Positions 1 to 64,000 of a DNA stretch of 64,000 nucleotides are shown one piece after another. This DNA comes from Clostridia bacterium. Lineage in GTDB: Bacteria; Bacillota; Clostridia; Oscillospirales; Acutalibacteraceae. The notes beneath the pieces were generated by a model that was not told where the DNA came from, made no database searches, and saw nothing but the letters and a program-made list of their open reading frames with translations. The first letter of the stretch is position 1. Each line of letters begins with the position of its first letter. The stretch is from assembly GCA_017550625.1 (NCBI GenBank), contig JAFZOL010000034.1:1-64000 (forward strand), given 5' to 3'. A program made the position numbers and the translations under genes.

Positions 1-585
1 CCGAAGGAGCCGATAGAAGAAGCGGTCCTTGACGTTGTGACACAGCGGATATGGGACGAAGAACAAATACAAGAATATGTTCGAGCTGCGGAAGAAGCGA
101 TACGTCTGCATGAGCAGGATCCGCGCATTGAAGAGCTTCGCAATGAGATAAAAATCCATTCCGAAAAGAAAAAGAGAGCTATGCAGTGTTATCTTGATAC
201 TGCTGATCAGGAATGGTATGATTTGAGCAAGGATGAGGCGCGAATCATTAAGGAATGCGAATCTGAGCTTGAGACAAGGATCCGTCAGGATAACGCTCCG
301 AAAGCAGCGGCAGATTTTCTTGCCCAACTGCAAGAGATCCGCGAGGTTTGGAACTCCATGCTCGTGACGGATGAGGGCAGAGAGCGTATCATTCAGACGT
401 ACGTTGAACGGATCGACGTATACGATCCTTTACCTGATGATCCGGGGCATTGCACCATTGATGTGATCGTTCGGATCAATCCCAACGGTGCAAGTTCTGA
501 AGAGGTCCGATCCGAGATAAAATGCTCTGTTCGGAATTTTCAAGAACCGGGTCACCACCAAAAAAGCCCTTTTATCTTCGGATAA
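1..585 (+). CDS. Serine recombinase, C-terminal part (5' truncated by window)
   Basis: The open frame runs in from base 1, so the start lies outside the window. The visible 194 residues are the helical, charged C-terminal region typical of large serine recombinases of Clostridia: a coiled-coil-like stretch rich in Glu, Lys and Arg, then the segment with 'RIIQTYVERIDVYD' and 'IDVIVRINPNG', which in this family precedes the end of the protein. The catalytic N-terminal domain is not visible. Such enzymes move integrative elements or switch promoters. The stop codon lies inside a perfect terminator hairpin, so the last residues (about 'HHQKSPFIFG') are encoded by the hairpin arm and may not be native. 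The gene is clearly less GC-rich than everything to its right, which suggests the edge of a mobile element. Confidence in the family is good; the element itself cannot be seen. Confidence 0.75.
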   Translation, partial: PKEPIEEAVLDVVTQRIWDEEQIQEYVRAAEEAIRLHEQDPRIEELRNEIKIHSEKKKRAMQCYLDTADQEWYDLSKDEARIIKECESELETRIRQDNAPKAAADFLAQLQEIREVWNSMLVTDEGRERIIQTYVERIDVYDPLPDDPGHCTIDVIVRINPNGASSEEVRSEIKCSVRNFQEPGHHQKSPFIFG

Positions 586-597
586 AAGGGCTTTTTT
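560..597. terminator. Strong bidirectional terminator overlapping the recombinase stop codon
   Basis: A 17-bp perfect inverted repeat (560-576 with 581-597) surrounds a TTCG loop, with runs of A and T at the outer ends, so it can stop transcription from either side. The recombinase TAA stop (583-585) lies in the right arm. Confidence 0.9.
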
Positions 598-770
598 GAA
601 CGATGTGTTCCGCTCGCGCGGAACGTGATGTGTCTTCGACGTGATGCGCACTTCGTGCGTGATGTGTGCCTTCGGCACGTGAATGCGGAACACATCACAT
701 CACTGCGACCGCAGGGAGCAGCATCATTTTGCCGCAGACATAGCCTCACTTGCGCCGTCAGGCGCAAACA
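598..770. repeat. Array of small hairpins separated by GTGATGT-type spacers
   Basis: Between the recombinase terminator and the promoter of the next gene lies a string of short perfect palindromes: 607-613 with 618-624, 647-651 with 655-659, 667-670 with 674-677, and 750-756 with 761-767. In the left half they are separated by GTGATGT or GTGATGTG. In the right half the spacer appears in reverse (ACATCAC). The left part is bounded by an 11-bp inverted repeat (603-613 with 685-695). No coding potential is apparent. A second array of the same design lies at 34261-34410. Function is unknown; a mobile palindromic repeat or an RNA-level structure are both possible. Nothing else is seen in the gap up to 866. 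Confidence 0.7.
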
Positions 771-866
771 TCACTGAGAAAGTGCGAAGCGTCGAATGCC
801 CCCCGCGCTGCGCGATCATCCCGTTCTCCCGTTCGCCCGATTTTCACAAAGTTTTCGTTTTTTCGC

Positions 867-895
867 TTGTATTCTTCCCGCCGGTATGGTACAGT
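867..895 (+). promoter_or_regulatory. Sigma-A promoter for the GH4 gene
   Basis: TTGTAT (867-872), a 17-base spacer, and TACAGT (890-895), about 33 bases before the start codon. A Shine-Dalgarno GGAGGGG at 913-919 follows. Confidence 0.6.
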
Positions 896-927
896 AAAGA
901 AAAAGGGACGACGGAGGGGACGACTGT

Positions 928-2247
928 ATGAAAATCACCTTCATGGGCGCGGGCAGCACGGTGTTCGCGCGCAACGTGATCGGCGACTGCATGTGCGCCG
1001 AGGCGCTCAGGGACAGCGTTTTCGCGCTCTACGATATCGACGCGAAACGCCTCGAAGAGAGCCGCGCGATCCTCGAGGCCATGCGCGTGGCCAAAGGCGG
1101 CTACGGCAAAATAGAGTGCTACGTCGGCGTCGAAAACCGCAAGGATGCGCTTCGCGGCGCTTCGTTCGTGGTCAACGCGATCCAGGTGGGGCTCTACGAT
1201 CCCTGCACGATCATCGACTTCGAGGTGCCGAAGAAATACGGCCTTCGGCAGACCATCGCCGACACCCTCGGCATCGGCGGCATCATGCGTGCGCTGCGCA
1301 CGATCCCGGTGATGAAGGACTTTGCCGACGACATGGCCGAGGTGTGCCCCGACGCGTTGTTCCTCAACTACACGAACCCCATGGCGATGCTCACGGGCTA
1401 CATGCTGCGCTACACCCCGATCAAGACCGTCGGCCTGTGCCACAGCGTGCAGGTCTGCTCCGAGAGCCTGCTCAGGGACCTCGGCATGGAGGATAAACTC
1501 GAGGGCCGCAAGGAGCTCATCGCCGGCATCAACCACATGGCGTGGCTCATCGACCTGCGCGACAAAAACGGCGTTGACCTCTATCCCGAGGTGCGTAGCC
1601 GCGTGGACGATTATCTCGCAAGGCCCGACGCGCACAACAAGGTCCGCATGGAGTATATCAAGCATTTCGGCTACTACGTCACCGAGTCGAGCGAACACAA
1701 CGCCGAATACAATATGTTCTACATCAAGTCCCGCTATCCCGAGCTCATCGAGCGGTATAACATCCCGCTCGACGAATACCCGCGCCGCTGCGTCAACCAG
1801 ATCGAACGCTGGAAGAGCGAATACGCCGAGATCCTCGAGACCGGGATCAAAGAGCACACCCGCACCAACGAATACGCCTCGCGCATCATGGAGGCGGTCG
1901 TCACGGGCGTGCCGTTCCAGATCGGCGGCAACGTGCTGAATTCCGGCCGTCTGATCACGAACCTGCCCGACGACGCGTGCGTCGAGGTGCCGTGCCTCGT
2001 GAACGCCCACGGTGTGAACCCCTGCTGCGTGGGGGCGCTGCCCGTGCAGTGCGCCGCCATGAACATGACGAACATCAACGTGCAGCTGCTCACGATCGAG
2101 GCCGCCGTCACCCGCAAGAAGGACCACATCTATCAGGCGGCGATGCTCGACCCGCACACCGGCAGCGAGCTCGACGTCGACACTATCAAAAAGATGGTCG
2201 ACGACCTCATCGAGGCGCACGGCAGCTTTTTGCCCGCCTACCACTGA
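928..2247 (+). CDS. melA: GH4 family glycosidase, alpha-galactosidase (MelA) type
   Basis: A 439-residue protein of normal length for glycoside hydrolase family 4. These enzymes use NAD+ and a divalent metal and act by a redox-elimination mechanism in the cytoplasm. The N-terminus 'KITFMGAGSTVFARN' is the Rossmann dinucleotide-binding loop. 'LFLNYTNPMAML' at about 145-155, 'GLCHSVQ' at 169-175 (metal-binding Cys171, His172) and 'GINHMAW' at 200-206 (His203) are family motifs. The CHS form is typical of the alpha-galactosidase/glucuronidase branch rather than the 6-phospho-glucosidase branch, which carries CN. The ATG at 928 follows a good ribosome-binding site. No sugar transporter lies next to it, and thymidine kinase follows 18 bases on. 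The exact substrate, galactoside or hexuronide, remains open. Confidence 0.85.
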   Translation: MKITFMGAGSTVFARNVIGDCMCAEALRDSVFALYDIDAKRLEESRAILEAMRVAKGGYGKIECYVGVENRKDALRGASFVVNAIQVGLYDPCTIIDFEVPKKYGLRQTIADTLGIGGIMRALRTIPVMKDFADDMAEVCPDALFLNYTNPMAMLTGYMLRYTPIKTVGLCHSVQVCSESLLRDLGMEDKLEGRKELIAGINHMAWLIDLRDKNGVDLYPEVRSRVDDYLARPDAHNKVRMEYIKHFGYYVTESSEHNAEYNMFYIKSRYPELIERYNIPLDEYPRRCVNQIERWKSEYAEILETGIKEHTRTNEYASRIMEAVVTGVPFQIGGNVLNSGRLITNLPDDACVEVPCLVNAHGVNPCCVGALPVQCAAMNMTNINVQLLTIEAAVTRKKDHIYQAAMLDPHTGSELDVDTIKKMVDDLIEAHGSFLPAYH

Positions 2248-2265
2248 TCCGAAAGGGGAGCGTTT

Positions 2266-2880
2266 ATGAAATCCGCAAAGCTTTATTTCAAATACGGCGC
2301 CATGGGCTCGTCCAAAACGGCGCAGGCGCTGATGACGCGCTTCAACTATGAAGAAAAGGGCTCGAAGGTCTGGCTCATCAAGCCCTCCACCGACGACCGC
2401 GACGGCGCGAACATCCTGCGCTCGCGCATCGGCCTTGAGGCCGAGGCCGAGATCATCACGCCCGAGATGAACGTCAAGGGCATCTTCGAGGTCATGCGCA
2501 TGGACGGCGCGAACTACGAGGTCATCATCTCGGACGAGGCGCAGTTCTTCACCGAAGAGCAGATCTGGCAGCTCCGTGAGATCGTGTCGGACTACGACAT
2601 CCCGGTGTTCTGCTTCGGCCTGCGCACCGACTTTCAGTGCCGTATGTTCCCGGGCAGTAAGGCGCTTCTGCAGCTTGCCGACGACATCATCGAAATAAAG
2701 TCGGTGTGCAACTGCGGGCACAAGGCGTTCGTCAACGCGCGGTTCGACGAAAACGGCAAGGTCACGATCGAGGGCCCGCAGGTCGCGCTCGGCGGCAACG
2801 ACCGCTACGAGAGCATGTGCTGGACCTGCTGGCGCAAGGCGCTCAAAGAAAACGGCTTCGAGAACGTGAGAAGCTTCTGA
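2266..2880 (+). CDS. tdk: Thymidine kinase, type II
   Basis: This 204-residue enzyme phosphorylates thymidine with ATP in the pyrimidine salvage pathway. The P-loop is 'GAMGSSKT' at 11-18. The segment 'DEAQFF' at 90-95 holds the presumed catalytic Glu91, and 'FGLRTDF' at about 117-123 is the usual lasso-region motif. The zinc site is represented by Cys148 and Cys150 and a later C-x-x-C ('CWTC'). The first pair is C-x-C-G instead of the usual C-x-x-C-G, a one-residue shortening. A ribosome-binding site (GGGGAG) precedes the ATG. It sits 18 bases after the GH4 gene and may be cotranscribed with it, without an obvious functional link. A terminator follows. Confidence 0.93.
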   Translation: MKSAKLYFKYGAMGSSKTAQALMTRFNYEEKGSKVWLIKPSTDDRDGANILRSRIGLEAEAEIITPEMNVKGIFEVMRMDGANYEVIISDEAQFFTEEQIWQLREIVSDYDIPVFCFGLRTDFQCRMFPGSKALLQLADDIIEIKSVCNCGHKAFVNARFDENGKVTIEGPQVALGGNDRYESMCWTCWRKALKENGFENVRSF

Positions 2881-2916
2881 TATTCTTCCAAAAGCTGTAT
2901 ATTGCATAAAAACTTG

Positions 2917-2945
2917 GTCCGGAATGTTGCATTCCGGACTTTTTT
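2917..2945 (+). terminator. Rho-independent terminator after tdk
   Basis: GTCCGGAATG (2917-2926), loop TTG, CATTCCGGAC (2930-2939), then six T. The loop and right arm also contain the -35 box of the next operon. Confidence 0.85.
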
Positions 2946-2955
2946 ATGTTATGAT
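2927..2955 (+). promoter_or_regulatory. Promoter of the condensation/ligase/ACP operon, nested in the tdk terminator
   Basis: TTGCAT (2927-2932), 17 bases, TATGAT (2950-2955). The -35 box lies in the loop and right arm of the tdk terminator. A ribosome-binding site AGGAGGGT lies just before the ATG at 2997. Confidence 0.55.
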
Positions 2956-2996
2956 AATAAGGATTGTAAGTCCATTTTGTCAGGAGGGTAATATCT

Positions 2997-4385
2997 ATGC
3001 CGAATTTCTATGATCTGATCCCTTCGCAGCTGAATATGTACCTGATGGTCAAATTCAGTCCGCACAAGCAGATCGTGCAGATCCCCACGTCCTTCGCCAT
3101 CGACAAGGATATCGATTTCGACCTGCTCACGAAGGCGCTGAACATCGAATACCAGCGCAACGACTCCCTGCGCCTGCGTTTCAAGCAGACCAAGGGCAAG
3201 CTCAAACAGTATTTCCTTGATTCCTACCGCGTCGACAGCGTGCCGATCCTGCATTTCTCTTCCGCCGAAGAGCAGGACGCCTTCTTCGCAAAGGATGCGC
3301 AGACCCCGGTGAGATTCCTGAAGGACGAGATTTTGCGCATCTATTTCTTCGTCGCGCACGACGGCAAAAAGGGCGTTTACCTCTGCTGCTCGCACCTCGC
3401 GATCGACGCGATGGGCATGATGGTGTTCTTCTACGACCTGCTCGGCGTGTATAAGGCGCTCCTGAAGGGCGAAGAGATGCCCGCGCCGCTCTATTCCTAT
3501 GAGGAATACATCGTTTCCGAGCTCGAGAAGTCCACGAACGAAAAGCGGCTCGCCAAGGGGCAGGCGTTCTACGCCGAGTATTTTGCCAAGGGCGGCGAGC
3601 CCTTCTACGCCGGCGTGCACGGCCCCGCCCTGCTCGAGAAAGAGCGCAAAAAGACCGGCAACCCCGATCTTCACGTCACGAAGGCTGCCTACGCGCCCCA
3701 GAACTCCAAGGCCAAGGTCATCGCGCTCGGCATCGACAAAGAGAAGACCCAGAAGATCTTCGATTTCTGCCGCGCCAACAACGTGGCGCCCGAAAGCCTG
3801 TTCACCTTCGCCATGCGCACCTACTGCTCGGCAATCAACTACCGCACCGAGGACGTGTTCTATAACCTGATGTGCTCGAAGCGCGTGTCCTACAAGGATA
3901 TGCGCACCGGCGGGTGCATGGCGCAGACCCTGCAGGTCCGCACCCTGATCCCCGAAACGGCGACGTTCATGGAGGGCCTCGACGAGATCTTCCGCGTGCG
4001 CACGGCCCTGTACCGGCATCTGAGCTATCCGTTCATCTATGCCCGCGGGATGCTCATGAAGATGTATAACCACGCCACCACCGAGGGCGTCGCGGCGTTC
4101 ATGTTCTCGTGGCTGCCGATCCCGGTGGACCAGCTCGGCGAGCTCGGCCTCAAGGTGGATTTTAAGACCTATAACCTCGGGCATTATTTCAACCCGCTCT
4201 ACGCGATCTGCTATCCCGATCCCGAAACGGGCGGCGTGATGATGCACTATATGTACCGCGTCAAGATCGTCACGCCCGAAGAAGTGCGGCTGCTGCATGA
4301 GAACATGGTGGATATCATCATGAAGGGCATCGAAGCGCCCGACACCACCATCGGCAAGCTGATGGACGAGGTCGAGGCCGAATAA
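2997..4385 (+). CDS. Free-standing condensation-domain protein (NRPS C-domain fold)
   Basis: The 462-residue protein has the length and pattern of a single condensation domain of the CAT/NRPS superfamily. The active-site motif HHxxxDG appears as 'SHLAIDA' at 132-138: the catalytic second His (His133) and Asp137 are kept, the first His is Ser and the Gly is Ala. 'RNDSLRLRF' at 54-62 resembles the early C-domain motif 'RHxxLR'. No adenylation or carrier domain is fused. It is the first gene of an operon that continues with an adenylating ligase (13-base gap), an acyl carrier protein and a phosphopantetheinyl transferase. By inference it takes an acyl group from that carrier protein and passes it to an amine or alcohol, or it works on a second carrier elsewhere. 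The product is unknown. A simple acyltransferase of the same fold is the alternative. Confidence 0.75.
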   Translation: MPNFYDLIPSQLNMYLMVKFSPHKQIVQIPTSFAIDKDIDFDLLTKALNIEYQRNDSLRLRFKQTKGKLKQYFLDSYRVDSVPILHFSSAEEQDAFFAKDAQTPVRFLKDEILRIYFFVAHDGKKGVYLCCSHLAIDAMGMMVFFYDLLGVYKALLKGEEMPAPLYSYEEYIVSELEKSTNEKRLAKGQAFYAEYFAKGGEPFYAGVHGPALLEKERKKTGNPDLHVTKAAYAPQNSKAKVIALGIDKEKTQKIFDFCRANNVAPESLFTFAMRTYCSAINYRTEDVFYNLMCSKRVSYKDMRTGGCMAQTLQVRTLIPETATFMEGLDEIFRVRTALYRHLSYPFIYARGMLMKMYNHATTEGVAAFMFSWLPIPVDQLGELGLKVDFKTYNLGHYFNPLYAICYPDPETGGVMMHYMYRVKIVTPEEVRLLHENMVDIIMKGIEAPDTTIGKLMDEVEAE

Positions 4386-4398
4386 AGGAGGCAACACA

Positions 4399-6147
4399 GT
4401 GCTGACGAAACAGGAGAAAAAAGAACTCGCGGTCATCCGCCACCAGGTCCACATGATGGGCGAGCTGCTCACGCTCAAAATGATCATCGACCGCATGGAG
4501 GTCTACGGCGAGCGCATCTGCATGGTCGAGAAGCGCAAAGAAGAGATCATCCAGCACTCGGTCAACGATTTCCGCGCCGACGTTTTCGCGCTGGGCACGG
4601 CGCTGCTGAAACACGGCTTCAAGGGCAAGCACCTCGGCATCATCGCCGAAAACTCCTACGCGTGGGTCGTCACGTTTTTCGCCGTCACCTGCGGCGTGGG
4701 CGTGGTCGTTCCGATCGACAAAGAGCTCGACGACGAAACGATCTCTCTGCTGCTCAAAAAGGCGGACGTCGAGGGCGTGTTCTTCTCAAAAATGTACCAG
4801 AAGAGCGCGAAATACCACATGGAGCACGACGAGACCTGCCCGGTCGGCGTCTGCTTCAACAAGGAATACCCCGAAGAGAACATCCTCAATTACGACGCCC
4901 TCGTGGCCGAGGGCAAGGCGCTCGTGGCCGAGGGCGACCGCAGCTATATCGACATCGAGGTCCATAAGGACGATCTCGCCGCCATCGTGTTCACGTCGGG
5001 CACCACCGGCGTCAACAAGGGCGTCATGCTCACCCACGGCAATTTCGCGCAGAACGCCGACGGCGTGCTCGAATCCATCCCGCCCGAGTATTCGTCCATC
5101 AGCCTTTTGCCGATGAACCACGTCTACGAGCTGTCGTGCAACATCCTCACGGCGATCTACATGAACGCCACGATCTATATCAACGACAGCCTCAAGAATT
5201 TCCAGAAGAACCTGCAGCTCTTCAAGCCCGACGCGATGGCCGTCGTGCCGCTCGTGATCGACACGATCTACAACACGATCTGGAAGACCGCCGAGCAGAC
5301 CGGCCGCACCGAGGTGCTCAAAAAGGGCATCAAGATGTCGAACGCCCTGATGAAGGTCGGCATTGATATCCGCCCGAAGCTTTTCTCGCAGATCGCCGAA
5401 AAGTTCGGCGGCAAGTTCCCCACCTTCTCGTGCGGCGGCGCGCCCTCGCGCATCGAATACGTCAAGTGCCTGTGCGACATCGGCTTCAATATCTATAACG
5501 GCTACGGCCTCACCGAGTCGAGCCCCACGGTCACCTTGAATCTCGACGTGCGCGGCAATCCCGACTGCGCCGGCAAGGCGTTCCCGAAGGCGAAGTTCAC
5601 GATCCACGAGCCCGACAAAGACGGCGTCGGCGAGATCTGGATCAAAGGCGAGAACGTGACGCAGGGCTACTATAAGGACGAGGAGGCCACCAAGGCCTCG
5701 TTCGAGGACGGCTGGTTCAAGACCGGCGACTACGGCCGCGTCGACGACAAGGGCCTGCTGTATATCGTCGGCAGAAAGAAGAACCTCATCATTCTCGACA
5801 ACGGCAAAAACGTCTTCCCCGAAGAAGTCGAGGCCTTCTGCATGGAGCACATCGACTACATCCACGAGGTTGTGGTGTTCGAGGGCGAAAAGCCGATCAA
5901 CGGCCGCCCGCAGAAGATCATCGTGGGCGCCTTCCAGGTCGATCCCGCCGACTTCCCGGAGATGAGCGAAGAGGAGCTCAAGCAGAAGGTGAGCGACGAC
6001 GTCACCGCCGTCAACAAGCTCCTGCCGGGCTATAAACGCATCAACGACGTATTCGTGTCCACCACCGAATTCGAGATCAATTCCACCCGCAAGGTCATCC
6101 GCAAAAAGGTGGAGGACCGCTATTACGAAAGCCTGAAAAACGCCTGA
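4399..6147 (+). CDS. AMP-forming acyl ligase (adenylation enzyme), stand-alone
   Basis: This 582-residue member of the ANL superfamily probably activates a carboxylic acid as acyl-AMP. The phosphate-binding loop is 'FTSGTTGVNKG' at 198-208. 'YNGYGLTESSP' at about 368-378 is the A5 motif, 'FKTGDYG' at about 437-443 is A7, and 'GRKKNLIILDNGKNVFPEE' is the hinge region. The catalytic lysine is probably in 'STRKVIRKK' near the C-terminus. The whole is closer to long-chain fatty acyl ligases than to amino-acid-specific NRPS adenylation domains. The start is a GTG 13 bases after the condensation gene, preceded by AAAGGAGG. The adjacent carrier protein makes loading of an acyl group onto its phosphopantetheine the likely role; acyl-CoA formation is possible too. 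The substrate cannot be read from the sequence. Confidence 0.88.
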   Translation: MLTKQEKKELAVIRHQVHMMGELLTLKMIIDRMEVYGERICMVEKRKEEIIQHSVNDFRADVFALGTALLKHGFKGKHLGIIAENSYAWVVTFFAVTCGVGVVVPIDKELDDETISLLLKKADVEGVFFSKMYQKSAKYHMEHDETCPVGVCFNKEYPEENILNYDALVAEGKALVAEGDRSYIDIEVHKDDLAAIVFTSGTTGVNKGVMLTHGNFAQNADGVLESIPPEYSSISLLPMNHVYELSCNILTAIYMNATIYINDSLKNFQKNLQLFKPDAMAVVPLVIDTIYNTIWKTAEQTGRTEVLKKGIKMSNALMKVGIDIRPKLFSQIAEKFGGKFPTFSCGGAPSRIEYVKCLCDIGFNIYNGYGLTESSPTVTLNLDVRGNPDCAGKAFPKAKFTIHEPDKDGVGEIWIKGENVTQGYYKDEEATKASFEDGWFKTGDYGRVDDKGLLYIVGRKKNLIILDNGKNVFPEEVEAFCMEHIDYIHEVVVFEGEKPINGRPQKIIVGAFQVDPADFPEMSEEELKQKVSDDVTAVNKLLPGYKRINDVFVSTTEFEINSTRKVIRKKVEDRYYESLKNA

Positions 6148-6164
6148 TCAAGGAGGAATATATA

Positions 6165-6392
6165 ATGCTTGAAAGAATCAGAAACATCATCTGCGAGTTC
6201 GTCGATATCGACCCCGAAGAGATCACCCTTGAAACCAACATCCGCAAGGATCTCGGGCTCAACTCGCTCGAGCTCGTGAATCTCGCCGTCGAGATCGAAG
6301 AGGAATTCGACGTTGAGATCCCCGACCGCGAGGCTATGGGTCTCGAGACCGTCGAGGACGCGATCCGCATCATCGAGGAATACATGGAATAA
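6165..6392 (+). CDS. Acyl carrier protein, dedicated to the cluster
   Basis: A 75-residue acidic four-helix carrier protein. The phosphopantetheine site is 'LGLNSLELV' with Ser34. The residue before Ser is Asn instead of the usual Asp of the DSL motif, a change that can matter for recognition by the transferase. It lies 17 bases after the ligase and has its own AAGGAGG site. A transferase gene of the Sfp type follows, so the holo form can be made locally. It is probably not the fatty acid synthesis ACP, because no fab genes are nearby. It probably carries the acyl chain from the ligase to the condensation protein. Confidence 0.9.
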   Translation: MLERIRNIICEFVDIDPEEITLETNIRKDLGLNSLELVNLAVEIEEEFDVEIPDREAMGLETVEDAIRIIEEYME

Positions 6393-6400
6393 GGAGATCC

Positions 6401-6435
6401 CGAAAAGCAGCCGGCTTTACTACCGGCTCTTTTCG
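6401..6435 (+). terminator. Intra-operon hairpin between ACP and phosphopantetheinyl transferase
   Basis: CGAAAAG (6401-6407) and AGCCGG (6409-6414) pair with CCGGCT (6423-6428) and CTTTTCG (6429-6435). The T run is short and mixed, so it may be a weak terminator or an RNA-processing or stability element that lowers expression of the downstream gene. The downstream ribosome-binding site is weak. Confidence 0.5.
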
Positions 6436-6443
6436 TATCGGGT

Positions 6444-7049
6444 ATGAAGATCGTCAGGATCAGCGTCGGGCAGTTTACCGACGCGCAGTTTGCCGAAGGG
6501 TATCTGCATATGTCGCCCGCGCGGCGCGAAAAGTGTGACCGTTACAGGCGCGAGATCGACCGAAAGTGCTGCATCGCCGCCGACATGGCTGTGAGAAACG
6601 CGCTCTCGGCGCGCTTCGGCGTGTCCCCGGCTGAGATCAATATCCGCGTCACGCCCGAAGGCAAGCCTTACGCGCCCGATTTCCCGGTCCGGTTCTCCTA
6701 CGCCCATTGCGAAGGCGAGATCGTGCTGGCGCTCGGCGAGCGCGAGGTCGGCGCGGACATCGAGCGCGTGCGCCCCGTGTCGCCCCGCATCACGCGGTAT
6801 TTCTGCTGCGACTCCGACCTTGTTTACGTCTTCGGCGCGCCCGCCGCGCCTGAAACCGACCCGATCGAAGATCCCGAAGTTCTTTCGCGCCTGTTTGAAG
6901 TCTGGACCTTCAAAGAGGCGCTCGGCAAGGCGTGGGGCACGGGCCTTACCAAAGAGACCAAATACGCCCCCTTTAACGACTACCCCAAATATCTCGCGCG
7001 CGAAGGGGACTTCGCTCTCTGCGCCTATGAATGTGAGGAAAACGCATGA
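6444..7049 (+). CDS. 4'-phosphopantetheinyl transferase, Sfp type
   Basis: A 201-residue enzyme that moves phosphopantetheine from CoA to the conserved Ser of a carrier protein. 'FSYAHCEG' at 84-91 gives His88 of the family's central motif. 'VGADIERVRP' at 102-111 holds the Mg-binding Asp105 and Glu107. 'FEVWTFKEALGKAWGTGL' at 151-168 is the W-x-x-KEA motif. It lies 51 bases after the acyl carrier gene, with a hairpin in between and a weak ribosome-binding site. Its natural target is presumably that carrier protein. Sfp-type enzymes usually serve secondary metabolism, which fits a biosynthetic cluster; it could also act on other carriers in the cell. Confidence 0.9.
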   Translation: MKIVRISVGQFTDAQFAEGYLHMSPARREKCDRYRREIDRKCCIAADMAVRNALSARFGVSPAEINIRVTPEGKPYAPDFPVRFSYAHCEGEIVLALGEREVGADIERVRPVSPRITRYFCCDSDLVYVFGAPAAPETDPIEDPEVLSRLFEVWTFKEALGKAWGTGLTKETKYAPFNDYPKYLAREGDFALCAYECEENA

Positions 7050-7684
7050 ACACCGGTTTTGAGCCCTGGATCCTGATCGCCGCAGCCGCCGTGCTGGTCG
7101 TTGCGGCTGTGATCATTCTGGGCGTTGTGTTCACCAAACGCCTCAACAGCGACAGGCCCAGCGAATCCGATATCGCGGGCAGGCGCGGCGAGGAGCTCGC
7201 GATGAACGCGATCGTGCGCGTTTTGCGCGAGGGCGACCGCCTGTTCACGAACGTGCCTGTGGAATACGAGGGCAAGGTCACCGAGCTTGACAACGTGATC
7301 GTGAATGAAAACGGCGTATTCATCATCGAGGTCAAAAACTATTCCGGCAGGCTCGAGGGCTCCGTCAACGACTTCGAGTGGAAAAAGTTCCATCGCAGCA
7401 AGGGCGGCAAGACCTATATGAAGATCGTGAAGAACCCGATCAGGCAGGTCAAGCGCCAGATCTTTCTCCTGTCTCACTATTTCAAGAGTCAGGGGCTGAA
7501 CGTCTGGATCAGCGGCTACGTCCTCCTGCTCGAGGATAACGCCCCCGTGAAGAGCGACATGATCCTGTCGAACGCCGACGCGATCGACCGCGCGATCCAC
7601 CGCAAAACGCCGAAAGCCCCGGACCTGCGCACCACGCGCCTCGTGTCGCATCTGCTGTCGGGGCGCGAGATCCCGAAAGAATAA
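7046..7684 (+). CDS. Membrane-anchored NERD-domain protein
   Basis: The 212-residue protein has one N-terminal membrane helix (about 5-28, 'WILIAAAAVLVVAAVIILGVV') and then a nuclease-related domain. 'GRRGEELAMNAI' at about 48-59 and 'ELDNVIVNENGVFIIEVKNYSG' at about 78-99 are the NERD core, with the D...ExK arrangement of nuclease-like folds. Its ATG overlaps the stop of the transferase gene (ATGA), so the two are translationally coupled and it is the last gene of the operon. Its role with a biosynthetic cluster is unclear. NERD proteins are often of unknown function, and it may be a passenger. A bidirectional terminator follows. Confidence 0.85.
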   Translation: MNTGFEPWILIAAAAVLVVAAVIILGVVFTKRLNSDRPSESDIAGRRGEELAMNAIVRVLREGDRLFTNVPVEYEGKVTELDNVIVNENGVFIIEVKNYSGRLEGSVNDFEWKKFHRSKGGKTYMKIVKNPIRQVKRQIFLLSHYFKSQGLNVWISGYVLLLEDNAPVKSDMILSNADAIDRAIHRKTPKAPDLRTTRLVSHLLSGREIPKE

Positions 7685-7697
7685 TAATCCGCAACGA

Positions 7698-7730
7698 AAA
7701 AAAGAACCGTCGCCCGACGGTTCTTTCTTT
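7698..7730. terminator. Bidirectional terminator between convergent NERD and ABC permease genes
   Basis: AAAGAACCGTCG (7701-7712), loop CC, CGACGGTTCTTT (7715-7726), with A-rich left and T-rich right flanks. Confidence 0.85.
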
Positions 7731-7741
7731 ATGCCTTTTTC

Positions 7742-10700
7742 TTATTCCACGGATTTGAGGGATTCCACCATGTCGATGCGCCTGGTCTTCTTGCGCAGCA
7801 GCAGGTTCACGGCGGCGATGATCGCCACGGTGATCCCCACCGCGAGGGCGTATGCCCACCAGTGGATCTCCTGTCCGTACATGACCGTATCGATGGCGGT
7901 GTAGGTGATGAGAAGCTTGTGCAGCCCGATGCCGAGGCCCACGCCGCACAGGATGCCGAAGAACGACACCATCATGTTCTCGCGCAGGATATACCTGCCC
8001 ACCTCGCTCTCGTTGAAGCCCAGCACCTTCAGGGTGGCGAGCTCGCGCGTGCGCTCGATGATGTTGATGTTCGCGAGGTTATAGAGCACCACGATGGCGA
8101 GCACGAGGGCGGATACGAAGAAGATCACGATGACGAGCGACAAAGCGTTCGTGATCTCGCCGATGCTCTTGGTGGTCTCGCTCGTGAACGCCACGGTGGT
8201 CACGCCGGTCTGGCGCATAAAGTCGGTGGCAAGCAGGCCCTTGAGCGCGTCGAGCTCCGATCCCGTCGTCGCCTTCAGGCTCTCCGACAGCGTGCCGATC
8301 GCGTAGCCGAACACCGGCGCCTCGCCCACGGTCTTCTGATAGAGGGCGGGGGAGAGGAAGATATAGTGGAAGGTGTAGTTCTCGGCGATCGCCGCCACGG
8401 GCACCTTATACACGTTCCCGGCGGCGTCGGTGAACGAGATCTCGTCGCCGACCTCGGTTTTCGTGTCTTTGGCAAGCTTTTCGGTGATGATCGCCCCGTC
8501 GTCGGTGAGCGTGTAGGACGTCTCTGGCGCCTTGCGGTCGTGCAGGGCGAAGAAATCCGTCAGCCGCTCGGGGTTCTCGGGCACGAGGACGTAGGTCTCG
8601 AGCTTCTTGCTTGCCCGGTCGCTGAAGGCGTTGGTGCTCTTCATCGAGATGAGGTTCATCGAGGCCACTCTCGCGTCAAGCGACACGGCGGTGTATTCGG
8701 TCGTGTGCACGGGCGTGGTCTGCGGGTTGTCGAACACCACCTGGAGGTCGTATTTCGAGATCGCGTCGGCGCCGTCGTACTGCTTGCCCTTGATGGCGGA
8801 GATGGAGTTATAGAACCCAACGCTGCCGAGCAGCATGGCGGTGCACCCCGCGATGCCCACGAGCGTCATAAAGAACCGGCTCTTGTTGCGGAACAGGTTT
8901 CTCAGCGTCACCTTGCGCGAGAAGCTCAGGCTCCTCCAGATGAAGGGGATGTGCTCCAGCAAAATGCGCCTGCCCTTTTTCGGGGCCTTCGGGCGCATCA
9001 GCTTCGCGGGGGCGAGGCGCAGATTCCCGAGCACCGCGAGCACTGTGACCACCACGGTGGACAAAAGCGCGATCGCGAGGCCCACGACGGCCCAGTTGAC
9101 CGGGAACGAGTATTCCATCGCCGGCAGATCGTACATGATCGAATAGGCCGCCGATACCGCCATCGGGATGAGCCGATAGCCGAGCCCCATGCCGAGCGCC
9201 GCGCCGAGAAGCCCGGCGAGCAGGGAATAGAGCACGTATTTCATCAAGATCGAGCCGTTGCGGTAGCCGAGCGCCTTATAGGTGCCGATGAGCGTGCGGT
9301 CCTCGTCCACGAGGCGCGTCACGGTGGTGAGCACTACGAGCGAGGATATGATGAAGAAGAAGATCGGAAAGATGTTCGAGATGACCTCGATGTTCGCCAC
9401 GGCCTGCCCGTAGCCGGTATAGCCGGGCGTGTCGCCGCGGTCGTAGATATCCCACTCCACGTCGTCGAGCTTGGCGTATAAGAGCTTCGCGTCGGCGAGC
9501 TTCGATTTCGCGTAGGCGAGGCCCGTTTCAAGCTGCGCCTCCACCGACGCCTTCGTGGCAAGGGCGGTGTCGAGCTGGGCGGGAGCGGCCTGCAGCTGCG
9601 CCTGCAGCTCCTTGAGCTGGTTCTGCGCTTCCAGCTTTTTGATCGTCGCCTGCAGGTTCGCGTCCTGCAGCTTCACGCCCATGTTCTGCAGCACCTGTTC
9701 ATAGGTCCGCAGGGCGTTCTCGGCGTCCGAAAGCGCCACCTGCGCCTGGTTGCTCTGGATCGCGGCGGTCTCGAGCTCGAGCTTCTTTTCGTCGAGGATC
9801 GTCTTTTGCGCGGCGAGCAGGGCGGTTGCCTCGTCGAGCTTCTGCTGCTGCTTTGCAAGCTCCGCGGTCTCCTGTTCGATATAGGGCTCAAGGTTCGCGA
9901 GCACTTCGGTCGCGAGCCCCTGGGCTGACATGCCCCGGATCGTGTTATAGAGCTCCGGGTTGGTCGTCTGGATGAGCGTGAGAAGCGACTGCGCCTGCTC
10001 GTTCGACATGTTTGAAACGCCCATGTCCTCCACGCGCTGCATCATGCTTTTCGCTGCTTCGAGCATGCTCTGGGTGTTTTCAAGCTGGGCGCGCGCGCTT
10101 TCCAAAGACGCGACCTTGCTGTTGTATTCCTGCAGGGCGTCGTCGTAGGCGGCGGAATTCGCCTGCAGCTCCAGCGCTTTCTGATTGTACTCGGCCTTCG
10201 CGTTGTTGAGCGCCGCGCTCTGCTCGGAATACTCCGTGATCGCGTTCTGATAGGCTTCTGTGTTATACTGCAGGGTAGCGTCCACGTTCGCGAATTCCTC
10301 GTTGAACTTATCCTGCGCCTGCTGCATGATCGAATCGCCGTTGTCCACGAGGTTCTGCAGTGTGATGATCGTGGCGTTCAGGTCGCTCAGCGACAGGGCG
10401 ACCTCCTGCTCCTTGGACGAGATCTCCGCCTCGGCGGTGCTGATCTCCTTCTGCAGGGTCGGGCGCAGGTCGCTCACGCGGTTCGCGATCAGGTGCGGCG
10501 ACTTATACTCGATCTGCTTCTTGACCTCGTCCACGTGGGAGAAATAATCGTCCGAGAACGGCTCGTATTCGTCCGAGCCCTCCACTTTGATATATACTTC
10601 GGAATAATAATCGGTTGAAAACGCCTGCTCTGGCACGATGATGAAGGTGCCGAGCTTGCCGCTGCCGATGTCGGTGTTGCCGCGCTCGAACGAGAGATAA

Positions 10701-11293
10701 TAGGGCGAGCGCACGATGCCCACGATCGTGAAGGTATCGGTGTTCAGGGCCTCCGGCGTTTCGTCGCCGCTGTTTTTCAGCGTGATGATCGATCCGAGCC
10801 GGTAGCTCTCGGGGGTCGACAGTCGCGACGCGTCCACGAGACATTCGCCCTTCTGCGGAAAGCGCCCCTCGATCAGCTCTACGCGGTTGATGTAGTCGCC
10901 GTCGTCCATATTGTGCGTGTAGTTATAAAGTTTGTCCGTCGACACGCCGTACACGCGCGTGGTGATGCGCGTGCCGTCGATATCGAGCTCGGGCACGCCG
11001 TTGACCGAAACGAAGGCGTCGGTGAACTTTTCGCTGGACAGGAACTCAACGCCCTCGACCTTCGAGAGCGCCTCCAGATCCGTGTCGGTGAGCCCGATGG
11101 TGGACCGCACGCGGATATCCATTAAATTGCAGTCGGTGAAGTACGTTTCGGCGTTGTCATACATGTCGGGCGCGGTGGCCTTCATTCCCACGAAGAAGGC
11201 GGTGCCGAGCGCGACCATCAGCAGGATCGACAGAAACCGGCTGAAATTCTTTTTGATCGTCCTTAACGTATCGAGAAAAAGCGGGCCTGACAA
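7742..11293 (-). CDS. ABC transporter permease, FtsX/MacB family, with long coiled-coil ectodomain
   Basis: A 1183-residue permease. An N-terminal membrane helix (about 17-36) is followed by an extracytoplasmic region that includes a very long Gln/Glu/Ala-rich coiled coil (about 260-620). Then come a first FtsX domain with three helices (about 640-770), a further helix near 800, a second extracytoplasmic domain, and a final FtsX domain (about 1060-1175, with 'ERTRELATLKVLGF'). Two FtsX repeats in one chain match MacB-like or lipoprotein-export-like permeases of Firmicutes. The start is a TTG at 11293, chosen because AAGGAGG stands seven bases upstream. The ATPase gene precedes it by 12 bases, so the pair forms one exporter or mechanotransmitter. 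The substrate is unknown; antimicrobial peptides or cell-wall hydrolase control are common roles. Confidence 0.88.
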   Translation of the reverse strand: MSGPLFLDTLRTIKKNFSRFLSILLMVALGTAFFVGMKATAPDMYDNAETYFTDCNLMDIRVRSTIGLTDTDLEALSKVEGVEFLSSEKFTDAFVSVNGVPELDIDGTRITTRVYGVSTDKLYNYTHNMDDGDYINRVELIEGRFPQKGECLVDASRLSTPESYRLGSIITLKNSGDETPEALNTDTFTIVGIVRSPYYLSFERGNTDIGSGKLGTFIIVPEQAFSTDYYSEVYIKVEGSDEYEPFSDDYFSHVDEVKKQIEYKSPHLIANRVSDLRPTLQKEISTAEAEISSKEQEVALSLSDLNATIITLQNLVDNGDSIMQQAQDKFNEEFANVDATLQYNTEAYQNAITEYSEQSAALNNAKAEYNQKALELQANSAAYDDALQEYNSKVASLESARAQLENTQSMLEAAKSMMQRVEDMGVSNMSNEQAQSLLTLIQTTNPELYNTIRGMSAQGLATEVLANLEPYIEQETAELAKQQQKLDEATALLAAQKTILDEKKLELETAAIQSNQAQVALSDAENALRTYEQVLQNMGVKLQDANLQATIKKLEAQNQLKELQAQLQAAPAQLDTALATKASVEAQLETGLAYAKSKLADAKLLYAKLDDVEWDIYDRGDTPGYTGYGQAVANIEVISNIFPIFFFIISSLVVLTTVTRLVDEDRTLIGTYKALGYRNGSILMKYVLYSLLAGLLGAALGMGLGYRLIPMAVSAAYSIMYDLPAMEYSFPVNWAVVGLAIALLSTVVVTVLAVLGNLRLAPAKLMRPKAPKKGRRILLEHIPFIWRSLSFSRKVTLRNLFRNKSRFFMTLVGIAGCTAMLLGSVGFYNSISAIKGKQYDGADAISKYDLQVVFDNPQTTPVHTTEYTAVSLDARVASMNLISMKSTNAFSDRASKKLETYVLVPENPERLTDFFALHDRKAPETSYTLTDDGAIITEKLAKDTKTEVGDEISFTDAAGNVYKVPVAAIAENYTFHYIFLSPALYQKTVGEAPVFGYAIGTLSESLKATTGSELDALKGLLATDFMRQTGVTTVAFTSETTKSIGEITNALSLVIVIFFVSALVLAIVVLYNLANINIIERTRELATLKVLGFNESEVGRYILRENMMVSFFGILCGVGLGIGLHKLLITYTAIDTVMYGQEIHWWAYALAVGITVAIIAAVNLLLRKKTRRIDMVESLKSVE

Positions 11294-11305
11294 ATCGCGT
11301 CCTCC

Positions 11306-12007
11306 TTACCACTCCAGGCTGTCGACCGGCAGGGGATTGTCCCTCACCGTGATTCGCTGGACCCTACCGTTTTTTAAGGTGATCACGCGGTTACCGATCG
11401 GCGTGATGCCCGTGTTGTGCGTGATGATCACCACGGTCATGCCGGTGTCGCGTGAAGTGTTCTGCAGCAATTCCAGAATGCTCTTGCCCGTGGCGGAATC
11501 GAGCGCGCCTGTCGGCTCGTCGCACAGCAAGAGCTTCGGGTTCTTGGCGAGCGCACGGGCGATGGCAACGCGCTGCTGCTCGCCGCCCGAGAGCTGCGAG
11601 GGGAAGTTCTGCGCACGGTCGCCCAGCCCCACGCGTTCAAGCAGGCGCATCGGCGACAGCGACTTTTTAGAAAGGGAAGAGGCGAGCTCCACGTTCTCGA
11701 GCGCGGTAAGGTTCGGCACGAGGTTATAGAACTGGAACACGAAGCCCACGTCCTGCCTGCGGTAGACCGACAGCTTGCGGGCGTTCATGTTCGAAATGAG
11801 CTCGCCGCCCACGCGCACCTTGCCGTCGTCGCAGGCGTCGATGCCGCCCAAAATGTTGAGCACGGTGGTCTTGCCGGCGCCCGAGGGGCCCACGACCATG
11901 CACAGCTCGCCCTGTTCGATGCTGAAAGAAACGCCGTCGAGCGCCGTGATCGTCACTTCGCCCATCTTGTATTTTTTGTAAACGGAACTTAGCTCGATAA
12001 AGCTCAT
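11306..12007 (-). CDS. ABC transporter ATP-binding protein, MacB/LolD type
   Basis: A 233-residue ATPase that powers the permease encoded just downstream. Walker A is 'GPSGAGKTT' at 40-48, the Q-loop is 'FQFYNL' at 91-96, the signature is 'LSGGEQQRVAIARAL' at 139-153, Walker B is 'LLLCDEPTGALD' at 159-170, and the switch His is in 'IITHN'. The 'EPTGALD' form is typical of the LolD/MacB/FtsE subfamily, which pairs with FtsX-type permeases. The two genes are 12 bases apart and share one promoter. No histidine kinase or resistance gene adjoins them, so the inducing signal cannot be read. Confidence 0.93.
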   Translation of the reverse strand: MSFIELSSVYKKYKMGEVTITALDGVSFSIEQGELCMVVGPSGAGKTTVLNILGGIDACDDGKVRVGGELISNMNARKLSVYRRQDVGFVFQFYNLVPNLTALENVELASSLSKKSLSPMRLLERVGLGDRAQNFPSQLSGGEQQRVAIARALAKNPKLLLCDEPTGALDSATGKSILELLQNTSRDTGMTVVIITHNTGITPIGNRVITLKNGRVQRITVRDNPLPVDSLEW

Positions 12008-12061
12008 GCGGGATCACTCCGGATCAAATACTCTGAAATCAAAAGAGATGATATCCATATT

Positions 12062-12090
12062 ATTATAATAAATCGCGCGCCGTTAGTCAA
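12062..12090 (-). promoter_or_regulatory. Promoter of the ABC exporter operon
   Basis: Read on the minus strand: TTGACT (12085-12090), 17 bases, TATAAT (12062-12067). The rest of the 345-base gap up to the aldose epimerase gene is AT-rich and holds two direct copies of AATATACATA (starting near 12210 and 12231) of unknown meaning, plus the forward promoter of the epimerase. Confidence 0.8.
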
Positions 12091-12291
12091 TACCGAATCA
12101 TAGAAATGTCGGATAAGTTATTCTATCTTTTGTGAATGAAATAAAACTGAAAAAACACGCCCGCCCGCGCGCCTGTTTCTTTTTGTTTTTGCTCCAGGGG
12201 ACGCACGAAATATACATAGAAATTCTATAAATATACATATTTTGGCGTATATTTTTCATCTGTTTTCTCTCCCGGCTTATCCCGATTTCCC

Positions 12292-12320
12292 TTGACTTTC
12301 CGCCGCGGCAAGGGTAAAAT
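12292..12320 (+). promoter_or_regulatory. Promoter of the aldose epimerase gene
   Basis: TTGACT (12292-12297), 17 bases, TAAAAT (12315-12320), followed by an AAAGGAG site before the ATG at 12353. Confidence 0.8.
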
Positions 12321-12352
12321 ATAAAAGAAGAAATTATAAAGGAGCGAACGCT

Positions 12353-13420
12353 ATGTCTATCCTTCGCCGCGACTTCGGCGCCATGCCGGACGGCAGCCCT
12401 GTTTACGAATATGAACTCGAGAACCGTTCCGGTTTGAAAGTCAGCATCCTCACCCTCGGCGCCACGCTGCGCTCGATCGTGATCAAAGACAAAACCGGCG
12501 TCGAGCGCGACCTGCTGCTCGGCTTCGACACCGTGGAGGACTACCTCACGCGGCACGACTATCAGGGCGTCATCGTGGGGCCCGTTGCCAACCGTATCGC
12601 GAAAGGCGAGCTGCCGATCGGCACGAAGACCTACGAGCTCGTGAAGAACGAGAAAGACAAGCTCTGCCTGCATTCCAACGCCGAATATAACACCGCCAAC
12701 TGGCGCGCGCTGATCGCCGACGCCGACCGCATCGAGTTTTCTTACGTCCATCCCGACGGCGCGAACGGCTTCCCGGGCGAGATCCGGAACACCGTGTCCT
12801 ACACGCTGACCGACGACGGGGAACTGAAGATCGCCTATCACGCCGTCTCCGACCGCGACACCTATCTCAATCTCACGAACCACGCCTATTTCAATCTCAA
12901 CGGCTACGATGGCGGCGACGTGCTGGGCCATATCGTGCGCATCGATTCCGACGCGATCACCGAGGTGGATCCCGATTCCATTCCCACCGGCAGGCTGTAC
13001 CCGGTCGAGGGCACGCCCTTCGATTTCCGCGCCGAAAAGCCCATCGGGCGCGACGTGAACGCCGACGACCCGCAGCTTTTGATCGGCGGCGGCTACGACC
13101 ACAACTTCTGCCTTCGCGAAAATCCCGACCGCGCCTGCCGCGAGGTCGCGCGCGTCCGCTCGGCTGAAACCGGTATAAATATGCAGGTATTCACCGATCT
13201 GCCCGGCGTGCAGTTCTATATCGGCAACTTCCTGCACGGCCAGCCCGGCAAAGAAAACGTGCCCATGATCAAGCGCGCGGGGCTTTGCCTCGAGACTCAG
13301 TTTTATCCCGACACGCCCCACCGCCCCGAATTCCCGTCCTGCCTGTTCAAAAAAGGGCAGCCGTTCGACTCCGAAACCATTTACCGCTTCTCGGTCGACA
13401 AAGAAAATGAGACGGAATAA
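12353..13420 (+). CDS. galM: Aldose 1-epimerase (mutarotase)
   Basis: The 355-residue enzyme interconverts alpha and beta anomers of hexoses such as galactose and glucose in the cytoplasm. The family pattern is clear: 'VVGPVANRIAKGE' near 80 is the substrate-binding Asn-Arg region, 'NLTNHAYFNLNG' near 178-189 contains the catalytic acid His, and 'GLCLETQFYPD' near 310-320 holds the catalytic base Glu. Length is normal. It has its own promoter and terminator, so it is a single-gene unit. It could serve galactose released by the GH4 enzyme 10 kb away, though the two are not linked in one operon. Confidence 0.93.
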   Translation: MSILRRDFGAMPDGSPVYEYELENRSGLKVSILTLGATLRSIVIKDKTGVERDLLLGFDTVEDYLTRHDYQGVIVGPVANRIAKGELPIGTKTYELVKNEKDKLCLHSNAEYNTANWRALIADADRIEFSYVHPDGANGFPGEIRNTVSYTLTDDGELKIAYHAVSDRDTYLNLTNHAYFNLNGYDGGDVLGHIVRIDSDAITEVDPDSIPTGRLYPVEGTPFDFRAEKPIGRDVNADDPQLLIGGGYDHNFCLRENPDRACREVARVRSAETGINMQVFTDLPGVQFYIGNFLHGQPGKENVPMIKRAGLCLETQFYPDTPHRPEFPSCLFKKGQPFDSETIYRFSVDKENETE

Positions 13421-13449
13421 ACGGATTTGTCGGAAAAATCCGTCTTTTC
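13421..13449 (+). terminator. Terminator after galM
   Basis: ACGGATTT (13421-13428) pairs with AAATCCGT (13436-13443), followed by CTTTT. It starts directly at the galM stop codon. Confidence 0.7.
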
Positions 13450-13453
13450 CCTC

Positions 13454-13482
13454 TTGACTTTTCGCGTCCGTCATATTATTAT
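13454..13482 (+). promoter_or_regulatory. Promoter of the secreted-protein gene
   Basis: TTGACT (13454-13459), 17 bases, TATTAT (13477-13482). Confidence 0.75.
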
Positions 13483-13549
13483 ATATAAGAATAGATTCTT
13501 TTTTTCTGGTTGTAATATAATTTCTCATTAACTATCGGAGGTGACCGGA

Positions 13550-15208
13550 TTGAGCAGGGGAAGAAAGTTTGCGGCGGCTGTCGCCGCAATGCTCGTCTGC
13601 GCGCTCGTATTTTCCGCGGTGGGATTTGCGGCTGCGCTTCCTTTTGAGACACAATTCGAATACGACAAGGCGAAGCTCGGGTGGCTCACCGACCTCACGA
13701 TCCGCGAAGATCTCAACAACATCTCGGCGCTCGTGGGCAAGGGGGGCCTTACTGCCGCGCCCGCCTATCCCTACACCGAAACGGCCGAGACCTTCACCGC
13801 GGACGTCGATAAGTACCTGCAGGTCTACGACCTCAAAGAGGATTCTCTCACCACGTCTTACGTCGCGATCTTCGAAATGCTCGGCGCGAATTCCGACGCG
13901 TTCGCCGCGGGCGTTTCCGATTCCGCGGTGCGCAGCTACCTCGAGAACGTGGGCATTACTTACTCAAGCGAGCCGGATTCCGGTATGAAGGTGCTCGCCA
14001 AAGCCCTTTACGCCGCCATGATCACCGGCGCGTTCGAGGGCATCACCGAAGAGGACCTCGCCGCCGGCCTCACGCTTGAAAAGGCGCTCATCAAATACGT
14101 CTCGTCCCTCTCGGGCCTCACCCAGAGCGATGTTGCTCGCTTCTCGCCCGACGGGGCCGACAGTCTTTCCGAATACATGCTCGCTTCGGCCCGCTACACC
14201 CTGTGGTCGAACGGCTACGATGTGGACGAAAACACGCCGCAGGACCGCGTGACCGCCCTTGCCGCCGTGATGACCATCCGCTCGCTCGGCCTGAGCGTGG
14301 ATGAAAACGCTTCGTTTGATACCCTGCGCGCGTCTTACACCGCCGCCCTGCTCGGCAAAAAATACGACGTCACCGTCGCGCCCGAGACCCTCGCGCCCGC
14401 CATCGAAGGCGGCACCGTGCCCCGCTATCTGCTGCAGCTGATCGGCCAGAAGAACGGCCTTTCGGTCAAGAGCGACGCTTCGCTCGGCGACGCGTTCGAT
14501 CTCGTCGCGAAGAACACCGACACGTTCAGCCTCGAGGCCAACGAGTTCTACGCCGACGTTTACGACTACACCCTTCAGCTTTCCGCCGCCCGTTCCTGCG
14601 TTTGGGTCTATCCGATCTCCTACGCCGGCACCGTCGACGGGGCGCTCGTCAACATCACCGTGAACGGCAAAGCCGCCGAGGACGGCTACTACACCCAGAT
14701 CCCGGTCGACCCGGATCTCAAAGAGCAGAAGCTCGTGATTCGTGTTGAGGCCGTCTATCGCGGCGAGACCGACGTCGAGACCTACACGGTCACCCTCACC
14801 CAGGGCGAGGGCGCCGGCTCCCAGCCCGGCAAGGATCCCGGCAGCGAGGCCGTTTACGAGAGCTCCGAAACGATCATCGCCCAGATCCTGCGCAACGCGG
14901 GCGTCAACGAGCGCATCGTGAAGGCTGCCGACAACCTGATCGACGGGCTTTCCGAAGAGGCGAAGGACGCGATGTATTTCATCGCACCCACGTTTTCGGG
15001 TGAAGAAGAAGCCGCCGAAAGCAAGCAGCCTGTGAAAACCGTGCTGCCCGACGAATTCAACACCGAGTGGATCCGCAGCGCCGGCTTCATCAGCATCCTC
15101 GACCGCCTCGGCGCGGTGAAGGACAGCCCGATCGCCGGTATCGACGGCGTGACCGTCGCCGAAGGCCTCAAGTCCGGCGAGGTGTTCAGCCTCATCACCG
15201 TTAAGTAA
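13550..15208 (+). CDS. Secreted protein with cadherin-like domain, function unknown
   Basis: I do not recognise a full-length family. I place the start at a TTG (13550) because GGAGGTGA lies at 13537-13544, five bases before it; an upstream in-frame GTG at 13541 overlaps that site. The resulting 552-residue chain begins with a signal sequence ('FAAAVAAMLVCALVFSAVGFAAA'). A helical, Ala/Leu/Asp-rich region spans about 40-320. A beta-rich segment of about 75 residues near 345-420, including 'ALVNITVNGKAAEDGYY', resembles the cadherin-like beta-sandwich domain found in many Firmicutes surface proteins. A C-terminal helical part follows. It lies immediately upstream of a two-component system and an HtrA protease in the same direction, so it may belong to an envelope function that the system watches. 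Confidence 0.7.
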   Translation: MSRGRKFAAAVAAMLVCALVFSAVGFAAALPFETQFEYDKAKLGWLTDLTIREDLNNISALVGKGGLTAAPAYPYTETAETFTADVDKYLQVYDLKEDSLTTSYVAIFEMLGANSDAFAAGVSDSAVRSYLENVGITYSSEPDSGMKVLAKALYAAMITGAFEGITEEDLAAGLTLEKALIKYVSSLSGLTQSDVARFSPDGADSLSEYMLASARYTLWSNGYDVDENTPQDRVTALAAVMTIRSLGLSVDENASFDTLRASYTAALLGKKYDVTVAPETLAPAIEGGTVPRYLLQLIGQKNGLSVKSDASLGDAFDLVAKNTDTFSLEANEFYADVYDYTLQLSAARSCVWVYPISYAGTVDGALVNITVNGKAAEDGYYTQIPVDPDLKEQKLVIRVEAVYRGETDVETYTVTLTQGEGAGSQPGKDPGSEAVYESSETIIAQILRNAGVNERIVKAADNLIDGLSEEAKDAMYFIAPTFSGEEEAAESKQPVKTVLPDEFNTEWIRSAGFISILDRLGAVKDSPIAGIDGVTVAEGLKSGEVFSLITVK

Positions 15209-15229
15209 GAGTATACATATATCTTCTTT

Positions 15230-15260
15230 TGCCGGCGACATCCCTCGTCGGCATTCTTCT
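15230..15260 (+). terminator. Weak terminator-like hairpin before the response regulator
   Basis: TGCCGGCGA (15230-15238) pairs, with one G-U, with TCGTCGGCA (15245-15253), followed by TTCTTCT. It could partly stop transcription from the secreted-protein gene. Confidence 0.5.
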
Positions 15261-15277
15261 GAAAGAAAGAGAAAACC

Positions 15278-15961
15278 ATGAACGAAAAGATCCTGATCGT
15301 TGACGACGACGTCAATATCTGTGAATTGCTGCGCCTCTATCTGCAGAAAGAGGGCTATTCTCCCGTGATCGTGAACGACGGCATCTCCGCCGTCAGCGCG
15401 GCCGCGGAGCAGAAGCCCGCCCTCATCCTTCTCGACGTAATGCTCCCGAAGCTCGACGGGTGGCAGGTCTGCCGCAAGATCCGCCAGACCTCCGACGTGC
15501 CGATCATCATGATCTCCGCCAAGGGCGAGACCTTCGACAAGATCCTCGGGCTCGAGCTCGGGGCGGACGATTACGTCGTCAAGCCCTTCGAGACCAAAGA
15601 GGTCGTGGCGCGCATCAAGGCGGTGCTGCGCCGCAGCGTCGCGCCGCAGGCCGACCTGCCCAAAGAGGTCAGCTACGACAACCTCACGGTCAACATCACG
15701 AACTACGAGCTCAAGGTCCGCGGCGAGCACGTCTACGCCCCGCCCAAAGAGCTCGAGCTATTGTTCCACCTCGCCTCGAACCCCAACCGCGTGTTCACGC
15801 GCGACCAGCTGCTCGACGAAGTGTGGGGCTTCGATTATTACGGCGACTCCAGAACCGTGGACGTCCACATCAAGCGCCTCAGGGAAAAGCTCGAGGGCGT
15901 TTCCGACAAGTGGGAATTAAAGACCGTCTGGAGCGTTGGCTATAAGTTCGAAACGCGGTAA
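15278..15961 (+). CDS. Response regulator, OmpR/PhoB family
   Basis: A 227-residue DNA-binding regulator. The receiver domain (1-120) has the acidic pair Asp9/Asp10, the phosphorylation site Asp53 in 'LILLDVMLPKLDG', and Lys102 in 'DYVVKPFE'. The C-terminal winged-helix domain (about 130-225) shows 'ELLFHLASNPNRVFTRDQLLDEVWG' and 'RTVDVHIKRLREKLEG', the recognition region of the OmpR class. The cognate histidine kinase gene begins six bases after the stop. OmpR-class proteins usually bind direct repeats with 11-base spacing, and such a repeat occurs right before htrA, the gene after the kinase. Confidence 0.95.
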   Translation: MNEKILIVDDDVNICELLRLYLQKEGYSPVIVNDGISAVSAAAEQKPALILLDVMLPKLDGWQVCRKIRQTSDVPIIMISAKGETFDKILGLELGADDYVVKPFETKEVVARIKAVLRRSVAPQADLPKEVSYDNLTVNITNYELKVRGEHVYAPPKELELLFHLASNPNRVFTRDQLLDEVWGFDYYGDSRTVDVHIKRLREKLEGVSDKWELKTVWSVGYKFETR

Positions 15962-15967
15962 AGCGCC

Positions 15968-17476
15968 ATGTCGGTCCTCACGAAAAGAACGTCGGGGTCC
16001 ATGTTTCGGCGGTTTTTCTCGCTGATGACCCTCACCGTCATTTTTTCTCTCACAGCGGCGAGCTTTTCGCTGATGTTTTCCTTTTTGCGCTTTTGGAAGA
16101 CCGACCATTTCAAAGGATTAGCTGACGACGCTCTGAGCTTTGCTCGGAGCGTTACGCAGTTATATGACGAGGATAAAGAGATCTTCCCGATCAACGAAGA
16201 GAACGATTCTGCGTTCCTGCTGTCGTCGTCCTTCCTCACGGTGTCGGGCCGCAGCGCCGGCGAACTGTATATCGTGGACGAGGACGGGCAGATTATACTG
16301 TGTAAAGAGATGATCGCGCTCAACGGCGAAACGCTGTCGCTTTCGCCGCCGGATGCTTACCGCACGTTCACGATCCCGCCCGAAAAGATCGTCGAGGCGC
16401 GCGCGAACTTCCCGGAACCCCTGAAAGAAGAGACCGACGCCCTGCCCGGCCACCCGGACGAGACCTTTTTCGTGCTCGCGCCCCTCATCCCCGACGGGCA
16501 ATATTTCGTCGTGCTGCTGCAGGACGTCCAGTCGTCCTACGTGCCCTACACGTCCGACCTGTTCCGTATGGTGCTCGGCACGGCCTTCTGGGCGATCGCG
16601 CTGGCGTTCGTGCTCGCGCTCATCAACTCCCACCGGCTCGTAAAGCCTCTCAAAAACATCACCGAGGCCACCAAGCAGTTCGCCTCGGGCAATTTCGACG
16701 CCCGCATCAAGCCCGGTGACACCTATTCGGAGCTTCGGGAGCTCATCGAGTCGTTCAACTCCATGGCCGATAGCCTGCAGTCGATCGACGAATCGCGATC
16801 CCGGTTCGTGGCGGATACCTCGCACGAATTAAAGACGCCCATGACCATCATCAGCGGCTTCGTCGACGGCATCCTCGACGGCACGATCCCGCCTGAGGAT
16901 ACCGAAAAATACCTGCGCATCGTGTCCGACGAGACCAAGCGCCTGTCGCGCCTCGTGGTGTCGATGCTCAACATCTCGAAGATTGAGGCGGATAAGCTCA
17001 AGCTCACGCTCACCGACGTGGCTCTGGACGATATGCTGTGCAAAACGGTCGTCGGCTTCGAAAAAACGATCGGCGACAAAAACATCTCCGTGTTCGGGCT
17101 CGACGAGCTCGAACCCGTCACGGTACCGGCGGACGACACCCTGCTCGGGCAGATCTTATATAACCTCATCGACAACGCGGTGAAATTCACGCCCGACTAC
17201 GGCGAGATCCGCGTCTCCCTCACGCAGGACAAAAAGACCGCCGTGCTGAAGATCCGCAACTCCGGCAAGGGCATCCCGCCCGAGGAATGCCCGCACATTT
17301 TCGACCGCTTCTATAAGGTGGATAAGTCCCGCGGGCTCGACGCCAAGAGCTTCGGCATCGGCCTGTTCATCGTCAAGTCGGTCATCGAGCTGCACCGCGG
17401 CACGATCTCGGTCGACAGCGTCGTGGACGAATACACCGAATTCACCGTTTGCCTGCCCACGGAACGGCAGTTTTAA
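15968..17476 (+). CDS. Sensor histidine kinase, HAMP-type membrane protein
   Basis: The 502-residue kinase has two membrane helices (about 15-40 and 203-222) that flank a 160-residue extracytoplasmic sensor domain of unknown ligand. A HAMP linker (about 222-275) follows. The HisKA domain shows 'FVADTSHELKTPM' at 280-292 with phospho-acceptor His286. The ATP-binding domain has 'QILYNLIDNAVKFTP' (N box), 'NSGKGIPPEECPHIFDRFYKVD' (G1/F box) and 'SFGIGLFIVKSVIELHRG' (G2). It phosphorylates the regulator encoded just upstream. An architecture without PAS or GAF domains is typical of envelope-stress kinases. Overlapping its stop codon is the direct repeat proposed as the regulator's site at htrA. 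Confidence 0.94.
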   Translation: MSVLTKRTSGSMFRRFFSLMTLTVIFSLTAASFSLMFSFLRFWKTDHFKGLADDALSFARSVTQLYDEDKEIFPINEENDSAFLLSSSFLTVSGRSAGELYIVDEDGQIILCKEMIALNGETLSLSPPDAYRTFTIPPEKIVEARANFPEPLKEETDALPGHPDETFFVLAPLIPDGQYFVVLLQDVQSSYVPYTSDLFRMVLGTAFWAIALAFVLALINSHRLVKPLKNITEATKQFASGNFDARIKPGDTYSELRELIESFNSMADSLQSIDESRSRFVADTSHELKTPMTIISGFVDGILDGTIPPEDTEKYLRIVSDETKRLSRLVVSMLNISKIEADKLKLTLTDVALDDMLCKTVVGFEKTIGDKNISVFGLDELEPVTVPADDTLLGQILYNLIDNAVKFTPDYGEIRVSLTQDKKTAVLKIRNSGKGIPPEECPHIFDRFYKVDKSRGLDAKSFGIGLFIVKSVIELHRGTISVDSVVDEYTEFTVCLPTERQF

Positions 17477-17504
17477 AGTCGGTTTAAATATTTGATCATA
17501 TAAT
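17472..17504 (+). promoter_or_regulatory. Putative response-regulator box and -10 of htrA
   Basis: TTTAAA occurs at 17472-17477 and again at 17483-17488, exactly 11 bases apart, in the -35 region of a TATAAT box (17499-17504) that lacks a good -35. This is the layout expected for activation by an OmpR/PhoB-type regulator. Binding is inferred. Confidence 0.5.
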
Positions 17505-17536
17505 CCTGTCAGACAGAAGAGAAAGGATATATACAA

Positions 17537-19216
17537 ATGGACGATCGTAACGATTACAACGGATATAACGAGCCTTACAGGCCCGAAAACGCAGACCCGC
17601 CCGCCGCGGAGCAGCCCGCGCCTCCCGCCCCGGAATTCGGCGCTTACGGCTTTACGCCCGAAGAGCCCGGCGAGCGCCCCGAAGCGCCCGCCGAAAACCC
17701 GCAATTCGGCGGCGAGTCCCCCGCGTCAAGGCCGCAGCCGCAGAGCCCGCTTTTCGGCACCTACCGCATGCCGCAGCAAAACGGAGGCTACGTGCCGCCG
17801 TCCTACGTGCCGCCGCAGTCCCAGCCCTCGGCGCCCCGCTACGCCTACACCGAAACGCCCGAGCCCGAAAAAAAGAGCGGCAAGGGCGGCAAGATCCTGC
17901 TCGCGGTCCTCGCCGCGATCGCCCTCATCGTGGCGGGCATCCTGATCAAGACCTTTATCGACAACAGGGATAAAACGCCGAACGCCTCCCGTCCCTCCGG
18001 CTCCGCCGCCGACCATGAAGAGATCGACAACGTGGACGAGGTCGCCACCAAGGCGACGCCCTCGGTCGAAGTCACCGTCGGCGCCGACAGCACGCTCGAG
18101 GCCACAGAGATCTACAAAAAGATCCTGCCCTCGTCCGTGGGCGTGCTCGTCTATTCCAAGTCCTCCAAGAACCTGCTCTCCGAGGGCTCCGGCGTGATCT
18201 ATCAGGAGGATAACGACGGCAAATACACCTACATCGTGACCTGCGCGCACGTGATCAAGGGCACGAACCAGAGCATCATGGTGCAGCTCTCCACCGACGA
18301 GACCGAGATCCCTGCGCAGGTGGTCGGCTACGATTCCCGCACCGACATCGGCGTGATCCGCATCCAGAAGAGCGGCCTCACGGCCATCGAGATCGGCGAC
18401 AGCGACAAGCTTGTGGTCGGCGAAACCGTTTACGCCATCGGCAATCCCGGCGGCACCGAGTTCGCCTTCACGTTCACCAACGGCATCGTCACCGCCCTCG
18501 ACCGCCCGGTGTCCTCGTCCTCGTCCGGCTACACGATGGAATGCATCCAGCACAACGTGGCCATCAACCCCGGCAACTCCGGCGGCGCGCTCGTGAACCG
18601 CTTCGGCCAGCTCATCGGCATCAACTCGATGAAGATCGTGGCGGCGGACTACGAGGGCATGGGCTTCGCGGTCCCGTCCTCGGTGTTCGTCAAGGTCATC
18701 AACGAGATCGTTGCCAACGGCTACGTCACCGCCCGCCCGAAGATCGGCATCTCATATGTGCGCGCGTCCGAAGAGCAGGCCTACGCCATGTTTGTGGCGA
18801 TCAAGGATCTGCCCGCCGGCTCCATCGTGGTGGCTGAGATCAGCAAGGATTCCGATTTCTACGGCAGGCTGCAGCAGGGCGACCTCGTTACCGCCATCAA
18901 CGGCAAAGACCTCGACACGGCAGCCGACCTCGCCGCCTTCGTCGAGACCATGAAGGTGGGCGACACGATCACGCTGCACGTGGTGCACATCAACCGCGAC
19001 TATTCGTTCACAGAAGAAGATATCACCGGCAAGCTCGTGGAGGATAAAGAGACCCTCGAGGAAGAAGAGCCCGAAACCTCGTATTTCGACGACTACTTCG
19101 GCTCGGGCGACGATGATTACGACGATTACTATGACGACTACGGCGACGACTACGGCGATGATTACGGCGATTTCGGCGGGTTCGACGATTTCTTCCGTTA
19201 TTACTTCGGCCGCTGA
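17537..19216 (+). CDS. htrA: HtrA/DegP-like membrane serine protease with PDZ domain
   Basis: A 559-residue protein with a Pro/Glu-rich cytoplasmic N-terminus (1-112), one membrane helix (about 119-141), a trypsin-like protease domain (about 190-385) and a PDZ domain (about 390-495). The catalytic triad is His238 ('VTCAHV'), Asp270 ('SRTDIGV') and Ser348 ('NPGNSGGAL'), all present. It degrades misfolded proteins outside the membrane. The C-terminus (about 520-559) is a tail of Asp, Tyr and Gly repeats ('DDYYDDYGDDYGDDYGDFGG'), unusual for the family and possibly metal- or wall-binding. Immediately upstream is a two-component system whose probable binding repeat covers its promoter, so stress-induced expression is likely. 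Confidence 0.93.
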   Translation: MDDRNDYNGYNEPYRPENADPPAAEQPAPPAPEFGAYGFTPEEPGERPEAPAENPQFGGESPASRPQPQSPLFGTYRMPQQNGGYVPPSYVPPQSQPSAPRYAYTETPEPEKKSGKGGKILLAVLAAIALIVAGILIKTFIDNRDKTPNASRPSGSAADHEEIDNVDEVATKATPSVEVTVGADSTLEATEIYKKILPSSVGVLVYSKSSKNLLSEGSGVIYQEDNDGKYTYIVTCAHVIKGTNQSIMVQLSTDETEIPAQVVGYDSRTDIGVIRIQKSGLTAIEIGDSDKLVVGETVYAIGNPGGTEFAFTFTNGIVTALDRPVSSSSSGYTMECIQHNVAINPGNSGGALVNRFGQLIGINSMKIVAADYEGMGFAVPSSVFVKVINEIVANGYVTARPKIGISYVRASEEQAYAMFVAIKDLPAGSIVVAEISKDSDFYGRLQQGDLVTAINGKDLDTAADLAAFVETMKVGDTITLHVVHINRDYSFTEEDITGKLVEDKETLEEEEPETSYFDDYFGSGDDDYDDYYDDYGDDYGDDYGDFGGFDDFFRYYFGR

Positions 19217-19232
19217 GCCATAAAAAACAACG

Positions 19233-19265
19233 ATCCCCGGCGTGTTCAAACGCCGGGGATTCTTT
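19233..19265. terminator. Bidirectional terminator between htrA and the ceramidase-like gene
   Basis: ATCCCCGGCG (19233-19242) pairs with CGCCGGGGAT (19251-19260), with an A-rich left flank and TCTTT on the right. It serves two convergent genes. Confidence 0.85.
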
Positions 19266-19281
19266 ATGTCTTTTGATTTGT

Positions 19282-20715
19282 TCAGCCGAAATCCTCCACG
19301 ACCTCGGCGAAAGCATCGGCGATCGCGCGCTGCGTTTCGGGGCCCATGGAGTTGGTTTCGTGATAGTGGCGTTCGTCGAAGCGGTCGCGCGCCGTCTCAA
19401 GATAGGGCTCGGTGGGGTGCAGGATGAACTCGTTGCGGTCCACGCTGTATCCGGTCATGTCGTTCGTCACGCCGAACACGATAAGGTCCGGGTCGCCCGC
19501 GATCTCGGCAAGCGGCTGGGCGTTGACCTCGGGCCCGAGGCCGGTGGCGCTCTCTTCGGCGCTGCGGTAGCCGCCGTACACGGTCGTCACAAAGCACTCG
19601 CCCGGCAGCAGCAGAATCTTTTGGTCGCCGAAGGTCATATAGGTCATCTCGGTCTTCATCGCCACGCCCGTGGCCGAGCGGTCGTCCGGGAAGGGCCTGA
19701 AGCTCATCGTGCCGAGCATCGCCAGAAACAGCAGCACGTTGTTGTCCACGGGCAGATAGAACTGCCTGCGCAAAAACCGGATCTCGGGCTTCAGCTCGCG
19801 CTCGTCGGTGATCGACACGGCTGCGTCGGCATAGAACTTGCCCTGCTTTTTGATCGTGTCCACGGGGTCTTTGCCGTCGAGGTCGGCCGCGTCCATGCCG
19901 CCGATCGCGCCGATGCCGAAAAACACGTCCGCGCCGATGAGCTTTTTGATCTCCTCGCGCATGTAATAGGGGAATTCGCCCGAAAGCATGCGGTTATTGC
20001 CGCCAAGCGAATTCGGGTGCGCGCCGACGTTCACGATGAACACGTCGCGGCTGCCGTCGTCGGGATGGAAGCGCAGACGGTAGAGCACCTCGTGCCGGTC
20101 GGTGAAGGGGCGCTTGCACTTGAGCCCGCCCGGGATGGGCGCCTGCCCCGCATAAAGAACGCCGGGACGGCGGGTCAGAAAGGCGACTTCCGCCGTGCGC
20201 AGAGCCTTCTCAAACAGCATTTCCATGTATTCGGGGTCCTTGCCGTCGGACGGGATCGACAAAAACGGTTTGCCCCAATAGCCCACGGTGTCGAGCCCCG
20301 AATGGGAATGCGTGCAGCTCACGTTGACGCTGCGGCAGCCCTTGATGATCTTCGAGCCGGCGATCTTCGCGCGGATGCGCTCCACCTCTACGTTCGTGAG
20401 GCCCACGATGTCGGCGGATAGCCACAGCATGCCGTCGCTGCCGCCGCAGTCGACCCACAGCGCATGGATATACGCGGGCGTGAGCACGCCCTCCATCTTA
20501 TGGCCGGAGCCATGCCCCGCGATATAATACGTTTTGCCGCTGTTTTCGGGCGGCATGATGTCGTCCATCGCGAAGCCCACGCGATAGCATTCCCCCGCGA
20601 TCGTCAGGGGGCCGTTGCGCGCGATATCCTGCCGTATCACGTCGCGGCGCACCTTTTTGCCGTAACGCGCGGTCACTTTTTGTATGGCGCTTGACGCCAC
20701 GTCCATGATCGCCAT
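19282..20715 (-). CDS. Neutral/alkaline ceramidase-like amidohydrolase
   Basis: The 477-residue protein matches the N-terminal catalytic domain pattern of neutral non-lysosomal ceramidases. 'VSCTHSHSGLDTVG' at 132-145 is the zinc-binding HxHSG motif, 'GAHPNSLGG' near 240 gives another zinc-ligand candidate, and 'GDQKILLLPGE' and 'FGVTNDMTGYSV' near 375 and 430 match the later conserved blocks. No signal peptide is seen, so it should be cytoplasmic. The known enzymes cleave the amide of ceramide to sphingosine and a fatty acid. Bacterial relatives of this length may hydrolyse other N-acyl compounds, so the substrate is inferred. It is transcribed on its own after GGGAGGGA, and a transporter gene of the same direction lies upstream of it. 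Confidence 0.75.
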   Translation of the reverse strand: MAIMDVASSAIQKVTARYGKKVRRDVIRQDIARNGPLTIAGECYRVGFAMDDIMPPENSGKTYYIAGHGSGHKMEGVLTPAYIHALWVDCGGSDGMLWLSADIVGLTNVEVERIRAKIAGSKIIKGCRSVNVSCTHSHSGLDTVGYWGKPFLSIPSDGKDPEYMEMLFEKALRTAEVAFLTRRPGVLYAGQAPIPGGLKCKRPFTDRHEVLYRLRFHPDDGSRDVFIVNVGAHPNSLGGNNRMLSGEFPYYMREEIKKLIGADVFFGIGAIGGMDAADLDGKDPVDTIKKQGKFYADAAVSITDERELKPEIRFLRRQFYLPVDNNVLLFLAMLGTMSFRPFPDDRSATGVAMKTEMTYMTFGDQKILLLPGECFVTTVYGGYRSAEESATGLGPEVNAQPLAEIAGDPDLIVFGVTNDMTGYSVDRNEFILHPTEPYLETARDRFDERHYHETNSMGPETQRAIADAFAEVVEDFG

Positions 20716-20806
20716 CGCGATCCCTCCCTTGAACCGGAATCTTCTGCCTTCACTATAGCAGGCGTCTGTGGACAGGGTGTTGCCGAATTGTAAATAATCA
20801 GAAGCG

Positions 20807-22327
20807 TCAGTTCGCGTTCTCTTCCGTCATCTTGCCCGCGGCTTCTTTTTCCGCGACGCGTTTGGCGCGCATCTTCTGCAGCTCGGCATAGATCTCGGCC
20901 TTCTTTTCGCCGGTGTAGTTGTCGAACAGATAGGTCGCCGAGGCCAAAAAGTTTCCGATCACGCCGAACAGGATGAACATCATAAACAGCGATTTGAGCG
21001 TCGATTCGCTCTGCACGGGCTTCACGTCGTTGCCGTTCTCGTCCGTATAGTTCGGCAAAAAGTTGATCTTGCCGAATATGATATTATAAATGTTCGTCCT
21101 GATCACGTTGAACACGTTGCCCAGCATGCTCTGCGTGGCGGTGATGAAGCCCTCGGCGTGGATGGGACGGCCGAAGCGTTTTTCGGCATACCATTCCATG
21201 TAGTCGGTCGAGTCGCCCACCATCACCTTTTTCGAAGCCGAGATCGCGTTGTTCGGCATGCCGGCGAGGCCGATCATCAGGCCCAGGGCGAGCTTGCGGG
21301 CCTGCATCTTTTTGCTGCTGAAGCCGAGCCCCAACAGCCCCATGAGCGAATAGAAAATGCCGGTGTATCCGAACCCGCCCGAAAGCACGGTGCGCGCCGA
21401 GAAGTGGTTGCCGAGGAACGGCACCGCCAGCAGGCCTGCGTACGAAAGCGTGCTGCTCACGACGCCCATCCAGAACTGGAGCGACAGATCGCCCAGCACG
21501 TCCTCATACATATACGGCAGCAGGGTGTAGCTCATCTGGCGGATCTGCTCGAAGAACGTGGCGATCTCCACGATGATGAAGGTGCGGTTGTGCAGCACCG
21601 AGAGCATCGTCTCCCTGTCCCACGCGAGCTTTTCTTTTTCGGGCCGCTGCTCCACGCGGATCTTCTCGTTCAGCGTGAAATACGGGGCGTACATGAGCGA
21701 CACGCCCAGCACGCAGAACACGAGAGCCGAGAAGAAATAGTAATACCTCTGTTTGAGCGCGTCTTTCGTGGTGCCCACCAACAAGGGGATCACCGCGCCC
21801 GGCAGCATCGAGCCGAGGCTGGATGCCAGCGTGCCCACGGTATAAAAGTTTTTGCGGTCCTTCGCGTTGTTGGTCATGCGCAGCGACAGCGTGTTGAGCG
21901 AGGCGTCGTAAAACGCGTCGCTCACGTTGAAGATCAGGTGGAACACCATCATCCAGATAAAGTTCCTGAACGGGTCCTCCGTCGGCACGATGAACAACAA
22001 TAGCGACGTGATCGCGAACGGGATCGGCGTGATCCCGGTGATGATCTTCGTGGGCGTCTTTTTGCCCGGCTTCGTCGGCGTGTCGAGGATATAGCCAGAA
22101 ACCGCGCCCGTCACGAAGCCCAGCGCCAGCGCGATGTTGCTGTAAAGCGTGATGTGATCGGCCTCGATCCTCATGAACGTGCGGAAGAACTTATCCGCAA
22201 ACGTGCCGATGGCGTCCTGCCCCATGCAGTTGCCGAAAATGCCGCCGCAGTAACCGAGCTGCTCCTTGAGCGTAAAGCTCGGGTTCGGCGCGAAAAACCG
22301 ATCCTTGAGTTCTGTGATCCTGCCCAT
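20807..22327 (-). CDS. MFS transporter, GPH (glycoside-pentoside-hexuronide) type
   Basis: A 506-residue membrane protein with about twelve hydrophobic helices. I place the start at the ATG of 'MGRITELKDRF' because GGAGG stands eight bases before it; the longer frame runs through the promoter. Features such as 'YSNIALALGFVTGAVSGYILDTPTKPGKKTP' in the first cytoplasmic loop and 'FHLIFNVSDAFYDASLNTLSLRMTNNAKDR' fit the GPH sugar:cation symporters. The C-terminus carries a charged tail ('AELQKMRAKRVAEKEAAGKM'). It probably imports a glycoside or uronide. Its promoter lies back to back with that of an alpha-toroid enzyme, so the two could act on one substrate. Confidence 0.85.
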   Translation of the reverse strand: MGRITELKDRFFAPNPSFTLKEQLGYCGGIFGNCMGQDAIGTFADKFFRTFMRIEADHITLYSNIALALGFVTGAVSGYILDTPTKPGKKTPTKIITGITPIPFAITSLLLFIVPTEDPFRNFIWMMVFHLIFNVSDAFYDASLNTLSLRMTNNAKDRKNFYTVGTLASSLGSMLPGAVIPLLVGTTKDALKQRYYYFFSALVFCVLGVSLMYAPYFTLNEKIRVEQRPEKEKLAWDRETMLSVLHNRTFIIVEIATFFEQIRQMSYTLLPYMYEDVLGDLSLQFWMGVVSSTLSYAGLLAVPFLGNHFSARTVLSGGFGYTGIFYSLMGLLGLGFSSKKMQARKLALGLMIGLAGMPNNAISASKKVMVGDSTDYMEWYAEKRFGRPIHAEGFITATQSMLGNVFNVIRTNIYNIIFGKINFLPNYTDENGNDVKPVQSESTLKSLFMMFILFGVIGNFLASATYLFDNYTGEKKAEIYAELQKMRAKRVAEKEAAGKMTEENAN

Positions 22328-22358
22328 CCGGTCCGCCTCCTTCATATGTTCTTTTATT

Positions 22359-22387
22359 ATTATAATACATTGATATTTATAATTCAA
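22359..22387 (-). promoter_or_regulatory. Promoter of the GPH transporter
   Basis: On the minus strand: TTGAAT (22382-22387), 17 bases, TATAAT (22359-22364). Confidence 0.75.
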
Positions 22388-22391
22388 TAGC

Positions 22392-22420
22392 TTGTTTCGG
22401 CTGATTTTTCGTGGTATACT
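22392..22420 (+). promoter_or_regulatory. Promoter of the alpha-toroid enzyme gene
   Basis: TTGTTT (22392-22397), 17 bases, TATACT (22415-22420). It is divergent from the transporter promoter, with only four bases between the two -35 boxes, so one regulator could control both. Confidence 0.65.
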
Positions 22421-22457
22421 CAAATCAAGATCAAGCAACAAAAGGGGAGGGATAGAG

Positions 22458-24188
22458 ATGCGCGCGCAGCCCGAACGTGAGGTTTTTTCACTGCTCAGCG
22501 ACTGGGGCGAGGGGATGCTTCGCCTGCAGATCGACGCGCCCGCCGATCAAACGCGCCGCGGCGCGCTTTTGTGTCCCGCCTGCGGCAGGATTCACGGCCG
22601 CTGCCACGAGGCTGTCTATCCGCTGCTCTGCCTTGCCGAACGAACGGGGGAGGGGCGTTACCTCTCCGCTGCAAAAAACCTGTTTGACTGGGGCGAGAAC
22701 ATGCTCTGCGAAGACGGGGCGGTGAAAAACGACTTCGAATCCGGCTGGAAGGGAGTCACGGCCTTCGCGGCGATCGCCCTGCACGACGCGCTCAAATACC
22801 ACGGTTCGCTCCTGTCCGCCCCCGAACGCGCCGCGTGGGAAGCGCGCCTTCGCGGTTACGGGGAATGGGTATATCTGAATCTCACGCCCGAGCGCACCCC
22901 GGCCTATCTCAATTACTACGCGGCGGCCGCCGCGGCAACGGCGCTTCTCGGCACATACTTCGGCAGGGACGACTACATCTCCCGTGCGCGGGAGCTCGCG
23001 GTCTACTGCCTGTCACACGTCAGCGGAAACGGCCTTCTATACGGCGAGGGCCGTCCCAACGACGCCGTTACCCCGAAAGGCTGCCGCCCCTTCGACCTCG
23101 GCGGCTATAATGTCGAAGAATCCCTGCCGTGTCTCTTCCGCTGCGCCGTTGCCCTCGGCGACGAAACCGCGCTCAAAGCCGTGAAAAACCTGTTCCGCGC
23201 CCATCTTTTATGGATGCTGCCCGACGGCGGCTGGGATGACAGCGTGGGCACGCGCGCGTTCAAATGGACCTATTGGGGCAGCCGTACGGCCGACGGCTGT
23301 CAGGAGGCGCTGTTCGCCCTCGGCAAAACCGACCCCGTGTTCGCCGAGGCTGCGCTCAGAAATCTCTCGCTTCTTCGCCGCTGCACGCAAAACGGCTTTC
23401 TTGCCGGCGGGCCGGATTACGCCCGGCACGGCGAAACCCCCTGCGTCCACCACACGTTCTGCCACGCCAAAGCGCTCGCGGGCGCGCTGAACGCCGGTAT
23501 TCCCGCTGTCCCGCGCGTGCCGCTGCCTGCCGACGCGCCCGCGCCTCTCGTCTTTTACCCCGAGCTCGACGCCGTGCGCGCCTCCTGCGGCGGTTGGCGC
23601 ATGGACGTCACGGGCTACGACTTCTCATATATGAAGGGCGACCACGCGTCCGGCGGCGCGGTCAGCCTGCTCTGGCACGAAAAGGCCGGCCCGCTGATCG
23701 CCGTCGGCGCGGTGGACGAGCCTTCTCGCGAGCCCCTGAATCTCCAGAAGTCTACGCACCCCGAAGACTGCCGCTGCACGTGCCCGCGCATTGAAATCAC
23801 GCTTGACGGCGTGAGGTACGGTAGTCTTTACGATTTCGGGGCGGCGCTTGCCGCATCTTCCGCGCCCGATCGGGTCACGGCGGACATCCGAGCCTTTCTC
23901 TGCGACGCCGGTCACCGCCGCATGCCTGGCGACGGCGTGTGCACGATGTGTTATTCGCTCACACCTTCTATGCTCGAGATCACCGGCAGCGTACCGCCCG
24001 CGCAGGCGGGGGACGCGCGCTTCTTCCTGCCTTTGATCGGCGAAAAAGCCGCCATCGAGGTTCGGCAGGGGATTCTTACGGGCCCGCCGAAGCCGTTCTT
24101 CAACCTGAACCCGGGCTTTGTGGGCTTCGAATACGCGATCGCACCGGATGAACGCGGCGTGTTCAGGTTATGTATCACAGTCAAATAA
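22458..24188 (+). CDS. Putative alpha/alpha-toroid carbohydrate-active enzyme, unassigned
   Basis: The ATG at 22458 follows GGGGAGG and gives 576 residues. I cannot assign a family with certainty. The first 350 residues show repeated helix pairs with aromatic-rich turns ('LFDWGENMLCEDGAVKNDFESGWKG' within 70-100, 'YLNYYAAAAAATALLG', 'LPDGGWDDSVGTRAFKWTYWGSR'), the pattern of six-hairpin glycosidases and polysaccharide lyases. The last 200 residues are beta-rich ('MDVTGYDFSYMKGDHASGGAVSLLWHEKAGPLI'), as in heparinase II/III-like lyases, which pair a toroid with a beta-sandwich. No signal peptide is seen, so it would act on imported oligosaccharides. The divergent sugar-type transporter supports this. 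Cys residues are unusually frequent. Confidence 0.6.
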   Translation: MRAQPEREVFSLLSDWGEGMLRLQIDAPADQTRRGALLCPACGRIHGRCHEAVYPLLCLAERTGEGRYLSAAKNLFDWGENMLCEDGAVKNDFESGWKGVTAFAAIALHDALKYHGSLLSAPERAAWEARLRGYGEWVYLNLTPERTPAYLNYYAAAAAATALLGTYFGRDDYISRARELAVYCLSHVSGNGLLYGEGRPNDAVTPKGCRPFDLGGYNVEESLPCLFRCAVALGDETALKAVKNLFRAHLLWMLPDGGWDDSVGTRAFKWTYWGSRTADGCQEALFALGKTDPVFAEAALRNLSLLRRCTQNGFLAGGPDYARHGETPCVHHTFCHAKALAGALNAGIPAVPRVPLPADAPAPLVFYPELDAVRASCGGWRMDVTGYDFSYMKGDHASGGAVSLLWHEKAGPLIAVGAVDEPSREPLNLQKSTHPEDCRCTCPRIEITLDGVRYGSLYDFGAALAASSAPDRVTADIRAFLCDAGHRRMPGDGVCTMCYSLTPSMLEITGSVPPAQAGDARFFLPLIGEKAAIEVRQGILTGPPKPFFNLNPGFVGFEYAIAPDERGVFRLCITVK

Positions 24189-24215
24189 AAAAGCCGTCGC
24201 GGGACGGTTTTTTTT
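24187..24215 (+). terminator. Terminator after the alpha-toroid enzyme
   Basis: CCGTC (24194-24198) pairs with GACGG (24203-24207), extended by A-runs and T-runs. It could also serve the convergent lipase gene. Confidence 0.75.
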
Positions 24216-24230
24216 ATGCGTATATAAGGA

Positions 24231-25379
24231 TCAAAGATTGTTGATCAGCTTGATGAGGTCCGTGTACAGCTGACGGATCTCGTTGGTCTTCATGAGCCCG
24301 CCCTCGAGCGCCATATGGTCGCCGCGGTAGGTCGGAAAGATATTCCACACGCCGGGCTCGATGTTAGCTTCGTCCAGATCCTTCTGCGGCGCGCCGAACG
24401 GTGCGCGGGCGGAGATCGTGTTCACAAGGCCGTCGTTGGGCTGCCAGGTCTCGTCCAGCACCACGCCGCCGGGCGTCACGCCCTTGTAGCTGCCGATGGC
24501 CTCGCTCGCGGTCTGGAACAGGACCTCCATATGCGCCTTGTCGGGCACCGAGTTCCCGTTCTCGTCCACGTCGGTCAGGCAGGTCGGGATCGAGAAATAA
24601 TACACGTTTTCAAGCGTCTCGAAAGAGCTCACCATCGCGATCGCGTTGTCCACGTGCATGTCGTAGCGCGCGGAGTCGTCGTCGATACGCCCGTCAAGCG
24701 GCGAGGGGGTCACGGCGTAGAAGAACGTCGTGGTCGCGCCGGTCTTCGACACCTTGGGCGAGGAATCGCCCGCGTCGTAGGCGGTGGTGCCGTTGAGCGG
24801 CGCCGAAAGCGTTGTCACGGAATAGAACCAGTCGCCCTTGCCGCCCTCGAACAGCGGCGAAAGCTCGCCGGCGGGCGTCGCCGCGCGCTCTGCCTCGCTG
24901 CCGTTGGCCATCAGCTCCACGAGCGTGAGCACCGTCGCGCCGCCGAACGAATGCCCGAGGATGTTGATCTTGTCTTCACTGCTCCAATTGTCAATCAGCG
25001 GATTCTTTGAATAATCCTTGCCGTAGCGCTGGTGGTTGCAGCGCTCGCTGTGCTCTTTGCCGTAGTCAACCTTGGTGCCGGTGAGCTGGGCGTAGAGCTC
25101 GCAGGCGCGGTCCCACGCCGAGGCGGTGGGGTTGACGGACGCGCCGTGCGCGTCGATGCCGCGCGCCCTGAGATAGGTCATCAGGTCGCCGCCGAACACG
25201 CCCCAATACGGGAAGAGCTTGTAATAAAATTCATACTCGCCCCAGCCGTCGAGCCCGTGCACGAACACGTAAGTGTAGTCCGTGGACATGGTCTCTTTCT
25301 CCATGTCGACTTCGGGCAGGTTTTTCGCGGGGAAAAGGAACATGATGATCGTCATCAGCAGGGCAATCAGTTTTTCCAT
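24231..25379 (-). CDS. Secreted triacylglycerol lipase-like hydrolase
   Basis: The 382-residue alpha/beta hydrolase begins with a hydrophobic signal or anchor (1-20, 'LIALLMTIIMFLFPA'). 'VFVHGLDGWGEYEFYY' at 38-53 is the oxyanion-hole region and 'ILGHSFGGATV' at 140-150 holds the nucleophile Ser144. 'WQPNDGLVNT' near 315 and 'YRGDHMALEG' near 350 supply the Asp and His of the triad. The spacing resembles the Staphylococcus/Geobacillus lipase families (I.5/I.6), which also have the long insertion after the first motif and a zinc site. It likely releases fatty acids from lipids at the cell surface. It is a single gene with its own promoter. Confidence 0.82.
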   Translation of the reverse strand: MEKLIALLMTIIMFLFPAKNLPEVDMEKETMSTDYTYVFVHGLDGWGEYEFYYKLFPYWGVFGGDLMTYLRARGIDAHGASVNPTASAWDRACELYAQLTGTKVDYGKEHSERCNHQRYGKDYSKNPLIDNWSSEDKINILGHSFGGATVLTLVELMANGSEAERAATPAGELSPLFEGGKGDWFYSVTTLSAPLNGTTAYDAGDSSPKVSKTGATTTFFYAVTPSPLDGRIDDDSARYDMHVDNAIAMVSSFETLENVYYFSIPTCLTDVDENGNSVPDKAHMEVLFQTASEAIGSYKGVTPGGVVLDETWQPNDGLVNTISARAPFGAPQKDLDEANIEPGVWNIFPTYRGDHMALEGGLMKTNEIRQLYTDLIKLINNL

Positions 25380-25414
25380 GATCGGTCCTCCGTTTGCATA
25401 AAGAATCTATAAAA

Positions 25415-25444
25415 ATACTATCATATCCGGCTTGCCGCCGTCAA
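25415..25444 (-). promoter_or_regulatory. Promoter of the lipase gene
   Basis: On the minus strand: TTGACG (25439-25444), 18 bases, TAGTAT (25415-25420). Confidence 0.55.
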
Positions 25445-25459
25445 GTGTTTTTTCGGGAC

Positions 25460-26491
25460 TTACATTAGGTCGATGAGCGCCCCGGTCTCTTCTTCGGTCG
25501 TGGCCCACGAGGTCGCGATGCGCGCCACGGTGTGCGCCTCGTCCGGCTGCTCCCAGAACCCGAGCAGGACCCGCTTCGTGAGCGCCTCATACCGCTCGTT
25601 CGTGAGGGTGACAAAGATCTGGTTCGTGGGCGTTGGCGGCGTCAGGGGATAGCCCTTTTCGGTCAGTGCGCGGCGGATCTTTTCCGCCGCCCCGATCGCG
25701 GGCGCGCCGATCCGTTCATAAAACCCGTCCTTAAACAGCGCCTCGAACTGCGCGCCGAGCACGAAGCCCTTGGCGAGCAGCGCCCCGCGCTGCTTGATCT
25801 GGGTGAAAAACAGCGGTAAAAGCTTCGGGTCCGGGATCACCATGGCCTCGCCGAACAGCGCCCCGCACTTGGTGCCGCCGATCGTGAACGCGTCCGTCAG
25901 TTCCGACAGAACGGGCAGTCTCACGTCGTTTCCGGGGCAGGCGAGGGCGTAGGCAAGGCGCGCGCCGTCCACGTAGAGATAAAGCCCGTATTCGTCGCAC
26001 ACGCGCCGGAAGGCCTCAAGCTCCGCTTTGGTATACAGCGTCCCGTATTCGGTCGGCTGCGAGAGATACACCGCCTTCGGCTGCACGGTATGCTGCCGGT
26101 TCTCGTCGCGCGAAAAGCGCTCCATGAACGCTCTCACGGCGGATGCGTCGAGCTTGCCGTCCTTGCCGGGCAGCAACAGCACCTTGTGCCCCGTCAGCTC
26201 GATCGCGCCGGCCTCGTGGGCGTTGATGTGCCCCGTGTCGGCGGCGATCACGCCCTCGCAGCTTCTGAGCATCGCCGCGAGCACGGTCAGGTTCGCCTGC
26301 GTGCCGCCCGAAACGAAGTGCACGGCGGCGCCGGGGCAGGCGGCGGCTTCCCGGATATACCGCCTCGCGGACTCCGAAAGCACGTCCGTCCCGTAACCCG
26401 TGAAGGCGCCGGCGTTGGCTGCGGCGAGCGCGTCCAGCATCGCCGGGTGCGCGCCGCGGATATAGTCGGATGCGAAATTGAGCGTTTCCAT
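25460..26491 (-). CDS. ltaE: Low-specificity L-threonine aldolase
   Basis: A 343-residue PLP enzyme that splits L-threonine or L-allo-threonine into glycine and acetaldehyde. 'NFASDYIRGAHPAML' at 5-19 is the usual N-terminal motif. His88 ('DTGHINAHEAGA') stacks on the cofactor, 'YLYVDGARLAYAL' at 171-183 has Asp175, and 'TIGGTKCGALFGEA' at 203-216 holds the PLP-binding Lys208. Length and motifs are normal. It follows a surface-lipoprotein gene on the same strand by 44 bases but has no clear functional connection to it. Confidence 0.9.
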   Translation of the reverse strand: METLNFASDYIRGAHPAMLDALAAANAGAFTGYGTDVLSESARRYIREAAACPGAAVHFVSGGTQANLTVLAAMLRSCEGVIAADTGHINAHEAGAIELTGHKVLLLPGKDGKLDASAVRAFMERFSRDENRQHTVQPKAVYLSQPTEYGTLYTKAELEAFRRVCDEYGLYLYVDGARLAYALACPGNDVRLPVLSELTDAFTIGGTKCGALFGEAMVIPDPKLLPLFFTQIKQRGALLAKGFVLGAQFEALFKDGFYERIGAPAIGAAEKIRRALTEKGYPLTPPTPTNQIFVTLTNERYEALTKRVLLGFWEQPDEAHTVARIATSWATTEEETGALIDLM

Positions 26492-26535
26492 AGGCTCCTC
26501 CGGTTGGTTATGATTTGCCCGGGCCGTTTCGCGGT

Positions 26536-27783
26536 TTATTCTTCTTCCTCCGCGGAGGACATGACGACCATCAGCAGCTCCGTGAGATCCGAGGTGACCA
26601 TGCCGTTCTCGTCAAGCTCGTTATAAATGCCGTCGAACGCGGACATGTCGGGCGCGGTGGCGTTGACGCCGCTCACGCGCACCGTGGTAAGGTCGCCGTC
26701 GCCGGCGTTGAAGGTGATCGACGAGAGCTTCCCGTCTTCCACGGTCGAAACGACCGTGAAGGTTTCGGGGATCTCGCTCGGGATGCTCTCGGGCAGGTCC
26801 TCCGTGACGTCGACGCCGGAATCGCTCAGCTGTTTGAGCAGCGCGCCAATGTCGCCGAAGAGCTTGCCGAGGTCCGCGCCGAGTGTCTCGTCAGATTTCA
26901 GGGCGTCCGTCATCGCGTTCAGAAACGCCTCGGTCGTGAAGGTCTCGCGATAGGTGATCACGCCCGCGTTTTCGGTCTTTTCGATCTTGAACGCGCTCTC
27001 GTCCATGCCTTCGATCGCCTTTTCCGAGGCCGAAAGCAGCTTCTCGAGGTCACCGAACGACATCACGAGCGACGAAAGGTCGGGCAGTTCGATGGCGTCG
27101 CCGTCGCTGTTGATCATCTCGGTGAGCGAATCGACCATCCCCTTGACCGCCTCGGCGAGCGGCTTGCGGTCCTCTGCGGTGATCACGCCGTCAAGCGCAG
27201 CGCCGAAGCCCCTCACGTCGAGTTTTTTGTCTTTTACAAGGGAGGGCAGCTTCTCCGCGACCTTGCCGACGTTCACTGCAAGCGCGTCCGCAAAGTCCAG
27301 CAGCTGGTTGAAAAGCGCAGCGTCGCTCTCGTCTTCCGCGATCGCGCCGACGTTCATCCTGACAAAGCCCAACAGATCCGTCAGGCTCCCTTCGGCAACG
27401 CCGCCCATCAGCTCACGCACGTTCACACCGTATTTCGCCTTGTTCGCCGCGGTGTCCATCACCACGAGCCTGCCGTCGTGGAACATTAGCTTCATAGCGG
27501 ATTCCGGCACGGCGATCTCGATGTCGGACGAATAGAGGTCGCTGCCCCAGGCGATCTTCACGGTCGCGTTTTCGAGCTCCAGCGTATACGAATCTGACCC
27601 GGTGAACGTGTCCTCCAGCGCTTTTTCGGCGGCCTTGAAGTCCGAAAGCTCAACGACATCCGTATTCTCTTTCGTGTTCTCTTCCGGATTCTCTCCGCCT
27701 TTGCAGCCGCCGAGCATCATCACGATCGCGAGCATGACCGCGATGATCATCACCGGCAGACGGTTCTTTTTCAGTTCTTTCAT
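26536..27783 (-). CDS. Lipoprotein with repeated surface domain shared with its upstream neighbour
   Basis: The 415-residue protein starts with a lipoprotein signal ('MIIAVMLAIVMMLGGCKGG'; lipobox LGGC), so it should be anchored to the outer face of the membrane. The remaining 370 residues are acidic, alternate helix and strand, and match the C-terminal part of the next gene upstream. Shared patterns include 'KIAWGSDLYSSDIEIAVPE' against 'KAAWGDDLYTSDLSVET' and 'YRETFTTEAFLNAMTDALK' against 'FTAEIDVQAFLKALSDAMA'. I do not recognise the family; the layout recalls the LppX/LprG-like or DUF-type lipoproteins that bind hydrophobic ligands, but this is only an impression. A strong ribosome-binding site precedes the ATG. 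Confidence 0.75.
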   Translation of the reverse strand: MKELKKNRLPVMIIAVMLAIVMMLGGCKGGENPEENTKENTDVVELSDFKAAEKALEDTFTGSDSYTLELENATVKIAWGSDLYSSDIEIAVPESAMKLMFHDGRLVVMDTAANKAKYGVNVRELMGGVAEGSLTDLLGFVRMNVGAIAEDESDAALFNQLLDFADALAVNVGKVAEKLPSLVKDKKLDVRGFGAALDGVITAEDRKPLAEAVKGMVDSLTEMINSDGDAIELPDLSSLVMSFGDLEKLLSASEKAIEGMDESAFKIEKTENAGVITYRETFTTEAFLNAMTDALKSDETLGADLGKLFGDIGALLKQLSDSGVDVTEDLPESIPSEIPETFTVVSTVEDGKLSSITFNAGDGDLTTVRVSGVNATAPDMSAFDGIYNELDENGMVTSDLTELLMVVMSSAEEEE

Positions 27784-27806
27784 TTTTGTATCCTCCTGAT
27801 GATCGT

Positions 27807-29054
27807 TTATTTGCCTGTCGGCGGCAGGGCTGGGGCCGTGATCAGCATCCCGTTGCTCTGCAGCGCCGTATAATACGTATCAAAATTCCCGAGCGCCGGT
27901 TCCGTGCGGTTGACGTCCGTGACCGTGAGCGTCAGTTCCCCGAAAGAAATTTCCGTCGCGAGCCCGTTTTTCGCCACGACGCATATGGTCAGGCTCTCTT
28001 TCTCCGTCCGCTCCCGCGCTTCGGGCAGTTCTGCCAACGCCGTCATCAGCGCGCCGAACGCGTCGGCGGACTCTCTCCAGGCGTCGGGCAGTTTTTTGTC
28101 CCGCGCCATGGCGTCCGAAAGCGCCTTCAGAAACGCCTGAACGTCGATCTCGGCGGTAAAAACGGTCGCGCCTTCGGATTCCTCAGCCGTGACGTTCAGC
28201 ACCGCCTCGTCCGCGCCGTCGGCGGTCTCGAGCAGCAGGTCCTGCACGCGCTTGGGCAGCACCCCGTCCGCTAAAAATCCGTACGCGACAGGGTCGCCCG
28301 CTTCGTTGAGCAGCGCCCCGAGCGCGTTTACCCAACGCTCAGCCGCCTGTGCGGCCTCATCGGGCAGCGCCCCGCCGGATTTTTTCGCGAGCGCCGTTTT
28401 CAAAGCGCCCGCCCACACGGCGAAAAGCCGGCCGCGTTCGGTTTCTTTGTCAGGTGAAAACACCTGTTTGAGGTCCGCGCCGAACTGCGGGTTGCCGCCG
28501 GTCTCGCTCACGAGCAGCAGGGCTCCGCCGTGCAGCATCACCCTGACCGGCACGCCGTCCTGCGCCGTTTCGACCGAAAGGTCGCTCGTATACAGGTCGT
28601 CTCCCCACGCCGCTTTGCACGTAAAGCCTTCGCTCGTGAGCGTCAGGCTCCGGGTGTTGAACAGCGTCGCGTGCAGCGCGCCGAACATCGCGCGGACGTT
28701 TTCGTTTTCTTTTTTCGGCCGCGAAAAGACCCACAGCGCCGCCGCGGCGACGGCGAGCGCCAGAATCACGGCAAGTATGATCCAAAACAGCTTCTTCGGC
28801 CGTTTTTTCGCTTTTTTCTCCGGTTCTTTTTCAGGCTCTTTTTCCGGCTTCTCTTCGCATTTTTCTTCAGTTTTTGCTATGGTGATTTCTTTGTTCTTCT
28901 CTTCGGTTTTCTCTTCGGATTTTTCTTTTATTTCCGGCTTGTCCGCGGCAACAACGGGGACCTCCGCCTCCGCCTTCGGCGGGAGCGGTTTTTCACAGAA
29001 CGGGCAAAGTGTCCCGCCGTCTCCGATTCCTTTTCCGCAGTGCGGACAGTTCAT
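27807..29054 (-). CDS. Zinc-ribbon membrane protein with the same ectodomain
   Basis: The 415-residue protein has an N-terminal zinc ribbon ('CPHCGKGIGDGGTLCPFCEKP'; two C-x2-C pairs) that would sit in the cytoplasm. Then come a long charged Glu/Lys stretch (about 30-85), one membrane helix ('LFWIILAVILALAVAAAALWVF', about 88-110), and an outside domain homologous to the downstream lipoprotein. It is 23 bases upstream of that gene and probably cotranscribed. The two proteins carry related outside domains with different anchors, which suggests a pair that works together or one derived from the other by tandem duplication. Function is unknown. Confidence 0.75.
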   Translation of the reverse strand: MNCPHCGKGIGDGGTLCPFCEKPLPPKAEAEVPVVAADKPEIKEKSEEKTEEKNKEITIAKTEEKCEEKPEKEPEKEPEKKAKKRPKKLFWIILAVILALAVAAAALWVFSRPKKENENVRAMFGALHATLFNTRSLTLTSEGFTCKAAWGDDLYTSDLSVETAQDGVPVRVMLHGGALLLVSETGGNPQFGADLKQVFSPDKETERGRLFAVWAGALKTALAKKSGGALPDEAAQAAERWVNALGALLNEAGDPVAYGFLADGVLPKRVQDLLLETADGADEAVLNVTAEESEGATVFTAEIDVQAFLKALSDAMARDKKLPDAWRESADAFGALMTALAELPEARERTEKESLTICVVAKNGLATEISFGELTLTVTDVNRTEPALGNFDTYYTALQSNGMLITAPALPPTGK

Positions 29055-29078
29055 GCTTTCCCTCCGTCGTCCGGTGCT

Positions 29079-30389
29079 TTACCGGGCTTTCTGTTTTTTC
29101 GCGAATCTTGCCCTGTGCTCCTCGTCGCTGCCGGGCTTTGCGATCTCGCCGGCCTTTTCAAGGCTCATCTTGGTGAGCAGCGGGCCCACGAGCTCATACA
29201 CGAGCACGCTGAACAAAATGATATTGCGGATCATCGACGCCGCCGTGCCGCCGAGCGCCTGCGCCGACACTACCATGCCGAGCGCCACGCCCGCCTGCGG
29301 GAACAGCGTGATGCCGAGATACTTGCGGGCGACCGGCGCGCATTTCATCACGCCCGCCGAAATGTGCGCGCCGTAGTATTTGCCGAGGCAGCGCACGAGG
29401 ATATACACCACGCCGATGAGCACCACCGATAGGGATCTGAACACCGTCAGCTCGAGCTGCGCGCCCGAGAGCACGAAAAACACCGTATAGAGCGGCGAGG
29501 TCCACTGCTCGCTGCGCTTCATGATATCGACGGAATATTCGCTCATATTGCAGAACACGGTGCCGAGCATCATGCACACGAGCAGCGACGAAAAGCCGAT
29601 CCTGAGTTCGCCGAACCGCACCTCGAGCCCCGCGAGGGCGATCGTCATCAGCACGAAGGCGATTGTGAGGGCGAGGCGGTTCTTGTTGGAGAAGAACAGC
29701 TTTTCAAGATACGACAGCACAACGCCCATCACGCTGCCGAGGATCAGCGAGCACAGGATCTCGAGCAGAGGATTGACCACCACGCTTACCACGCTCACGC
29801 TGCCGCCCTGCAGCGCCTGCGCCACGCCGAACGACACGGCGAACAGCACGAGGCCCACGGCGTCGTCGAGCGCCACGATGGGCAGCAGCAGATCGGTCAC
29901 CGGGCCCTTGGCTTTATACTGGCGCACCACCATCAGGGTCGCGGCGGGGGCTGTGGCGGAGGCGATCGCGCCCAGCGTGACGGCGACCGTCAGCGGCAGG
30001 CGCTCTTCGCCCAGAATCTCGTGCAGTGCGATCAGCGCGATATCCACAAGCAGGGTCGCGGCAACGGACTGAAAGATGCCGATCACGGTCGCGGTCTTGC
30101 CCGTGTGCTTGAGCTGGCCCAAACGGAACTCGTTGCCGATATCAAATGCGATGAACCCGAGGGCGCAGTTTGAGAGGAACGACACGCTGTCGATCGACTC
30201 CATGTCCGGGAATCCGAGGCCCGGAATGCCGAGGCGCCCGAGGGCGAACGGACCCACCAGCACGCCCGCGATCAGAAACGCGGTCACGTCGGGCAGGTTG
30301 AGCTTCAGAATCTTGAAAAGACGAGTCATCATCAGCCCCGCGAACAGGGCGACGGCTGTGGAAAGCAACAGATGCATATGTATGGTCAT
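29079..30389 (-). CDS. Cation/proton antiporter, CPA2 family
   Basis: This 436-residue integral membrane protein with about twelve helices probably exchanges Na+ or K+ for H+. 'LPDVTAFLIAGVLVGPFALGRLG' near 34-56 and 'SATAPAATLMVVRQYKAKGPVTDLLLPIVALDDAVGLVLFA' near 163-205 match the Na+/H+ exchanger core, with the Asp-Asp pair in 'ALDDAVG' as the ion site. The start is uncertain: the ATG at 30389 follows GGAG by only one base, while an in-frame ATG at 30377 has a more distant site. No regulatory TrkA domain is fused. It has its own promoter. Confidence 0.9.
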   Translation of the reverse strand: MTIHMHLLLSTAVALFAGLMMTRLFKILKLNLPDVTAFLIAGVLVGPFALGRLGIPGLGFPDMESIDSVSFLSNCALGFIAFDIGNEFRLGQLKHTGKTATVIGIFQSVAATLLVDIALIALHEILGEERLPLTVAVTLGAIASATAPAATLMVVRQYKAKGPVTDLLLPIVALDDAVGLVLFAVSFGVAQALQGGSVSVVSVVVNPLLEILCSLILGSVMGVVLSYLEKLFFSNKNRLALTIAFVLMTIALAGLEVRFGELRIGFSSLLVCMMLGTVFCNMSEYSVDIMKRSEQWTSPLYTVFFVLSGAQLELTVFRSLSVVLIGVVYILVRCLGKYYGAHISAGVMKCAPVARKYLGITLFPQAGVALGMVVSAQALGGTAASMIRNIILFSVLVYELVGPLLTKMSLEKAGEIAKPGSDEEHRARFAKKQKAR

Positions 30390-30432
30390 ACTCCTTCGGA
30401 GCGTGGATTTCCGCGCAAATTTACAATTTTAT

Positions 30433-30461
30433 ATTATAATATACGCGCGCATGAAATGCAA
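30433..30461 (-). promoter_or_regulatory. Promoter of the antiporter gene
   Basis: On the minus strand: TTGCAT (30456-30461), 17 bases, TATAAT (30433-30438). Confidence 0.8.
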
Positions 30462-30511
30462 GCGTTTTTTCACCCTTCTGCCGTTCCGCTTTTTCCGTTT
30501 CGTGTATGCTT

Positions 30512-30555
30512 CCCCCGGGCGCGGCAGGATGATCCCCCGGGCGCGGCAGGATGAT
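30512..30555. repeat. Perfect tandem duplication of a 22-base unit
   Basis: The unit CCCCCGGGCGCGGCAGGATG-AT occurs at 30512-30533 and again at 30534-30555, directly upstream of the M23 promoter. It contains CCCGGG palindromes. It is only two copies and does not extend further. Confidence 0.85.
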
Positions 30556-30562
30556 TTTTCTG

Positions 30563-30591
30563 TTGCATTCACATATCATATATGATATAAT
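30563..30591 (+). promoter_or_regulatory. Promoter of the M23 endopeptidase gene
   Basis: TTGCAT (30563-30568), 17 bases, TATAAT (30586-30591). The spacer carries the palindrome ATATCATATATGATAT. Confidence 0.75.
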
Positions 30592-30628
30592 AAAAAATAA
30601 TGTGTTTCAGGAAAGGAGGGGGCGCTTT

Positions 30629-32332
30629 ATGCTCGAACTGTTTGAATCCTTCGGCTCGGAGATCATCAAAGTCGCGTGGGCCGTGCTGCGCCGCCTTCTT
30701 TTCGTGGTGTTTTTGCCGCTCTGGCTCTTGTGGAAACTTCTGAGCTTCCTCGGCAGATCGATCGCCCGCTTCGCGGTCTCGTCGTTCCGTAACGCCACCG
30801 ACAACCAGCGCTTTTTCACCGGGCGGCTCTGGCGCGCCCTCAAGACGCTCCTCAAAACGCTCTTCACACAGCCGAAAAGCTTTTTCCCCGTCCTGTTCTA
30901 TTATGTCCGGCGGGGCCTCGGCCAATACAAAAAGCTCGCGCGCTACCTGCTGCTGCTCGGCATTCCGGCCGCGGCTGCCGTGATCCTGTTTTTCACGGTG
31001 CGCTATTATTCCGTGCGCACCCTCGCGCTGAAGCTCACGTATCAGGGCGAGGTGCTCGGTTACGTGCGCACCGAAAACGACTATCTCCTCGCGCGCCGGC
31101 AGGCGGCCGAACGCCTCGTCTCGGGCGCCGGGGATGTTGAAGAGGCTCTGGCGTCTTTGCCCGACGCCGAAGAATCGTCCGAGCTCGTGACCGAAAACCG
31201 CTTCATCTCCGTGCGCGACCTCGCCGAGCGCCTTGTTGTGCGCTCGTCTCTCGCCACCGTGCCCGCCTGCGGCGTGTATGTCGACGGCGAGTTCCTCTGC
31301 GCCGTGCCGAACGAGAGCGACGCCCGCGGCGTTTTCCGCTCCCTGCTCGCGGAATACGGCGAAAGCGGCGACGGCGTCACCTCCTTCGCGGAGGAGATCG
31401 ACTACGTGCAGGGGCTTTATCCCGCGAACGGTAACGTCGTGCGCGACGCCGACGCGCTGTCGGAGCTTCTCCGCTCCGCGCGTGAAAACGACGTGTATTA
31501 CACGGCCGAAGAAGGGGATACCCCGGCCCTTGTCGCGGCGCGCGCGGCGATTTCTCTGTCCGAGCTGACCGCCCTCAATCCCTCGCTCGCGGCCGCCGAA
31601 ACGCTCGCGCCCGGCACGAAAGTGCTCGTGTACCGCACCGCCGACCTTCTCACCGTAAAGACTGTAAAGACCGAGGTCGTGAACGTGGCCACCGATTACG
31701 AAACGGTCGAGATCCCCACCGACGTGATGTATCTCGGCACCACCCGCACCGTCGTGAACGGCGTGAAGGGCAGCGACCAGGTCACCCGCCTCGTGACCGT
31801 GGTCGACGGCAAACGCGTGGGCGAAGAAGAGATCTCGCGCATCACCGTAAAAGAGCCCGTGCCTGCCCGCGTGCAGATCGGCACCCGCGCCCTCGACGGC
31901 AACTATTACCAGCCCGTCACGAACCTCGGCGGTATCCTGCTCTGGCCCGCCATCGGCCCCGACCGCATCAACTCCGACTACGAATGGCGCTGGGGCAAGC
32001 TGCACTCGGCCATCGACATCGGCTCCACGGTCGGCACGTCCTACGGCAAGACCGTGATCGCCGCGGCGGAGGGCACGGTCGTGATCTCCGGCGTGCATTC
32101 GTCCTACGGCTATTATATCCGCATCGACCACGGCAACGGCATGGAAACGCTTTACGCCCACTGCATCGCGGGCTCGCTGCTCGTGAACGTCGGCGACCAC
32201 GTCTACGCCGGCCAGCCCATCGCGCAGATCGGTCAGACCGGCTACGCCACCGGCCCGCACCTGCATTTTGAAGTCATTATCAACGGCACCCGCGTCGACC
32301 CGAAGCCCTATCTCGGGCTCACGTCGTACTGA
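30629..32332 (+). CDS. Membrane-anchored M23 metalloendopeptidase with LysM-like and G5 domains
   Basis: The ATG at 30629 follows GAAAGGAGGG and gives 567 residues. A basic N-terminal region with hydrophobic stretches (about 10-45) and a clear membrane helix near 110-130 ('YLLLLGIPAAAAVILFFTV') precede the outside part. A LysM-like segment ('YYTAEEGDTPALVAARAAISLSELTALNPSL', near 290-320) is followed by a G5 domain (about 340-415). The C-terminal M23 domain has 'GKLHSAIDIG' (HxxxD) and 'GPHLHFEV' (HxH), the zinc ligands of active lysostaphin-type peptidases. It should cleave peptide bridges of peptidoglycan. The domain order is close to spore- or division-associated endopeptidases of Clostridia. 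A membrane protein gene follows 21 bases on. Confidence 0.9.
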   Translation: MLELFESFGSEIIKVAWAVLRRLLFVVFLPLWLLWKLLSFLGRSIARFAVSSFRNATDNQRFFTGRLWRALKTLLKTLFTQPKSFFPVLFYYVRRGLGQYKKLARYLLLLGIPAAAAVILFFTVRYYSVRTLALKLTYQGEVLGYVRTENDYLLARRQAAERLVSGAGDVEEALASLPDAEESSELVTENRFISVRDLAERLVVRSSLATVPACGVYVDGEFLCAVPNESDARGVFRSLLAEYGESGDGVTSFAEEIDYVQGLYPANGNVVRDADALSELLRSARENDVYYTAEEGDTPALVAARAAISLSELTALNPSLAAAETLAPGTKVLVYRTADLLTVKTVKTEVVNVATDYETVEIPTDVMYLGTTRTVVNGVKGSDQVTRLVTVVDGKRVGEEEISRITVKEPVPARVQIGTRALDGNYYQPVTNLGGILLWPAIGPDRINSDYEWRWGKLHSAIDIGSTVGTSYGKTVIAAAEGTVVISGVHSSYGYYIRIDHGNGMETLYAHCIAGSLLVNVGDHVYAGQPIAQIGQTGYATGPHLHFEVIINGTRVDPKPYLGLTSY

Positions 32333-32353
32333 TCCGGAACAAGGAGAAACGAG

Positions 32354-33142
32354 ATGGAAGAAACGAAATATAACGCCGCCGAAACGAAGCCCGAAACCGC
32401 CGCGCCCGAAGAGGAGCTCCCTGAAGAGGACGAGACGGAGGAGGACGAGGATTTCGAGGCGCTTCTCAAGCCGAAAAGAAAGCACAATATCCCCGGCATC
32501 ATCGTCGGCCTTCTCACGGTCGGCCTGGCGGTCTACGGCCTGTTCTGCCTGATCTCGCTGGGCCTCAACGCCTACCTCGAAAACCGCGAACAAAAGCGCC
32601 TTTCCGCTTACGAAGGCTACTATACCTTCCTGATCCCCGCCGCCGCGATCGACATCGAGCCGTATGAGGACGTCACCGTAGCGAATATGTCCGAGCTTGT
32701 AGAGATGAGCGTCTGGTCGGTGCTCAGCTCCGAGCTGGACCCCGCGCAGATGGAATACGAGGGCGACGAGCTGATCCTGCCGCAGGCGAAGGTCGAAACC
32801 GCTTACCGCTCGTTCTTCGGCGGTGAGCGCGCGATCGTGCACACCACCGTCCAGGGCTACGGCTATGAGTTCGTCTATGACGAAGCCGCCGCCTGCTACC
32901 GCATCCCGCTTACCACGATCACGCCGATCTACACGCCCGTTATCACGTCGGCCGAGGCCGTGGGCAACTCGGTGGTGCTCACCGTGGGCCTTCGCAGCGT
33001 CGGCATGTACGAGCAGGACCCGAAGACCGGCGAGCTGACCCCGCCCGAGCCCGACAAATATCTGCGCGTCACGCTCAGAAACGCCGCCGGCGGCTGGTAT
33101 ATGAGCTCGGTGCGCTCGTCCGGCATCCCCGAAGTCGCCTGA
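32354..33142 (+). CDS. Single-pass membrane protein of unknown function
   Basis: The 262-residue protein is not recognised. A very acidic N-terminus (about 15-36, 'EEELPEEDETEEDEDFE') is followed by a basic patch, one membrane helix ('GIIVGLLTVGLAVYGLFCLISLGL', about 46-70) and an outside domain of about 190 residues rich in strands ('VYTPVITSAEAVGNSVVLTVGLRSVGMYE' region). It comes 21 bases after the M23 endopeptidase stop, with an AAGGAG site, and is probably cotranscribed with it. A role as partner or inhibitor of the peptidase is conceivable but not shown by any motif. Confidence 0.7.
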   Translation: MEETKYNAAETKPETAAPEEELPEEDETEEDEDFEALLKPKRKHNIPGIIVGLLTVGLAVYGLFCLISLGLNAYLENREQKRLSAYEGYYTFLIPAAAIDIEPYEDVTVANMSELVEMSVWSVLSSELDPAQMEYEGDELILPQAKVETAYRSFFGGERAIVHTTVQGYGYEFVYDEAAACYRIPLTTITPIYTPVITSAEAVGNSVVLTVGLRSVGMYEQDPKTGELTPPEPDKYLRVTLRNAAGGWYMSSVRSSGIPEVA

Positions 33143-33168
33143 CGCCCGATAAGTTTACAAATAAGGTA

Positions 33169-33197
33169 TTGACTTTTATCGTTTTTGCTTATACAAT
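33169..33197 (+). promoter_or_regulatory. Promoter of the proline-rich lipoprotein gene
   Basis: TTGACT (33169-33174), 17 bases, TACAAT (33192-33197). Confidence 0.8.
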
Positions 33198-33234
33198 AAA
33201 ATAGATAGAATAAAGGCTTTCGGAGGTCTTTTTT

Positions 33235-34209
33235 ATGAAAAAACTCAGAATCGTTGCACTGCTTCTCGCAGTCGTGCTCATGCTGACAACGGCCGCCTGC
33301 GGCGCCGCCAAGATCGAGGTCAAGATGGACGAAGATCAGTTCGTCGGCCTTTACAACGCGTTCGGCGGTTATCTGCAGCCCGCCGGCGAGGATACGCCCG
33401 CCACGCCTGCCGACAACACGCCCGCCACGCAGCCCACTTCGCCGCAGCCGTCGAGCGAAACGCCCGCAAGTGAAACGCCCGCGAGCGAAACGCCTTCGAG
33501 CGAGACGCCGGCGAGTGAAACGCCTTCGAGCGAAACGCCTGCAAGCGAGACGCCCGCGACCGAAAAGCCCGCGAACGCTGCGCCCACCACGAAGGAAGAG
33601 ATCGTGGCTTACTACGTGACCGCCTATAACAAGATGGGCACCGACGCCAAGACCTTCACGCGGACCTACGACTACACCTCGAACTACAAGGGCATCGTTG
33701 AGGTCAACAACAACAAAACGCTTGAGTCCCTCGCGAAGACCCTGATGGACCAGTTCATGAAAGAGACCACCACCGAGGTCGCCGGCGATTTCTCCACCGT
33801 GCCGCCCGTTGGCGTCACGAACCTTGCGATCTCGCCCTCGCAGGTCGGCACCGCCGAATGCGTGGATAACGGCGGCACCTACACCATCACGCTCACCTCC
33901 ACCGGCACCGACGACAATCCCGAAACGGACTGCCAGCCCGGCCAGGGCTCGGCAGGCGTCATCGGCCTGCTGCTGCGCACCGAGGATGTGTCCGGCGCCG
34001 CGACCATGATCAAGTTCGACGGGCTTCACGCCTATTATCCCACCGGCAAGGTGGTCGCGACCGTCGATAAGGCCAGCGGCCACATCACGGAGCTCTATTT
34101 CGAGAATCCCTGCATCCTGCATTTCGATTCCGTCTCCGCGTTCTTCGTGAAGATCAGCAACGCCAACCTCGGCCTGCTGTTCCAGCAGAGATGGAAGATC
34201 GGCTATTAA
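33235..34209 (+). CDS. Lipoprotein with SETPA repeat linker
   Basis: A 324-residue protein with a lipoprotein-type signal ('LLLAVVLMLTTAACGAA'; Cys22 as probable lipid site). A low-complexity linker of Ser-Glu-Thr-Pro-Ala units spans about 73-112. The rest is a beta-rich domain of about 205 residues ('TKEEIVAYYVTAYNKMG' onward) that I cannot assign. The linker probably spans the cell wall, in the style of extended Pro/Thr-rich surface proteins. It is a single gene with a strong promoter and terminator. Confidence 0.75.
   Translation: MKKLRIVALLLAVVLMLTTAACGAAKIEVKMDEDQFVGLYNAFGGYLQPAGEDTPATPADNTPATQPTSPQPSSETPASETPASETPSSETPASETPSSETPASETPATEKPANAAPTTKEEIVAYYVTAYNKMGTDAKTFTRTYDYTSNYKGIVEVNNNKTLESLAKTLMDQFMKETTTEVAGDFSTVPPVGVTNLAISPSQVGTAECVDNGGTYTITLTSTGTDDNPETDCQPGQGSAGVIGLLLRTEDVSGAATMIKFDGLHAYYPTGKVVATVDKASGHITELYFENPCILHFDSVSAFFVKISNANLGLLFQQRWKIGY
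33451..33570 (+). repeat. 15-base coding repeat (SETPA/SETPS units)
   Basis: About seven in-frame 15-base units that encode Ser-Glu-Thr-Pro-Ala or -Ser, plus a degenerate TEKPA unit at the end. Such a repeat can vary in copy number by slippage without changing frame. Confidence 0.85.
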
Positions 34210-34230
34210 AACAAAAAGAACCGCAAACAA

Positions 34231-34258
34231 AAAGAACCGCCATGAGGCGGTTTTTTTG
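34231..34258 (+). terminator. Terminator after the lipoprotein gene
   Basis: AACCGCC (34235-34241), loop ATGA, GGCGGTT (34246-34252), then more T. A partial extra copy of the AAAGAACCGC arm precedes it at 34216-34225. Confidence 0.85.
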
Positions 34259-34260
34259 TT

Positions 34261-34410
34261 GCGCGGTATGCCGCGCAGTGATGTGTCGCTGGCGCGACGT
34301 GATGTTTGCTTCGCAAGTGAAGTGCCGCTTCGCGGCGTGATGTGTTTCGCTCCGGCGAAACGTTTCGGGACCTGCGGTCGGCATTATAATGCGCGGCACA
34401 GCCGCGCCGC
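34261..34410. repeat. Second array of small hairpins with GTGATGT spacers
   Basis: Five perfect palindromes follow each other: 34261-34266 with 34271-34276, 34286-34289 with 34294-34297, 34306-34309 with 34313-34316, 34325-34328 with 34332-34335, and 34345-34350 with 34355-34360. They are separated by GTGATGTG, GTGATGT, GTGAAGTG and GTGATGTG. A further one (GCGCGGC-ACA-GCCGCGC) lies near 34391. The stems differ in sequence while the spacers are conserved. The design equals that at 598-770. Confidence 0.75.
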
Positions 34411-34447
34411 CGACACTCCACACTTCTCACTTCACACTCCACACCAA

Positions 34448-34481
34448 CAAAAAGCCGGAAGCTCCCGCTTCCGGCTTTTTT
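34448..34481. terminator. Bidirectional terminator before the small beta-protein gene
   Basis: AAAGCCGGAAG (34451-34461) pairs with CTTCCGGCTTT (34468-34478), flanked by A-rich and T-rich sequence. It ends the 2-oxoacid oxidoreductase operon on the minus strand. Confidence 0.85.
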
Positions 34482-34489
34482 GTTGAAAC

Positions 34490-34819
34490 TTACACGACCC
34501 TGTGGCCGTCCGTGATCTTGATCCTGCCCACGACCGGCGCCTTGATCTCGCCCACGAAGGTGTTCTCTTCGAAGGTGAACGCGCCCTCCAGCTTTCTGCC
34601 GGGCAGCACCGAAATGGTGCCGAAGCCCGAGATCGTCTTGCCGTCGGGCTCTTCCTTCAGGTCCATGAACTTGATCTTCGCGGTCCTCAGCGCCCCGGGG
34701 AGCGTCACGTCGATCTTATACTCGCCGTTCTCGTCCTCACCGATCGTGAATTTCACTTCGCCTCTGGCGAGACGCACGCTGATCTTGCCGGCCCACGAGC
34801 CGATGCCGATTTTTGCCAT
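34490..34819 (-). CDS. Small beta-rich protein, last gene of the oxidoreductase operon
   Basis: The 109-residue protein has no Cys and alternates strand-like segments ('GKISVRLARGEVKFTIGEDENGEYKIDVTL', 'GRKLEGAFTFEENTFVGEIKAP'), which suggests a compact beta fold. No family is recognised. It starts 30 bases after the gamma subunit gene with a good ribosome-binding site (AAAGGAGGAACC), and a terminator follows, so it is the fifth gene of that operon. A role in assembly or regulation of the enzyme is possible but is only inference from position. Confidence 0.7.
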   Translation of the reverse strand: MAKIGIGSWAGKISVRLARGEVKFTIGEDENGEYKIDVTLPGALRTAKIKFMDLKEEPDGKTISGFGTISVLPGRKLEGAFTFEENTFVGEIKAPVVGRIKITDGHRVV

Positions 34820-34849
34820 AGTGGTTCCTCCTTTGATTCTTCTCTTCTT

Positions 34850-35389
34850 TTATTCCGCGCCGAGCGCGATGCCTTTTTCCAGCGCCTGCAGGTTCATCTC
34901 CAGCACGCCGGGTTTTTTGTCCTTGAATTTCTCTTCGAGGCTCTGCCTGAAGGTCTCCTTGTCCACGATGCCGGTCGCGCCGATCAGAATGCCGATGAGC
35001 ACGATGTTCGCGGTCTTGGGGTTGCCGAGCTCCAGCGCGATGTCGTCCACCGGCGCGAGGATCTTTTTCACGTCGTCGCGCTCGTCGGCGTTCTTCACGC
35101 GGCACGAATTCGCCAGCAGCAGGCCGCCGGCCTTCACGTCCTCATAGAACTTGGCGTAGGCCTGCTCGTTCATCACGATCAGGTTGTCGCAGTTTTTCGG
35201 CAGGGGAGACACGATCGGCTCATCCGAGATCACCACCGTGCACTTCGCGCTGCCGCCGCGCTGTTCGGGACCGTATTCGGGCAGATACGTCGCGTGCTTG
35301 CCCATCTCGATCGCGGCCTGCGCCAGCGTGATGCCCGCGCTCATGATGCCCTGTCCGCCGGAGCCGGAAAATACGAATGAAGTTTTCAT
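34850..35389 (-). CDS. 2-oxoacid:ferredoxin oxidoreductase, gamma subunit
   Basis: A 179-residue gamma subunit of the KorC/VorC type. 'FVFSGSGGQGIMSAGITLAQAA' at about 5-26 is the family's N-terminal motif, and 'YLPEYGPEQRGGSAKCTVVISDEPI' at about 35-59 is the second conserved block. With alpha, beta and the ferredoxin-like delta subunit it oxidises a 2-oxo acid (2-oxoglutarate or branched-chain 2-oxo acids) with CoA to an acyl-CoA, CO2 and reduced ferredoxin. The gene order here is delta, alpha, beta, gamma, with overlaps of a few bases. Which 2-oxo acid is used cannot be read. Confidence 0.92.
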   Translation of the reverse strand: MKTSFVFSGSGGQGIMSAGITLAQAAIEMGKHATYLPEYGPEQRGGSAKCTVVISDEPIVSPLPKNCDNLIVMNEQAYAKFYEDVKAGGLLLANSCRVKNADERDDVKKILAPVDDIALELGNPKTANIVLIGILIGATGIVDKETFRQSLEEKFKDKKPGVLEMNLQALEKGIALGAE

Positions 35390-35392
35390 GCC

Positions 35393-36142
35393 TTACTCCG
35401 CCTCCTTTGCCGTCACGTCTTTGTAAACGCCGGGTTTGAAATAGGGGATGGTGTTGGTGTTCATGTATTCGAGGGTGTCGAGCGGCGACATCTTCCAGTT
35501 CGTGGGGCAGTTCGTGAGCAGCTCGATGAAGGTGAAGCCTTCGCCGGCAAGCTGCATCTCAAACGCCTTTTTGATGCCCGCTCTCGCTTCGCGCACGCCC
35601 TTGGGCGAGTTGAGTGCGTAGCGCGCCACGAAGCGCGGCGCCTCGAGCTGCGAGATCAGCTCGCACATCTTCATCGGATAGCCCGTGGTCGCGGGGTCGC
35701 GGCCGTAAACGGTGGTGGTCGTCTTCTGGCCGATCAGCGTGGTCGGGGCCATCTGGCCGCCGGTCATGCCGTAGGTCTGGTTGTTGGCGAAGATCACCGT
35801 GAAGTTCTCGCCTCTGTTGGCGGCGCTCATGATCTCGGCAAGGCCGATCGCGGCACAGTCGCCGTCGCCCTGATAGGCGAACACGAGGCGCTCGGGATTC
35901 GTGCGCTTGATGCCGGTGGCCGCGGCGGGCGCGCGCCCGTGGGCCACGCTCAGAAAGTCGCCGCTCCAATACAGGATGTTGAGCGCCGAGCAGCCCACCG
36001 AGATCACGTTCAGCGAGTTATCCTCCTGCCCGAGCTCGGTGATCACGTCCGATATGAGACGCGTCGCAAGGGAATGCAGACAGCCGGGGCAATAGCCCGA
36101 GGGCTTGTCGGCGAGCATGTTAGAACGCTTATATTCAGGCAT
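35393..36142 (-). CDS. 2-oxoacid:ferredoxin oxidoreductase, beta subunit (TPP-binding)
   Basis: A 249-residue subunit. 'YCPGCLHSLATRLI' at 17-30 holds a Cys pair near the iron-sulfur site. 'FAYQGDGDCAAIGLAEIMSAANRGENFTVIFANNQTYGMTGGQMAPTT' contains the thiamine diphosphate motif, from GDGDC to NNQTYG. Family members of this length lack the ferredoxin domain, which agrees with the separate delta gene. The ATG overlaps the stop of the alpha gene by one base (TGATG), and the gamma gene follows three bases after its own stop. Confidence 0.93.
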   Translation of the reverse strand: MPEYKRSNMLADKPSGYCPGCLHSLATRLISDVITELGQEDNSLNVISVGCSALNILYWSGDFLSVAHGRAPAAATGIKRTNPERLVFAYQGDGDCAAIGLAEIMSAANRGENFTVIFANNQTYGMTGGQMAPTTLIGQKTTTTVYGRDPATTGYPMKMCELISQLEAPRFVARYALNSPKGVREARAGIKKAFEMQLAGEGFTFIELLTNCPTNWKMSPLDTLEYMNTNTIPYFKPGVYKDVTAKEAE

Positions 36143-37215
36143 CAGAACGTCCCTCCCGTCACAATATCTCTCACGGCCTCAAGCACGCCCTCGTCGTCGA
36201 GCAGCACGCCGCCGGAGCGGCCGTACTCATACACGGGGCAGCGGTCGAGGACCTGCAGCTCAATGTCTTCGCGCATCTGCGCGGGGATGGTCATCTCAAC
36301 GTCGATGATCGCCTTCACGCGATCGTAATCGAGGTTGCGTATGCTCTTTTTCGGGAACGGGAACACGGTGATGGGCCGGATGAGCCCCACCTTGTACCCC
36401 TCGGCGCGCAGCGTGAGCACGGCCTCCTTCGACACGCGAGAGGCGATGCCGTAGGCCACGATCACGTATTCCGCGTCGTCCACCATGAACTCTTCCACCT
36501 TCACGTCGTCCTCTTCCCAGACCTTATACATTTCGCCGGCCATGGCGTTGAGGCCCTCAAGGATCGCTTCGGTGTAGATCGGCGTGATGTTGCCCTGCCA
36601 GTCGCGGCCGTTGCGGCGCGTAAGGCTCCAGTCGGGCAGATCGGCGTCGCTGAGCTCCTTCATCGGGGGCAGCTCCACCTCTTCCATGATGTTGCCGAGG
36701 CACCCGTCCATGAGCACCAGCACGGGGTTGCGGTCGCGCTCGGCGTATTCCCACGCGTCGTACACGATGTCCACGGCCTCCTGGGCGGAGTTCGGCGCGA
36801 ACACCATGGCGTGGAAGCCGCCGTGCCCGAGCGCCTTGGTGGCCTGCAGATAGTCGCTCTGCGCGGGCTGGATGGAACCGAGACCGGGGCCGCCGCGGCT
36901 GATGTTCACGATCAGCGCCGGAAGACCGGCCGCCGCGAGATACGAGATGCCCTCCGCCTTCAGGCTGATGCCGGGGCCGGAAGAGCTCGTCATGGCGCGC
37001 GTGCCCATGGCGGCTGCGCCGTAAACCATATTCACGCTCGCGATCTCGCTTTCACCCTGCACGTAGGAGCCGCCCACCTCGGGCAGACGCCACGACAGAT
37101 ACTCGGGGATCTCGTTCTGAGGCGTGATGGGATAGCCCGCGAAGAAGCGGCACCCGCCGCGAACGGCGGCCTCGGCGATGGCTTCGTTCCCCTTCATAAA
37201 CCGTTTTTCGCTCAT
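36142..37215 (-). CDS. 2-oxoacid:ferredoxin oxidoreductase, alpha subunit
   Basis: A 357-residue subunit from the ATG of 'MSEKRFMKGNEAIAEAA'; an apparent longer frame is a shadow of the ferredoxin gene. 'CRFFAGYPITPQNEIPEYLSWRL' near 20-42 and 'GARAMTSSSGPGISLKAEGISYLAAAGLP'-like sequence near 75-103 are typical of KorA/VorA/PorA alpha subunits, which form the second half of the active-site cavity. A C-terminal transketolase-like domain carries 'VGLIRPITVFPFPKKSI'. The start overlaps the stop of the delta gene by four bases (ATGA). Translational coupling should keep the subunits in equal amounts. Confidence 0.93.
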   Translation of the reverse strand: MSEKRFMKGNEAIAEAAVRGGCRFFAGYPITPQNEIPEYLSWRLPEVGGSYVQGESEIASVNMVYGAAAMGTRAMTSSSGPGISLKAEGISYLAAAGLPALIVNISRGGPGLGSIQPAQSDYLQATKALGHGGFHAMVFAPNSAQEAVDIVYDAWEYAERDRNPVLVLMDGCLGNIMEEVELPPMKELSDADLPDWSLTRRNGRDWQGNITPIYTEAILEGLNAMAGEMYKVWEEDDVKVEEFMVDDAEYVIVAYGIASRVSKEAVLTLRAEGYKVGLIRPITVFPFPKKSIRNLDYDRVKAIIDVEMTIPAQMREDIELQVLDRCPVYEYGRSGGVLLDDEGVLEAVRDIVTGGTF

Positions 37216-37424
37216 GCCTCTTCGCCTCCCTTCGTTACCTCGATCGCGCCCTCCGGACACATGGTGGCGCAGATCGCGCAGGAAATACACTTGTCCGCAT
37301 CCGTCATCACGGGATAAAAATGCCCGCGTTCGTTGCGTTCCCCGCTTGTTTTCAGGATCTGCTTCGGACAGAACTTGACGCAGTACCGGCAGTCCTTGCA
37401 CAGCGAGACGTTGATGTTTACCAC
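37212..37424 (-). CDS. Two [4Fe-4S] ferredoxin, delta subunit of the oxidoreductase
   Basis: I take the GTG at 37424 as start because GGGAGGGG lies seven bases before it; this gives 70 residues, beginning 'VNINVSLCKDC'. Two cluster motifs are visible, 'CKDCRYCVKFCPKQ' and 'CISCAICATMCPEG' (C-x2-C-x2-C-x3-CP), so it binds two [4Fe-4S] clusters and passes electrons from the enzyme to free ferredoxin. It is the first gene of the operon. The 4-base overlap with alpha confirms the reading. Confidence 0.92.
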   Translation of the reverse strand: MVNINVSLCKDCRYCVKFCPKQILKTSGERNERGHFYPVMTDADKCISCAICATMCPEGAIEVTKGGEEA

Positions 37425-37469
37425 TGATTGACCCCTCCCGTATTCAGATTTGTTAAACAAAACTATAAG

Positions 37470-37496
37470 ACGAAACCGCCGTCCGGCGGTCGTTTT
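37470..37496 (-). terminator. Terminator after the LuxR-type regulator
   Basis: ACCGCCG (37475-37481), loop of two bases, CGGCGGT (37484-37490), with T-rich sequence after it on the minus strand. Confidence 0.6.
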
Positions 37497-37525
37497 ACCG
37501 ATGTAAATAGATATGTCCCCGCGGC

Positions 37526-38554
37526 TCAGATCACGTAGTCCCCGAGCGCCCTGCGGTTGCCGATGCCGAGTTTGTTGAAGATGTTCCTGAGATGCGCGCG
37601 CACCGAATTTACCGTGATGCCTAGAAAATCGGCAATCTCGCCGTTCGAGAGCCCCTTCGCCGCGAGCGACGCCACGTTATACTCGATGGCGGTCAGGGCG
37701 TCGGAGATGCGCTCGCCCGTCAGCTCGTTATGCACGAACACCCAGCGCTTATGGTAGGCGTTCGACAGCTCGAGGATCTTTTTATAGGCCTGCGGCTCGT
37801 CGTAGCGCAGGCATTTTTCGAGCATGCCCGAAAGCATGCCGCGGTGCTCCGCGAAGGGCATATAAAGCCGGTCGGGCTTCGCGAGGTTCCACGCGTATTT
37901 GAAATAGAACTCCGCCTTGTCCCACACCTTCTGCAGCATATAGCCGCGGGCGATGATGAGCGAGAGATAGATCTCCGACACGGGGCAGGGCCTGTCCATG
38001 AACACCAGCGCACCCTCGGCCATGCCGATCGCGCGGCCCACGTCGCCGGTCTCGATCAGAAAGCTCGTATAGATATAGAAGGCCAGAGGCACCAGCGACG
38101 GCGGCATCGAAAACGCGTCCGGCCCGAAGGGCGGAAACGTGATGGCGGGCAGGTTGCGGATCAGAATGTTGAAATACAGCATGAACGCGCCGCCGAGCCG
38201 CGTAAGCTCGCTCTCGCCGTCCAAAGACGAGACCTGGATGCTGCGCGCGAACTCGTAGGTCTGGATGAGGTCCCTGAGGTCGCCGCCCGCGAGGGAAGAG
38301 AGCACCGAGCCCAGTATAGCCGTGGGCATCAGGTCTTCGCTCACGGTCTCGGCGAGGGCGCGGAACGCCTCGTTCGCCTGCGCCGATTCGCCGCGGATAT
38401 AGGCGAGCTCCGCCTCGGCGAGCCGCCGGCGGTCCTCGTTTTCAACGGCACGGCAGAACGCCTCGGCGTTGCCGGGCTCGAAATGCCCGGTCGCCAGCGT
38501 CAGCGGATCGCTGGAAAACAGCATTATTCTTTTCTTGTCCGGTTTGCCGTTCAC
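37526..38554 (-). CDS. LuxR-family transcriptional regulator without a recognisable receiver
   Basis: The 342-residue protein ends with a LuxR-type helix-turn-helix (about 283-342: 'VASLAAKGLSNGEIADFLGITVNSVRAHLRNIFNKLGIGNRRALGDYV'). The first 270 residues are helical and look like tetratricopeptide-type repeats ('AEAELAYIRGESAQANEAFRALAE'), as in the sensor part of MalT-like regulators but without their ATPase. The start is probably the GTG at 38554, after AGGAGAAC. The gene is divergent from an AMP-ligase gene across 242 bases that hold a palindrome. Control of that ligase is a reasonable guess. Confidence 0.8.
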   Translation of the reverse strand: MNGKPDKKRIMLFSSDPLTLATGHFEPGNAEAFCRAVENEDRRRLAEAELAYIRGESAQANEAFRALAETVSEDLMPTAILGSVLSSLAGGDLRDLIQTYEFARSIQVSSLDGESELTRLGGAFMLYFNILIRNLPAITFPPFGPDAFSMPPSLVPLAFYIYTSFLIETGDVGRAIGMAEGALVFMDRPCPVSEIYLSLIIARGYMLQKVWDKAEFYFKYAWNLAKPDRLYMPFAEHRGMLSGMLEKCLRYDEPQAYKKILELSNAYHKRWVFVHNELTGERISDALTAIEYNVASLAAKGLSNGEIADFLGITVNSVRAHLRNIFNKLGIGNRRALGDYVI

Positions 38555-38602
38555 AAATGTTCTCCTGAAAAAGATTTCGCCCGGTATCTTTCAACCCGCA
38601 AT

Positions 38603-38632
38603 ATTATATCACGCGCGTATATCAAAAATCAA
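38603..38632 (-). promoter_or_regulatory. Promoter of the LuxR-type regulator
   Basis: On the minus strand: TTGATT (38627-38632), 18 bases, TATAAT (38603-38608). Confidence 0.6.
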
Positions 38633-38717
38633 TAGTCCAAAAAGATTTAAATATGGACAATCCCGGCATAGTCCGAAATAACTTGAACATGGGGGATGAA
38701 AAATGTACATATTCTTT

Positions 38718-38757
38718 TATAATGTTTATAAGAATTCGTTCGTTCTGTGAACGAATT
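38718..38757 (+). promoter_or_regulatory. -10 box and operator-like palindrome before the first AMP-ligase
   Basis: TATAAT at 38718-38723 has no convincing -35, which suggests a need for an activator. Ten bases after it lies AATTCGTTC (38733-38741), seven bases, then GAACGAATT (38749-38757), a perfect 9-bp dyad in the position of an operator or an RNA hairpin. Confidence 0.5.
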
Positions 38758-38796
38758 GTTAACGAAAGACTTGAATTGTGATAGGAGATTGTTCTG

Positions 38797-40488
38797 ATGG
38801 TTGATCCCGGCAATATGAGCTGCTACGCGTATTACAAGGCCTGCACCGAGGAATACGGCGAATATTACTGCCAGCAGCACTTTGATAAATGGTTCCTGAA
38901 CACTGAGATCATCAGCGATATGGACGCGCTCGCGGCCTACGTGCGCATCGAGCTCGGCTTAAAGCCCGGCGACGTGTATTCCGTGTTCATGCCGACCACG
39001 GTGCAGAGCATCGTGGCGTTCTACGCCCTCAACAAGATCGGCGTGGTCATCAACTTCATCCACCCCCTGCTCCCGCCGGACGTGGTGGAAGAAACCATCA
39101 CCTCGCTCCATTCCAAGGGCGTGATGATCCTCGACGTGCTCTCGAAGAAATACACCGACATGCTCAACAACCTCGGCCTGCCGGTGCTCGTGTGCCATTC
39201 GTCCGACTACGCGAACATCTTCGCTGAGGTCGGCATCGGCCTCGGCGAGAAGATCCTCAAAAAGGCCTTCCCCGAGATCAAGAACCGTGAGGAATACCGC
39301 ACCGCCCTCAAGCGGTTCCGCAAGGCCAAGGTCAAGGACCACTGCGACTGCGACAAGACCGCCGTCCTTCTCAACGGCGGCGGCACCACGGGCAAGAGCA
39401 AGACCATCAAGCTCTCGTCCCGCGCCGTCAACGAGATCGTTTACCGCATGTCCAAGCTCGACCGCATCCATCGTCCCGGCGAAGAGGCCGAGGTCATCGT
39501 GCTGCCGCTGTTCCACTGCTTCGGCCTGTCGGTCGCCATGCATATGGCCATGTGCAACGGCGCGAGGCTCATCCCGATGATGCAGTTCGACGCCAAGCTT
39601 TTCAACAAGCTCATGCGCAAGAACTGCGTGGTCGGCATCCTCGGCATCCCCGTGATGTTCAAGAAGCTGATGGACGAAAAGCATTTCGACAACAAGTGCC
39701 TCAAGAACATCCGCCTGTCGTTCTGCGGCGGCGACGACGCGCCCGAGGCGTGGCTCAACGAGTTCAACTCCTATCTTGAGAAATACGGCGCGGTGGGCAA
39801 GCTCCGTCAGGGCTACGGCCTCACCGAGGTCGGGTCCGTGTGCTGCACCTGCACCAACACCGAATTCAAGCCCTATTCCATCGGCCTTCCCATCGAGGGC
39901 GTCGAGATGGACGTGTGGGACGACGACTGCAACCCGCTGCCCGTGGGCCAGATCGGCGAGCTCGTGATCGCCGGCCCCACGATCATGCAGGGTTATTACA
40001 CCGAAGACGGGCACGACGGCGAGGGCCTCACCCCCGACGCCACCGGCAAGCTCTGGGTGCGCTCCGGCGACCTCGGCTACCGCGACGAAGACGGCTACTA
40101 CTTCTTCTCCGGCCGCAAAAAGAGGGTCATCATCATCTCGGGCTACAACGTCTATCCGTCCGACATCGAGAAAAAGCTCTCCGAGTTCCCGTTCGTCAAA
40201 GAATGCTGCTGCGTGAAGGGCTTCAGCAAAGAGGGCAAGCCCATCATCCGCCTCTTTGTATCGTATAACGACAAAGAGGGCGACCGCGAGATCTACAAGC
40301 GCCGTATGCTCGAATGCGTGGAGCAGCACTTCTCGAAGTTCAGCGTGCCGCGCGAGGTCATCGAGCTCGACAAGCTGCCCGAAACGCCCCTGATGAAGGT
40401 GGACTTCATGAAACTGACCCAAAACTGCCCCGAAGATCCGATCTATACCCCGCCGGTCGGGGAGAAGAAGAGCCTCCTTCCCGTCTGA
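38797..40488 (+). CDS. AMP-dependent acid ligase, paralog 1
   Basis: A 563-residue member of the adenylate-forming superfamily. The phosphate loop reads 'LNGGGTTGKSKTIKLSSR' (192-209) where most members have TSGTTGxPKG, so the first Ser-Gly is Gly-Gly and the Pro is Ser. 'RQGYGLTEVGSVCC' near 338-351 is the A5 motif, 'VRSGDLGYRDEDGY' near 424-437 is A7, 'GRKKRVIIISGYNVYPSDIEKKL' is the hinge, and Lys in 'PLMKVDFMKL' near the end is the catalytic lysine. It ends with 'VGEKKSLLPV'. The gene converges on a close paralog with the same unusual loop and the same C-terminal motif. It probably makes an acyl-adenylate or acyl-CoA; the substrate is unknown. Confidence 0.88.
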   Translation: MVDPGNMSCYAYYKACTEEYGEYYCQQHFDKWFLNTEIISDMDALAAYVRIELGLKPGDVYSVFMPTTVQSIVAFYALNKIGVVINFIHPLLPPDVVEETITSLHSKGVMILDVLSKKYTDMLNNLGLPVLVCHSSDYANIFAEVGIGLGEKILKKAFPEIKNREEYRTALKRFRKAKVKDHCDCDKTAVLLNGGGTTGKSKTIKLSSRAVNEIVYRMSKLDRIHRPGEEAEVIVLPLFHCFGLSVAMHMAMCNGARLIPMMQFDAKLFNKLMRKNCVVGILGIPVMFKKLMDEKHFDNKCLKNIRLSFCGGDDAPEAWLNEFNSYLEKYGAVGKLRQGYGLTEVGSVCCTCTNTEFKPYSIGLPIEGVEMDVWDDDCNPLPVGQIGELVIAGPTIMQGYYTEDGHDGEGLTPDATGKLWVRSGDLGYRDEDGYYFFSGRKKRVIIISGYNVYPSDIEKKLSEFPFVKECCCVKGFSKEGKPIIRLFVSYNDKEGDREIYKRRMLECVEQHFSKFSVPREVIELDKLPETPLMKVDFMKLTQNCPEDPIYTPPVGEKKSLLPV

Positions 40489-40527
40489 TCAATAGAATCT
40501 TTCCGGAAAATCAATCCTGTAAAAATG

Positions 40528-40560
40528 AACCGCTTTCCTCGGAAAGCGGTTCGTTTTTTA
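40528..40560. terminator. Bidirectional terminator between the two AMP-ligases
   Basis: AACCGCTTTCC (40528-40538), loop TC, GGAAAGCGGTT (40541-40551), with A-rich left and T-rich right flanks. Confidence 0.88.
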
Positions 40561-40570
40561 TCGTTTGTTA

Positions 40571-42256
40571 TCAGATCGGCAGCAGGCTCTTTTTTTCGCC
40601 CACGGGCGGCTCGTACAGCGGGTCGCCGGGCTTTTTCTGCGTGAGCTTCATGAAGTCCACCTTCATGAGCGGGGTCTGCGGCAGCTCCTTCAGGAACACG
40701 ATCTCGCGCGGCACGTAGAACTTCGAGAAGTTCTCTTCCGCGATCTTCCTGATCTCCGCCTCGGCCTGCTCCTTATCCACCTCGCGCTTGAGCGAGACGT
40801 AGAGCCGCACCATGCTTCTGTCGCCGTGCCAGCCCTGCACAGCGCACACGTCCTTGATGTAGTCGAGGTCGCCCACCTTTTTCTCAAGGTCGTTCGGGTA
40901 CACGTTATAGCCCGCGATGATGATGACCCTCTTCTTGCGCCCGGCGAAGAAGAAGAACCCCTCGTCGTCGCGGTAGCCGAGGTCGCCCGAGAGCACCCAT
41001 TTCTTGCCGTTTTCGTCGGTATAGAGCCCGAGGTCCTCGGGGCCGTCCTTCGTGTAATAGCCCGCCATGATCGTGGGCCCGGCGATCACGATCTCGCCGA
41101 TCTCGCCGTTGGGCACTTCGTGATGGTCGTCGTCCCAGATCTGCACCTCCACGCCTCTGAGCGCCTTGCCGATGGAGCCCGGCTTATACTCCGTGTTGGA
41201 GTTCGTGGTGCAAACGCTGCCGATCTCGGTCAGGCCGTAGCCCTGTCTCAGTCGCCCCACGGCGCCGCAGCGCTCGAAATAGCCGTTGAACTCGTCGAGG
41301 AAGGCGTCCGACACGTCGTCGCCGCCGCAGAACATCAGACGGATGTTCTTGAGCCACGGCCCGTCGAAGTGCTTTTCGCGCATGAGCTTCTGGAACATCA
41401 GCGGGATGCCGCCGTAGCCCACCACGCGGTTCTTGCGCATGAGCTTGTTGAAGAGCTTGGCGTCGAACTGCATCATCGGGATGATGCGCCCCGAGTTGCA
41501 CAGCGCCATGTGGATGGCCACGGTCAGGCCGAAGCAGTGGAACATCGGCAGCACGATGATCTCGGCCTCCTCGCCGGGGTCGTGGATCTCGTCGAGGTCC
41601 GACACGCGCTGCACCAGCTCGTTGGTCGCGCGCGAGGTGAGCTTGATGGTCTTGCTCTTGCCCGTGGTGCCGCCGCCGTTGAGATACACGGCGATGTCGT
41701 CGGCGTTGTGCCGCACGGGCGTGAAGCTCGTATACTTTTTGATCGCGTCGCGGTACCTGACGGCGTTTTTGAACTTCGGGAACACCGCCTTGAGGATCGC
41801 CTCGCCCGCGCGCGTGCCGGCTTTTTTGACGCCCTCCGAATAGTCGGACGACGAGCACACGATGCAGGGGAGCCCCGAGTCGTTGATCGTCTCCACGTGG
41901 TCTTTCGACAATAGGTCGAGGATCATCACGCCCTTGGCGTTCACGTCCTCGAGCGTCTCTTTGAGGAAGGCGGTGCTCATGAGCGGATGCACGATGTTCG
42001 CGATCACGCCGATCTGGTTGAGGGCGTAAAAGGCGATGATGCCCTGCACGGTGGTCGTCATGAACACCGTATACACGTCGCCGCGTTTCAGGCCCAGCTC
42101 GTTCTGGAAATAGGCCGCAAGCCCGTCGATATCGCGAAAGATCTCACTCTTTCTGTATCTCACGCCGAAGTGCTGCATCATCCACACGTCGGGATAGATG
42201 CTCGTGCAGCGTTTGAGGTATTCGTAACAGTTGTCGTCGTTGGTCAGAGGAAGCAT
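40571..42256 (-). CDS. AMP-dependent acid ligase, paralog 2
   Basis: I place the start at the ATG of 'MLPLTNDDNCYEYLKRC' (42256), which has GGGAGG before it; the longer frame reads through the promoter. The 561-residue protein is alike to the ligase encoded across the terminator over its whole length: same loop 'LNGGGTTGKSKTIKLTSR', same 'PMMQFDAKLFNKLMRKN', same 'PLMKVDFMKLTQ' with the catalytic Lys, same end 'PPVGEKKSLLPI'. The pair probably arose by an inverted duplication and has since diverged mainly in the N-terminal and acid-binding parts, which suggests different substrates. A strong promoter with a nearby direct repeat controls it. Confidence 0.88.
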   Translation of the reverse strand: MLPLTNDDNCYEYLKRCTSIYPDVWMMQHFGVRYRKSEIFRDIDGLAAYFQNELGLKRGDVYTVFMTTTVQGIIAFYALNQIGVIANIVHPLMSTAFLKETLEDVNAKGVMILDLLSKDHVETINDSGLPCIVCSSSDYSEGVKKAGTRAGEAILKAVFPKFKNAVRYRDAIKKYTSFTPVRHNADDIAVYLNGGGTTGKSKTIKLTSRATNELVQRVSDLDEIHDPGEEAEIIVLPMFHCFGLTVAIHMALCNSGRIIPMMQFDAKLFNKLMRKNRVVGYGGIPLMFQKLMREKHFDGPWLKNIRLMFCGGDDVSDAFLDEFNGYFERCGAVGRLRQGYGLTEIGSVCTTNSNTEYKPGSIGKALRGVEVQIWDDDHHEVPNGEIGEIVIAGPTIMAGYYTKDGPEDLGLYTDENGKKWVLSGDLGYRDDEGFFFFAGRKKRVIIIAGYNVYPNDLEKKVGDLDYIKDVCAVQGWHGDRSMVRLYVSLKREVDKEQAEAEIRKIAEENFSKFYVPREIVFLKELPQTPLMKVDFMKLTQKKPGDPLYEPPVGEKKSLLPI

Positions 42257-42286
42257 ATCGGGACCTCCCTGTATTATTATAACACA

Positions 42287-42316
42287 ATTATATAACATTC
42301 TTGTGAATCTTGTCAA
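42287..42316 (-). promoter_or_regulatory. Promoter of AMP-ligase paralog 2
   Basis: On the minus strand: TTGACA (42311-42316), 18 bases, TATAAT (42287-42292). Confidence 0.8.
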
Positions 42317-42341
42317 TAAAATACATAGAAATATAACATTC
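42290..42341. repeat. Direct repeat overlapping and upstream of the paralog-2 promoter
   Basis: ATATAACATTC occurs at 42290-42300, across the -10 box, and at 42331-42341, upstream of the -35, about four helical turns apart. Similarity extends a few bases further (TTGTG against GTGCA). It may be a pair of operator sites. Confidence 0.5.
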
Positions 42342-42412
42342 GTGCAACAATGTGTTAATTAATTTTTCGGGTTATCGAACAGTTTTTGCTTTCGTGTCGG
42401 ATAATGCATAAA

Positions 42413-42447
42413 AATACGCCTTCAGGCAAAAACCTGAAAGCGGGTTT
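42413..42447 (-). terminator. Terminator after the E2-like acyltransferase
   Basis: On the minus strand, a GCTTTCAGG/CCTGAAGGC stem with a T-rich loop is followed by GTATTTTT. Confidence 0.65.
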
Positions 42448-42457
42448 ATTTGTCAGT

Positions 42458-43363
42458 TCAGGAGATCCAGTTCAGCACCTCGGCGGGCTTTTCGAAGATC
42501 TCGTCCAGGCGTTTGATGAACGGCACGATCTCGTTGAAATCGAGCGCCCGGTGGTCGAACGCGATGCACATCGGAAAGATCTTGCGCGCGGCAAGGTCCT
42601 TGTTGCCCTCGCGGTCCTTGAGCACGGTGGCACGGTCCTGCACGGCGCCGAGGCCGATGGCCACCACCTGCCCGGGCAAAATTTCCAGCAGCGAAAAGCT
42701 GCCGCGCATACCGGGATACAGCGATCCCACGTTCGACACCGTCACGGTGCCGGGGTCCAGGTCCTTTTTCGTCAGGCGGTCGGTGGCGGGGATGCTCTCG
42801 TAGTCGCGCTTCTCCTTGCCGCGCATGTGCCGCGCTTTGCCCTTGCCGAACTGGTTGAGCAGGATCTTCACGCCCTGCGACACGATCTGCCCGTGCAGCA
42901 TGCGCTCGATGAGCTTGCCCTTGGCGATGTCATACATCACTTCGTTGAGGTCGGTCGAAAACGAGCGGCGCCGGATATCGATGATCGTGTTCCTGAGCTG
43001 CACCAGCGACATGTCGTTGACGTTCCTGAGCGTCACGGTCATCATCTCGCCGCTGGGCAAAATCATCGGCATCGAGATGCTTATTTCGTCCTTCGTGATG
43101 ACCTTACCGCCCGCGAGGCGGTAGTTATACACGATCTCGGCGTTCATGGCCTTCGCGCACTTGAGGCCCTCCACGATGATCCTGAGGATCAGCGTGTTGA
43201 ACGACAGGCCGAGCGGCTTGATCTCTTTCTGATAAAGGTCGAAGATCGCGGTGATGTCGGGCTCGTAGCTGAACGATACGTGCGGGATCTCCTGCCACGA
43301 TTTCGAGGTCATCTCGGCGACCATTTTGCGTTGGATCGACAGATATTTCGTTTCGTTTGCCAT
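42458..43363 (-). CDS. CAT-fold acyltransferase resembling 2-oxoacid dehydrogenase E2 catalytic domain
   Basis: The 301-residue protein aligns by eye with the catalytic domain of dihydrolipoyl acyltransferases ('RKMVAEMTSKSWQEIPHVSFSYEPDITAIFDLY' in the first 45 residues). The active-site motif HRxxDG appears as 'FDHRALDFNE' near the C-terminus: His and Asp are kept, Gly is Phe. There is no lipoyl or E1/E3-binding domain and no dehydrogenase gene nearby, so it is not a normal E2. By inference it transfers an acyl group from CoA to an unknown acceptor. It stands between the AMP-ligases and mgtE, with a terminator after it and a GGAGG site before it. Confidence 0.78.
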   Translation of the reverse strand: MANETKYLSIQRKMVAEMTSKSWQEIPHVSFSYEPDITAIFDLYQKEIKPLGLSFNTLILRIIVEGLKCAKAMNAEIVYNYRLAGGKVITKDEISISMPMILPSGEMMTVTLRNVNDMSLVQLRNTIIDIRRRSFSTDLNEVMYDIAKGKLIERMLHGQIVSQGVKILLNQFGKGKARHMRGKEKRDYESIPATDRLTKKDLDPGTVTVSNVGSLYPGMRGSFSLLEILPGQVVAIGLGAVQDRATVLKDREGNKDLAARKIFPMCIAFDHRALDFNEIVPFIKRLDEIFEKPAEVLNWIS

Positions 43364-43391
43364 ACTGTTCCTCCAAAGGGAATTGCCGGGT

Positions 43392-44849
43392 CTATCTCAT
43401 CTGGGGGATGAACTGCTTGGCCACCGTGAAATACACGAGCAGCGACACCGCGTCCACGATCGTGGTGATGAACGGGCTTGCCATCACGGCCGGGTCAAAG
43501 CCGATGCGCTTCGCGAGCAGCGGCAGCGAGCAGCCGATGATCTTCGCGCAGATGATCGTGGCGAGCAGCGTCAGCGCCACCACGACGGCCACGTTCCAGT
43601 CCACGTCGGCGTTTTTCATCAAAAGGTGGTCCACCAGCATCACCTTGAACAGCGCCGCCGTGCCGAGCGTCACGCCGCACAGCACCGACACGCGGATCTC
43701 TTTCCAGACCACTTTGAAAAAGTCGCGGAATTCCACCTGTCCGAGCGAGATACCGCGGATCACGGTCACGCTCGCCTGGCTGCCGGAGTTGCCGCCGGTG
43801 TCCATGAGCATGGGGATGAACGCGGTCAGGATCGGCACCGCAGCCAGCGAGTTTTCGAAGCTCGAGATGATGAGCCCCGTAAAGGTGGCTGAGATCATCA
43901 ACAGCAGCAGCCACGGGATGCGCGAGGCCCACACGCGGATGACCGGGGTCTTCATATACTCCGTGTCGTTGGGCGTGATGGCCGCCATCTTCGCGAAGTC
44001 TTCTTCCGTTTCTTCCTGTAAGACGTCGATGGCGTCGTCGACGGTGATGATGCCGACAAGCCTGTCCTCGTTGTCGACGACGGGCAGGGCGAGGAAGTCG
44101 TAACGCGAGAACATAAACGCGATCTGCTCCTGGTCGTCGAGCGTTTTGACATAGATCACGTTCTCGGTCATGATGTCTTCGATCTTTTTATCGAGCGGGG
44201 AGATGAGCAGCTCCTTCGCGGTCACGATGCCGATCAGGTGGTTCTGCGGGTCCGTGACGTAGCAGGTATAGATCGTCTCCTTGTCGATACCGACCTTCCG
44301 GATGAATTCAAGGCTCTCACCGACGGTGAAGTCCTTTTTGAGACGCACGAACTCCGTTGTCATGATGGAGCCGGCGGAATCCTCGGGGTATTTGAGCAGC
44401 TCGTTGATCACGCGCCGCTGCTCGGGCGAGGCCGCCGCGAGGATGCGCTTCACGACCGACGCGGGCATCTCTTCGATCACGTCCGCGGTATCGTCGTAAT
44501 ACAGCTCGTCCAGCGTTTCCTTGAGCTCCGATTCCGAGAGCACGCGGATCAGGTATTCCTGCTGGTCGGGATCCAGCTCGATAAACACCTCCGCCGCCAG
44601 CTCCTTCGGGAGCAGGCGGTAGATCACCAGCGTCTGTTTTTCGGTCAGCTCGTCGAAAAACTCCGCGATATCCGCTGGTTCGGCGTCACCCAGCATCTCT
44701 CTGAGGTCGGCGTACTGTTTGTTTTCGAGCAGCAAAAGCGCCTTTTCCACAAGGCGTTCCTGCTGCTCCTGGATGCGTTCTTCCAGGTCGAGCTCGTCCA
44801 GCTCGATCTCGTCTTCGTCCTGCCTCAGCAGGAGATCTCTCTCTTCCAC
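43392..44849 (-). CDS. mgtE: Magnesium transporter MgtE
   Basis: A 485-residue Mg2+ channel. An N-terminal superhelical domain (about 25-155, 'LLLENKQYADLREMLGDAEPADIAEFFDEL') is followed by two CBS domains (about 160-285) and five C-terminal membrane helices (about 310-485). The pore region is typified by 'PMLMDTGGNSGSQASVTVIRGISLGQ'. In known structures the cytoplasmic domains close the pore at high Mg2+. The start is a GTG at 44849 with AAAGGAGG eight bases before it. A leader of about 210 bases with a short upstream ORF precedes it. The E2-like gene follows 28 bases downstream and may be read through. Confidence 0.95.
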   Translation of the reverse strand: MEERDLLLRQDEDEIELDELDLEERIQEQQERLVEKALLLLENKQYADLREMLGDAEPADIAEFFDELTEKQTLVIYRLLPKELAAEVFIELDPDQQEYLIRVLSESELKETLDELYYDDTADVIEEMPASVVKRILAAASPEQRRVINELLKYPEDSAGSIMTTEFVRLKKDFTVGESLEFIRKVGIDKETIYTCYVTDPQNHLIGIVTAKELLISPLDKKIEDIMTENVIYVKTLDDQEQIAFMFSRYDFLALPVVDNEDRLVGIITVDDAIDVLQEETEEDFAKMAAITPNDTEYMKTPVIRVWASRIPWLLLLMISATFTGLIISSFENSLAAVPILTAFIPMLMDTGGNSGSQASVTVIRGISLGQVEFRDFFKVVWKEIRVSVLCGVTLGTAALFKVMLVDHLLMKNADVDWNVAVVVALTLLATIICAKIIGCSLPLLAKRIGFDPAVMASPFITTIVDAVSLLVYFTVAKQFIPQMR

Positions 44850-44936
44850 GTGTGCAGCCTCCTTTGCGTTTCGGCGAATGCCGGGTTCGGGGCTTTTGGC
44901 CCCTTCAGAAAAAGGTACACAAAACGTGGGCAGACG

Positions 44937-45038
44937 CTATGCCGAATAATAAGCGCGAGGCCCGCATAAGGGCACGTCGTCATTATCGCAAAGCCTGCTT
45001 CGTCCGCCCGGATTTGTGCCGCCGTCGCCTATGTCCAT
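44937..45038 (-). CDS. Short upstream ORF in the mgtE leader
   Basis: A 33-codon frame that starts with ATG (45038) after AAAGGAGCGTGAGGAC and ends with TAG at 44937. The peptide begins MDIGDGGTNPGGRSRL and ends PLCGPRAYYSA; it is rich in Gly and Arg. It lies between the promoter and mgtE, about 90 bases before the mgtE start, in a stretch that also forms the GGGGCCAAAAGCCCC hairpin. No family is recognised. It may be a regulatory leader peptide, as upstream ORFs control Mg2+ transporter genes in some bacteria. It may also be a chance frame inside a structured RNA leader. Confidence 0.45.
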   Translation of the reverse strand: MDIGDGGTNPGGRSRLCDNDDVPLCGPRAYYSA

Positions 45039-45069
45039 GTCCTCACGCTCCTTTTTTGATTTACACTTT

Positions 45070-45098
45070 ATTATATCCCTTTCCGCCTGCCTTGTCAA
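45070..45098 (-). promoter_or_regulatory. Promoter of mgtE
   Basis: On the minus strand: TTGACA (45093-45098), 17 bases, TATAAT (45070-45075). Transcription should begin near 45063, which makes an untranslated leader of about 210 bases. Confidence 0.85.
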
Positions 45099-45110
45099 TC
45101 AAAAAAGGCG

Positions 45111-45143
45111 AAAAATACCCCCTCGCACGGACGCGGAGGGGGA
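45111..45143 (-). terminator. Terminator after the esterase gene
   Basis: A GC-rich stem (CCCCCTCGC at 45118-45126 with GCGGAGGGGG from 45133) is followed on the minus strand by TATTTTT. Confidence 0.7.
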
Positions 45144-45150
45144 GTGTTAT

Positions 45151-46107
45151 TTATTTCGTTCCGAACTGCTCGCGGATGTAGGCGCACATGGTCCTCAGCG
45201 CCTTCTGCGACTCCGGGAAGAGCTGATAGACGTTGAACACGTGGAACATCCCGTCGCCGATATAAAGCCTTGCGTCCACGCCGGCTTTCTTGAGCTTTTC
45301 CACCAGCGTTTTCGAGTCGCTGAGCAGCATCTCGTTGCCGCCCGCGGTCACGAGCATGGGCGGATAGCCGCCGTCGAACTCGTTATACACAGGCGAAATA
45401 TAGGGGTCGGTGCGCTCGTGGTCGCCGAGCCACATATAGAGCTCGCTCGTCATGAGCATTTTCTTGACCTCTTCCGCCGACGGGGTCTGGCCCTTGATGC
45501 CGAACACGGGGTCGACCTTGTAGTTATACACGTACGACTCGCCGGACGCCGTCATGTCGAGCCACGGGGACATCAGAATAGCCGCTTTCGGCATCTTCTG
45601 CCCGAGCTCACGCAGTTTCATCATCAGGTTCACACTCAGGTGGCCGCCGGCGGAGTCGCCGATCACCATCACGTTCTCCTCTTTGATCCCCTGGTCGAGC
45701 ATCCACTTCCACACCTTCATGGTGTCTTCGAGGGCTGCGGGATACAGGGCCTCCGGTGCACAGCGGTATTCGAAATGGATCACCGTGCCGCCGCCTGCGG
45801 CCTTCGAATAGCGCTTGTTGAGAAGCCGGTAATAGAACATCATGCGCGAGATGTAGGCGCCGCCGTGCACCACGAAGATCACCTTGTCCGAGGCGTTTTT
45901 CTTCTTCGAGAACACCTCCACCGGCACGCCGTCCGCCTCCGCTTTCACGAAGCGGTAGCCGATCGGCGCGATATAGTGCCGGAACAGCGGCTCCATGCTG
46001 CGAAGGTCCTTCACAACGTTCTTGTGCTTTTGCTCCACGATATTGGGGTTCACGTTGCCCGCCGCGCGCGCGACGGCCGAAAAGATCCTGCCGGGAATAC
46101 TGGCCAT
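45151..46107 (-). CDS. Alpha/beta hydrolase, HSL-family esterase
   Basis: The 318-residue enzyme has 'VVHGGAYISR' at 79-88, the oxyanion-hole HGGG-type motif of hormone-sensitive-lipase relatives, and 'VIGDSAGGHLSVN' at 148-160 with nucleophile Ser152. Asp/His of the triad are probably in 'DPYISPVYNEFDGGYPP' and 'IGDGMFHVFNVY'. No export signal is seen. It should hydrolyse short- to medium-chain esters in the cytoplasm; the natural substrate is unknown. It follows a DUF4097-type gene by 32 bases with its own AAGGAGG site. Confidence 0.87.
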   Translation of the reverse strand: MASIPGRIFSAVARAAGNVNPNIVEQKHKNVVKDLRSMEPLFRHYIAPIGYRFVKAEADGVPVEVFSKKKNASDKVIFVVHGGAYISRMMFYYRLLNKRYSKAAGGGTVIHFEYRCAPEALYPAALEDTMKVWKWMLDQGIKEENVMVIGDSAGGHLSVNLMMKLRELGQKMPKAAILMSPWLDMTASGESYVYNYKVDPVFGIKGQTPSAEEVKKMLMTSELYMWLGDHERTDPYISPVYNEFDGGYPPMLVTAGGNEMLLSDSKTLVEKLKKAGVDARLYIGDGMFHVFNVYQLFPESQKALRTMCAYIREQFGTK

Positions 46108-46139
46108 AGTCGTTCCTCCTTGATCGTCGGGTCCTCGGA

Positions 46140-47036
46140 TCAGCCGACGTCCACGTGCATGATGCCGAAGCCGCCGGTGATGTTCACAAGCGTATCGCCC
46201 TCGCCGAACGTGCCGCTGCGCGAGATCTTGCTGCCGTTATAAATGCAGGTGCCGATGCCCATCTGGAAATTGACGGTATAGTCGGCTTCGCTGCCCTCGA
46301 AGTGCAGGTTGACCGCGCCGAAGGCCGCCGTGATGTTGTTGGTGCCCGTCAGCTTTGCCGACACGTTCGACGCGCCCGCGCCGCACTGCAGGTTCAGGTT
46401 GTTGATCGAACCGCCGTTGATCGAGAGCTCGCCCGCGCCCTCCTGGATCTTCGCGGACCCGGTGACCGTGAGCTTGCTGAAATTGGCGCTGCCCGCGCCG
46501 AATTCGAGCTCCAGCGTCTCGGCGCTCAGCGTCTGCGCGTTGAGCTTGCCCGCGCCGAGCGACAGGTCCACGTCGCCGAAAAAGAAGCTCTCCGGCACAG
46601 TGATCGTCACGTCCATTTTTCTGCGCTGGGCGGCGGTGGGGTCTGAAACGGCGTTGCCGATGATCATGCATTCGTCGCTGACCGTCACGCTGATGACCGA
46701 GGAGTCGTAGTCCACGCCGAAGGCGTCGCCCGCCTTGAAGGTGAGTGTGCCCGTGGTCATGTCCACGTCCAGATCGCGCACCGAGGCGTAGGGGCCGTCG
46801 GCGGGCTTAGAGGCCTCCTGCCCGTCTTCGCCCGGCACGGCGTCGGTCGCGGACGTGGGGGCGGGCAATGTCGGGTCCGTATACGGGACCTCCTCGGGCA
46901 GCGTCGTCTGCCCGCCGTTGTTGCCGCTGCCGCTGCGCTGGCCGAGCAGGAATGCGACGACGACGAGAAGCGCCACCACGACGACGCCGAGCAGCGCACA
47001 CACGATTTTGATCGTATTGTTTTTGGATTCGTTCAT
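46140..47036 (-). CDS. Membrane-anchored DUF4097-like beta-helix protein
   Basis: The ATG of 'MNESKNNTIKIVCALLG' (47036) follows GAAAGGAAAA and gives 298 residues. One membrane helix (about 9-31) precedes a Pro/Thr linker and a C-terminal domain of regularly spaced short strands ('SLGAGKLNAQTLSAETLELEFGAGSANFSKLTV', 'INNLNLQCGAGASNVSAKL'). This pattern of G-A-G-x-x turns is typical of DUF4097/LiaF-related beta-helical proteins found with envelope-stress systems. No regulator gene adjoins it. Function is unknown; structural or signalling roles at the cell surface are possible. Confidence 0.75.
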   Translation of the reverse strand: MNESKNNTIKIVCALLGVVVVALLVVVAFLLGQRSGSGNNGGQTTLPEEVPYTDPTLPAPTSATDAVPGEDGQEASKPADGPYASVRDLDVDMTTGTLTFKAGDAFGVDYDSSVISVTVSDECMIIGNAVSDPTAAQRRKMDVTITVPESFFFGDVDLSLGAGKLNAQTLSAETLELEFGAGSANFSKLTVTGSAKIQEGAGELSINGGSINNLNLQCGAGASNVSAKLTGTNNITAAFGAVNLHFEGSEADYTVNFQMGIGTCIYNGSKISRSGTFGEGDTLVNITGGFGIMHVDVG

Positions 47037-47061
47037 GGTTTTTTCCTTTCTTTTCACGCAT

Positions 47062-47106
47062 GAAAACAAACGCGTCCGGAAGCGCCTTGCTCGGCGCCTC
47101 CGGACG
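47062..47106 (-). terminator. Terminator after the GtrA-like gene
   Basis: CGTCCGGAAGCGCC (47073-47086) pairs with GGCGCCTCCGGACG (47093-47106), loop of six, then a T-rich tail on the minus strand. Confidence 0.85.
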
Positions 47107-47117
47107 GCAGGGTAGTA

Positions 47118-47969
47118 TTACGCTTCTGCTTCGGCGGCGGGCTCTTCGGGAAGGGCCTTTTCTTCCTTTTTCTTGTGGAACAGGATCTTATCCACCGGGA
47201 AGTAGAGGAAGAACTGGATCGCGGAGCACACCATGGTGGCGGCGTTCGCCGACAGGTCGTCGTTCCAGTTCCAGTCGGTGAACACGCCCTTGAGCGTGGG
47301 GTTGAGCCACGCCGAAAACGCGATCAGCGCCAGCGTGAACACGATATAGATCGGCAGCGTCACGGCGATGTTCGCGCCGGAGTTGAACGTCTTTTCGCGG
47401 TTGACGAAGAACGACACGATCTGCGCCACGATGTTCGCCGCGTTGTTGATGATGAAATAGGCAAGGCCGCCGATCTCGGCAGCGCAGAAGAAGATCGTGA
47501 GCCACCTGAAGTCCTTTTCGCTCGGGATCTGGCTCTTCGTGTAGACCTTCTTGTTCTCTTTATCCTTCAAAAACTCCGACGAAGTGTCGTAGTTCACCAC
47601 AACGCATTTGACCTGCCCGTCCTTCATGGCGGCGAGGGCCTCTTCACAGGTGGCGTATGTAACGTATTCGGCCTTCTCGTTCTTTTCGAGCAGGTCGATG
47701 ATCCCCTCCGGCACGCCGACCTTCAGGCCGTTCATCTCATCCACGGATTTGATCTTGAAATCCTTTTCCGACACGATGATCTGCGCGCTCTGCTGCGCCT
47801 CGTCGAACATCTTGTGGATCGGGGGAATGAACTTCAGCGTGTTCAGAAGGGTGAACTGCACGATCATGGCAAGCAGGCTCACGAAGATGAACTTGATGAA
47901 CTGCCAGAACGTTTCAAGGCCTTTGCCCTTTTGTTCCGCTTTTTTGTCGATTTCCTTCAGTTTGCCCAT
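47118..47969 (-). CDS. GtrA-like membrane protein with a solute-binding-like insertion
   Basis: The 283-residue protein has about four membrane helices. The first ('FWQFIKFIFVSLLAMIVQFTLLNTL', 21-45) and the later ones ('NNAANIVAQIVSFFVNREKTFN', 175-196, then 202-222 and 243-262) match the small GtrA family, which usually has 120-150 residues and is linked to movement of lipid-linked sugars. Between helix 1 and helix 2 lies an extra segment of about 100 residues (52-152). 'MNGLKVGVPEGIIDLLEKN', 'YVTYATCEEALAAMKDGQVKCVVVNYD' read like half of a family-3 periplasmic solute-binding domain. The C-terminus is an acidic tail. It is the gene just downstream of 6S RNA. Family assignment is fair; the insertion is the odd point. 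Confidence 0.7.
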   Translation of the reverse strand: MGKLKEIDKKAEQKGKGLETFWQFIKFIFVSLLAMIVQFTLLNTLKFIPPIHKMFDEAQQSAQIIVSEKDFKIKSVDEMNGLKVGVPEGIIDLLEKNEKAEYVTYATCEEALAAMKDGQVKCVVVNYDTSSEFLKDKENKKVYTKSQIPSEKDFRWLTIFFCAAEIGGLAYFIINNAANIVAQIVSFFVNREKTFNSGANIAVTLPIYIVFTLALIAFSAWLNPTLKGVFTDWNWNDDLSANAATMVCSAIQFFLYFPVDKILFHKKKEEKALPEEPAAEAEA

Positions 47970-48011
47970 GGTATCGTCTCCTTTAAAAACGGCATACCCG
48001 TTGTTTTTGCA

Positions 48012-48211
48012 TAAAAAAACCTTTCCGCATTGCCGGCGGGCGACGATAATAACCTGCTCCTAAGCAGGTGGGTGTCCTCCCATCCGGTTCACGCTCCCTT
48101 CGTCCGGCTAAGCCGGGAGGTCTGCAATCCGCGGACGGAGTATCAGGACTCCCTTAAAATGTCTGTTGGGTTAATATTGGCGCCCGTTTATCGCACAACG
48201 CAGAAAGGCCT
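48012..48211 (-). ncRNA. ssrS: 6S RNA
   Basis: On the minus strand a 200-base RNA with the features of Firmicutes 6S RNA: closing stem CCTTTCTGCGTTG (from about 48208) with CAATGCGGAAAGG near the 3' end, an internal segment GGGAGTCCTGATACTCCG, the motif GGGAGGACACCCACCTGC in the 3' half, and a final T-run at 48013-48019. A -10-like TACTAT (48219-48224) lies just before the 5' end. 6S RNA mimics an open promoter and holds sigma-A RNA polymerase in stationary phase. The family is called from its characteristic 3' block and the long hairpin shape; an Infernal scan would settle it. Confidence 0.85.
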
Positions 48212-48242
48212 GTACGCGATAGTATTCAGATTTTTGCGGGGG

Positions 48243-48539
48243 TTATTCTTCTTCGTCGGAAAAATCGAACGTATCCGCCAGCCGCTCTTCGAACTGCCTG
48301 CCGATGCGGTCGAACTCCTCTTCGTCCTCGATGGGCTCGAGCAGCATCTCGTCGTCCGCCGCCACGCGCAGGATGATGAGCTCGCCGTCGTCGTTCAGCA
48401 TGTCGGCCTCGTTCTCGTAATACGGGATCAGCGCGACGTAGCTTTTGTCGTCGGTATCGATGCGGTCGAGGACCTCGAATTCGTGCTCAACGCCGTCGTC
48501 GTCCAGCACCGAGATGATATCGGGACCGTAATCCTCCAT
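48243..48539 (-). CDS. DUF1292 family protein
   Basis: A 98-residue, very acidic protein. 'ISVLDDDGVEHEFEVLDRID' and 'YVALIPYYENEADMLNDDGELIILRVAADDE' are the conserved blocks of DUF1292, a small family common in Firmicutes that often stands near yrzL/ruvX-type genes. Its function is not known. The ATG follows GGAGGGCTGACAG, and the gene has its own promoter and ends where the 6S RNA promoter begins. Confidence 0.88.
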   Translation of the reverse strand: MEDYGPDIISVLDDDGVEHEFEVLDRIDTDDKSYVALIPYYENEADMLNDDGELIILRVAADDEMLLEPIEDEEEFDRIGRQFEERLADTFDFSDEEE

Positions 48540-48570
48540 CTGTCAGCCCTCCTTCGTTTTTCCTGCTTTT

Positions 48571-48599
48571 ATTATATAATATCCGCGCCGTGAAGTCAA
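48571..48599 (-). promoter_or_regulatory. Promoter of the DUF1292 gene
   Basis: On the minus strand: TTGACT (48594-48599), 17 bases, TATAAT (48571-48576). The -35 box overlaps the end of the upstream DUF523 coding sequence. Confidence 0.8.
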
Positions 48600-49045
48600 T
48601 ATTCTTTTTCATTTTTCGGCAGGGCGGCAAGGTTTTCCTCCGTGAACACCGGCACGCCGTTTGCCTCCAGCAGTGCCGCCGTCACGCCGTCGCCCTTCGT
48701 CAGCGTCCCCGAAAAACTGCCGTCGTAGATCTCGCCCTTCCCGCACGAGGGGCTGCGCGCCTTGAGCACCGCAGCCGACGCGCCGAGCGTCTTTGCGAGA
48801 TACAGGGCGGTTTCGGCGCCCTTGATGAACGCTTCGGTCACGTCCGCGCCGTTTTTCGCCAGAACGCGGTCGCCCACGCGTTCCGATGGCACGCGCGGGG
48901 TCGGCAAGCCGCCGGATTGCTCGGGGCACACCGGGATCAGCTCGTATCTGTCTTTGAGTTCCAGAATCTCTTCGTTCGGCACGCTCCCGCCGTCGTACCG
49001 GCACGCGCAGCCGAGAAGACATGCGCTCACCAGCAGCTTTTCCAT
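48596..49045 (-). CDS. DUF523 family protein
   Basis: A 149-residue protein with 'LVSACLLGCACRYDGG' at 5-20, 'CPEQSGGLPTPR' near 40-51 and 'KARSPSCGKGEIYDG' near 95-109. These Cys-containing motifs define DUF523, which may bind a metal or iron-sulfur cluster. Fusions of this domain with DUF1722 are known in other bacteria; here it is single. Function is unknown. It has its own promoter and GGAGG site. Confidence 0.9.
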   Translation of the reverse strand: MEKLLVSACLLGCACRYDGGSVPNEEILELKDRYELIPVCPEQSGGLPTPRVPSERVGDRVLAKNGADVTEAFIKGAETALYLAKTLGASAAVLKARSPSCGKGEIYDGSFSGTLTKGDGVTAALLEANGVPVFTEENLAALPKNEKEY

Positions 49046-49071
49046 GAAACCGCCTCCGTTTCTTCGGTTTC

Positions 49072-49101
49072 ATTATACCAAAAACACGCGCCTCTCGTCA
49101 A
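49072..49101 (-). promoter_or_regulatory. Promoter of the DUF523 gene
   Basis: On the minus strand: TTGACG (49096-49101), 18 bases, TATAAT (49072-49077). Confidence 0.65.
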
Positions 49102-49111
49102 GTGCGGGCGT

Positions 49112-49140
49112 AAAAAAGGAGCCGTGCGGCGCACGGCTCC
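49112..49140 (-). terminator. Terminator of the pyrR-uraA operon
   Basis: GGAGCCGTGC (49118-49127), loop of three, GCACGGCTCC (49131-49140), followed on the minus strand by six T. Confidence 0.9.
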
Positions 49141-49157
49141 GGATAGACGGAGGAAGC

Positions 49158-50600
49158 TTACTCGTTTTCGGCTTCAACCTTTTCAGCTTCGGCTTTGACA
49201 GCCTTTTCAGCCTTGTTGGGGGTGATCAGGTTCACGATGATGCCGAGGATGAGGGCAACGGCGATCTTAGTGATCGTCACGGAACCGATCTGGAGGGCAA
49301 GGCCGCCGATACCGGTGATCAGGATGGTGGCGACGACGAAGAGGTTACGGTTCTCGCCGAGGTCGACCTTCTGGATCATCTTGAGGCCGGACACGGCGAT
49401 GAAGCCGTAAAGCGTGATGCACACGCCGCCCATTACGCAGCTCGGGATCGTGGAGAGCAGGGCAACGAAGGGCGCGAAGAACGAGGCGGCCATGCAGAGG
49501 ATCGCGGTGGTGAGGATCGTGACGACCGAGGCGTTGCCGGTGATGGCAACGCAGCCAATGGATTCGCCGTAGGTGGTGTTGGGGCAGCCGCCGAAGAACG
49601 CGCCTACCATCGAGCCGACGCCGTCGCCGAGCAGGGTGCGGTGCAGGCCGGGCTCCTTGAGCAGGTCTTCACCGATGATCGAAGAAAGGTTCTTGTGGTC
49701 GGCGATGTGCTCGGCGAACACCACAAAGGCCACGGGGATATAGGCGAAGGCGATCGTAGCGACGTAGCTGCCGTTGATCTCCTTGATGCCCTTGAAGGCG
49801 GTCAGGAACGTGAATTCGGGCACCCATTTCAGATTGCTGAATGCGGACCAGTCGACGACCTTCAGGGCGTCGTTGCCGGTCTTGATGCCGATCAGCGTCA
49901 GGCACGAGGCCACGGCGTAGCCGGCGGCGATACCGATGATGAAGGGGATGAGCTTGCCCATCTTCTTGCCATAGACGGAGCAAAGCACGATGGTGATCAG
50001 GGTGACGAGGGCGCAGGCGAGGCTGATCCAGCTTGCGGCGTCCATGTTGAACACGCCGTTCACGGCGTCATAGTTGCCGAGCTTCGATTTGCTCATGGCG
50101 TCGCCGATGGCGTTGCCGGCGAGGGCGAGACCGATCAGCGAGACCGTGGGGCCGATCACGACGGCGGGCATGAGTTTGTTGACCCACCTGACGCCGGCGA
50201 ATTTCACCGCGACGGCGATCGCGACGTAAACGAGACCCGCGAACACGGCGCCGAGAATCAGACCGACGAAACCGGCCTGCGCGGAAATGGCGCCTGCGAA
50301 GGCGGCGGTCATCGAGCCGAGGAAGGCAAAGGATGAGCCGAGGAACACGGGGCTGCGGAATTTGGTGAAGAGCAGATAGATGATCGTACCGGCGCCCGCG
50401 CCGAACAGGGCGGCGGCCTGGTTCATCGTCGGGCCTTCGGTCCAGGCGACTGCGCCGTTCTTGATCAGGTCGGCAACATTGCCGTTGATGATCACGGGCA
50501 CCACGATGGTGGCGGCAAGGATCGCGAGCACCTGCTGGAACGCGAACACGATCATTTTGCCGAATGTGGGTCTGTCTTTGACGCCGTAAGCAAGATTCAT
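49158..50600 (-). CDS. uraA: Uracil permease, NCS2 family
   Basis: A 480-residue membrane protein with about fourteen helices that imports uracil with protons. 'FAFQQVLAILAATIVVPVIING' near the N-terminus, 'FVVFAEHIADHKNLSSIIGEDLL' near 280-302 (conserved Glu of UraA) and 'FFGGCPNTTYGESIGCVAITGNASV' near 325-350 (the NCS2 signature with its second Glu) are visible. The C-terminus is a Glu/Lys/Ala tail. It is 34 bases downstream of pyrR, so its transcription falls under the PyrR attenuator. This fits uracil uptake being shut off when UMP is abundant. Confidence 0.93.
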   Translation of the reverse strand: MNLAYGVKDRPTFGKMIVFAFQQVLAILAATIVVPVIINGNVADLIKNGAVAWTEGPTMNQAAALFGAGAGTIIYLLFTKFRSPVFLGSSFAFLGSMTAAFAGAISAQAGFVGLILGAVFAGLVYVAIAVAVKFAGVRWVNKLMPAVVIGPTVSLIGLALAGNAIGDAMSKSKLGNYDAVNGVFNMDAASWISLACALVTLITIVLCSVYGKKMGKLIPFIIGIAAGYAVASCLTLIGIKTGNDALKVVDWSAFSNLKWVPEFTFLTAFKGIKEINGSYVATIAFAYIPVAFVVFAEHIADHKNLSSIIGEDLLKEPGLHRTLLGDGVGSMVGAFFGGCPNTTYGESIGCVAITGNASVVTILTTAILCMAASFFAPFVALLSTIPSCVMGGVCITLYGFIAVSGLKMIQKVDLGENRNLFVVATILITGIGGLALQIGSVTITKIAVALILGIIVNLITPNKAEKAVKAEAEKVEAENE

Positions 50601-50634
50601 AAGATTTACCTCCGTTATTTCTAAAGCTTTCGCT

Positions 50635-51177
50635 TTAATTTACCGAATAAAGAGAAACGCCGATCGGAGTCCCGTCGTACTCCGGAAAGCTCACGCGCAC
50701 GACCTCGTTCATCGAGGTGGGCACGTTTTTGCCCACGTAATCGGCCTTGATGGGCAGCTCCCTGTGGCCGCGGTCCACGAGCGCCGCGAACTGGATGGCG
50801 CGGGGCCTGCCGAGCGAAAAGATGGCCTCGATCGCCGCGCGCACCGTTCTGCCCGTGAAGATCACGTCGTCGGTGAGCACCACGGTCTTGTCCGTCACGT
50901 CGAAGGGGACCGCCACTTCGCCGATCGCGGGCGCGGGGCTCTTTTTGGTCACGTCGTCGCGGTAAAAGGTCACGTCCAGCTCGCCGAGCGGCACCGAAAC
51001 GCCCTCTGACGAAAGGATGTTTTCCCTGATCTCCTTCGCCACGCTCACGCCGCGCCTGCGGATGCCCACGAGCACCACGTTGTCCACGCCGCGGTTCTTT
51101 TCGGCGATCTCAAACGAAATGCGCCTCAGCGCGCGCCGCACGCCGGCCTCGTCCATGATCTGCGCCTTGAACGTCAT
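50635..51177 (-). CDS. pyrR: PyrR, pyrimidine operon attenuator / uracil phosphoribosyltransferase
   Basis: I take the ATG of 'MTFKAQIMDEAGVRRALRR' (51177), which has GGAGG before it; the longer frame covers the attenuator. The 180-residue protein has the PRPP-binding loop 'VVLTDDVIFTGRTVRAAI' at 99-116 and 'LVGIRRRGVSVAKEI' at 36-50, the RNA-contacting and phosphate-loop region. PyrR binds UMP and the leader RNA and favours termination. The leader here contains a matching binding loop and terminator, so the protein controls its own operon. Some PyrR proteins also make UMP from uracil, which the following permease would supply. Confidence 0.95.
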   Translation of the reverse strand: MTFKAQIMDEAGVRRALRRISFEIAEKNRGVDNVVLVGIRRRGVSVAKEIRENILSSEGVSVPLGELDVTFYRDDVTKKSPAPAIGEVAVPFDVTDKTVVLTDDVIFTGRTVRAAIEAIFSLGRPRAIQFAALVDRGHRELPIKADYVGKNVPTSMNEVVRVSFPEYDGTPIGVSLYSVN

Positions 51178-51199
51178 CCGTTTTCGCCTCCGAAGCAAC

Positions 51200-51283
51200 A
51201 AAAAAAGTCCCGTCTTTTCAGAACGGGACCGCATGAAAACAGCATAAAGGGATTCACTTCTGCGTCTCTTGCGGGTCTCTCTG
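51200..51283 (-). promoter_or_regulatory. PyrR-dependent transcription attenuator
   Basis: On the minus strand the leader carries CAGAGAGACCCGCAAGAGA (51265-51283), which fits the known PyrR loop pattern (NGAGAGGYUNNNAAGA-like). About 35 bases later comes a terminator: GTCCCGTTCT pairs with AGACGGGAC, then seven T (51200-51229). UMP-bound PyrR would stabilise the binding hairpin and allow the terminator to form. Confidence 0.8.
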
Positions 51284-51308
51284 TACCCATCCTTAAAGAT
51301 CCGCTGAA

Positions 51309-51337
51309 ATTCTATCACAGCGCCGTCGGATTGTAAA
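51309..51337 (-). promoter_or_regulatory. Promoter of pyrR-uraA
   Basis: On the minus strand: TTTACA (51332-51337), 17 bases, TAGAAT (51309-51314). Confidence 0.75.
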
Positions 51338-51354
51338 GGGGAAAATGAAAAGAA

Positions 51355-51386
51355 ACGGGATTTTGTCGAATTCAACAAAATCCCGT
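51355..51386. terminator. Terminator after the beta-propeller-like gene
   Basis: ACGGGATTTTGT (51355-51366) pairs with ACAAAATCCCGT (51375-51386) around an 8-base loop, with T-rich sequence to the left on the minus strand. Confidence 0.8.
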
Positions 51387-51421
51387 CCGAAAAGCGCACT
51401 ATTATTGCTGATTTTTAAACC

Positions 51422-52099
51422 TCACAGCATATAAACGCCGGATTCGAGCGCCACGAACTCTTCGCCCGCCACGCGCAGATACTTATACACCGGCTCGTCG
51501 AAGCTCTTGAAGTCCTCCACGCTGAAGTCCGCGAGGCGCACGCGCTTGATTTTCCTCGAGTCCTTGCAGCAAACGTACAGATACCCGTCGTATTCCTCGA
51601 TCGAAACGGGGTTCGTGAAGGTGGTGGCGTTGTCGCCGCCGATGCGCATCACCACGCGGTTCTGCAGCAGCGAATACTTCACGATCAGGTTCTTCGAGGG
51701 CACCACCGACCAGATATAGTTGTTGTCGATGGCCACGTCGCGCGCGGGGGCGCCGTTATACATGAGGTCGCCGGTGCGCAGCAGCGCGCCGCTGTCGTCG
51801 AAGATGCCCATCTCGCCCGTGGAATAGATGATAAAGGTATGGCCGTTCCACAGCTTGCCCGTATCGCACGACACGTAGTCGCCGAGCTGCTTCGCGATGG
51901 GCGCGAAGGCGGCGCCGTATTTCGTGAGCAGATAGGCGTTTTTCGTCACGGTTGCGATCGATTTCGTCGCGATGTCGAACGAATAGAACGATACCTTCAC
52001 GCTGCCGTTCTCAAGCGGTTCCTTCAGCACGAAGAAAATGCCGGAGGGGAAGGGCAGCAGGTCCACGATATTGAGGCTAACGATCCTCAGCATGTTCAT
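51422..52099 (-). CDS. Beta-propeller-like protein of unknown function
   Basis: The 225-residue protein shows repeated strand-rich segments of about 40 residues that end in aromatic or hydrophobic pairs ('GDYVSCDTGKLWNGHTFIIYSTGEMGIFDDSG', 'DVAIDNNYIWSVVPSKNLIVKYSL', 'SIEEYDGYLYVCCKDSRKIKRVRLADF'). This resembles an NHL or WD40-like propeller with four to five blades. No signal peptide is present. Its ATG overlaps the stop of rex (ATGA), so both are translated together. A link with the redox regulator is possible from position alone; no function can be assigned. Confidence 0.7.
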   Translation of the reverse strand: MNMLRIVSLNIVDLLPFPSGIFFVLKEPLENGSVKVSFYSFDIATKSIATVTKNAYLLTKYGAAFAPIAKQLGDYVSCDTGKLWNGHTFIIYSTGEMGIFDDSGALLRTGDLMYNGAPARDVAIDNNYIWSVVPSKNLIVKYSLLQNRVVMRIGGDNATTFTNPVSIEEYDGYLYVCCKDSRKIKRVRLADFSVEDFKSFDEPVYKYLRVAGEEFVALESGVYML

Positions 52100-52743
52100 T
52101 TACCCCCGTTCTGGCTGTTTTTGATGCTGTATGAAAGCGTCATCAGCGAGTCGCTCAGGTGAACGTTCGTCACGTTCGCCTGCGGATATTTCGCGCGGAT
52201 GTCATAATGCGAAAAGTTCCAGAAGCTGTCGAGCCCGAGCAGAATGAGCTCGTCCACGAGCGCCGGCGCCTTGTCCTGCGGCACGCAAAGGATAGCCATG
52301 CGCGGGCGCTTTTTGAGGCAAAAGTCCGCCAGCTTCTCGTTGGACTGGATCTGCAGTCCCCTCAGCTTCATACCGCGGTAGGCGGGGTCCGTGTCAAAGA
52401 TCCCCACCAGCGAAAAGCCCATCTCCTCAAAGCGCATCTGGCTCGCCACGGCGCGCCCGAGGTTGCCCGCGCCCATCAAGATCGCGGGCGTGAGCACGTC
52501 GAGCCCCAATATCGCGGCCATCTCGTTTTTGAGCTGCTCCACGTTATAGCCGTAGCCCTGCTGGCCAAAACCGCCGAAGCAGTTGAAATCCTGCCTGATC
52601 TGCGACGCGGTCAGCCCCATGCGCTCCGAAAGCTCGCGCGAGCTGATGCGCACTTCGCCCGCGGCGCTGAGCTCGCATAAAAATCTATAATATCTCGGCA
52701 GTCTCCCAACGACGGAGGCCGAGATCTCTTTGTTCTCTTTCAT
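52096..52743 (-). CDS. rex: Redox-sensing repressor Rex
   Basis: A 215-residue repressor from the ATG at 52743. The N-terminal winged helix reads 'VGRLPRYYRFLCELSAAGEVRISSRELSERMGLTASQIRQDF' (about 9-50). The Rossmann domain has 'LMGAGNLGRAVASQMRFEEMGFSLVGIFDTDP' (about 85-116), the NAD(H)-binding loop. Rex leaves DNA when NADH rises and so derepresses fermentation and NADH-oxidising genes in Gram-positive anaerobes. A GTG three codons upstream is a possible alternative start. The beta-propeller-like gene is its partner in one operon. No obvious Rex operator is seen in its own promoter. Confidence 0.95.
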   Translation of the reverse strand: MKENKEISASVVGRLPRYYRFLCELSAAGEVRISSRELSERMGLTASQIRQDFNCFGGFGQQGYGYNVEQLKNEMAAILGLDVLTPAILMGAGNLGRAVASQMRFEEMGFSLVGIFDTDPAYRGMKLRGLQIQSNEKLADFCLKKRPRMAILCVPQDKAPALVDELILLGLDSFWNFSHYDIRAKYPQANVTNVHLSDSLMTLSYSIKNSQNGGK

Positions 52744-52760
52744 TTGATTCACCGGTTTCT

Positions 52761-52789
52761 ATTCTATAAGATTCTCTTTCGCAAGTCAA
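52761..52789 (-). promoter_or_regulatory. Promoter of rex
   Basis: On the minus strand: TTGACT (52784-52789), 17 bases, TAGAAT (52761-52766). Confidence 0.75.
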
Positions 52790-52896
52790 TATCTTTTCCG
52801 GCGCGCCGGAAATATTTTTTTCGGAGTATTCGCCCCCGCTCCGGGCAAAATAATGAAAAACCGCGCGCCCGCGCGATTGTGAGAAGAGGGACTTTG

Positions 52897-53589
52897 ATGC
52901 TTTTTATACGCGATTTCGACGCGCCCGCCGCTCCGTCCGATGCGCCCGGGCGCGAAAACGAAGACTCCGGCGCCGAAACGGCCGTCGTCGGCTTCGAGGC
53001 CGGGGGCAAGCTTTACTGCGCGCTCACGGTCATCGGGCAGATCGAGGGGCACGTCGCGCTGCCGGGCGGGGTCAAGACCACGAAATACGAGCACGTGATC
53101 CCGAAGCTCGTGCAGATCGAGCAGGACCCCAACATCTCTGGACTTCTCATTCTGCTTAACACCGTCGGCGGCGACGTCGAGGCGGGCCTCGCCCTGTCCG
53201 AGCTCATTGCGGGTATGCTCAAACCCACGGTCTCGCTCGTACTCGGCGGCGGGCATTCCATCGGCGTGCCGCTCGCCGTGGCGGCGAAAAAGAGCTTCAT
53301 CGTGCCCTCCGCCACCATGACGCTGCACCCCGTGCGCATGAGCGGCACCGTGCTCGGCGTACCGCAGACGATGGACTATTTCCGCGATATCGAAAACCGC
53401 ATCGTATCGTTCATCTCGTCGCACTCGGGCGTGCAGCCCGCGCGCCTTCGAAGACTCATGCGCGCGCACGGCACGCTCGCCACGGACCTCGGCACCGTCC
53501 TCGGCGGCGAGGCGGCGGTGGCTGAGGGGCTCATCGGCGCGGTCGGCACTCTGCACGACGCGGTCACGGCGCTCACGTCGCTGTCCTGA
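52897..53589 (+). CDS. tepA: ClpP-like serine protease TepA
   Basis: From the ATG at 52897, preceded by AGAGGGA, the protein has 230 residues. 'LLILLNTVGGDVEAGLALSELI' at 83-104 is the ClpP/crotonase-type core. 'LGGGHSIGVPLAVAAKKSF' at 116-134 has the nucleophile Ser121, and 'TMTLHPVRMSG' at 140-150 holds His144. TepA (YmfB) in Bacillus acts in protein translocation and in removal of small acid-soluble spore proteins, and its gene stands next to spoIIIE there, as here. An upstream frame without a good start was set aside. Confidence 0.88.
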   Translation: MLFIRDFDAPAAPSDAPGRENEDSGAETAVVGFEAGGKLYCALTVIGQIEGHVALPGGVKTTKYEHVIPKLVQIEQDPNISGLLILLNTVGGDVEAGLALSELIAGMLKPTVSLVLGGGHSIGVPLAVAAKKSFIVPSATMTLHPVRMSGTVLGVPQTMDYFRDIENRIVSFISSHSGVQPARLRRLMRAHGTLATDLGTVLGGEAAVAEGLIGAVGTLHDAVTALTSLS

Positions 53590-53624
53590 GGCGGCGGGGC
53601 GCCGTTTCTCCGTCAAATCACCCC

Positions 53625-53653
53625 TTGCAAAACGCAGAAATATATGGTATAGT
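53625..53653 (+). promoter_or_regulatory. Promoter of the FtsK/SpoIIIE gene
   Basis: TTGCAA (53625-53630), 17 bases, TATAGT (53648-53653). Confidence 0.7.
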
Positions 53654-53699
53654 TAAAATCAGCATATTATTGATTTTTACATAAAGGACGTTGTGTACA

Positions 53700-56327
53700 T
53701 TGGCAAATACGAGATCCAGTTCCGGTTCAAGGTCCGGCGCGAAAAGCGGCGCCGGCAAGAATAAAAGCGGCTCCGCGAGGTCCCGCTCCGCTTCGACCTC
53801 CCGTTCGCGCGCGAAGGCCGAGCCCGAGACTCCGCTCGAGCGCCTCATCCGCTCCAAGGAGTTCAAGGCCACGATGATCTTCGTGGCGGGCGTCGTCACG
53901 CTCCTGCTGGCCGTGCCCTTCGGCGCGGGCGGTCTGTGGAACACGCTCCAGACCTTCTATTACGCCCTGTTCGGGCTCGCCGGCGCGGCGATCCCGCCGA
54001 TCCTGCTGTTCTTCGGCGTGCTGCGCGTGCTCAACCGCGAGTCGAAGGGCTTTCTGATCAAAAGCCTCGAAGTCCTGCTGCTGTTCTTCCTGGTCGGCGG
54101 CGTGTTCTACGTCTTCAGCGGCGTGCCCTTCGTGCAGGACCACGTTGCCGATAACGTGTGGACCTTCGGCAAAGGCATCACCGTCCATTTCGCCGGCATG
54201 ATGAACGACCTCATCGGCCCGATCGCCAGCGGCGGTTTCATCGGCGCCCTGCTCGGCGGCGTGTTCTACGCCCTCGGCAAGTCGCAGGCGCTGGCGTGCG
54301 TCATTCTGCTGCTGCTGATCCTCACCGACCTCATGTTCCTGTTCGGCATCACGCTCTACAAGGTCTTCACCCGCATGGAAGAGCCCGCGAAAAAGGTTGG
54401 GCAGTATACGGGCCAGAAGATCGAGACCGTCAAAGAGGACGTGCGCGCCCGCCGCGAACAGGTCTCGGCCGACCGCTCGAAGAAAAGGCAGACGCAGGCA
54501 ACGCAGGTCGTCAACGACTTCTATACCGATAACGACGTCAAGGATCCCGGCTTCGACAAGCCCGTGAAAAAGCGCGCGCAGTCCGATACCGGCCTTACGA
54601 GCGACCAGATCTTCTCGATCTTCGACGTGCTCACGGATAAGCCCGCCCCCAAGCCCGCCGTCCCCGTGCCCGAAGTCCTGCCCGCCGAGGCGGACAAGCC
54701 TGCCGACGAAAAGCCGCAGAAAGCCCCCTCGCTCACCGAAGAAGAGGCCGAGGCCGTCAGCGCCGAGCTGCAGGACGCCCTCGAGGCGGAGCCCGTGCGC
54801 GTTTACGAAAAGCCCTCGCTCGACCTGCTTGACATGCCGAACCGCGACAACCGCAACTACGATCTCGACGAGCTGCAGGCCAACGGCGAAAAGCTCATCG
54901 AGGCGCTCGCGTCCTTCAACGTGTCGGCGTCCATCTCCGAGGTCGTGCCCGGCCCCACCGTCACGCGGTATGAGCTCGTGCCCGCCAAGGGCGTCAAGAT
55001 CAACAAATTCACGAACCTGTCCGACGACCTCGCCCTTCACATGGCGGCGCCCGCGGGCCTTCGCATCGAAGCGCCGATCCCGAATAAATCCGCGATCGGC
55101 ATCGAGATCCCGAACCGCAGCCGCGCCTCCATCTCGTTCCGCGAGATCATCGACAACGATAAATTCTTCAACGCGAAAAGCAAGCTGCTCACCGCCCTTG
55201 GCAAGGATATCGCGGGCGACGTCATCTATGCCGACATCGCCAAAATGCCGCACCTGCTGGTTGCCGGCACCACCGGCTCCGGTAAGTCGGTGTGCATGAA
55301 CACCATGATCGTAAGCCTGCTCTATCACGCCACGCCCGACGAAGTGCGCATCCTGCTCGTCGATCCGAAGCAGGTCGAGTTCGGCATGTACAACGGCATC
55401 CCGCACCTGCTCGTGCCCGTCGTGTCCGACCCCAGAAAGGCTTCCGGCGCGCTCGGCTGGGCGGTCACCGAGATGCTCAGCCGCTATAAGACCCTCAACG
55501 CCAGCGGCGTGCGCGACATCGCGTCTTACAACAGCCTGTGCGACGGCGACCCCGAGCTGCAGCGCCTGCCGCAGATCGTCATTTTCATCGACGAGCTCGC
55601 CGACCTCATGAGCGTCGCTCCCGCCGAGGTGGAAGACAGCATCCAGCGCATCGCGCAGATGGGCCGCGCCGCGGGCATGCACCTCGTGCTCGCCACCCAG
55701 CGCCCGTCGGTGGACGTCATCACCGGCGTCATCAAGGCGAACATCCCGTCGCGCATCGCGCTGACCGTGAAATCGCAGATCGACTCCCGCACCATGATCG
55801 ACCAGGCCGGCGCCGAAAAGCTGATGGGCTACGGCGACATGCTGTTCTATCCCGTCGGCGTGCCGAAGCCCGTGCGCGTGCAGGGCGCGTTCCTCAAGAC
55901 CGCCGAGATCGAGCGCGTGGTCGAATTCCTCAAATCCAACGGCTCCTCGCAGTATGACGACGTTGTCCAGCAGGAGATCGAGCGGCAGGCCGCCGTGGAC
56001 AAGAAGAAGGGCGCCTCGTCCGAGGAGCTCGCGCCCGGCGGCGCGGGCAAGGACGACGACCTCGTCAACCGCGCCATCGAGCTGTTCGTCAGCGCCCCCG
56101 AAAAGGCTTCTATCTCCGCCCTGCAGCGGCACCTGAGCCTCGGCTTCGCCAAGGCAGGCCGCCTCATGGACACCCTCGAAGAGAAGGGGATCGTGGGCCC
56201 CACCGAGGGCAGCAAGCCCAGAAAGGTGCTGATCACGAAGGCGCAGTGGTACGAGATGAACGCCATGTCCGCCGAGGTGACCGATCCGGGCCTTCGCGAT
56301 TTCGACGACATCTCCGACCCCGACTAA
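53700..56327 (+). CDS. ftsK: DNA translocase FtsK/SpoIIIE
   Basis: The start is probably the TTG at 53700, eleven bases after AAAGGA; a TTG at 53691 lies too close to that site. The 875-residue protein has a basic Ser/Arg-rich N-terminus, four membrane helices (about 55-215), a linker, and the motor domain. Walker A is 'VAGTTGSGKSVCMNTMI' (near 520) and Walker B is 'IVIFIDELADLM'. The C-terminal gamma winged helix ('LVNRAIELFVSAPEKASISALQRHLSLGFAKAGRLMDTLEEKGIVGP') reads the orienting sequences on DNA. It pumps chromosomes through the division or sporulation septum. Whether it is the vegetative or sporulation form cannot be told; the tepA neighbour recalls spoIIIE. Confidence 0.95.
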   Translation: MANTRSSSGSRSGAKSGAGKNKSGSARSRSASTSRSRAKAEPETPLERLIRSKEFKATMIFVAGVVTLLLAVPFGAGGLWNTLQTFYYALFGLAGAAIPPILLFFGVLRVLNRESKGFLIKSLEVLLLFFLVGGVFYVFSGVPFVQDHVADNVWTFGKGITVHFAGMMNDLIGPIASGGFIGALLGGVFYALGKSQALACVILLLLILTDLMFLFGITLYKVFTRMEEPAKKVGQYTGQKIETVKEDVRARREQVSADRSKKRQTQATQVVNDFYTDNDVKDPGFDKPVKKRAQSDTGLTSDQIFSIFDVLTDKPAPKPAVPVPEVLPAEADKPADEKPQKAPSLTEEEAEAVSAELQDALEAEPVRVYEKPSLDLLDMPNRDNRNYDLDELQANGEKLIEALASFNVSASISEVVPGPTVTRYELVPAKGVKINKFTNLSDDLALHMAAPAGLRIEAPIPNKSAIGIEIPNRSRASISFREIIDNDKFFNAKSKLLTALGKDIAGDVIYADIAKMPHLLVAGTTGSGKSVCMNTMIVSLLYHATPDEVRILLVDPKQVEFGMYNGIPHLLVPVVSDPRKASGALGWAVTEMLSRYKTLNASGVRDIASYNSLCDGDPELQRLPQIVIFIDELADLMSVAPAEVEDSIQRIAQMGRAAGMHLVLATQRPSVDVITGVIKANIPSRIALTVKSQIDSRTMIDQAGAEKLMGYGDMLFYPVGVPKPVRVQGAFLKTAEIERVVEFLKSNGSSQYDDVVQQEIERQAAVDKKKGASSEELAPGGAGKDDDLVNRAIELFVSAPEKASISALQRHLSLGFAKAGRLMDTLEEKGIVGPTEGSKPRKVLITKAQWYEMNAMSAEVTDPGLRDFDDISDPD

Positions 56328-56389
56328 AACCCCGTAATCCCCGTTTTTTTACATTATAATTCCCCGGCCTCCGGCCCCTGTTCCATCAA

Positions 56390-57304
56390 ATGAAATCGAA
56401 AAAGAAACTCCAAAGAATCCTGCTGCCGCTGGCGCTCACGCTGATCCTGATCGGGATCGGCGTTGCCGTATGGCTCGCCGCCTCCGGCGCGGGAAAGAAC
56501 CGCCACGCCGAGATCAAAGACGCCGCGAACACGAACTTCCCGCTGCGCGTGGATTTCGTCGACGTTGGGCAGGGCGACGGCATCCTGATCCGCTGCGGAA
56601 ACGAAACGATCGTGATCGACGGCGGCGAGCGCGACTACGCCGGCGCCTTCGTCGCCTATCTCAGAAACGAAAAAGTATCCGATATTTCGTGCTACATCGC
56701 CTCGCACCCGCACAACGACCACATCGGCGCCGCGCCCGCGGTGTTCTCTGCGTTCAACGTGCACATGCTCATGACCACCGCGTTCAGCGAGCTCAACACG
56801 CCCACCAACGTTTCCTACGAAGAGCTGCTCACGGCCGTTGAGGCCGAGCGGGACTGCGAGGTCCTCTTCGTGAAAGCGGGGGATACGTTCACCTTCGGTG
56901 AGCTGAGCCTTCAGATCTTCGCGCCGGTGTCCGAGAGCACGAACCATAACGATATGTCCATCGTCGTCAAGGCGACCTACGGCGACGTGTCGTTCCTGTT
57001 CACCGGCGACGCCGAGTTCGAAAGCGAACAGGCGATGCTCGATGCCGGCTTCGACCTGCGCGCCGACGTGCTCAAGGTCGGGCACCACGGCAGCTCGTCG
57101 TCCACCACGCCCGCGTTTTTCCGCGCCGTCGATCCCGCCGCGGCCGTCATCTCCTGCGGCAAAGACAACGTCTACGGCCACCCGCACCGCGAGGTGCTGC
57201 AGATGTTTGAAAACGCCGGGATCAGCGTCTACCGCACCGACCGCGACGGCACCGTCACGATCTGTTCCGACGGCGTCGATCTCTTCGTCCGGAGGTCCTA
57301 CTGA
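56390..57304 (+). CDS. ComEC/Rec2-like metallo-beta-lactamase-fold hydrolase, membrane-anchored
   Basis: The 304-residue protein has an N-terminal membrane helix (about 8-31) followed by an MBL domain. 'DFVDVGQGDGILIRCGNETIVIDGG' at about 53-77 is the ComEC-type opening, 'SHPHNDHIGA' at about 104-113 is the metal motif HxHxDH, 'FTGDAEFESE' gives the Asp ligand and 'VGHHGSSSSTTPAF' the last His pair. It resembles the nuclease domain of the DNA-uptake channel ComEC without the channel itself. Such proteins are common in Clostridia, often with a DUF3006 partner as found here. It may degrade DNA outside the membrane; the substrate is not proven. Confidence 0.87.
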   Translation: MKSKKKLQRILLPLALTLILIGIGVAVWLAASGAGKNRHAEIKDAANTNFPLRVDFVDVGQGDGILIRCGNETIVIDGGERDYAGAFVAYLRNEKVSDISCYIASHPHNDHIGAAPAVFSAFNVHMLMTTAFSELNTPTNVSYEELLTAVEAERDCEVLFVKAGDTFTFGELSLQIFAPVSESTNHNDMSIVVKATYGDVSFLFTGDAEFESEQAMLDAGFDLRADVLKVGHHGSSSSTTPAFFRAVDPAAAVISCGKDNVYGHPHREVLQMFENAGISVYRTDRDGTVTICSDGVDLFVRRSY

Positions 57305-57528
57305 TGCGCTACGTGGTCGAAAGTATCGATAACGGCGTCGCGCGCCTTGAGGACGAGACCGGCGCCTCGCTCTTTTTCTCGGTTTCATCCCTGCCCGCGG
57401 GCGCTGCCGACGGCACGTGCCTGCGCACCGAGGGCGGTTTGCTCGTGCCCGACCCCGCCTATGAACACTCCCGCCGCAAACAGCTCTACGACCTCCAACA
57501 GCGGATCGGAAATAAAAACAGTATTTGA
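57304..57528 (+). CDS. DUF3006 family protein
   Basis: A 74-residue protein that begins 'MRYVVESIDNGVARLEDETG' and ends in a basic helical tail ('SRRKQLYDLQQRIGNKN'). This is the pattern of DUF3006, which is regularly found beside ComEC-like MBL hydrolases. Its ATG overlaps the stop of that gene by one base (TGATG), which indicates coupled translation and a shared role. Biochemical function is unknown. Confidence 0.85.
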   Translation: MRYVVESIDNGVARLEDETGASLFFSVSSLPAGAADGTCLRTEGGLLVPDPAYEHSRRKQLYDLQQRIGNKNSI

Positions 57529-57544
57529 TTTATATCCAATAAAA

Positions 57545-57573
57545 AGACCGGATCCCGCGATCCGGTCTATTTG
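57545..57573. terminator. Bidirectional terminator between DUF3006 and YolD-like genes
   Basis: AGACCGGATC (57545-57554), loop CCGC, GATCCGGTCT (57559-57568), then ATTTGTT. The left flank is A-rich. Confidence 0.8.
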
Positions 57574-57990
57574 TTATCTCTGCGTTTCGATGGCCCTGAT
57601 GTCCTCCATCGGCACCGTGTCGCCGTCCGTGAACGTCACGGCCCCTGCCAGCGGGTCGATCTTTTTCAGCCGCCCGCATTTTTCGATATAGCGCCCTCCG
57701 TCCTTCTTTTCGTCCGCCTTGAAATACGTCAGACGCACGAGCGGCTGCGACAGGATGCGGCCCTCCAGCGTTTTCAGCGCGTCGTTGAGGGCGTCGCACA
57801 CCTCGGTCGACGGCAGGACGCGCTCGTCGGTCAGGCGGGCGGATTCGTCGATCTGCTCCTCAAAGCCTGTGAGCGCCGCGAAGGGCGAAAACTGCGCGGC
57901 GCGGTCCACGCGGCCCATGCGCGCGTGCCTGCCGGACGGCGTGTAGCCCACGTGCATGATATCGGCGTATTTCTCTTCGCTTCTTGTCAT
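57574..57990 (-). CDS. YolD-like protein
   Basis: A 138-residue protein with the YolD-like motif 'RAAQFSPFAALTGFEEQIDE' (about 30-49), normally WAPFAAL. The strand-rich remainder ('RLTYFKADEKKDGGRYIEKCGRLKKIDPLAGAVTFTDGDTVPMEDI') is also family-typical. YolD proteins accompany Y-family DNA polymerases of the UmuC type in Firmicutes and are thought to act like UmuD, though without its protease domain. The ATG overlaps the stop of the polymerase gene (ATGA), so both share the SOS-controlled promoter. Confidence 0.85.
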   Translation of the reverse strand: MTRSEEKYADIMHVGYTPSGRHARMGRVDRAAQFSPFAALTGFEEQIDESARLTDERVLPSTEVCDALNDALKTLEGRILSQPLVRLTYFKADEKKDGGRYIEKCGRLKKIDPLAGAVTFTDGDTVPMEDIRAIETQR

Positions 57991-59492
57991 CCCATGTGAC
58001 CTCCCACCATGTTGTTGCGCTCCTTCGCCGTGGCGCCCTCCTCATAGTTCATCCCCCTGAGGATGGCGTTCTTGCCGTAGCGGCCCCGGATATCGAGGAT
58101 CGTGCCCTGCATTCGCTTTTCTTTGCGGTCGGTGGCCTGCTTTTTCTCCTTCTCTTTTGCCAGCGCCGCGTAGTCCGTGAACAGGCTCAGCTGCTCGGGC
58201 TCCTCCTGCCGCTCGGCGGCAAGCTCGTCGAGCGTGTGGTTCGCCACCACGTAGATACGGCGCACCGCGAGGGCGGGGTCCACGATCCGGTCGTACAGCC
58301 GCGCCGCCGCCTGCAAAAGCGCCTTCGTGGAGTTCGTGCGCTCGCCCAGGTTCTCGCTGCCGTGGGCCTCTTTCGGCGTGGGGCGGCCGTAGTGGTCGAG
58401 CCTGAGCTCGCCCTGATAATCCTTCGCGGACGAAACGTCGTAGCACACGGTCAGCACGATCTGGTCGGTCACGAGCCGTTTGCCCGCCAGCGACAGCGAG
58501 AGCTGGTCCGTCATCTCTTTCAGGATCAGCTTCGCCTGCGCGGCGGAATAGGGGCAGGGCAGCACCTGCCCGTTCGACAGCGAGGTGCTCACGGGCCGAT
58601 AGGCCTTGATGTCCGCGATCGTGCAGGGCTCTATGCCCCACGCGTGGTCGATCAGCAGCTCCGCGTTGATGCCGAACAGCTTATAAAGCAGGTCCTCGTT
58701 ATAATAGTCGCTCTCTTTGCCGATCGAGCAGCGCGCCACGTCGCCCATGGTGTAAAGCCCCTTCGATTCCAGCCGCCGCCGGTAGCCGCCGCCGATCCGC
58801 CAGAAGTCGGTGATGGGGGTATGGTCCCACAGCTCCTGCCGGTAGCGCATTTCGTCGAGCTCGGCGATGCGCACGCCGTCGCGGTCGGCGGGGATGCGCT
58901 TCGCCATAACGTCCATGGCCACCTTGGCGAGATACAGGTTCGTGCCGATGCCCGCGGTCGCCGTCACACCCGTCTCGGCGAGCACCTGATGGATCATCTT
59001 GAGCGCGAAGTCGCGGGGCGCGAGGCCGTAGGTCGGCAGATAACTCGTGGCGTCGATGAACACTTCGTCCACGGAATACACGTGGATGTCCTCGGGCGAA
59101 ACGAAGCGGCTGTAGATCGAAAACACCTGCGCGCTCACGTCCATATAATGCCGCATGCGGGGCTTCGCGGCGATGAAATCGAGCATGAGCGAGGGGTCGG
59201 CTGCGAGCTCCGAAGCCACGAACGACGACCCCGTGAACCTGCCGCCCGGCGCGTGCCGGAGGCGTTCAGCGTTGATCTCGCGCACCTTTTCCACCACCTC
59301 GAACAGCCTTGCACGCCCCGGGATGCCGTAGGCCTTCAGGGAAGGGGACACCGCGAGGCAGATCGTTTTTTCGGTGCGCGACGCGTCCGCGACCACGAGA
59401 TTGACGCCGAGTGGATCGAGCCCCAGCGACGCGCATTCCGCCGACGCGTAAAAGGACTTCAGATCGATGGCGATATAGGTTTTCTCCTGCAT
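57987..59492 (-). CDS. Y-family DNA polymerase, UmuC/UvrX type
   Basis: The ATG at 59492 follows GGAGGGG and gives 501 residues; the longer frame runs through the promoter. 'YIAIDLKSFYASAEC' at 6-20 holds catalytic Asp10 and the steric-gate Phe/Tyr region, 'VYSVDEVFIDATSYL' near 140-154 gives the second acidic pair, and 'DFWRIGGGYRRRLESKGLYTMGDVAR' is the helix-hairpin-helix of the thumb. These lesion-bypass enzymes copy damaged DNA at low fidelity. The LexA box overlapping the transcription start shows control by the SOS response. The YolD-like gene is its downstream partner. Confidence 0.92.
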   Translation of the reverse strand: MQEKTYIAIDLKSFYASAECASLGLDPLGVNLVVADASRTEKTICLAVSPSLKAYGIPGRARLFEVVEKVREINAERLRHAPGGRFTGSSFVASELAADPSLMLDFIAAKPRMRHYMDVSAQVFSIYSRFVSPEDIHVYSVDEVFIDATSYLPTYGLAPRDFALKMIHQVLAETGVTATAGIGTNLYLAKVAMDVMAKRIPADRDGVRIAELDEMRYRQELWDHTPITDFWRIGGGYRRRLESKGLYTMGDVARCSIGKESDYYNEDLLYKLFGINAELLIDHAWGIEPCTIADIKAYRPVSTSLSNGQVLPCPYSAAQAKLILKEMTDQLSLSLAGKRLVTDQIVLTVCYDVSSAKDYQGELRLDHYGRPTPKEAHGSENLGERTNSTKALLQAAARLYDRIVDPALAVRRIYVVANHTLDELAAERQEEPEQLSLFTDYAALAKEKEKKQATDRKEKRMQGTILDIRGRYGKNAILRGMNYEEGATAKERNNMVGGHMG

Positions 59493-59513
59493 ACGAACCC
59501 CTCCGAAACGATG

Positions 59514-59527
59514 CGAACAAATGTTCC
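59514..59527. promoter_or_regulatory. LexA (DinR) box
   Basis: CGAACAAATGTTCC is a perfect match to the Gram-positive SOS box pattern CGAACRNRYGTTYC. It covers the region just after the transcription start of the polymerase operon. Confidence 0.92.
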
Positions 59528-59535
59528 ACATTTGC

Positions 59536-59564
59536 ATTGTACCACGTCCGGCCGGCGAATGCAA
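59536..59564 (-). promoter_or_regulatory. Promoter of the Y-family polymerase operon
   Basis: On the minus strand: TTGCAT (59559-59564), 17 bases, TACAAT (59536-59541). The LexA box starts eight bases downstream of the -10. Confidence 0.85.
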
Positions 59565-59724
59565 TCCCTTTTTGCCGAAATTTCGCCGGAATCTTTTCAC
59601 AGTCCGAAAAGCCGGACTCTGCGCGAAAAAGCGGGCTATTCGCCCGTCATTTCCGTCTTTTCGCCGCGCTTTTTGCGCGCCGCCGGGCGGTTCTCAAAAA
59701 AATCAAAAAAAACGAAAATTGCTA

Positions 59725-59753
59725 TTGACATCATAGGTGCGCTGTGCTATACT
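59725..59753 (+). promoter_or_regulatory. Promoter of tRNA-Leu
   Basis: TTGACA (59725-59730), 17 bases, TATACT (59748-59753). The 282 bases between the polymerase start and the tRNA contain only this and the divergent SOS promoter. Confidence 0.85.
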
Positions 59754-59774
59754 GTCACTTGTTCCGAGCGGAAT

Positions 59775-59857
59775 GCGAGAGTGGCGGAATTGGCAGACGC
59801 GCACGTTTGAGGGGCGTGTGTTTACACGTACGGGTTCAAGTCCCGTCTCTCGCACCA
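59775..59857 (+). tRNA. tRNA-Leu (anticodon GAG)
   Basis: Acceptor stem GCGAGAG (59775-59781) pairs with CTCTCGC (59847-59853). The D arm is GCGGAATTGGCAGACGC, the anticodon loop is TTGAGGG with anticodon GAG, a long variable arm (class II) follows, and the T arm is ACGGGTTCAAGTCCCGT. The CCA end is encoded. It reads CUC and CUU codons. The CCA also begins the next hairpin. Confidence 0.95.
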
Positions 59858-60139
59858 ACAAAATGGCCTCCCAACAGGGAGGTCATTTTGTTGGTATTTC
59901 AATCTGAACGGGACTTGAACCCTAAGAGGGTGAGCCGCGATCACAAAACAGTCCGGGGGACTGTTTTGCGCGGCGAAGTCTTCGGCGGGTCCTGTCGCAA
60001 GACGGGTGCCGAAGACGGCAATTTTCTTTGCGTGCAAAGAAAATCGTTGTCCCGTCTCTCGCACCAGCAAAACGACCTCCCAACAGGGGGGTCGTTTTGC
60101 TGTTCTTTAATCAAAAGACGGGACTTGAACCCGTTTTTT
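59855..60139 (+). repeat. Composite palindromic element after tRNA-Leu with tRNA-derived pieces
   Basis: No gene is seen in these 285 bases. They contain a hairpin that starts in the tRNA CCA (59855-59872 with 59877-59894), an antisense T-arm copy (ACGGGACTTGAACCC, 59908-59922), a perfect hairpin CAAAACAGTCC/GGACTGTTTTG (59944-59968), another at 60021-60031 with 60034-60044, an 18-base exact copy of the tRNA 3' end (GTCCCGTCTCTCGCACCA, 60049-60066), a second version of the first hairpin (60065-60077 with 60090-60102), and a second antisense T-arm (60117-60133) that runs into TTTTTT. So a unit of tRNA end, hairpin and antisense T-arm occurs twice around a spacer of further hairpins. Confidence 0.85.
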
Positions 60140-60159
60140 GTTTGTTCACAAATCTGTCG

Positions 60160-60187
60160 TTGACTTTTCCGTCAGGTGTTGTATAAT
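60160..60187 (+). promoter_or_regulatory. Promoter of the phosphoesterase gene
   Basis: TTGACT (60160-60165), 16 bases, TATAAT (60182-60187). Confidence 0.7.
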
Positions 60188-60230
60188 AGAAACGAAAATG
60201 TGCGCCGGCACAAAGAACGGAGGTCAATCC

Positions 60231-61388
60231 ATGAAAACGAAAAAGATTTTTGCCGTGATGCTCTCGCTCCTTCTGCTTTTCACCGTCTTCGCGCCCGCCG
60301 CGTCGGCCGAAACGAAGGCCGAGGCCGCGCATCTTCACTTCCGTGAGGACGGCACGTTCCGCATCCTGAACTTCTCCGACATTCAGGATGATGAAACGCT
60401 CTCGGTCTGCGCCGCGGCGTTCATCCGCCGCGCGGTGAAGACCTACGAGCCCGATCTCATCGTGCTCACCGGCGACAACATCGGCGGCTATTCCACCGAA
60501 TCCGAACTCGAAACGAAGATCGCGATCGGGAATTATATGAAGATCTTCGAGCAGCTCGGCGTGCCTGTGGCGATCGTGTTCGGCAACCACGACGATCAGG
60601 ATACCAAGCTCTCGAAGGAAGACCAGATGGCGATCTACGATTCCTACAAATGCAGCATCTCCGTGGACGAAGGCCCCGACGTTGACGGCTGCGGCACCTA
60701 TAACGTGCCGATCTTCGCCTCCGACGGCAGCGACAAGGTCGTGTTCAACGTCTGGATGATCGACTCCGGCACCTACGACGAAGAAAACGGCGGCTATGAT
60801 CACATCAAACAGAGCCAGCTCGACTGGTACCGCGAGAAGAGCGCCAGCCTTGCCGAAGAAAACGGCGGCCCCGTGCCGTCCATGGCGTTCCAGCACATCA
60901 TCGTGCCTGAGATCTTCGACGCCCTCGAAAAGACCGACGACGCGGAAGGCGCGATCGAGTGGGGCGGCTCCTATTACAAGCTCCCCGAGACCGCCCTTCC
61001 CGGCTCCATCCTCGGCGAAACGCCCTGCCCCGGCACGGTCAACGGCGGCGAGTTCGAGGCGTTCAAAGAGGGCGGCGACGTGCTTGCCATCGTCTCCGGC
61101 CACGACCATGTCAATTCCTTCGTGATCCCGTACGAGGGCATCGATCTTATCAACACGCCCACCTGCGGCTTCAGCTCCTACGGCAACGCCGAGACCCGCG
61201 GCGTGCGCATCATCGACCTCAACGAAACCGACCCGTGGACCTATGAGACCGAGGTCGTCACGTTCGAAACCCTGATGGCGGACGATATCGTCATCATGGA
61301 ATTCGCGAGGCTGCGCGACTTCTTCGTGGACCTTTGGGACCGCGTCAAAGAGACCTTCAACAAACTCAAGGATATGTTCAGCAAATAA
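60231..61388 (+). CDS. Secreted metallophosphoesterase
   Basis: The ATG at 60231 follows ACGGAGGTC and gives 385 residues. A signal peptide ('IFAVMLSLLLLFTVFAPAASA', cleavage probably after residue 26) is followed by a calcineurin-like domain. 'LNFSDIQDDE' near 48-57 carries Gln where most members have His, 'VLTGDNIGG' near 77-85, 'VFGNHDDQDT' near 114-123, 'AFQHIIVPE' near 220 and 'VSGHDHVNSF' near 295 supply the remaining metal ligands. The DxQ variant resembles purple-acid-phosphatase-like and Dcr2-type proteins. It likely removes phosphate from an extracellular ester. The C-terminal helix ends at the stop without a wall anchor. Confidence 0.87.
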   Translation: MKTKKIFAVMLSLLLLFTVFAPAASAETKAEAAHLHFREDGTFRILNFSDIQDDETLSVCAAAFIRRAVKTYEPDLIVLTGDNIGGYSTESELETKIAIGNYMKIFEQLGVPVAIVFGNHDDQDTKLSKEDQMAIYDSYKCSISVDEGPDVDGCGTYNVPIFASDGSDKVVFNVWMIDSGTYDEENGGYDHIKQSQLDWYREKSASLAEENGGPVPSMAFQHIIVPEIFDALEKTDDAEGAIEWGGSYYKLPETALPGSILGETPCPGTVNGGEFEAFKEGGDVLAIVSGHDHVNSFVIPYEGIDLINTPTCGFSSYGNAETRGVRIIDLNETDPWTYETEVVTFETLMADDIVIMEFARLRDFFVDLWDRVKETFNKLKDMFSK

Positions 61389-61404
61389 GCATAACGACAG
61401 CAAA

Positions 61405-61436
61405 ACCGCCGGCTGATCACAGCCGGCGGTCGTTTT
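61405..61436. terminator. Bidirectional terminator after the phosphoesterase
   Basis: ACCGCCGGCTG (61405-61415), loop ATCA, CAGCCGGCGGT (61420-61430), then CGTTTT. AAAA lies before it. Confidence 0.85.
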
Positions 61437-61445
61437 ATCTTTTTT

Positions 61446-61664
61446 TTACAGCTCGAAATCCTCCGCCGAGAAGGTCTGCAGGGGCTTCGGGCGGCGGAAC
61501 GTGCGCTTCAAGGGGTCGTAAACGAATTTCCGGCAGCTGTCGTCCGGCTCGCGCCTGCCCTTTTTCGGGCACAGCACGGCTTCGCCGCTTTCTTCGGCTT
61601 CGCCGAACTGACAGTATTTGCACTTCGGCTCGATCTCGTTTCCCACAAGCTTTTTCCCAAACAT
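61446..61664 (-). CDS. Small Cys-rich protein of unknown function
   Basis: The 72-residue protein has Cys in 'PKCKYCQFGEAE' (C-x2-C), 'AVLCPKKG' and 'DDSCRKFVYDPLKR', so a four-Cys metal site is likely. The C-terminal 'FVYDPLKRTFRRPKPL' is basic. I recall short proteins with this 'YDPLKR' ending in many Clostridia, but no named function. It is convergent with the phosphoesterase gene and divergent from the sigma factor gene. Confidence 0.7.
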   Translation of the reverse strand: MFGKKLVGNEIEPKCKYCQFGEAEESGEAVLCPKKGRREPDDSCRKFVYDPLKRTFRRPKPLQTFSAEDFEL

Positions 61665-61788
61665 CTTGCATCACCGTTTTCATTCTATCACTTCTCCGTC
61701 TGTTTTTCAATCTTTTTCGGTGATGAAAACGCGTTCCCGGCGTGTAATTCATGAAGAGACTTTTCTCTTCGGAAAGGAGGGCATCCTT

Positions 61789-62343
61789 ATGGAAGACGGC
61801 AACGGCGCTTACCGCCGTTTCCTCGCGGGTGAAGACGACGCGATCGCGCAGCTGGTCGCGGAATACCGCCGCGGGCTTTACCACTATCTCCTGGGGCTCG
61901 TGCACGACCCGGAGCTGGCGGACGATCTGACTGAGGATACCTTCGTAAAGCTCCTTGTCAAGCGGCCGCGGAACACCGAAACGTGTTCCTTCCGCACCTG
62001 GCTCTACACCATCGGGAGAAATCTCGCGGTCGATCATTTCCGGCGGCAGGGAAGACGCCGTGAGATCCGCTTCGAAGACTTCTCCTTCATGGATTGGGCG
62101 CTTCCCTCGGCTTCGGAGCTGTACGACGCCCAGACGGATGCGTCGACGCTGAACCTCTGTATGGAGCGGCTGCCGGATCAGCAGCGGCAGGCGCTGTATC
62201 TCAGGTTTTTCGAGGATTTCAGCATCGAAGAGCTTGCGAAGATCATGGGGCTTAGCAGGCACAACGCGTCCCAGCTCGTTTACCGGGCGAAAAAATCACT
62301 GAAAGAAGAACTGCTGAAGGAGGGATTCACATATGAGATCTGA
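61789..62343 (+). CDS. ECF-type RNA polymerase sigma factor
   Basis: The ATG at 61789 follows GGAAAGGAGGG and gives 184 residues. Region 2 shows 'LVAEYRRGLYHYLLGLVHDPELADDLTEDTFVKLL' (about 20-54) and 'FRTWLYTIGRNLAVDHFRRQGRR' (about 66-88). Region 4 shows 'LPDQQRQALYLRFFEDFSIEELAKIMGLSRHNASQLVYRAKKSLKEEL' (about 127-175). It directs transcription of a small regulon, often for envelope stress. Its stop overlaps the next gene by 11 bases, whose product looks like a membrane-anchored partner. A sequence resembling ECF promoters (TGAAAAC at 61724, CGTGTA at 61741) lies upstream, but the spacing is short. Confidence 0.92.
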   Translation: MEDGNGAYRRFLAGEDDAIAQLVAEYRRGLYHYLLGLVHDPELADDLTEDTFVKLLVKRPRNTETCSFRTWLYTIGRNLAVDHFRRQGRRREIRFEDFSFMDWALPSASELYDAQTDASTLNLCMERLPDQQRQALYLRFFEDFSIEELAKIMGLSRHNASQLVYRAKKSLKEELLKEGFTYEI

Positions 62344-64000
62344 CGAAGAAATGGTCCGCGGCGTGCGCGAACGCGTTGATGCCGGCAGGACCGCGAAAAA
62401 AAGACGCCTTCGGGGGATCGCGGCCGTGTCGCTGGCGCTGATTATCGCCCTGACCGCCGTGCTCGGCGTCACGCTCAACAAAAAATCGCCGGTCGTGCTG
62501 CCCGCGGCGATCGGCGGCGGCTACGGCTTCTCCGCGACAACGGCTGCCGAGCACCGCGCCGTGATCGAAAACGCGGTGAAAAACGACGCTGAAGCCATGC
62601 GCGAGCTGATGGATTCCACGCTCACGTGGAACCTGTCGGCCGACGGCGGGCTCAGGTTCACCGGCGAGCCCGTTACCCTGCATGTCACGGCAACGAACCC
62701 GTCTCGTTACGTGAGCGAGGGCGGCTTTTCGGTGCTGCTCGACGGCGTGTACCAAAGCGTCACGCTCAGAAACGCCGACGGCACGCTTCTCGAACCCGCC
62801 GCGATGCACCCGCTGCTCTTCAACGCCAAAGAGACGAAGACCTTCGATCTGGTCTTCACGCCCAACGTCGGCAAAGCGGGCGATACCCTTACGCTGTGTC
62901 TCGGCGTCACGATGTACCCGTCGTTTGAGGGCACGTACTACGGCGATGCATACGGCTACGGCTTCCTCGGAGAGGCTGCCGTCTACCCGCACCGCTGCGT
63001 GTATTCCGAGCCCCTGACCCTTGCGTTCGCGCAGGATGCTCCCGCTGCGATGTCCGCCGCGGGGCTCGCCGTCCAGACAACGGCAAAATCGCCCGCGTTT
63101 TCCGATGACGAGCTGAAAACGGCCGACGAATCGGTATTCCCGAAGCTGTTCACGGATCCCGCTTCCGAATTCGCCGCGCAGAGCGTCAATCTCCTGCGCG
63201 GGGACGGCGAAAACGGCCTGACGGTCGCTTTCGCGGGGAAAGGGAGCACCTGCCGCGTCACGCTGATGATCGACCACGCACCCGTTGATCTCGGCGGCAC
63301 CACGTTTACGGACGTCGTGACCGAAACCGGCACCGTCACGGCAGTGACGTTCCCCGTGGACGCCGCGTCGCTCGGCGCGGGCGCGCACCACGTTTACGCT
63401 ACGGTCGTGGTCGGCTCCGGTGCGTACGCATCGGTTTACAATACGCCCACCGAATTCCTGTTTGTCGGCGAAAAGCCCGCACCCGCTGACTTGCCGCCCG
63501 CAAAAGAGCCCCAATACGCTCCGGCCGGTAAGGTCTCTTATCTCGGCTTCTCGTCGATCGGCGGCGGCATGCCTTTTGCCGACGTCTTCTCCGACGGCAG
63601 GCTTGCCGTGGTGCACGTTGCCGAGAGCGACGTGCGGGCAGGCGAGCGCGCGTTTTACGTCTATGATCCCGCCGACGGCAGCCTGACGAAACAAGCCGTG
63701 CTCTCCAATTACGCGAACGCCTTCCGTCTCGCAAACGACCGCCTGATCGCCGTCGATAACCCCGCCGCTCCCGACCCGCACGTCCGGGTCTACGGCAGCG
63801 ACGGCGGCGTCCTCTCCGATGTACCCTTTAAAACCGGCCTGCCGTCCGACGAAATGACGCTGTTCAATTATCAGGCGGCGAACGGCAGCGTGCTGATCTC
63901 TACCGACGGCGGCGCGTTCTGGGTTTACTGCAGTGAAACGCAGCGAGCTTTTATTTTCGACGTCGCCACCGGCGAAAGAACGCCCGTGAAGGTCAAAAAG
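62333..64000 (+). CDS. Membrane-anchored putative anti-sigma factor or sensor (3' end outside the window)
   Basis: The frame starts at the ATG at 62333 (GGAGG before it) and is open to the window end: 556 residues visible. A short basic cytoplasmic part (1-28, 'DEEMVRGVRERVDAGRTAKKRRLR') is followed by a membrane helix ('GIAAVSLALIIALTAVLGVTL', about 29-49). A large outside part follows with immunoglobulin-like strands (about 75-190 and 240-350, e.g. 'GEPVTLHVTATNPSRYVSEGGF') and then a repeat-rich region that looks like the start of a beta-propeller ('DVFSDGRLAVVHVAES', 'NAFRLANDRLIAVDNP'). The 11-base overlap with the ECF sigma gene makes a role in binding or controlling that sigma factor likely. 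No classical zinc anti-sigma motif is seen. Confidence 0.8.
   Translation, partial: MRSDEEMVRGVRERVDAGRTAKKRRLRGIAAVSLALIIALTAVLGVTLNKKSPVVLPAAIGGGYGFSATTAAEHRAVIENAVKNDAEAMRELMDSTLTWNLSADGGLRFTGEPVTLHVTATNPSRYVSEGGFSVLLDGVYQSVTLRNADGTLLEPAAMHPLLFNAKETKTFDLVFTPNVGKAGDTLTLCLGVTMYPSFEGTYYGDAYGYGFLGEAAVYPHRCVYSEPLTLAFAQDAPAAMSAAGLAVQTTAKSPAFSDDELKTADESVFPKLFTDPASEFAAQSVNLLRGDGENGLTVAFAGKGSTCRVTLMIDHAPVDLGGTTFTDVVTETGTVTAVTFPVDAASLGAGAHHVYATVVVGSGAYASVYNTPTEFLFVGEKPAPADLPPAKEPQYAPAGKVSYLGFSSIGGGMPFADVFSDGRLAVVHVAESDVRAGERAFYVYDPADGSLTKQAVLSNYANAFRLANDRLIAVDNPAAPDPHVRVYGSDGGVLSDVPFKTGLPSDEMTLFNYQAANGSVLISTDGGAFWVYCSETQRAFIFDVATGERTPVKVKK

Follow-up and report, generated by a model that had tools for sequence, protein, structure and literature searches.

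A candidate fatty-acid-amide-type operon of separate condensation, ligase and carrier proteins in a gut-type Clostridia bacterium

Described amide-forming systems and the layout of the locus

C/A/T systems of the fatty-acid-amide (FAA) type are described as joining acyl-ACP to a free amine to form an amide, with acyl-CoA left unused. In the OAA system of Coprococcus eutactus (OaaC/OaaA/OaaACP), the condensation protein OaaC forms an autoinhibitory homodimer. Its description presents OaaC as a stand-alone protein that works on ACP-bound fatty acids and free small amines, has 17 residues inserted where a modular C domain has none and, according to the data statement, is the C. eutactus protein in structure 12KH (PMC13142362). 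The CTA operon, named after the order C-T-A, is placed in the Lachnospiraceae Blautia wexlerae and Coprococcus catus, with Chang 2021 as the source, in a second paper; there, live Lachnospiraceae that carry CTA are reported to produce oleoyl, palmitoyl and linoleoyl ethanolamine in larger amounts, and CTA homologues at 70% identity to occur only in Lachnospiraceae, in 36 species (PMC13060934). The FAA makers in the literature examined are Lachnospiraceae with CTA operons.

The window analysed here is a stretch of 64,000 nucleotides from a Clostridia bacterium. Like the OAA system it encodes C, A and ACP as separate proteins, and like the CTA operon it would hold a three-gene acyl amine cassette. 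An earlier note on this DNA had described five genes on one strand with short gaps that include a complete dispersed C/A/T set. ORF positions and Pfam matches confirmed the five reading frames (Table 1), which are separated by 13, 17, 51 and -4 bases in the order C/A/T/P/N, and the Pfam scores of all five proteins exceed the curated cut-offs (far beyond chance). The separate ORFs and their Pfam assignments also support the complete C/A/T set, and C as part of a canonical NRPS module, with all three domains on a single polypeptide and an HHxxxDG motif, was rejected on the basis of the separate ORFs and the SHxxxDA motif. A terminator-like hairpin marks the operon start off from the upstream thymidine kinase gene, which is one of three annotated neighbours together with a glycosidase of family 4 and an FtsX permease (Pfam). 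The cluster as a whole is best explained as an FAA-type (C/A/T) N-acyl amide synthase built from separate proteins, a reading to which we assign a probability of roughly three in four.

Table 1. Features of the cluster, with positions in the window
Feature	Position	Strand	Evidence or remark
Terminator-like hairpin after upstream thymidine kinase gene	2916..2940	+	11 pairs, T run
C, stand-alone condensation protein, 462 aa	2997..4385	+	assigned to FAA type; PF00668 Condensation 105.5 bits
C catalytic motif codons, S132 to A138	3390..3410	+	read from sequence
A, 582 aa, AMP-forming acyl ligase proposed to load acyl groups on ACP	4399..6147	+	PF00501 AMP-binding 177.3 bits; PF23562 AMP-binding_C_3 36.7
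T, 75 aa, acyl carrier protein with LGLNSLE as attachment site	6165..6392	+	PF00550 PP-binding 63.6 bits
Hairpin in the T-P gap, perhaps a terminator or an attenuator	6409..6428	+	short T run; fold z -3.16
P, Sfp/HetI-like 4'-phosphopantetheinyl transferase	6444..7049	+	PF01648 ACPS 42.0 bits; sole PF01648 match found in genome
N, NERD-domain protein, N-terminal hydrophobic stretch, probably passenger	7046..7684	+	PF08378 NERD 78.0 bits

The condensation protein and its relatives

The motif of C reads S132-H133-L-A-I-D137-A, in agreement with the S-H-x-x-x-D element with His133 and Asp137 reported from the first inspection of the sequence, and H133 and D137 are invariant in all 78 aligned C sequences (the window and 77 of the 89 listed; the others were duplicate or long-branched sequences or had been left out). 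The best PDB match of C was 12KH, that is OaaC (E 1.6e-44, residues 3-457), followed by PvdL at 1.1e-8, and a profile built from 78 relatives, OaaC excluded, scored 496.7 bits against 12KH and 103.2 bits against the next solved chain. C and OaaC are full-length homologues with 24% pairwise identity over 462 columns, and both keep the catalytic second His and Asp and the FAA-type insertion. The segment that holds this insertion measures 40-50 residues (median 47) in 71 FAA-type rows vs 24-29 in 17 NRPS C domains, and the 17-residue insertion that was described for OaaC is found in the window C as well. Judged by its sequence, C is of the FAA type. The starter and canonical C domains of NRPSs (PvdL, tyrocidine synthetase, VibH) share the PF00668 fold family and the HxxxD core with the window C, whereas the 17 NRPS C domains compared, all taken from the bacterial family of the window, carry HH at the motif without exception (17/17), lack the insertion and fall on the opposite side of the trees.

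The altered first His of the motif had been proposed to set the window C apart, a view that did not survive comparison with its relatives. SHxxxDA is the commonest motif form in the sample, occurring in 21 of the 71 FAA-type rows (OaaC among the 71, and L102 counted as it stood, apparently misaligned at the motif), and the first position varies across the family. OaaC itself has DHxxxDS. The published description of FAA C proteins gives a (D/H)HxxxDS-type motif with the second His and the Asp more than 99% conserved and the residue after the Asp being Ser in 42% or Ala in 36%, and its section 9 makes no mention of Ser at the first position (PMC13142362). The second His, the Asp and the Ala of the window C match this published pattern, and its first residue is Ser vs the published D/H.

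In phylogenetic trees the 70 locus-derived stand-alone C proteins together with OaaC split from the 17 NRPS C domains with an SH-aLRT of 100, and a careful tree of 62 of those 88 rows, from which 10 long-branched or oddly placed rows and 16 thinned near relatives were left out (26/88), gave 100/99 for the same split; both trees were built without starter C domains from curated clusters, which are the nearest relatives according to a published finding. C groups with the known amide-forming OaaC, apart from unrelated acyltransferases and NRPS C domains. The FAA-type rows form two sister branches, the OaaC side with 24 rows (99/96) and the window side with 27 rows (100/100), and the latter spans 13 genera in the sample, the window's own included (read from genus codes). 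The new aspect of the locus, as the alignments and trees have it, is that its C belongs to a deep sister branch to OaaC's, distinct and genus-wide, and that its genes run C-A-T where the order C-T-A would be the known one.

Because C shares only 24% identity with OaaC and stands on a sister branch, its substrate, and even the class of its acceptor, may differ. The same machinery could use an amino acid instead of a decarboxylated amine and yield an N-acyl amino acid, or lipoamino acid. The GH3 family is acyl-adenylating and amino-acid conjugating, and a full GH3-family protein lies directly before C at three loci on the window side (L046, L047 and L052); in addition, the genes annotated beside the window cluster include no amine-making enzyme. 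However, the window locus itself showed no GH3, and the OaaC study reports that FAA C proteins exclude both proteogenic and nonproteogenic amino acids (PMC13142362), and we consider an amino acid acceptor unlikely.

Gene order, ligase, carrier and transferase

The compared set comprised 70 loci, 65 from the family, four named ones and the window. They were collected through similarity to the window C, which leaves loci that lost C invisible, and several represent the same DNA (L007 = L128, L008 = L129, L009 = L130, and L133 within L010). A and T both lay within 2.5 kb of C on the same strand at 53 of the 70 loci, in the orders A-C-T (18), C-A-T (13), C-T-A (13), A-C-T-A (3), A-T-C (3), A-A-C-T (2) and A-C-A-T (1). 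The other 17 loci showed C-T (5), C-A (1), A-C (1) or C alone (10), some of them at contig ends; with neither A nor T detected at these 10 of the 70, not every relative can be taken for a working cassette. Within the sample C-A-T occurred on the window side only. Most genus loci orthologous to the window C have C-A-T, with A missing in L135 and L136 and some loci cut by contig ends, and P directly follows T without an intervening gene at 8 of the 11 loci with enough sequence. The gene order is thus kept beyond the window genome. The clustering of C and the conservation of gene order were two of three tests of refutation set beforehand, and both were passed; the five-gene observation is confirmed, and the interpretation given to it is partly supported. 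In contrast to CTA, which was placed in Lachnospiraceae, a close relative of the window locus, L010, comes from a MAG labelled Oscillospiraceae.

A keeps the TSGTTGxNKG stretch and the C-terminal STRK lysine, which are invariant in all 18 aligned sequences. AasS carries out AMP-forming ACP loading, the role proposed for A, but with the profile search threshold at 1e-25 (1e-50 gave no matches) the nearest solved match of A was FadD13 with 163 bits, and the match to AasS was weaker (100 bits). Since the profile of A is nearer to acyl-CoA ligases of the FadD13 kind than to AasS, the ligase chemistry is the weakest link of the proposed pathway, and the product of A may be acyl-CoA. A fatty-acyl ligase acting on ACP fits the operon.

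T passes the cut-off for ACPs of the FAS type (TIGR00517, 72.2 vs 70.45). Its Asn-Ser-Leu attachment site had also been regarded as a distinguishing trait, yet carriers as a rule have no Asp ahead of the Ser: among 61 motifs found in 69 carriers NSL was the commonest with 23 and DSL occurred twice, in rough counts that take the last pattern match per carrier and include L007/L128 and L009/L130 twice. Both the altered C motif and the NSL carrier are typical of the subclade and were rejected as special traits.

P contains G-x-D-x-E and W-x-x-K-E-A stretches in its translation, both typical of Sfp-type transferases, and its best NCBIfam matches, to the HetI and AusB types, fall far below their cut-offs. 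As P is the one PF01648 match in the window genome (97.5% complete), it should serve all carriers of that genome. Matches to PF01648 were present in 268 of 300 family genomes vs 47 in which a stand-alone C was placed, which indicates that other carriers need P too, and a P dedicated to the C/A/T pathway was rejected. Its linkage to the cassette distinguishes the window from the OAA system.

P and N may, on the other hand, be independent genes that merely lie downstream of a C-A-T operon. A hairpin separates T from P; no P follows T at L130, L131 and L139, where hairpins were seen by eye after T; and N was detected at no loci other than the window and L007/L128. The linkage of P speaks against this, as P follows T at the window, L128, L041, L135, L136, L137, L138 and L140, and the sole PF01648 protein of the genome would serve T whether co-transcribed or not. 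A terminator scan of the region gave 6 sites vs a mean of 6.0 in shuffled sequences, and because the scan is no richer than the shuffles, P and N may or may not belong to the C-A-T transcript. We hold the independence of P and N to be possible, though somewhat doubtful. The NERD protein, once thought to mark this cluster, was dropped as a distinguishing feature and rejected as a working part because of its presence at those two loci only. An FtsX/MacB-type permease gene is convergent downstream at 8 of 10 loci, the exceptions being L135 and L130, which has only 985 bases of sequence beyond T.

Fatty acid supply and the proposed pathway

Profile searches of the MAGs of the genus, in which control genomes gave matches for every fatty-acid gene, found no FabF (TIGR03150) over the cut-off in 26 genomes, with one weak match. 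AcpS (TIGR00516) was likewise over the cut-off in 0/26, with three weak matches; only 8 of 14 control genomes gave any AcpS match, and 5 of the 14 exceeded its strict cut-off. PlsX (PF02504) and FakA (TIGR03599) gave 0/26 each, and FabH-type PF08541 was found in 3/26 genomes and not in the window genome. To judge from these searches, the window bacterium, a gut-type member of the Clostridia, appears to lack fatty acid synthesis of its own, and the host genus without FabF over the cut-off is a further difference from the OAA system. Since the searches gave no FabF in the genus and neither FabF nor FabH in the window genome, the cell should obtain the acyl chain by scavenging. A housekeeping role in FAS for T, with P as its AcpS, was rejected, since no FabF or AcpS was over the cut-off in the genus, although T does score above the cut-off for an FAS ACP.

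In the N-acyl amide pathway that we favour, P would turn apo-T into holo-T, as its family suggests. A is proposed to adenylate a free fatty acid, scavenged from the diet, the host or other bacteria as the missing genes imply, and to load it onto the pantetheine thiol of T. By analogy with OaaC, C would then take acyl-T as the donor and couple it, aided by His133, to a freely diffusing small amine, giving an N-acyl amide; N would be a neighbour and no part of the pathway. Alternatively, the main task of A and T (with P) might be to supply membrane phospholipids with exogenous fatty acids in the form of acyl-ACP, with C as an add-on outlet. The standard Firmicute acyl-phosphate routes seem to be missing from a genus with none of FabF, AcpS, PlsX and FakA over the cut-off, and the FAS-type score of T would suit such a role. 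However, L044, L045, L135 and L136 retain C and T with no A in between, and no lipid gene was recognised adjoining the window cluster, so that salvage for the membrane as the main function is improbable in our view.

Given a genus that shows neither de novo fatty acid synthesis nor the PlsX/FakA acyl-phosphate route, the C-A-T sets could also form the cell's core acyl-ACP node, which would charge scavenged acids on FAS-like carriers, channel them into amide-linked aminolipids of the membrane or envelope for the bacterium's own needs and release host-active amides as a by-product. By similarity, at least one match to the window C in a short open frame was found in all 26 genus genomes (not all of them tree-placed); a core node would explain this, and would also explain the solo C and C-T variants beside full cassettes. 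We regard such a node as speculative and improbable.

FabF was strong in 107 of the 300 family genomes, with the cut-off exceeded in 101 genomes, and a weak match was seen in 6. None of the 24 genomes with a window-side C (13 genera) had a strong FabF, G076 having one weak match, and none of the 14 genomes of the OaaC-side A-C-T subclade had one either, whereas 15 of the 16 other OaaC-side genomes, mostly C-T-A, did; five loci outside the window and OaaC groups lie in genomes without strong FabF. A link between the presence of FAA systems and the loss of fatty acid synthesis was rejected, as stand-alone C showed no enrichment (15/107 genomes with strong FabF vs 32/193 without). Only the type of C splits with FabF, and common ancestry, that is the species tree, may account for this split.

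The chemistry, a fatty acid joined to a small amine, is most likely the one already known from related gut bacteria, with the window as a distinct branch of it. In hosts of the window branch, which have no strong FabF, each product molecule would use a scavenged fatty acid, probably of dietary or host origin. If the chemistry holds, a wider set of gut bacteria would turn diet lipids into signalling-type amides, and in these hosts one could ask directly if the amides are of use to the bacterium that makes them. We found no account of the window-side branch or of hosts lacking FAS for it among the open-licence papers listed, and no paper on FAS-less gut Clostridia whose title or abstract concerns the window lineage; Chang 2021 may contain an earlier description. 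The window genome encodes three stand-alone C systems, and over aligned columns the window C shares 33% identity with one of the two remaining C proteins and 20% with the other.

Downstream permease and host lipid genes

An FtsX/MacB-type permease, encoded with an ABC ATPase convergently to the cluster, was retained downstream at 8 of the 10 genus loci examined. The pair may possibly act as an exporter, or the arrangement may be mere synteny.

FabF, AcpS, PlsX and FakA gave no match over the cut-off in the 26 genomes of the window's genus. Because a strong FabF match was absent from 193 of the 300 genomes sampled from the family, a lack of fatty acid synthesis looks common within the family as judged from this sample.

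Further condensation systems

The window's genome carries two additional systems with a stand-alone condensation protein (C), L104 and L069, and NRPS C domains are encoded on contig C74.

Features at the cluster and at other loci
Feature	Location	Strand	Arrangement
FtsX/MacB-type permease (1183 aa) + ABC ATPase	window 7742-12007	-	convergent with cluster
L104	contig C13, window's genome		A-C-T-A, two ligases
L069	contig C44, window's genome		A-C-T
FAA-type C + GH3-family protein	L046:5355-7031		
FAA-type C + GH3-family protein	L047:1573-3240		
FAA-type C + GH3-family protein	L052:8468-10162		
A, acyl ligase; T, acyl carrier protein; FAA, fatty-acid amide.

Variant loci found by similarity to the window's C

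At L049, L051, L055 and L141-L146, where C is 42-48% identical to that of the window, neither A nor T was detected nearby, some of these loci lying at contig ends; the catalytic His and Asp are retained in the alignment. C adjoins T at L044, L045, L135 and L136, and since no ligase lies between them, T would need to be loaded in trans. L101, L103 and L105, ordered A-T-C, form a long-branched lineage with YHxxxDS/FHxxxDS motifs, distant from both main branches of the C tree (the OaaC side and the window side).

In three loci a full GH3-family protein is encoded directly upstream of the FAA-type C, and at L052 a 1375-aa AMP-binding/PP/thioester-reductase/Fe-alcohol-dehydrogenase fusion precedes GH3 and C-A-T.
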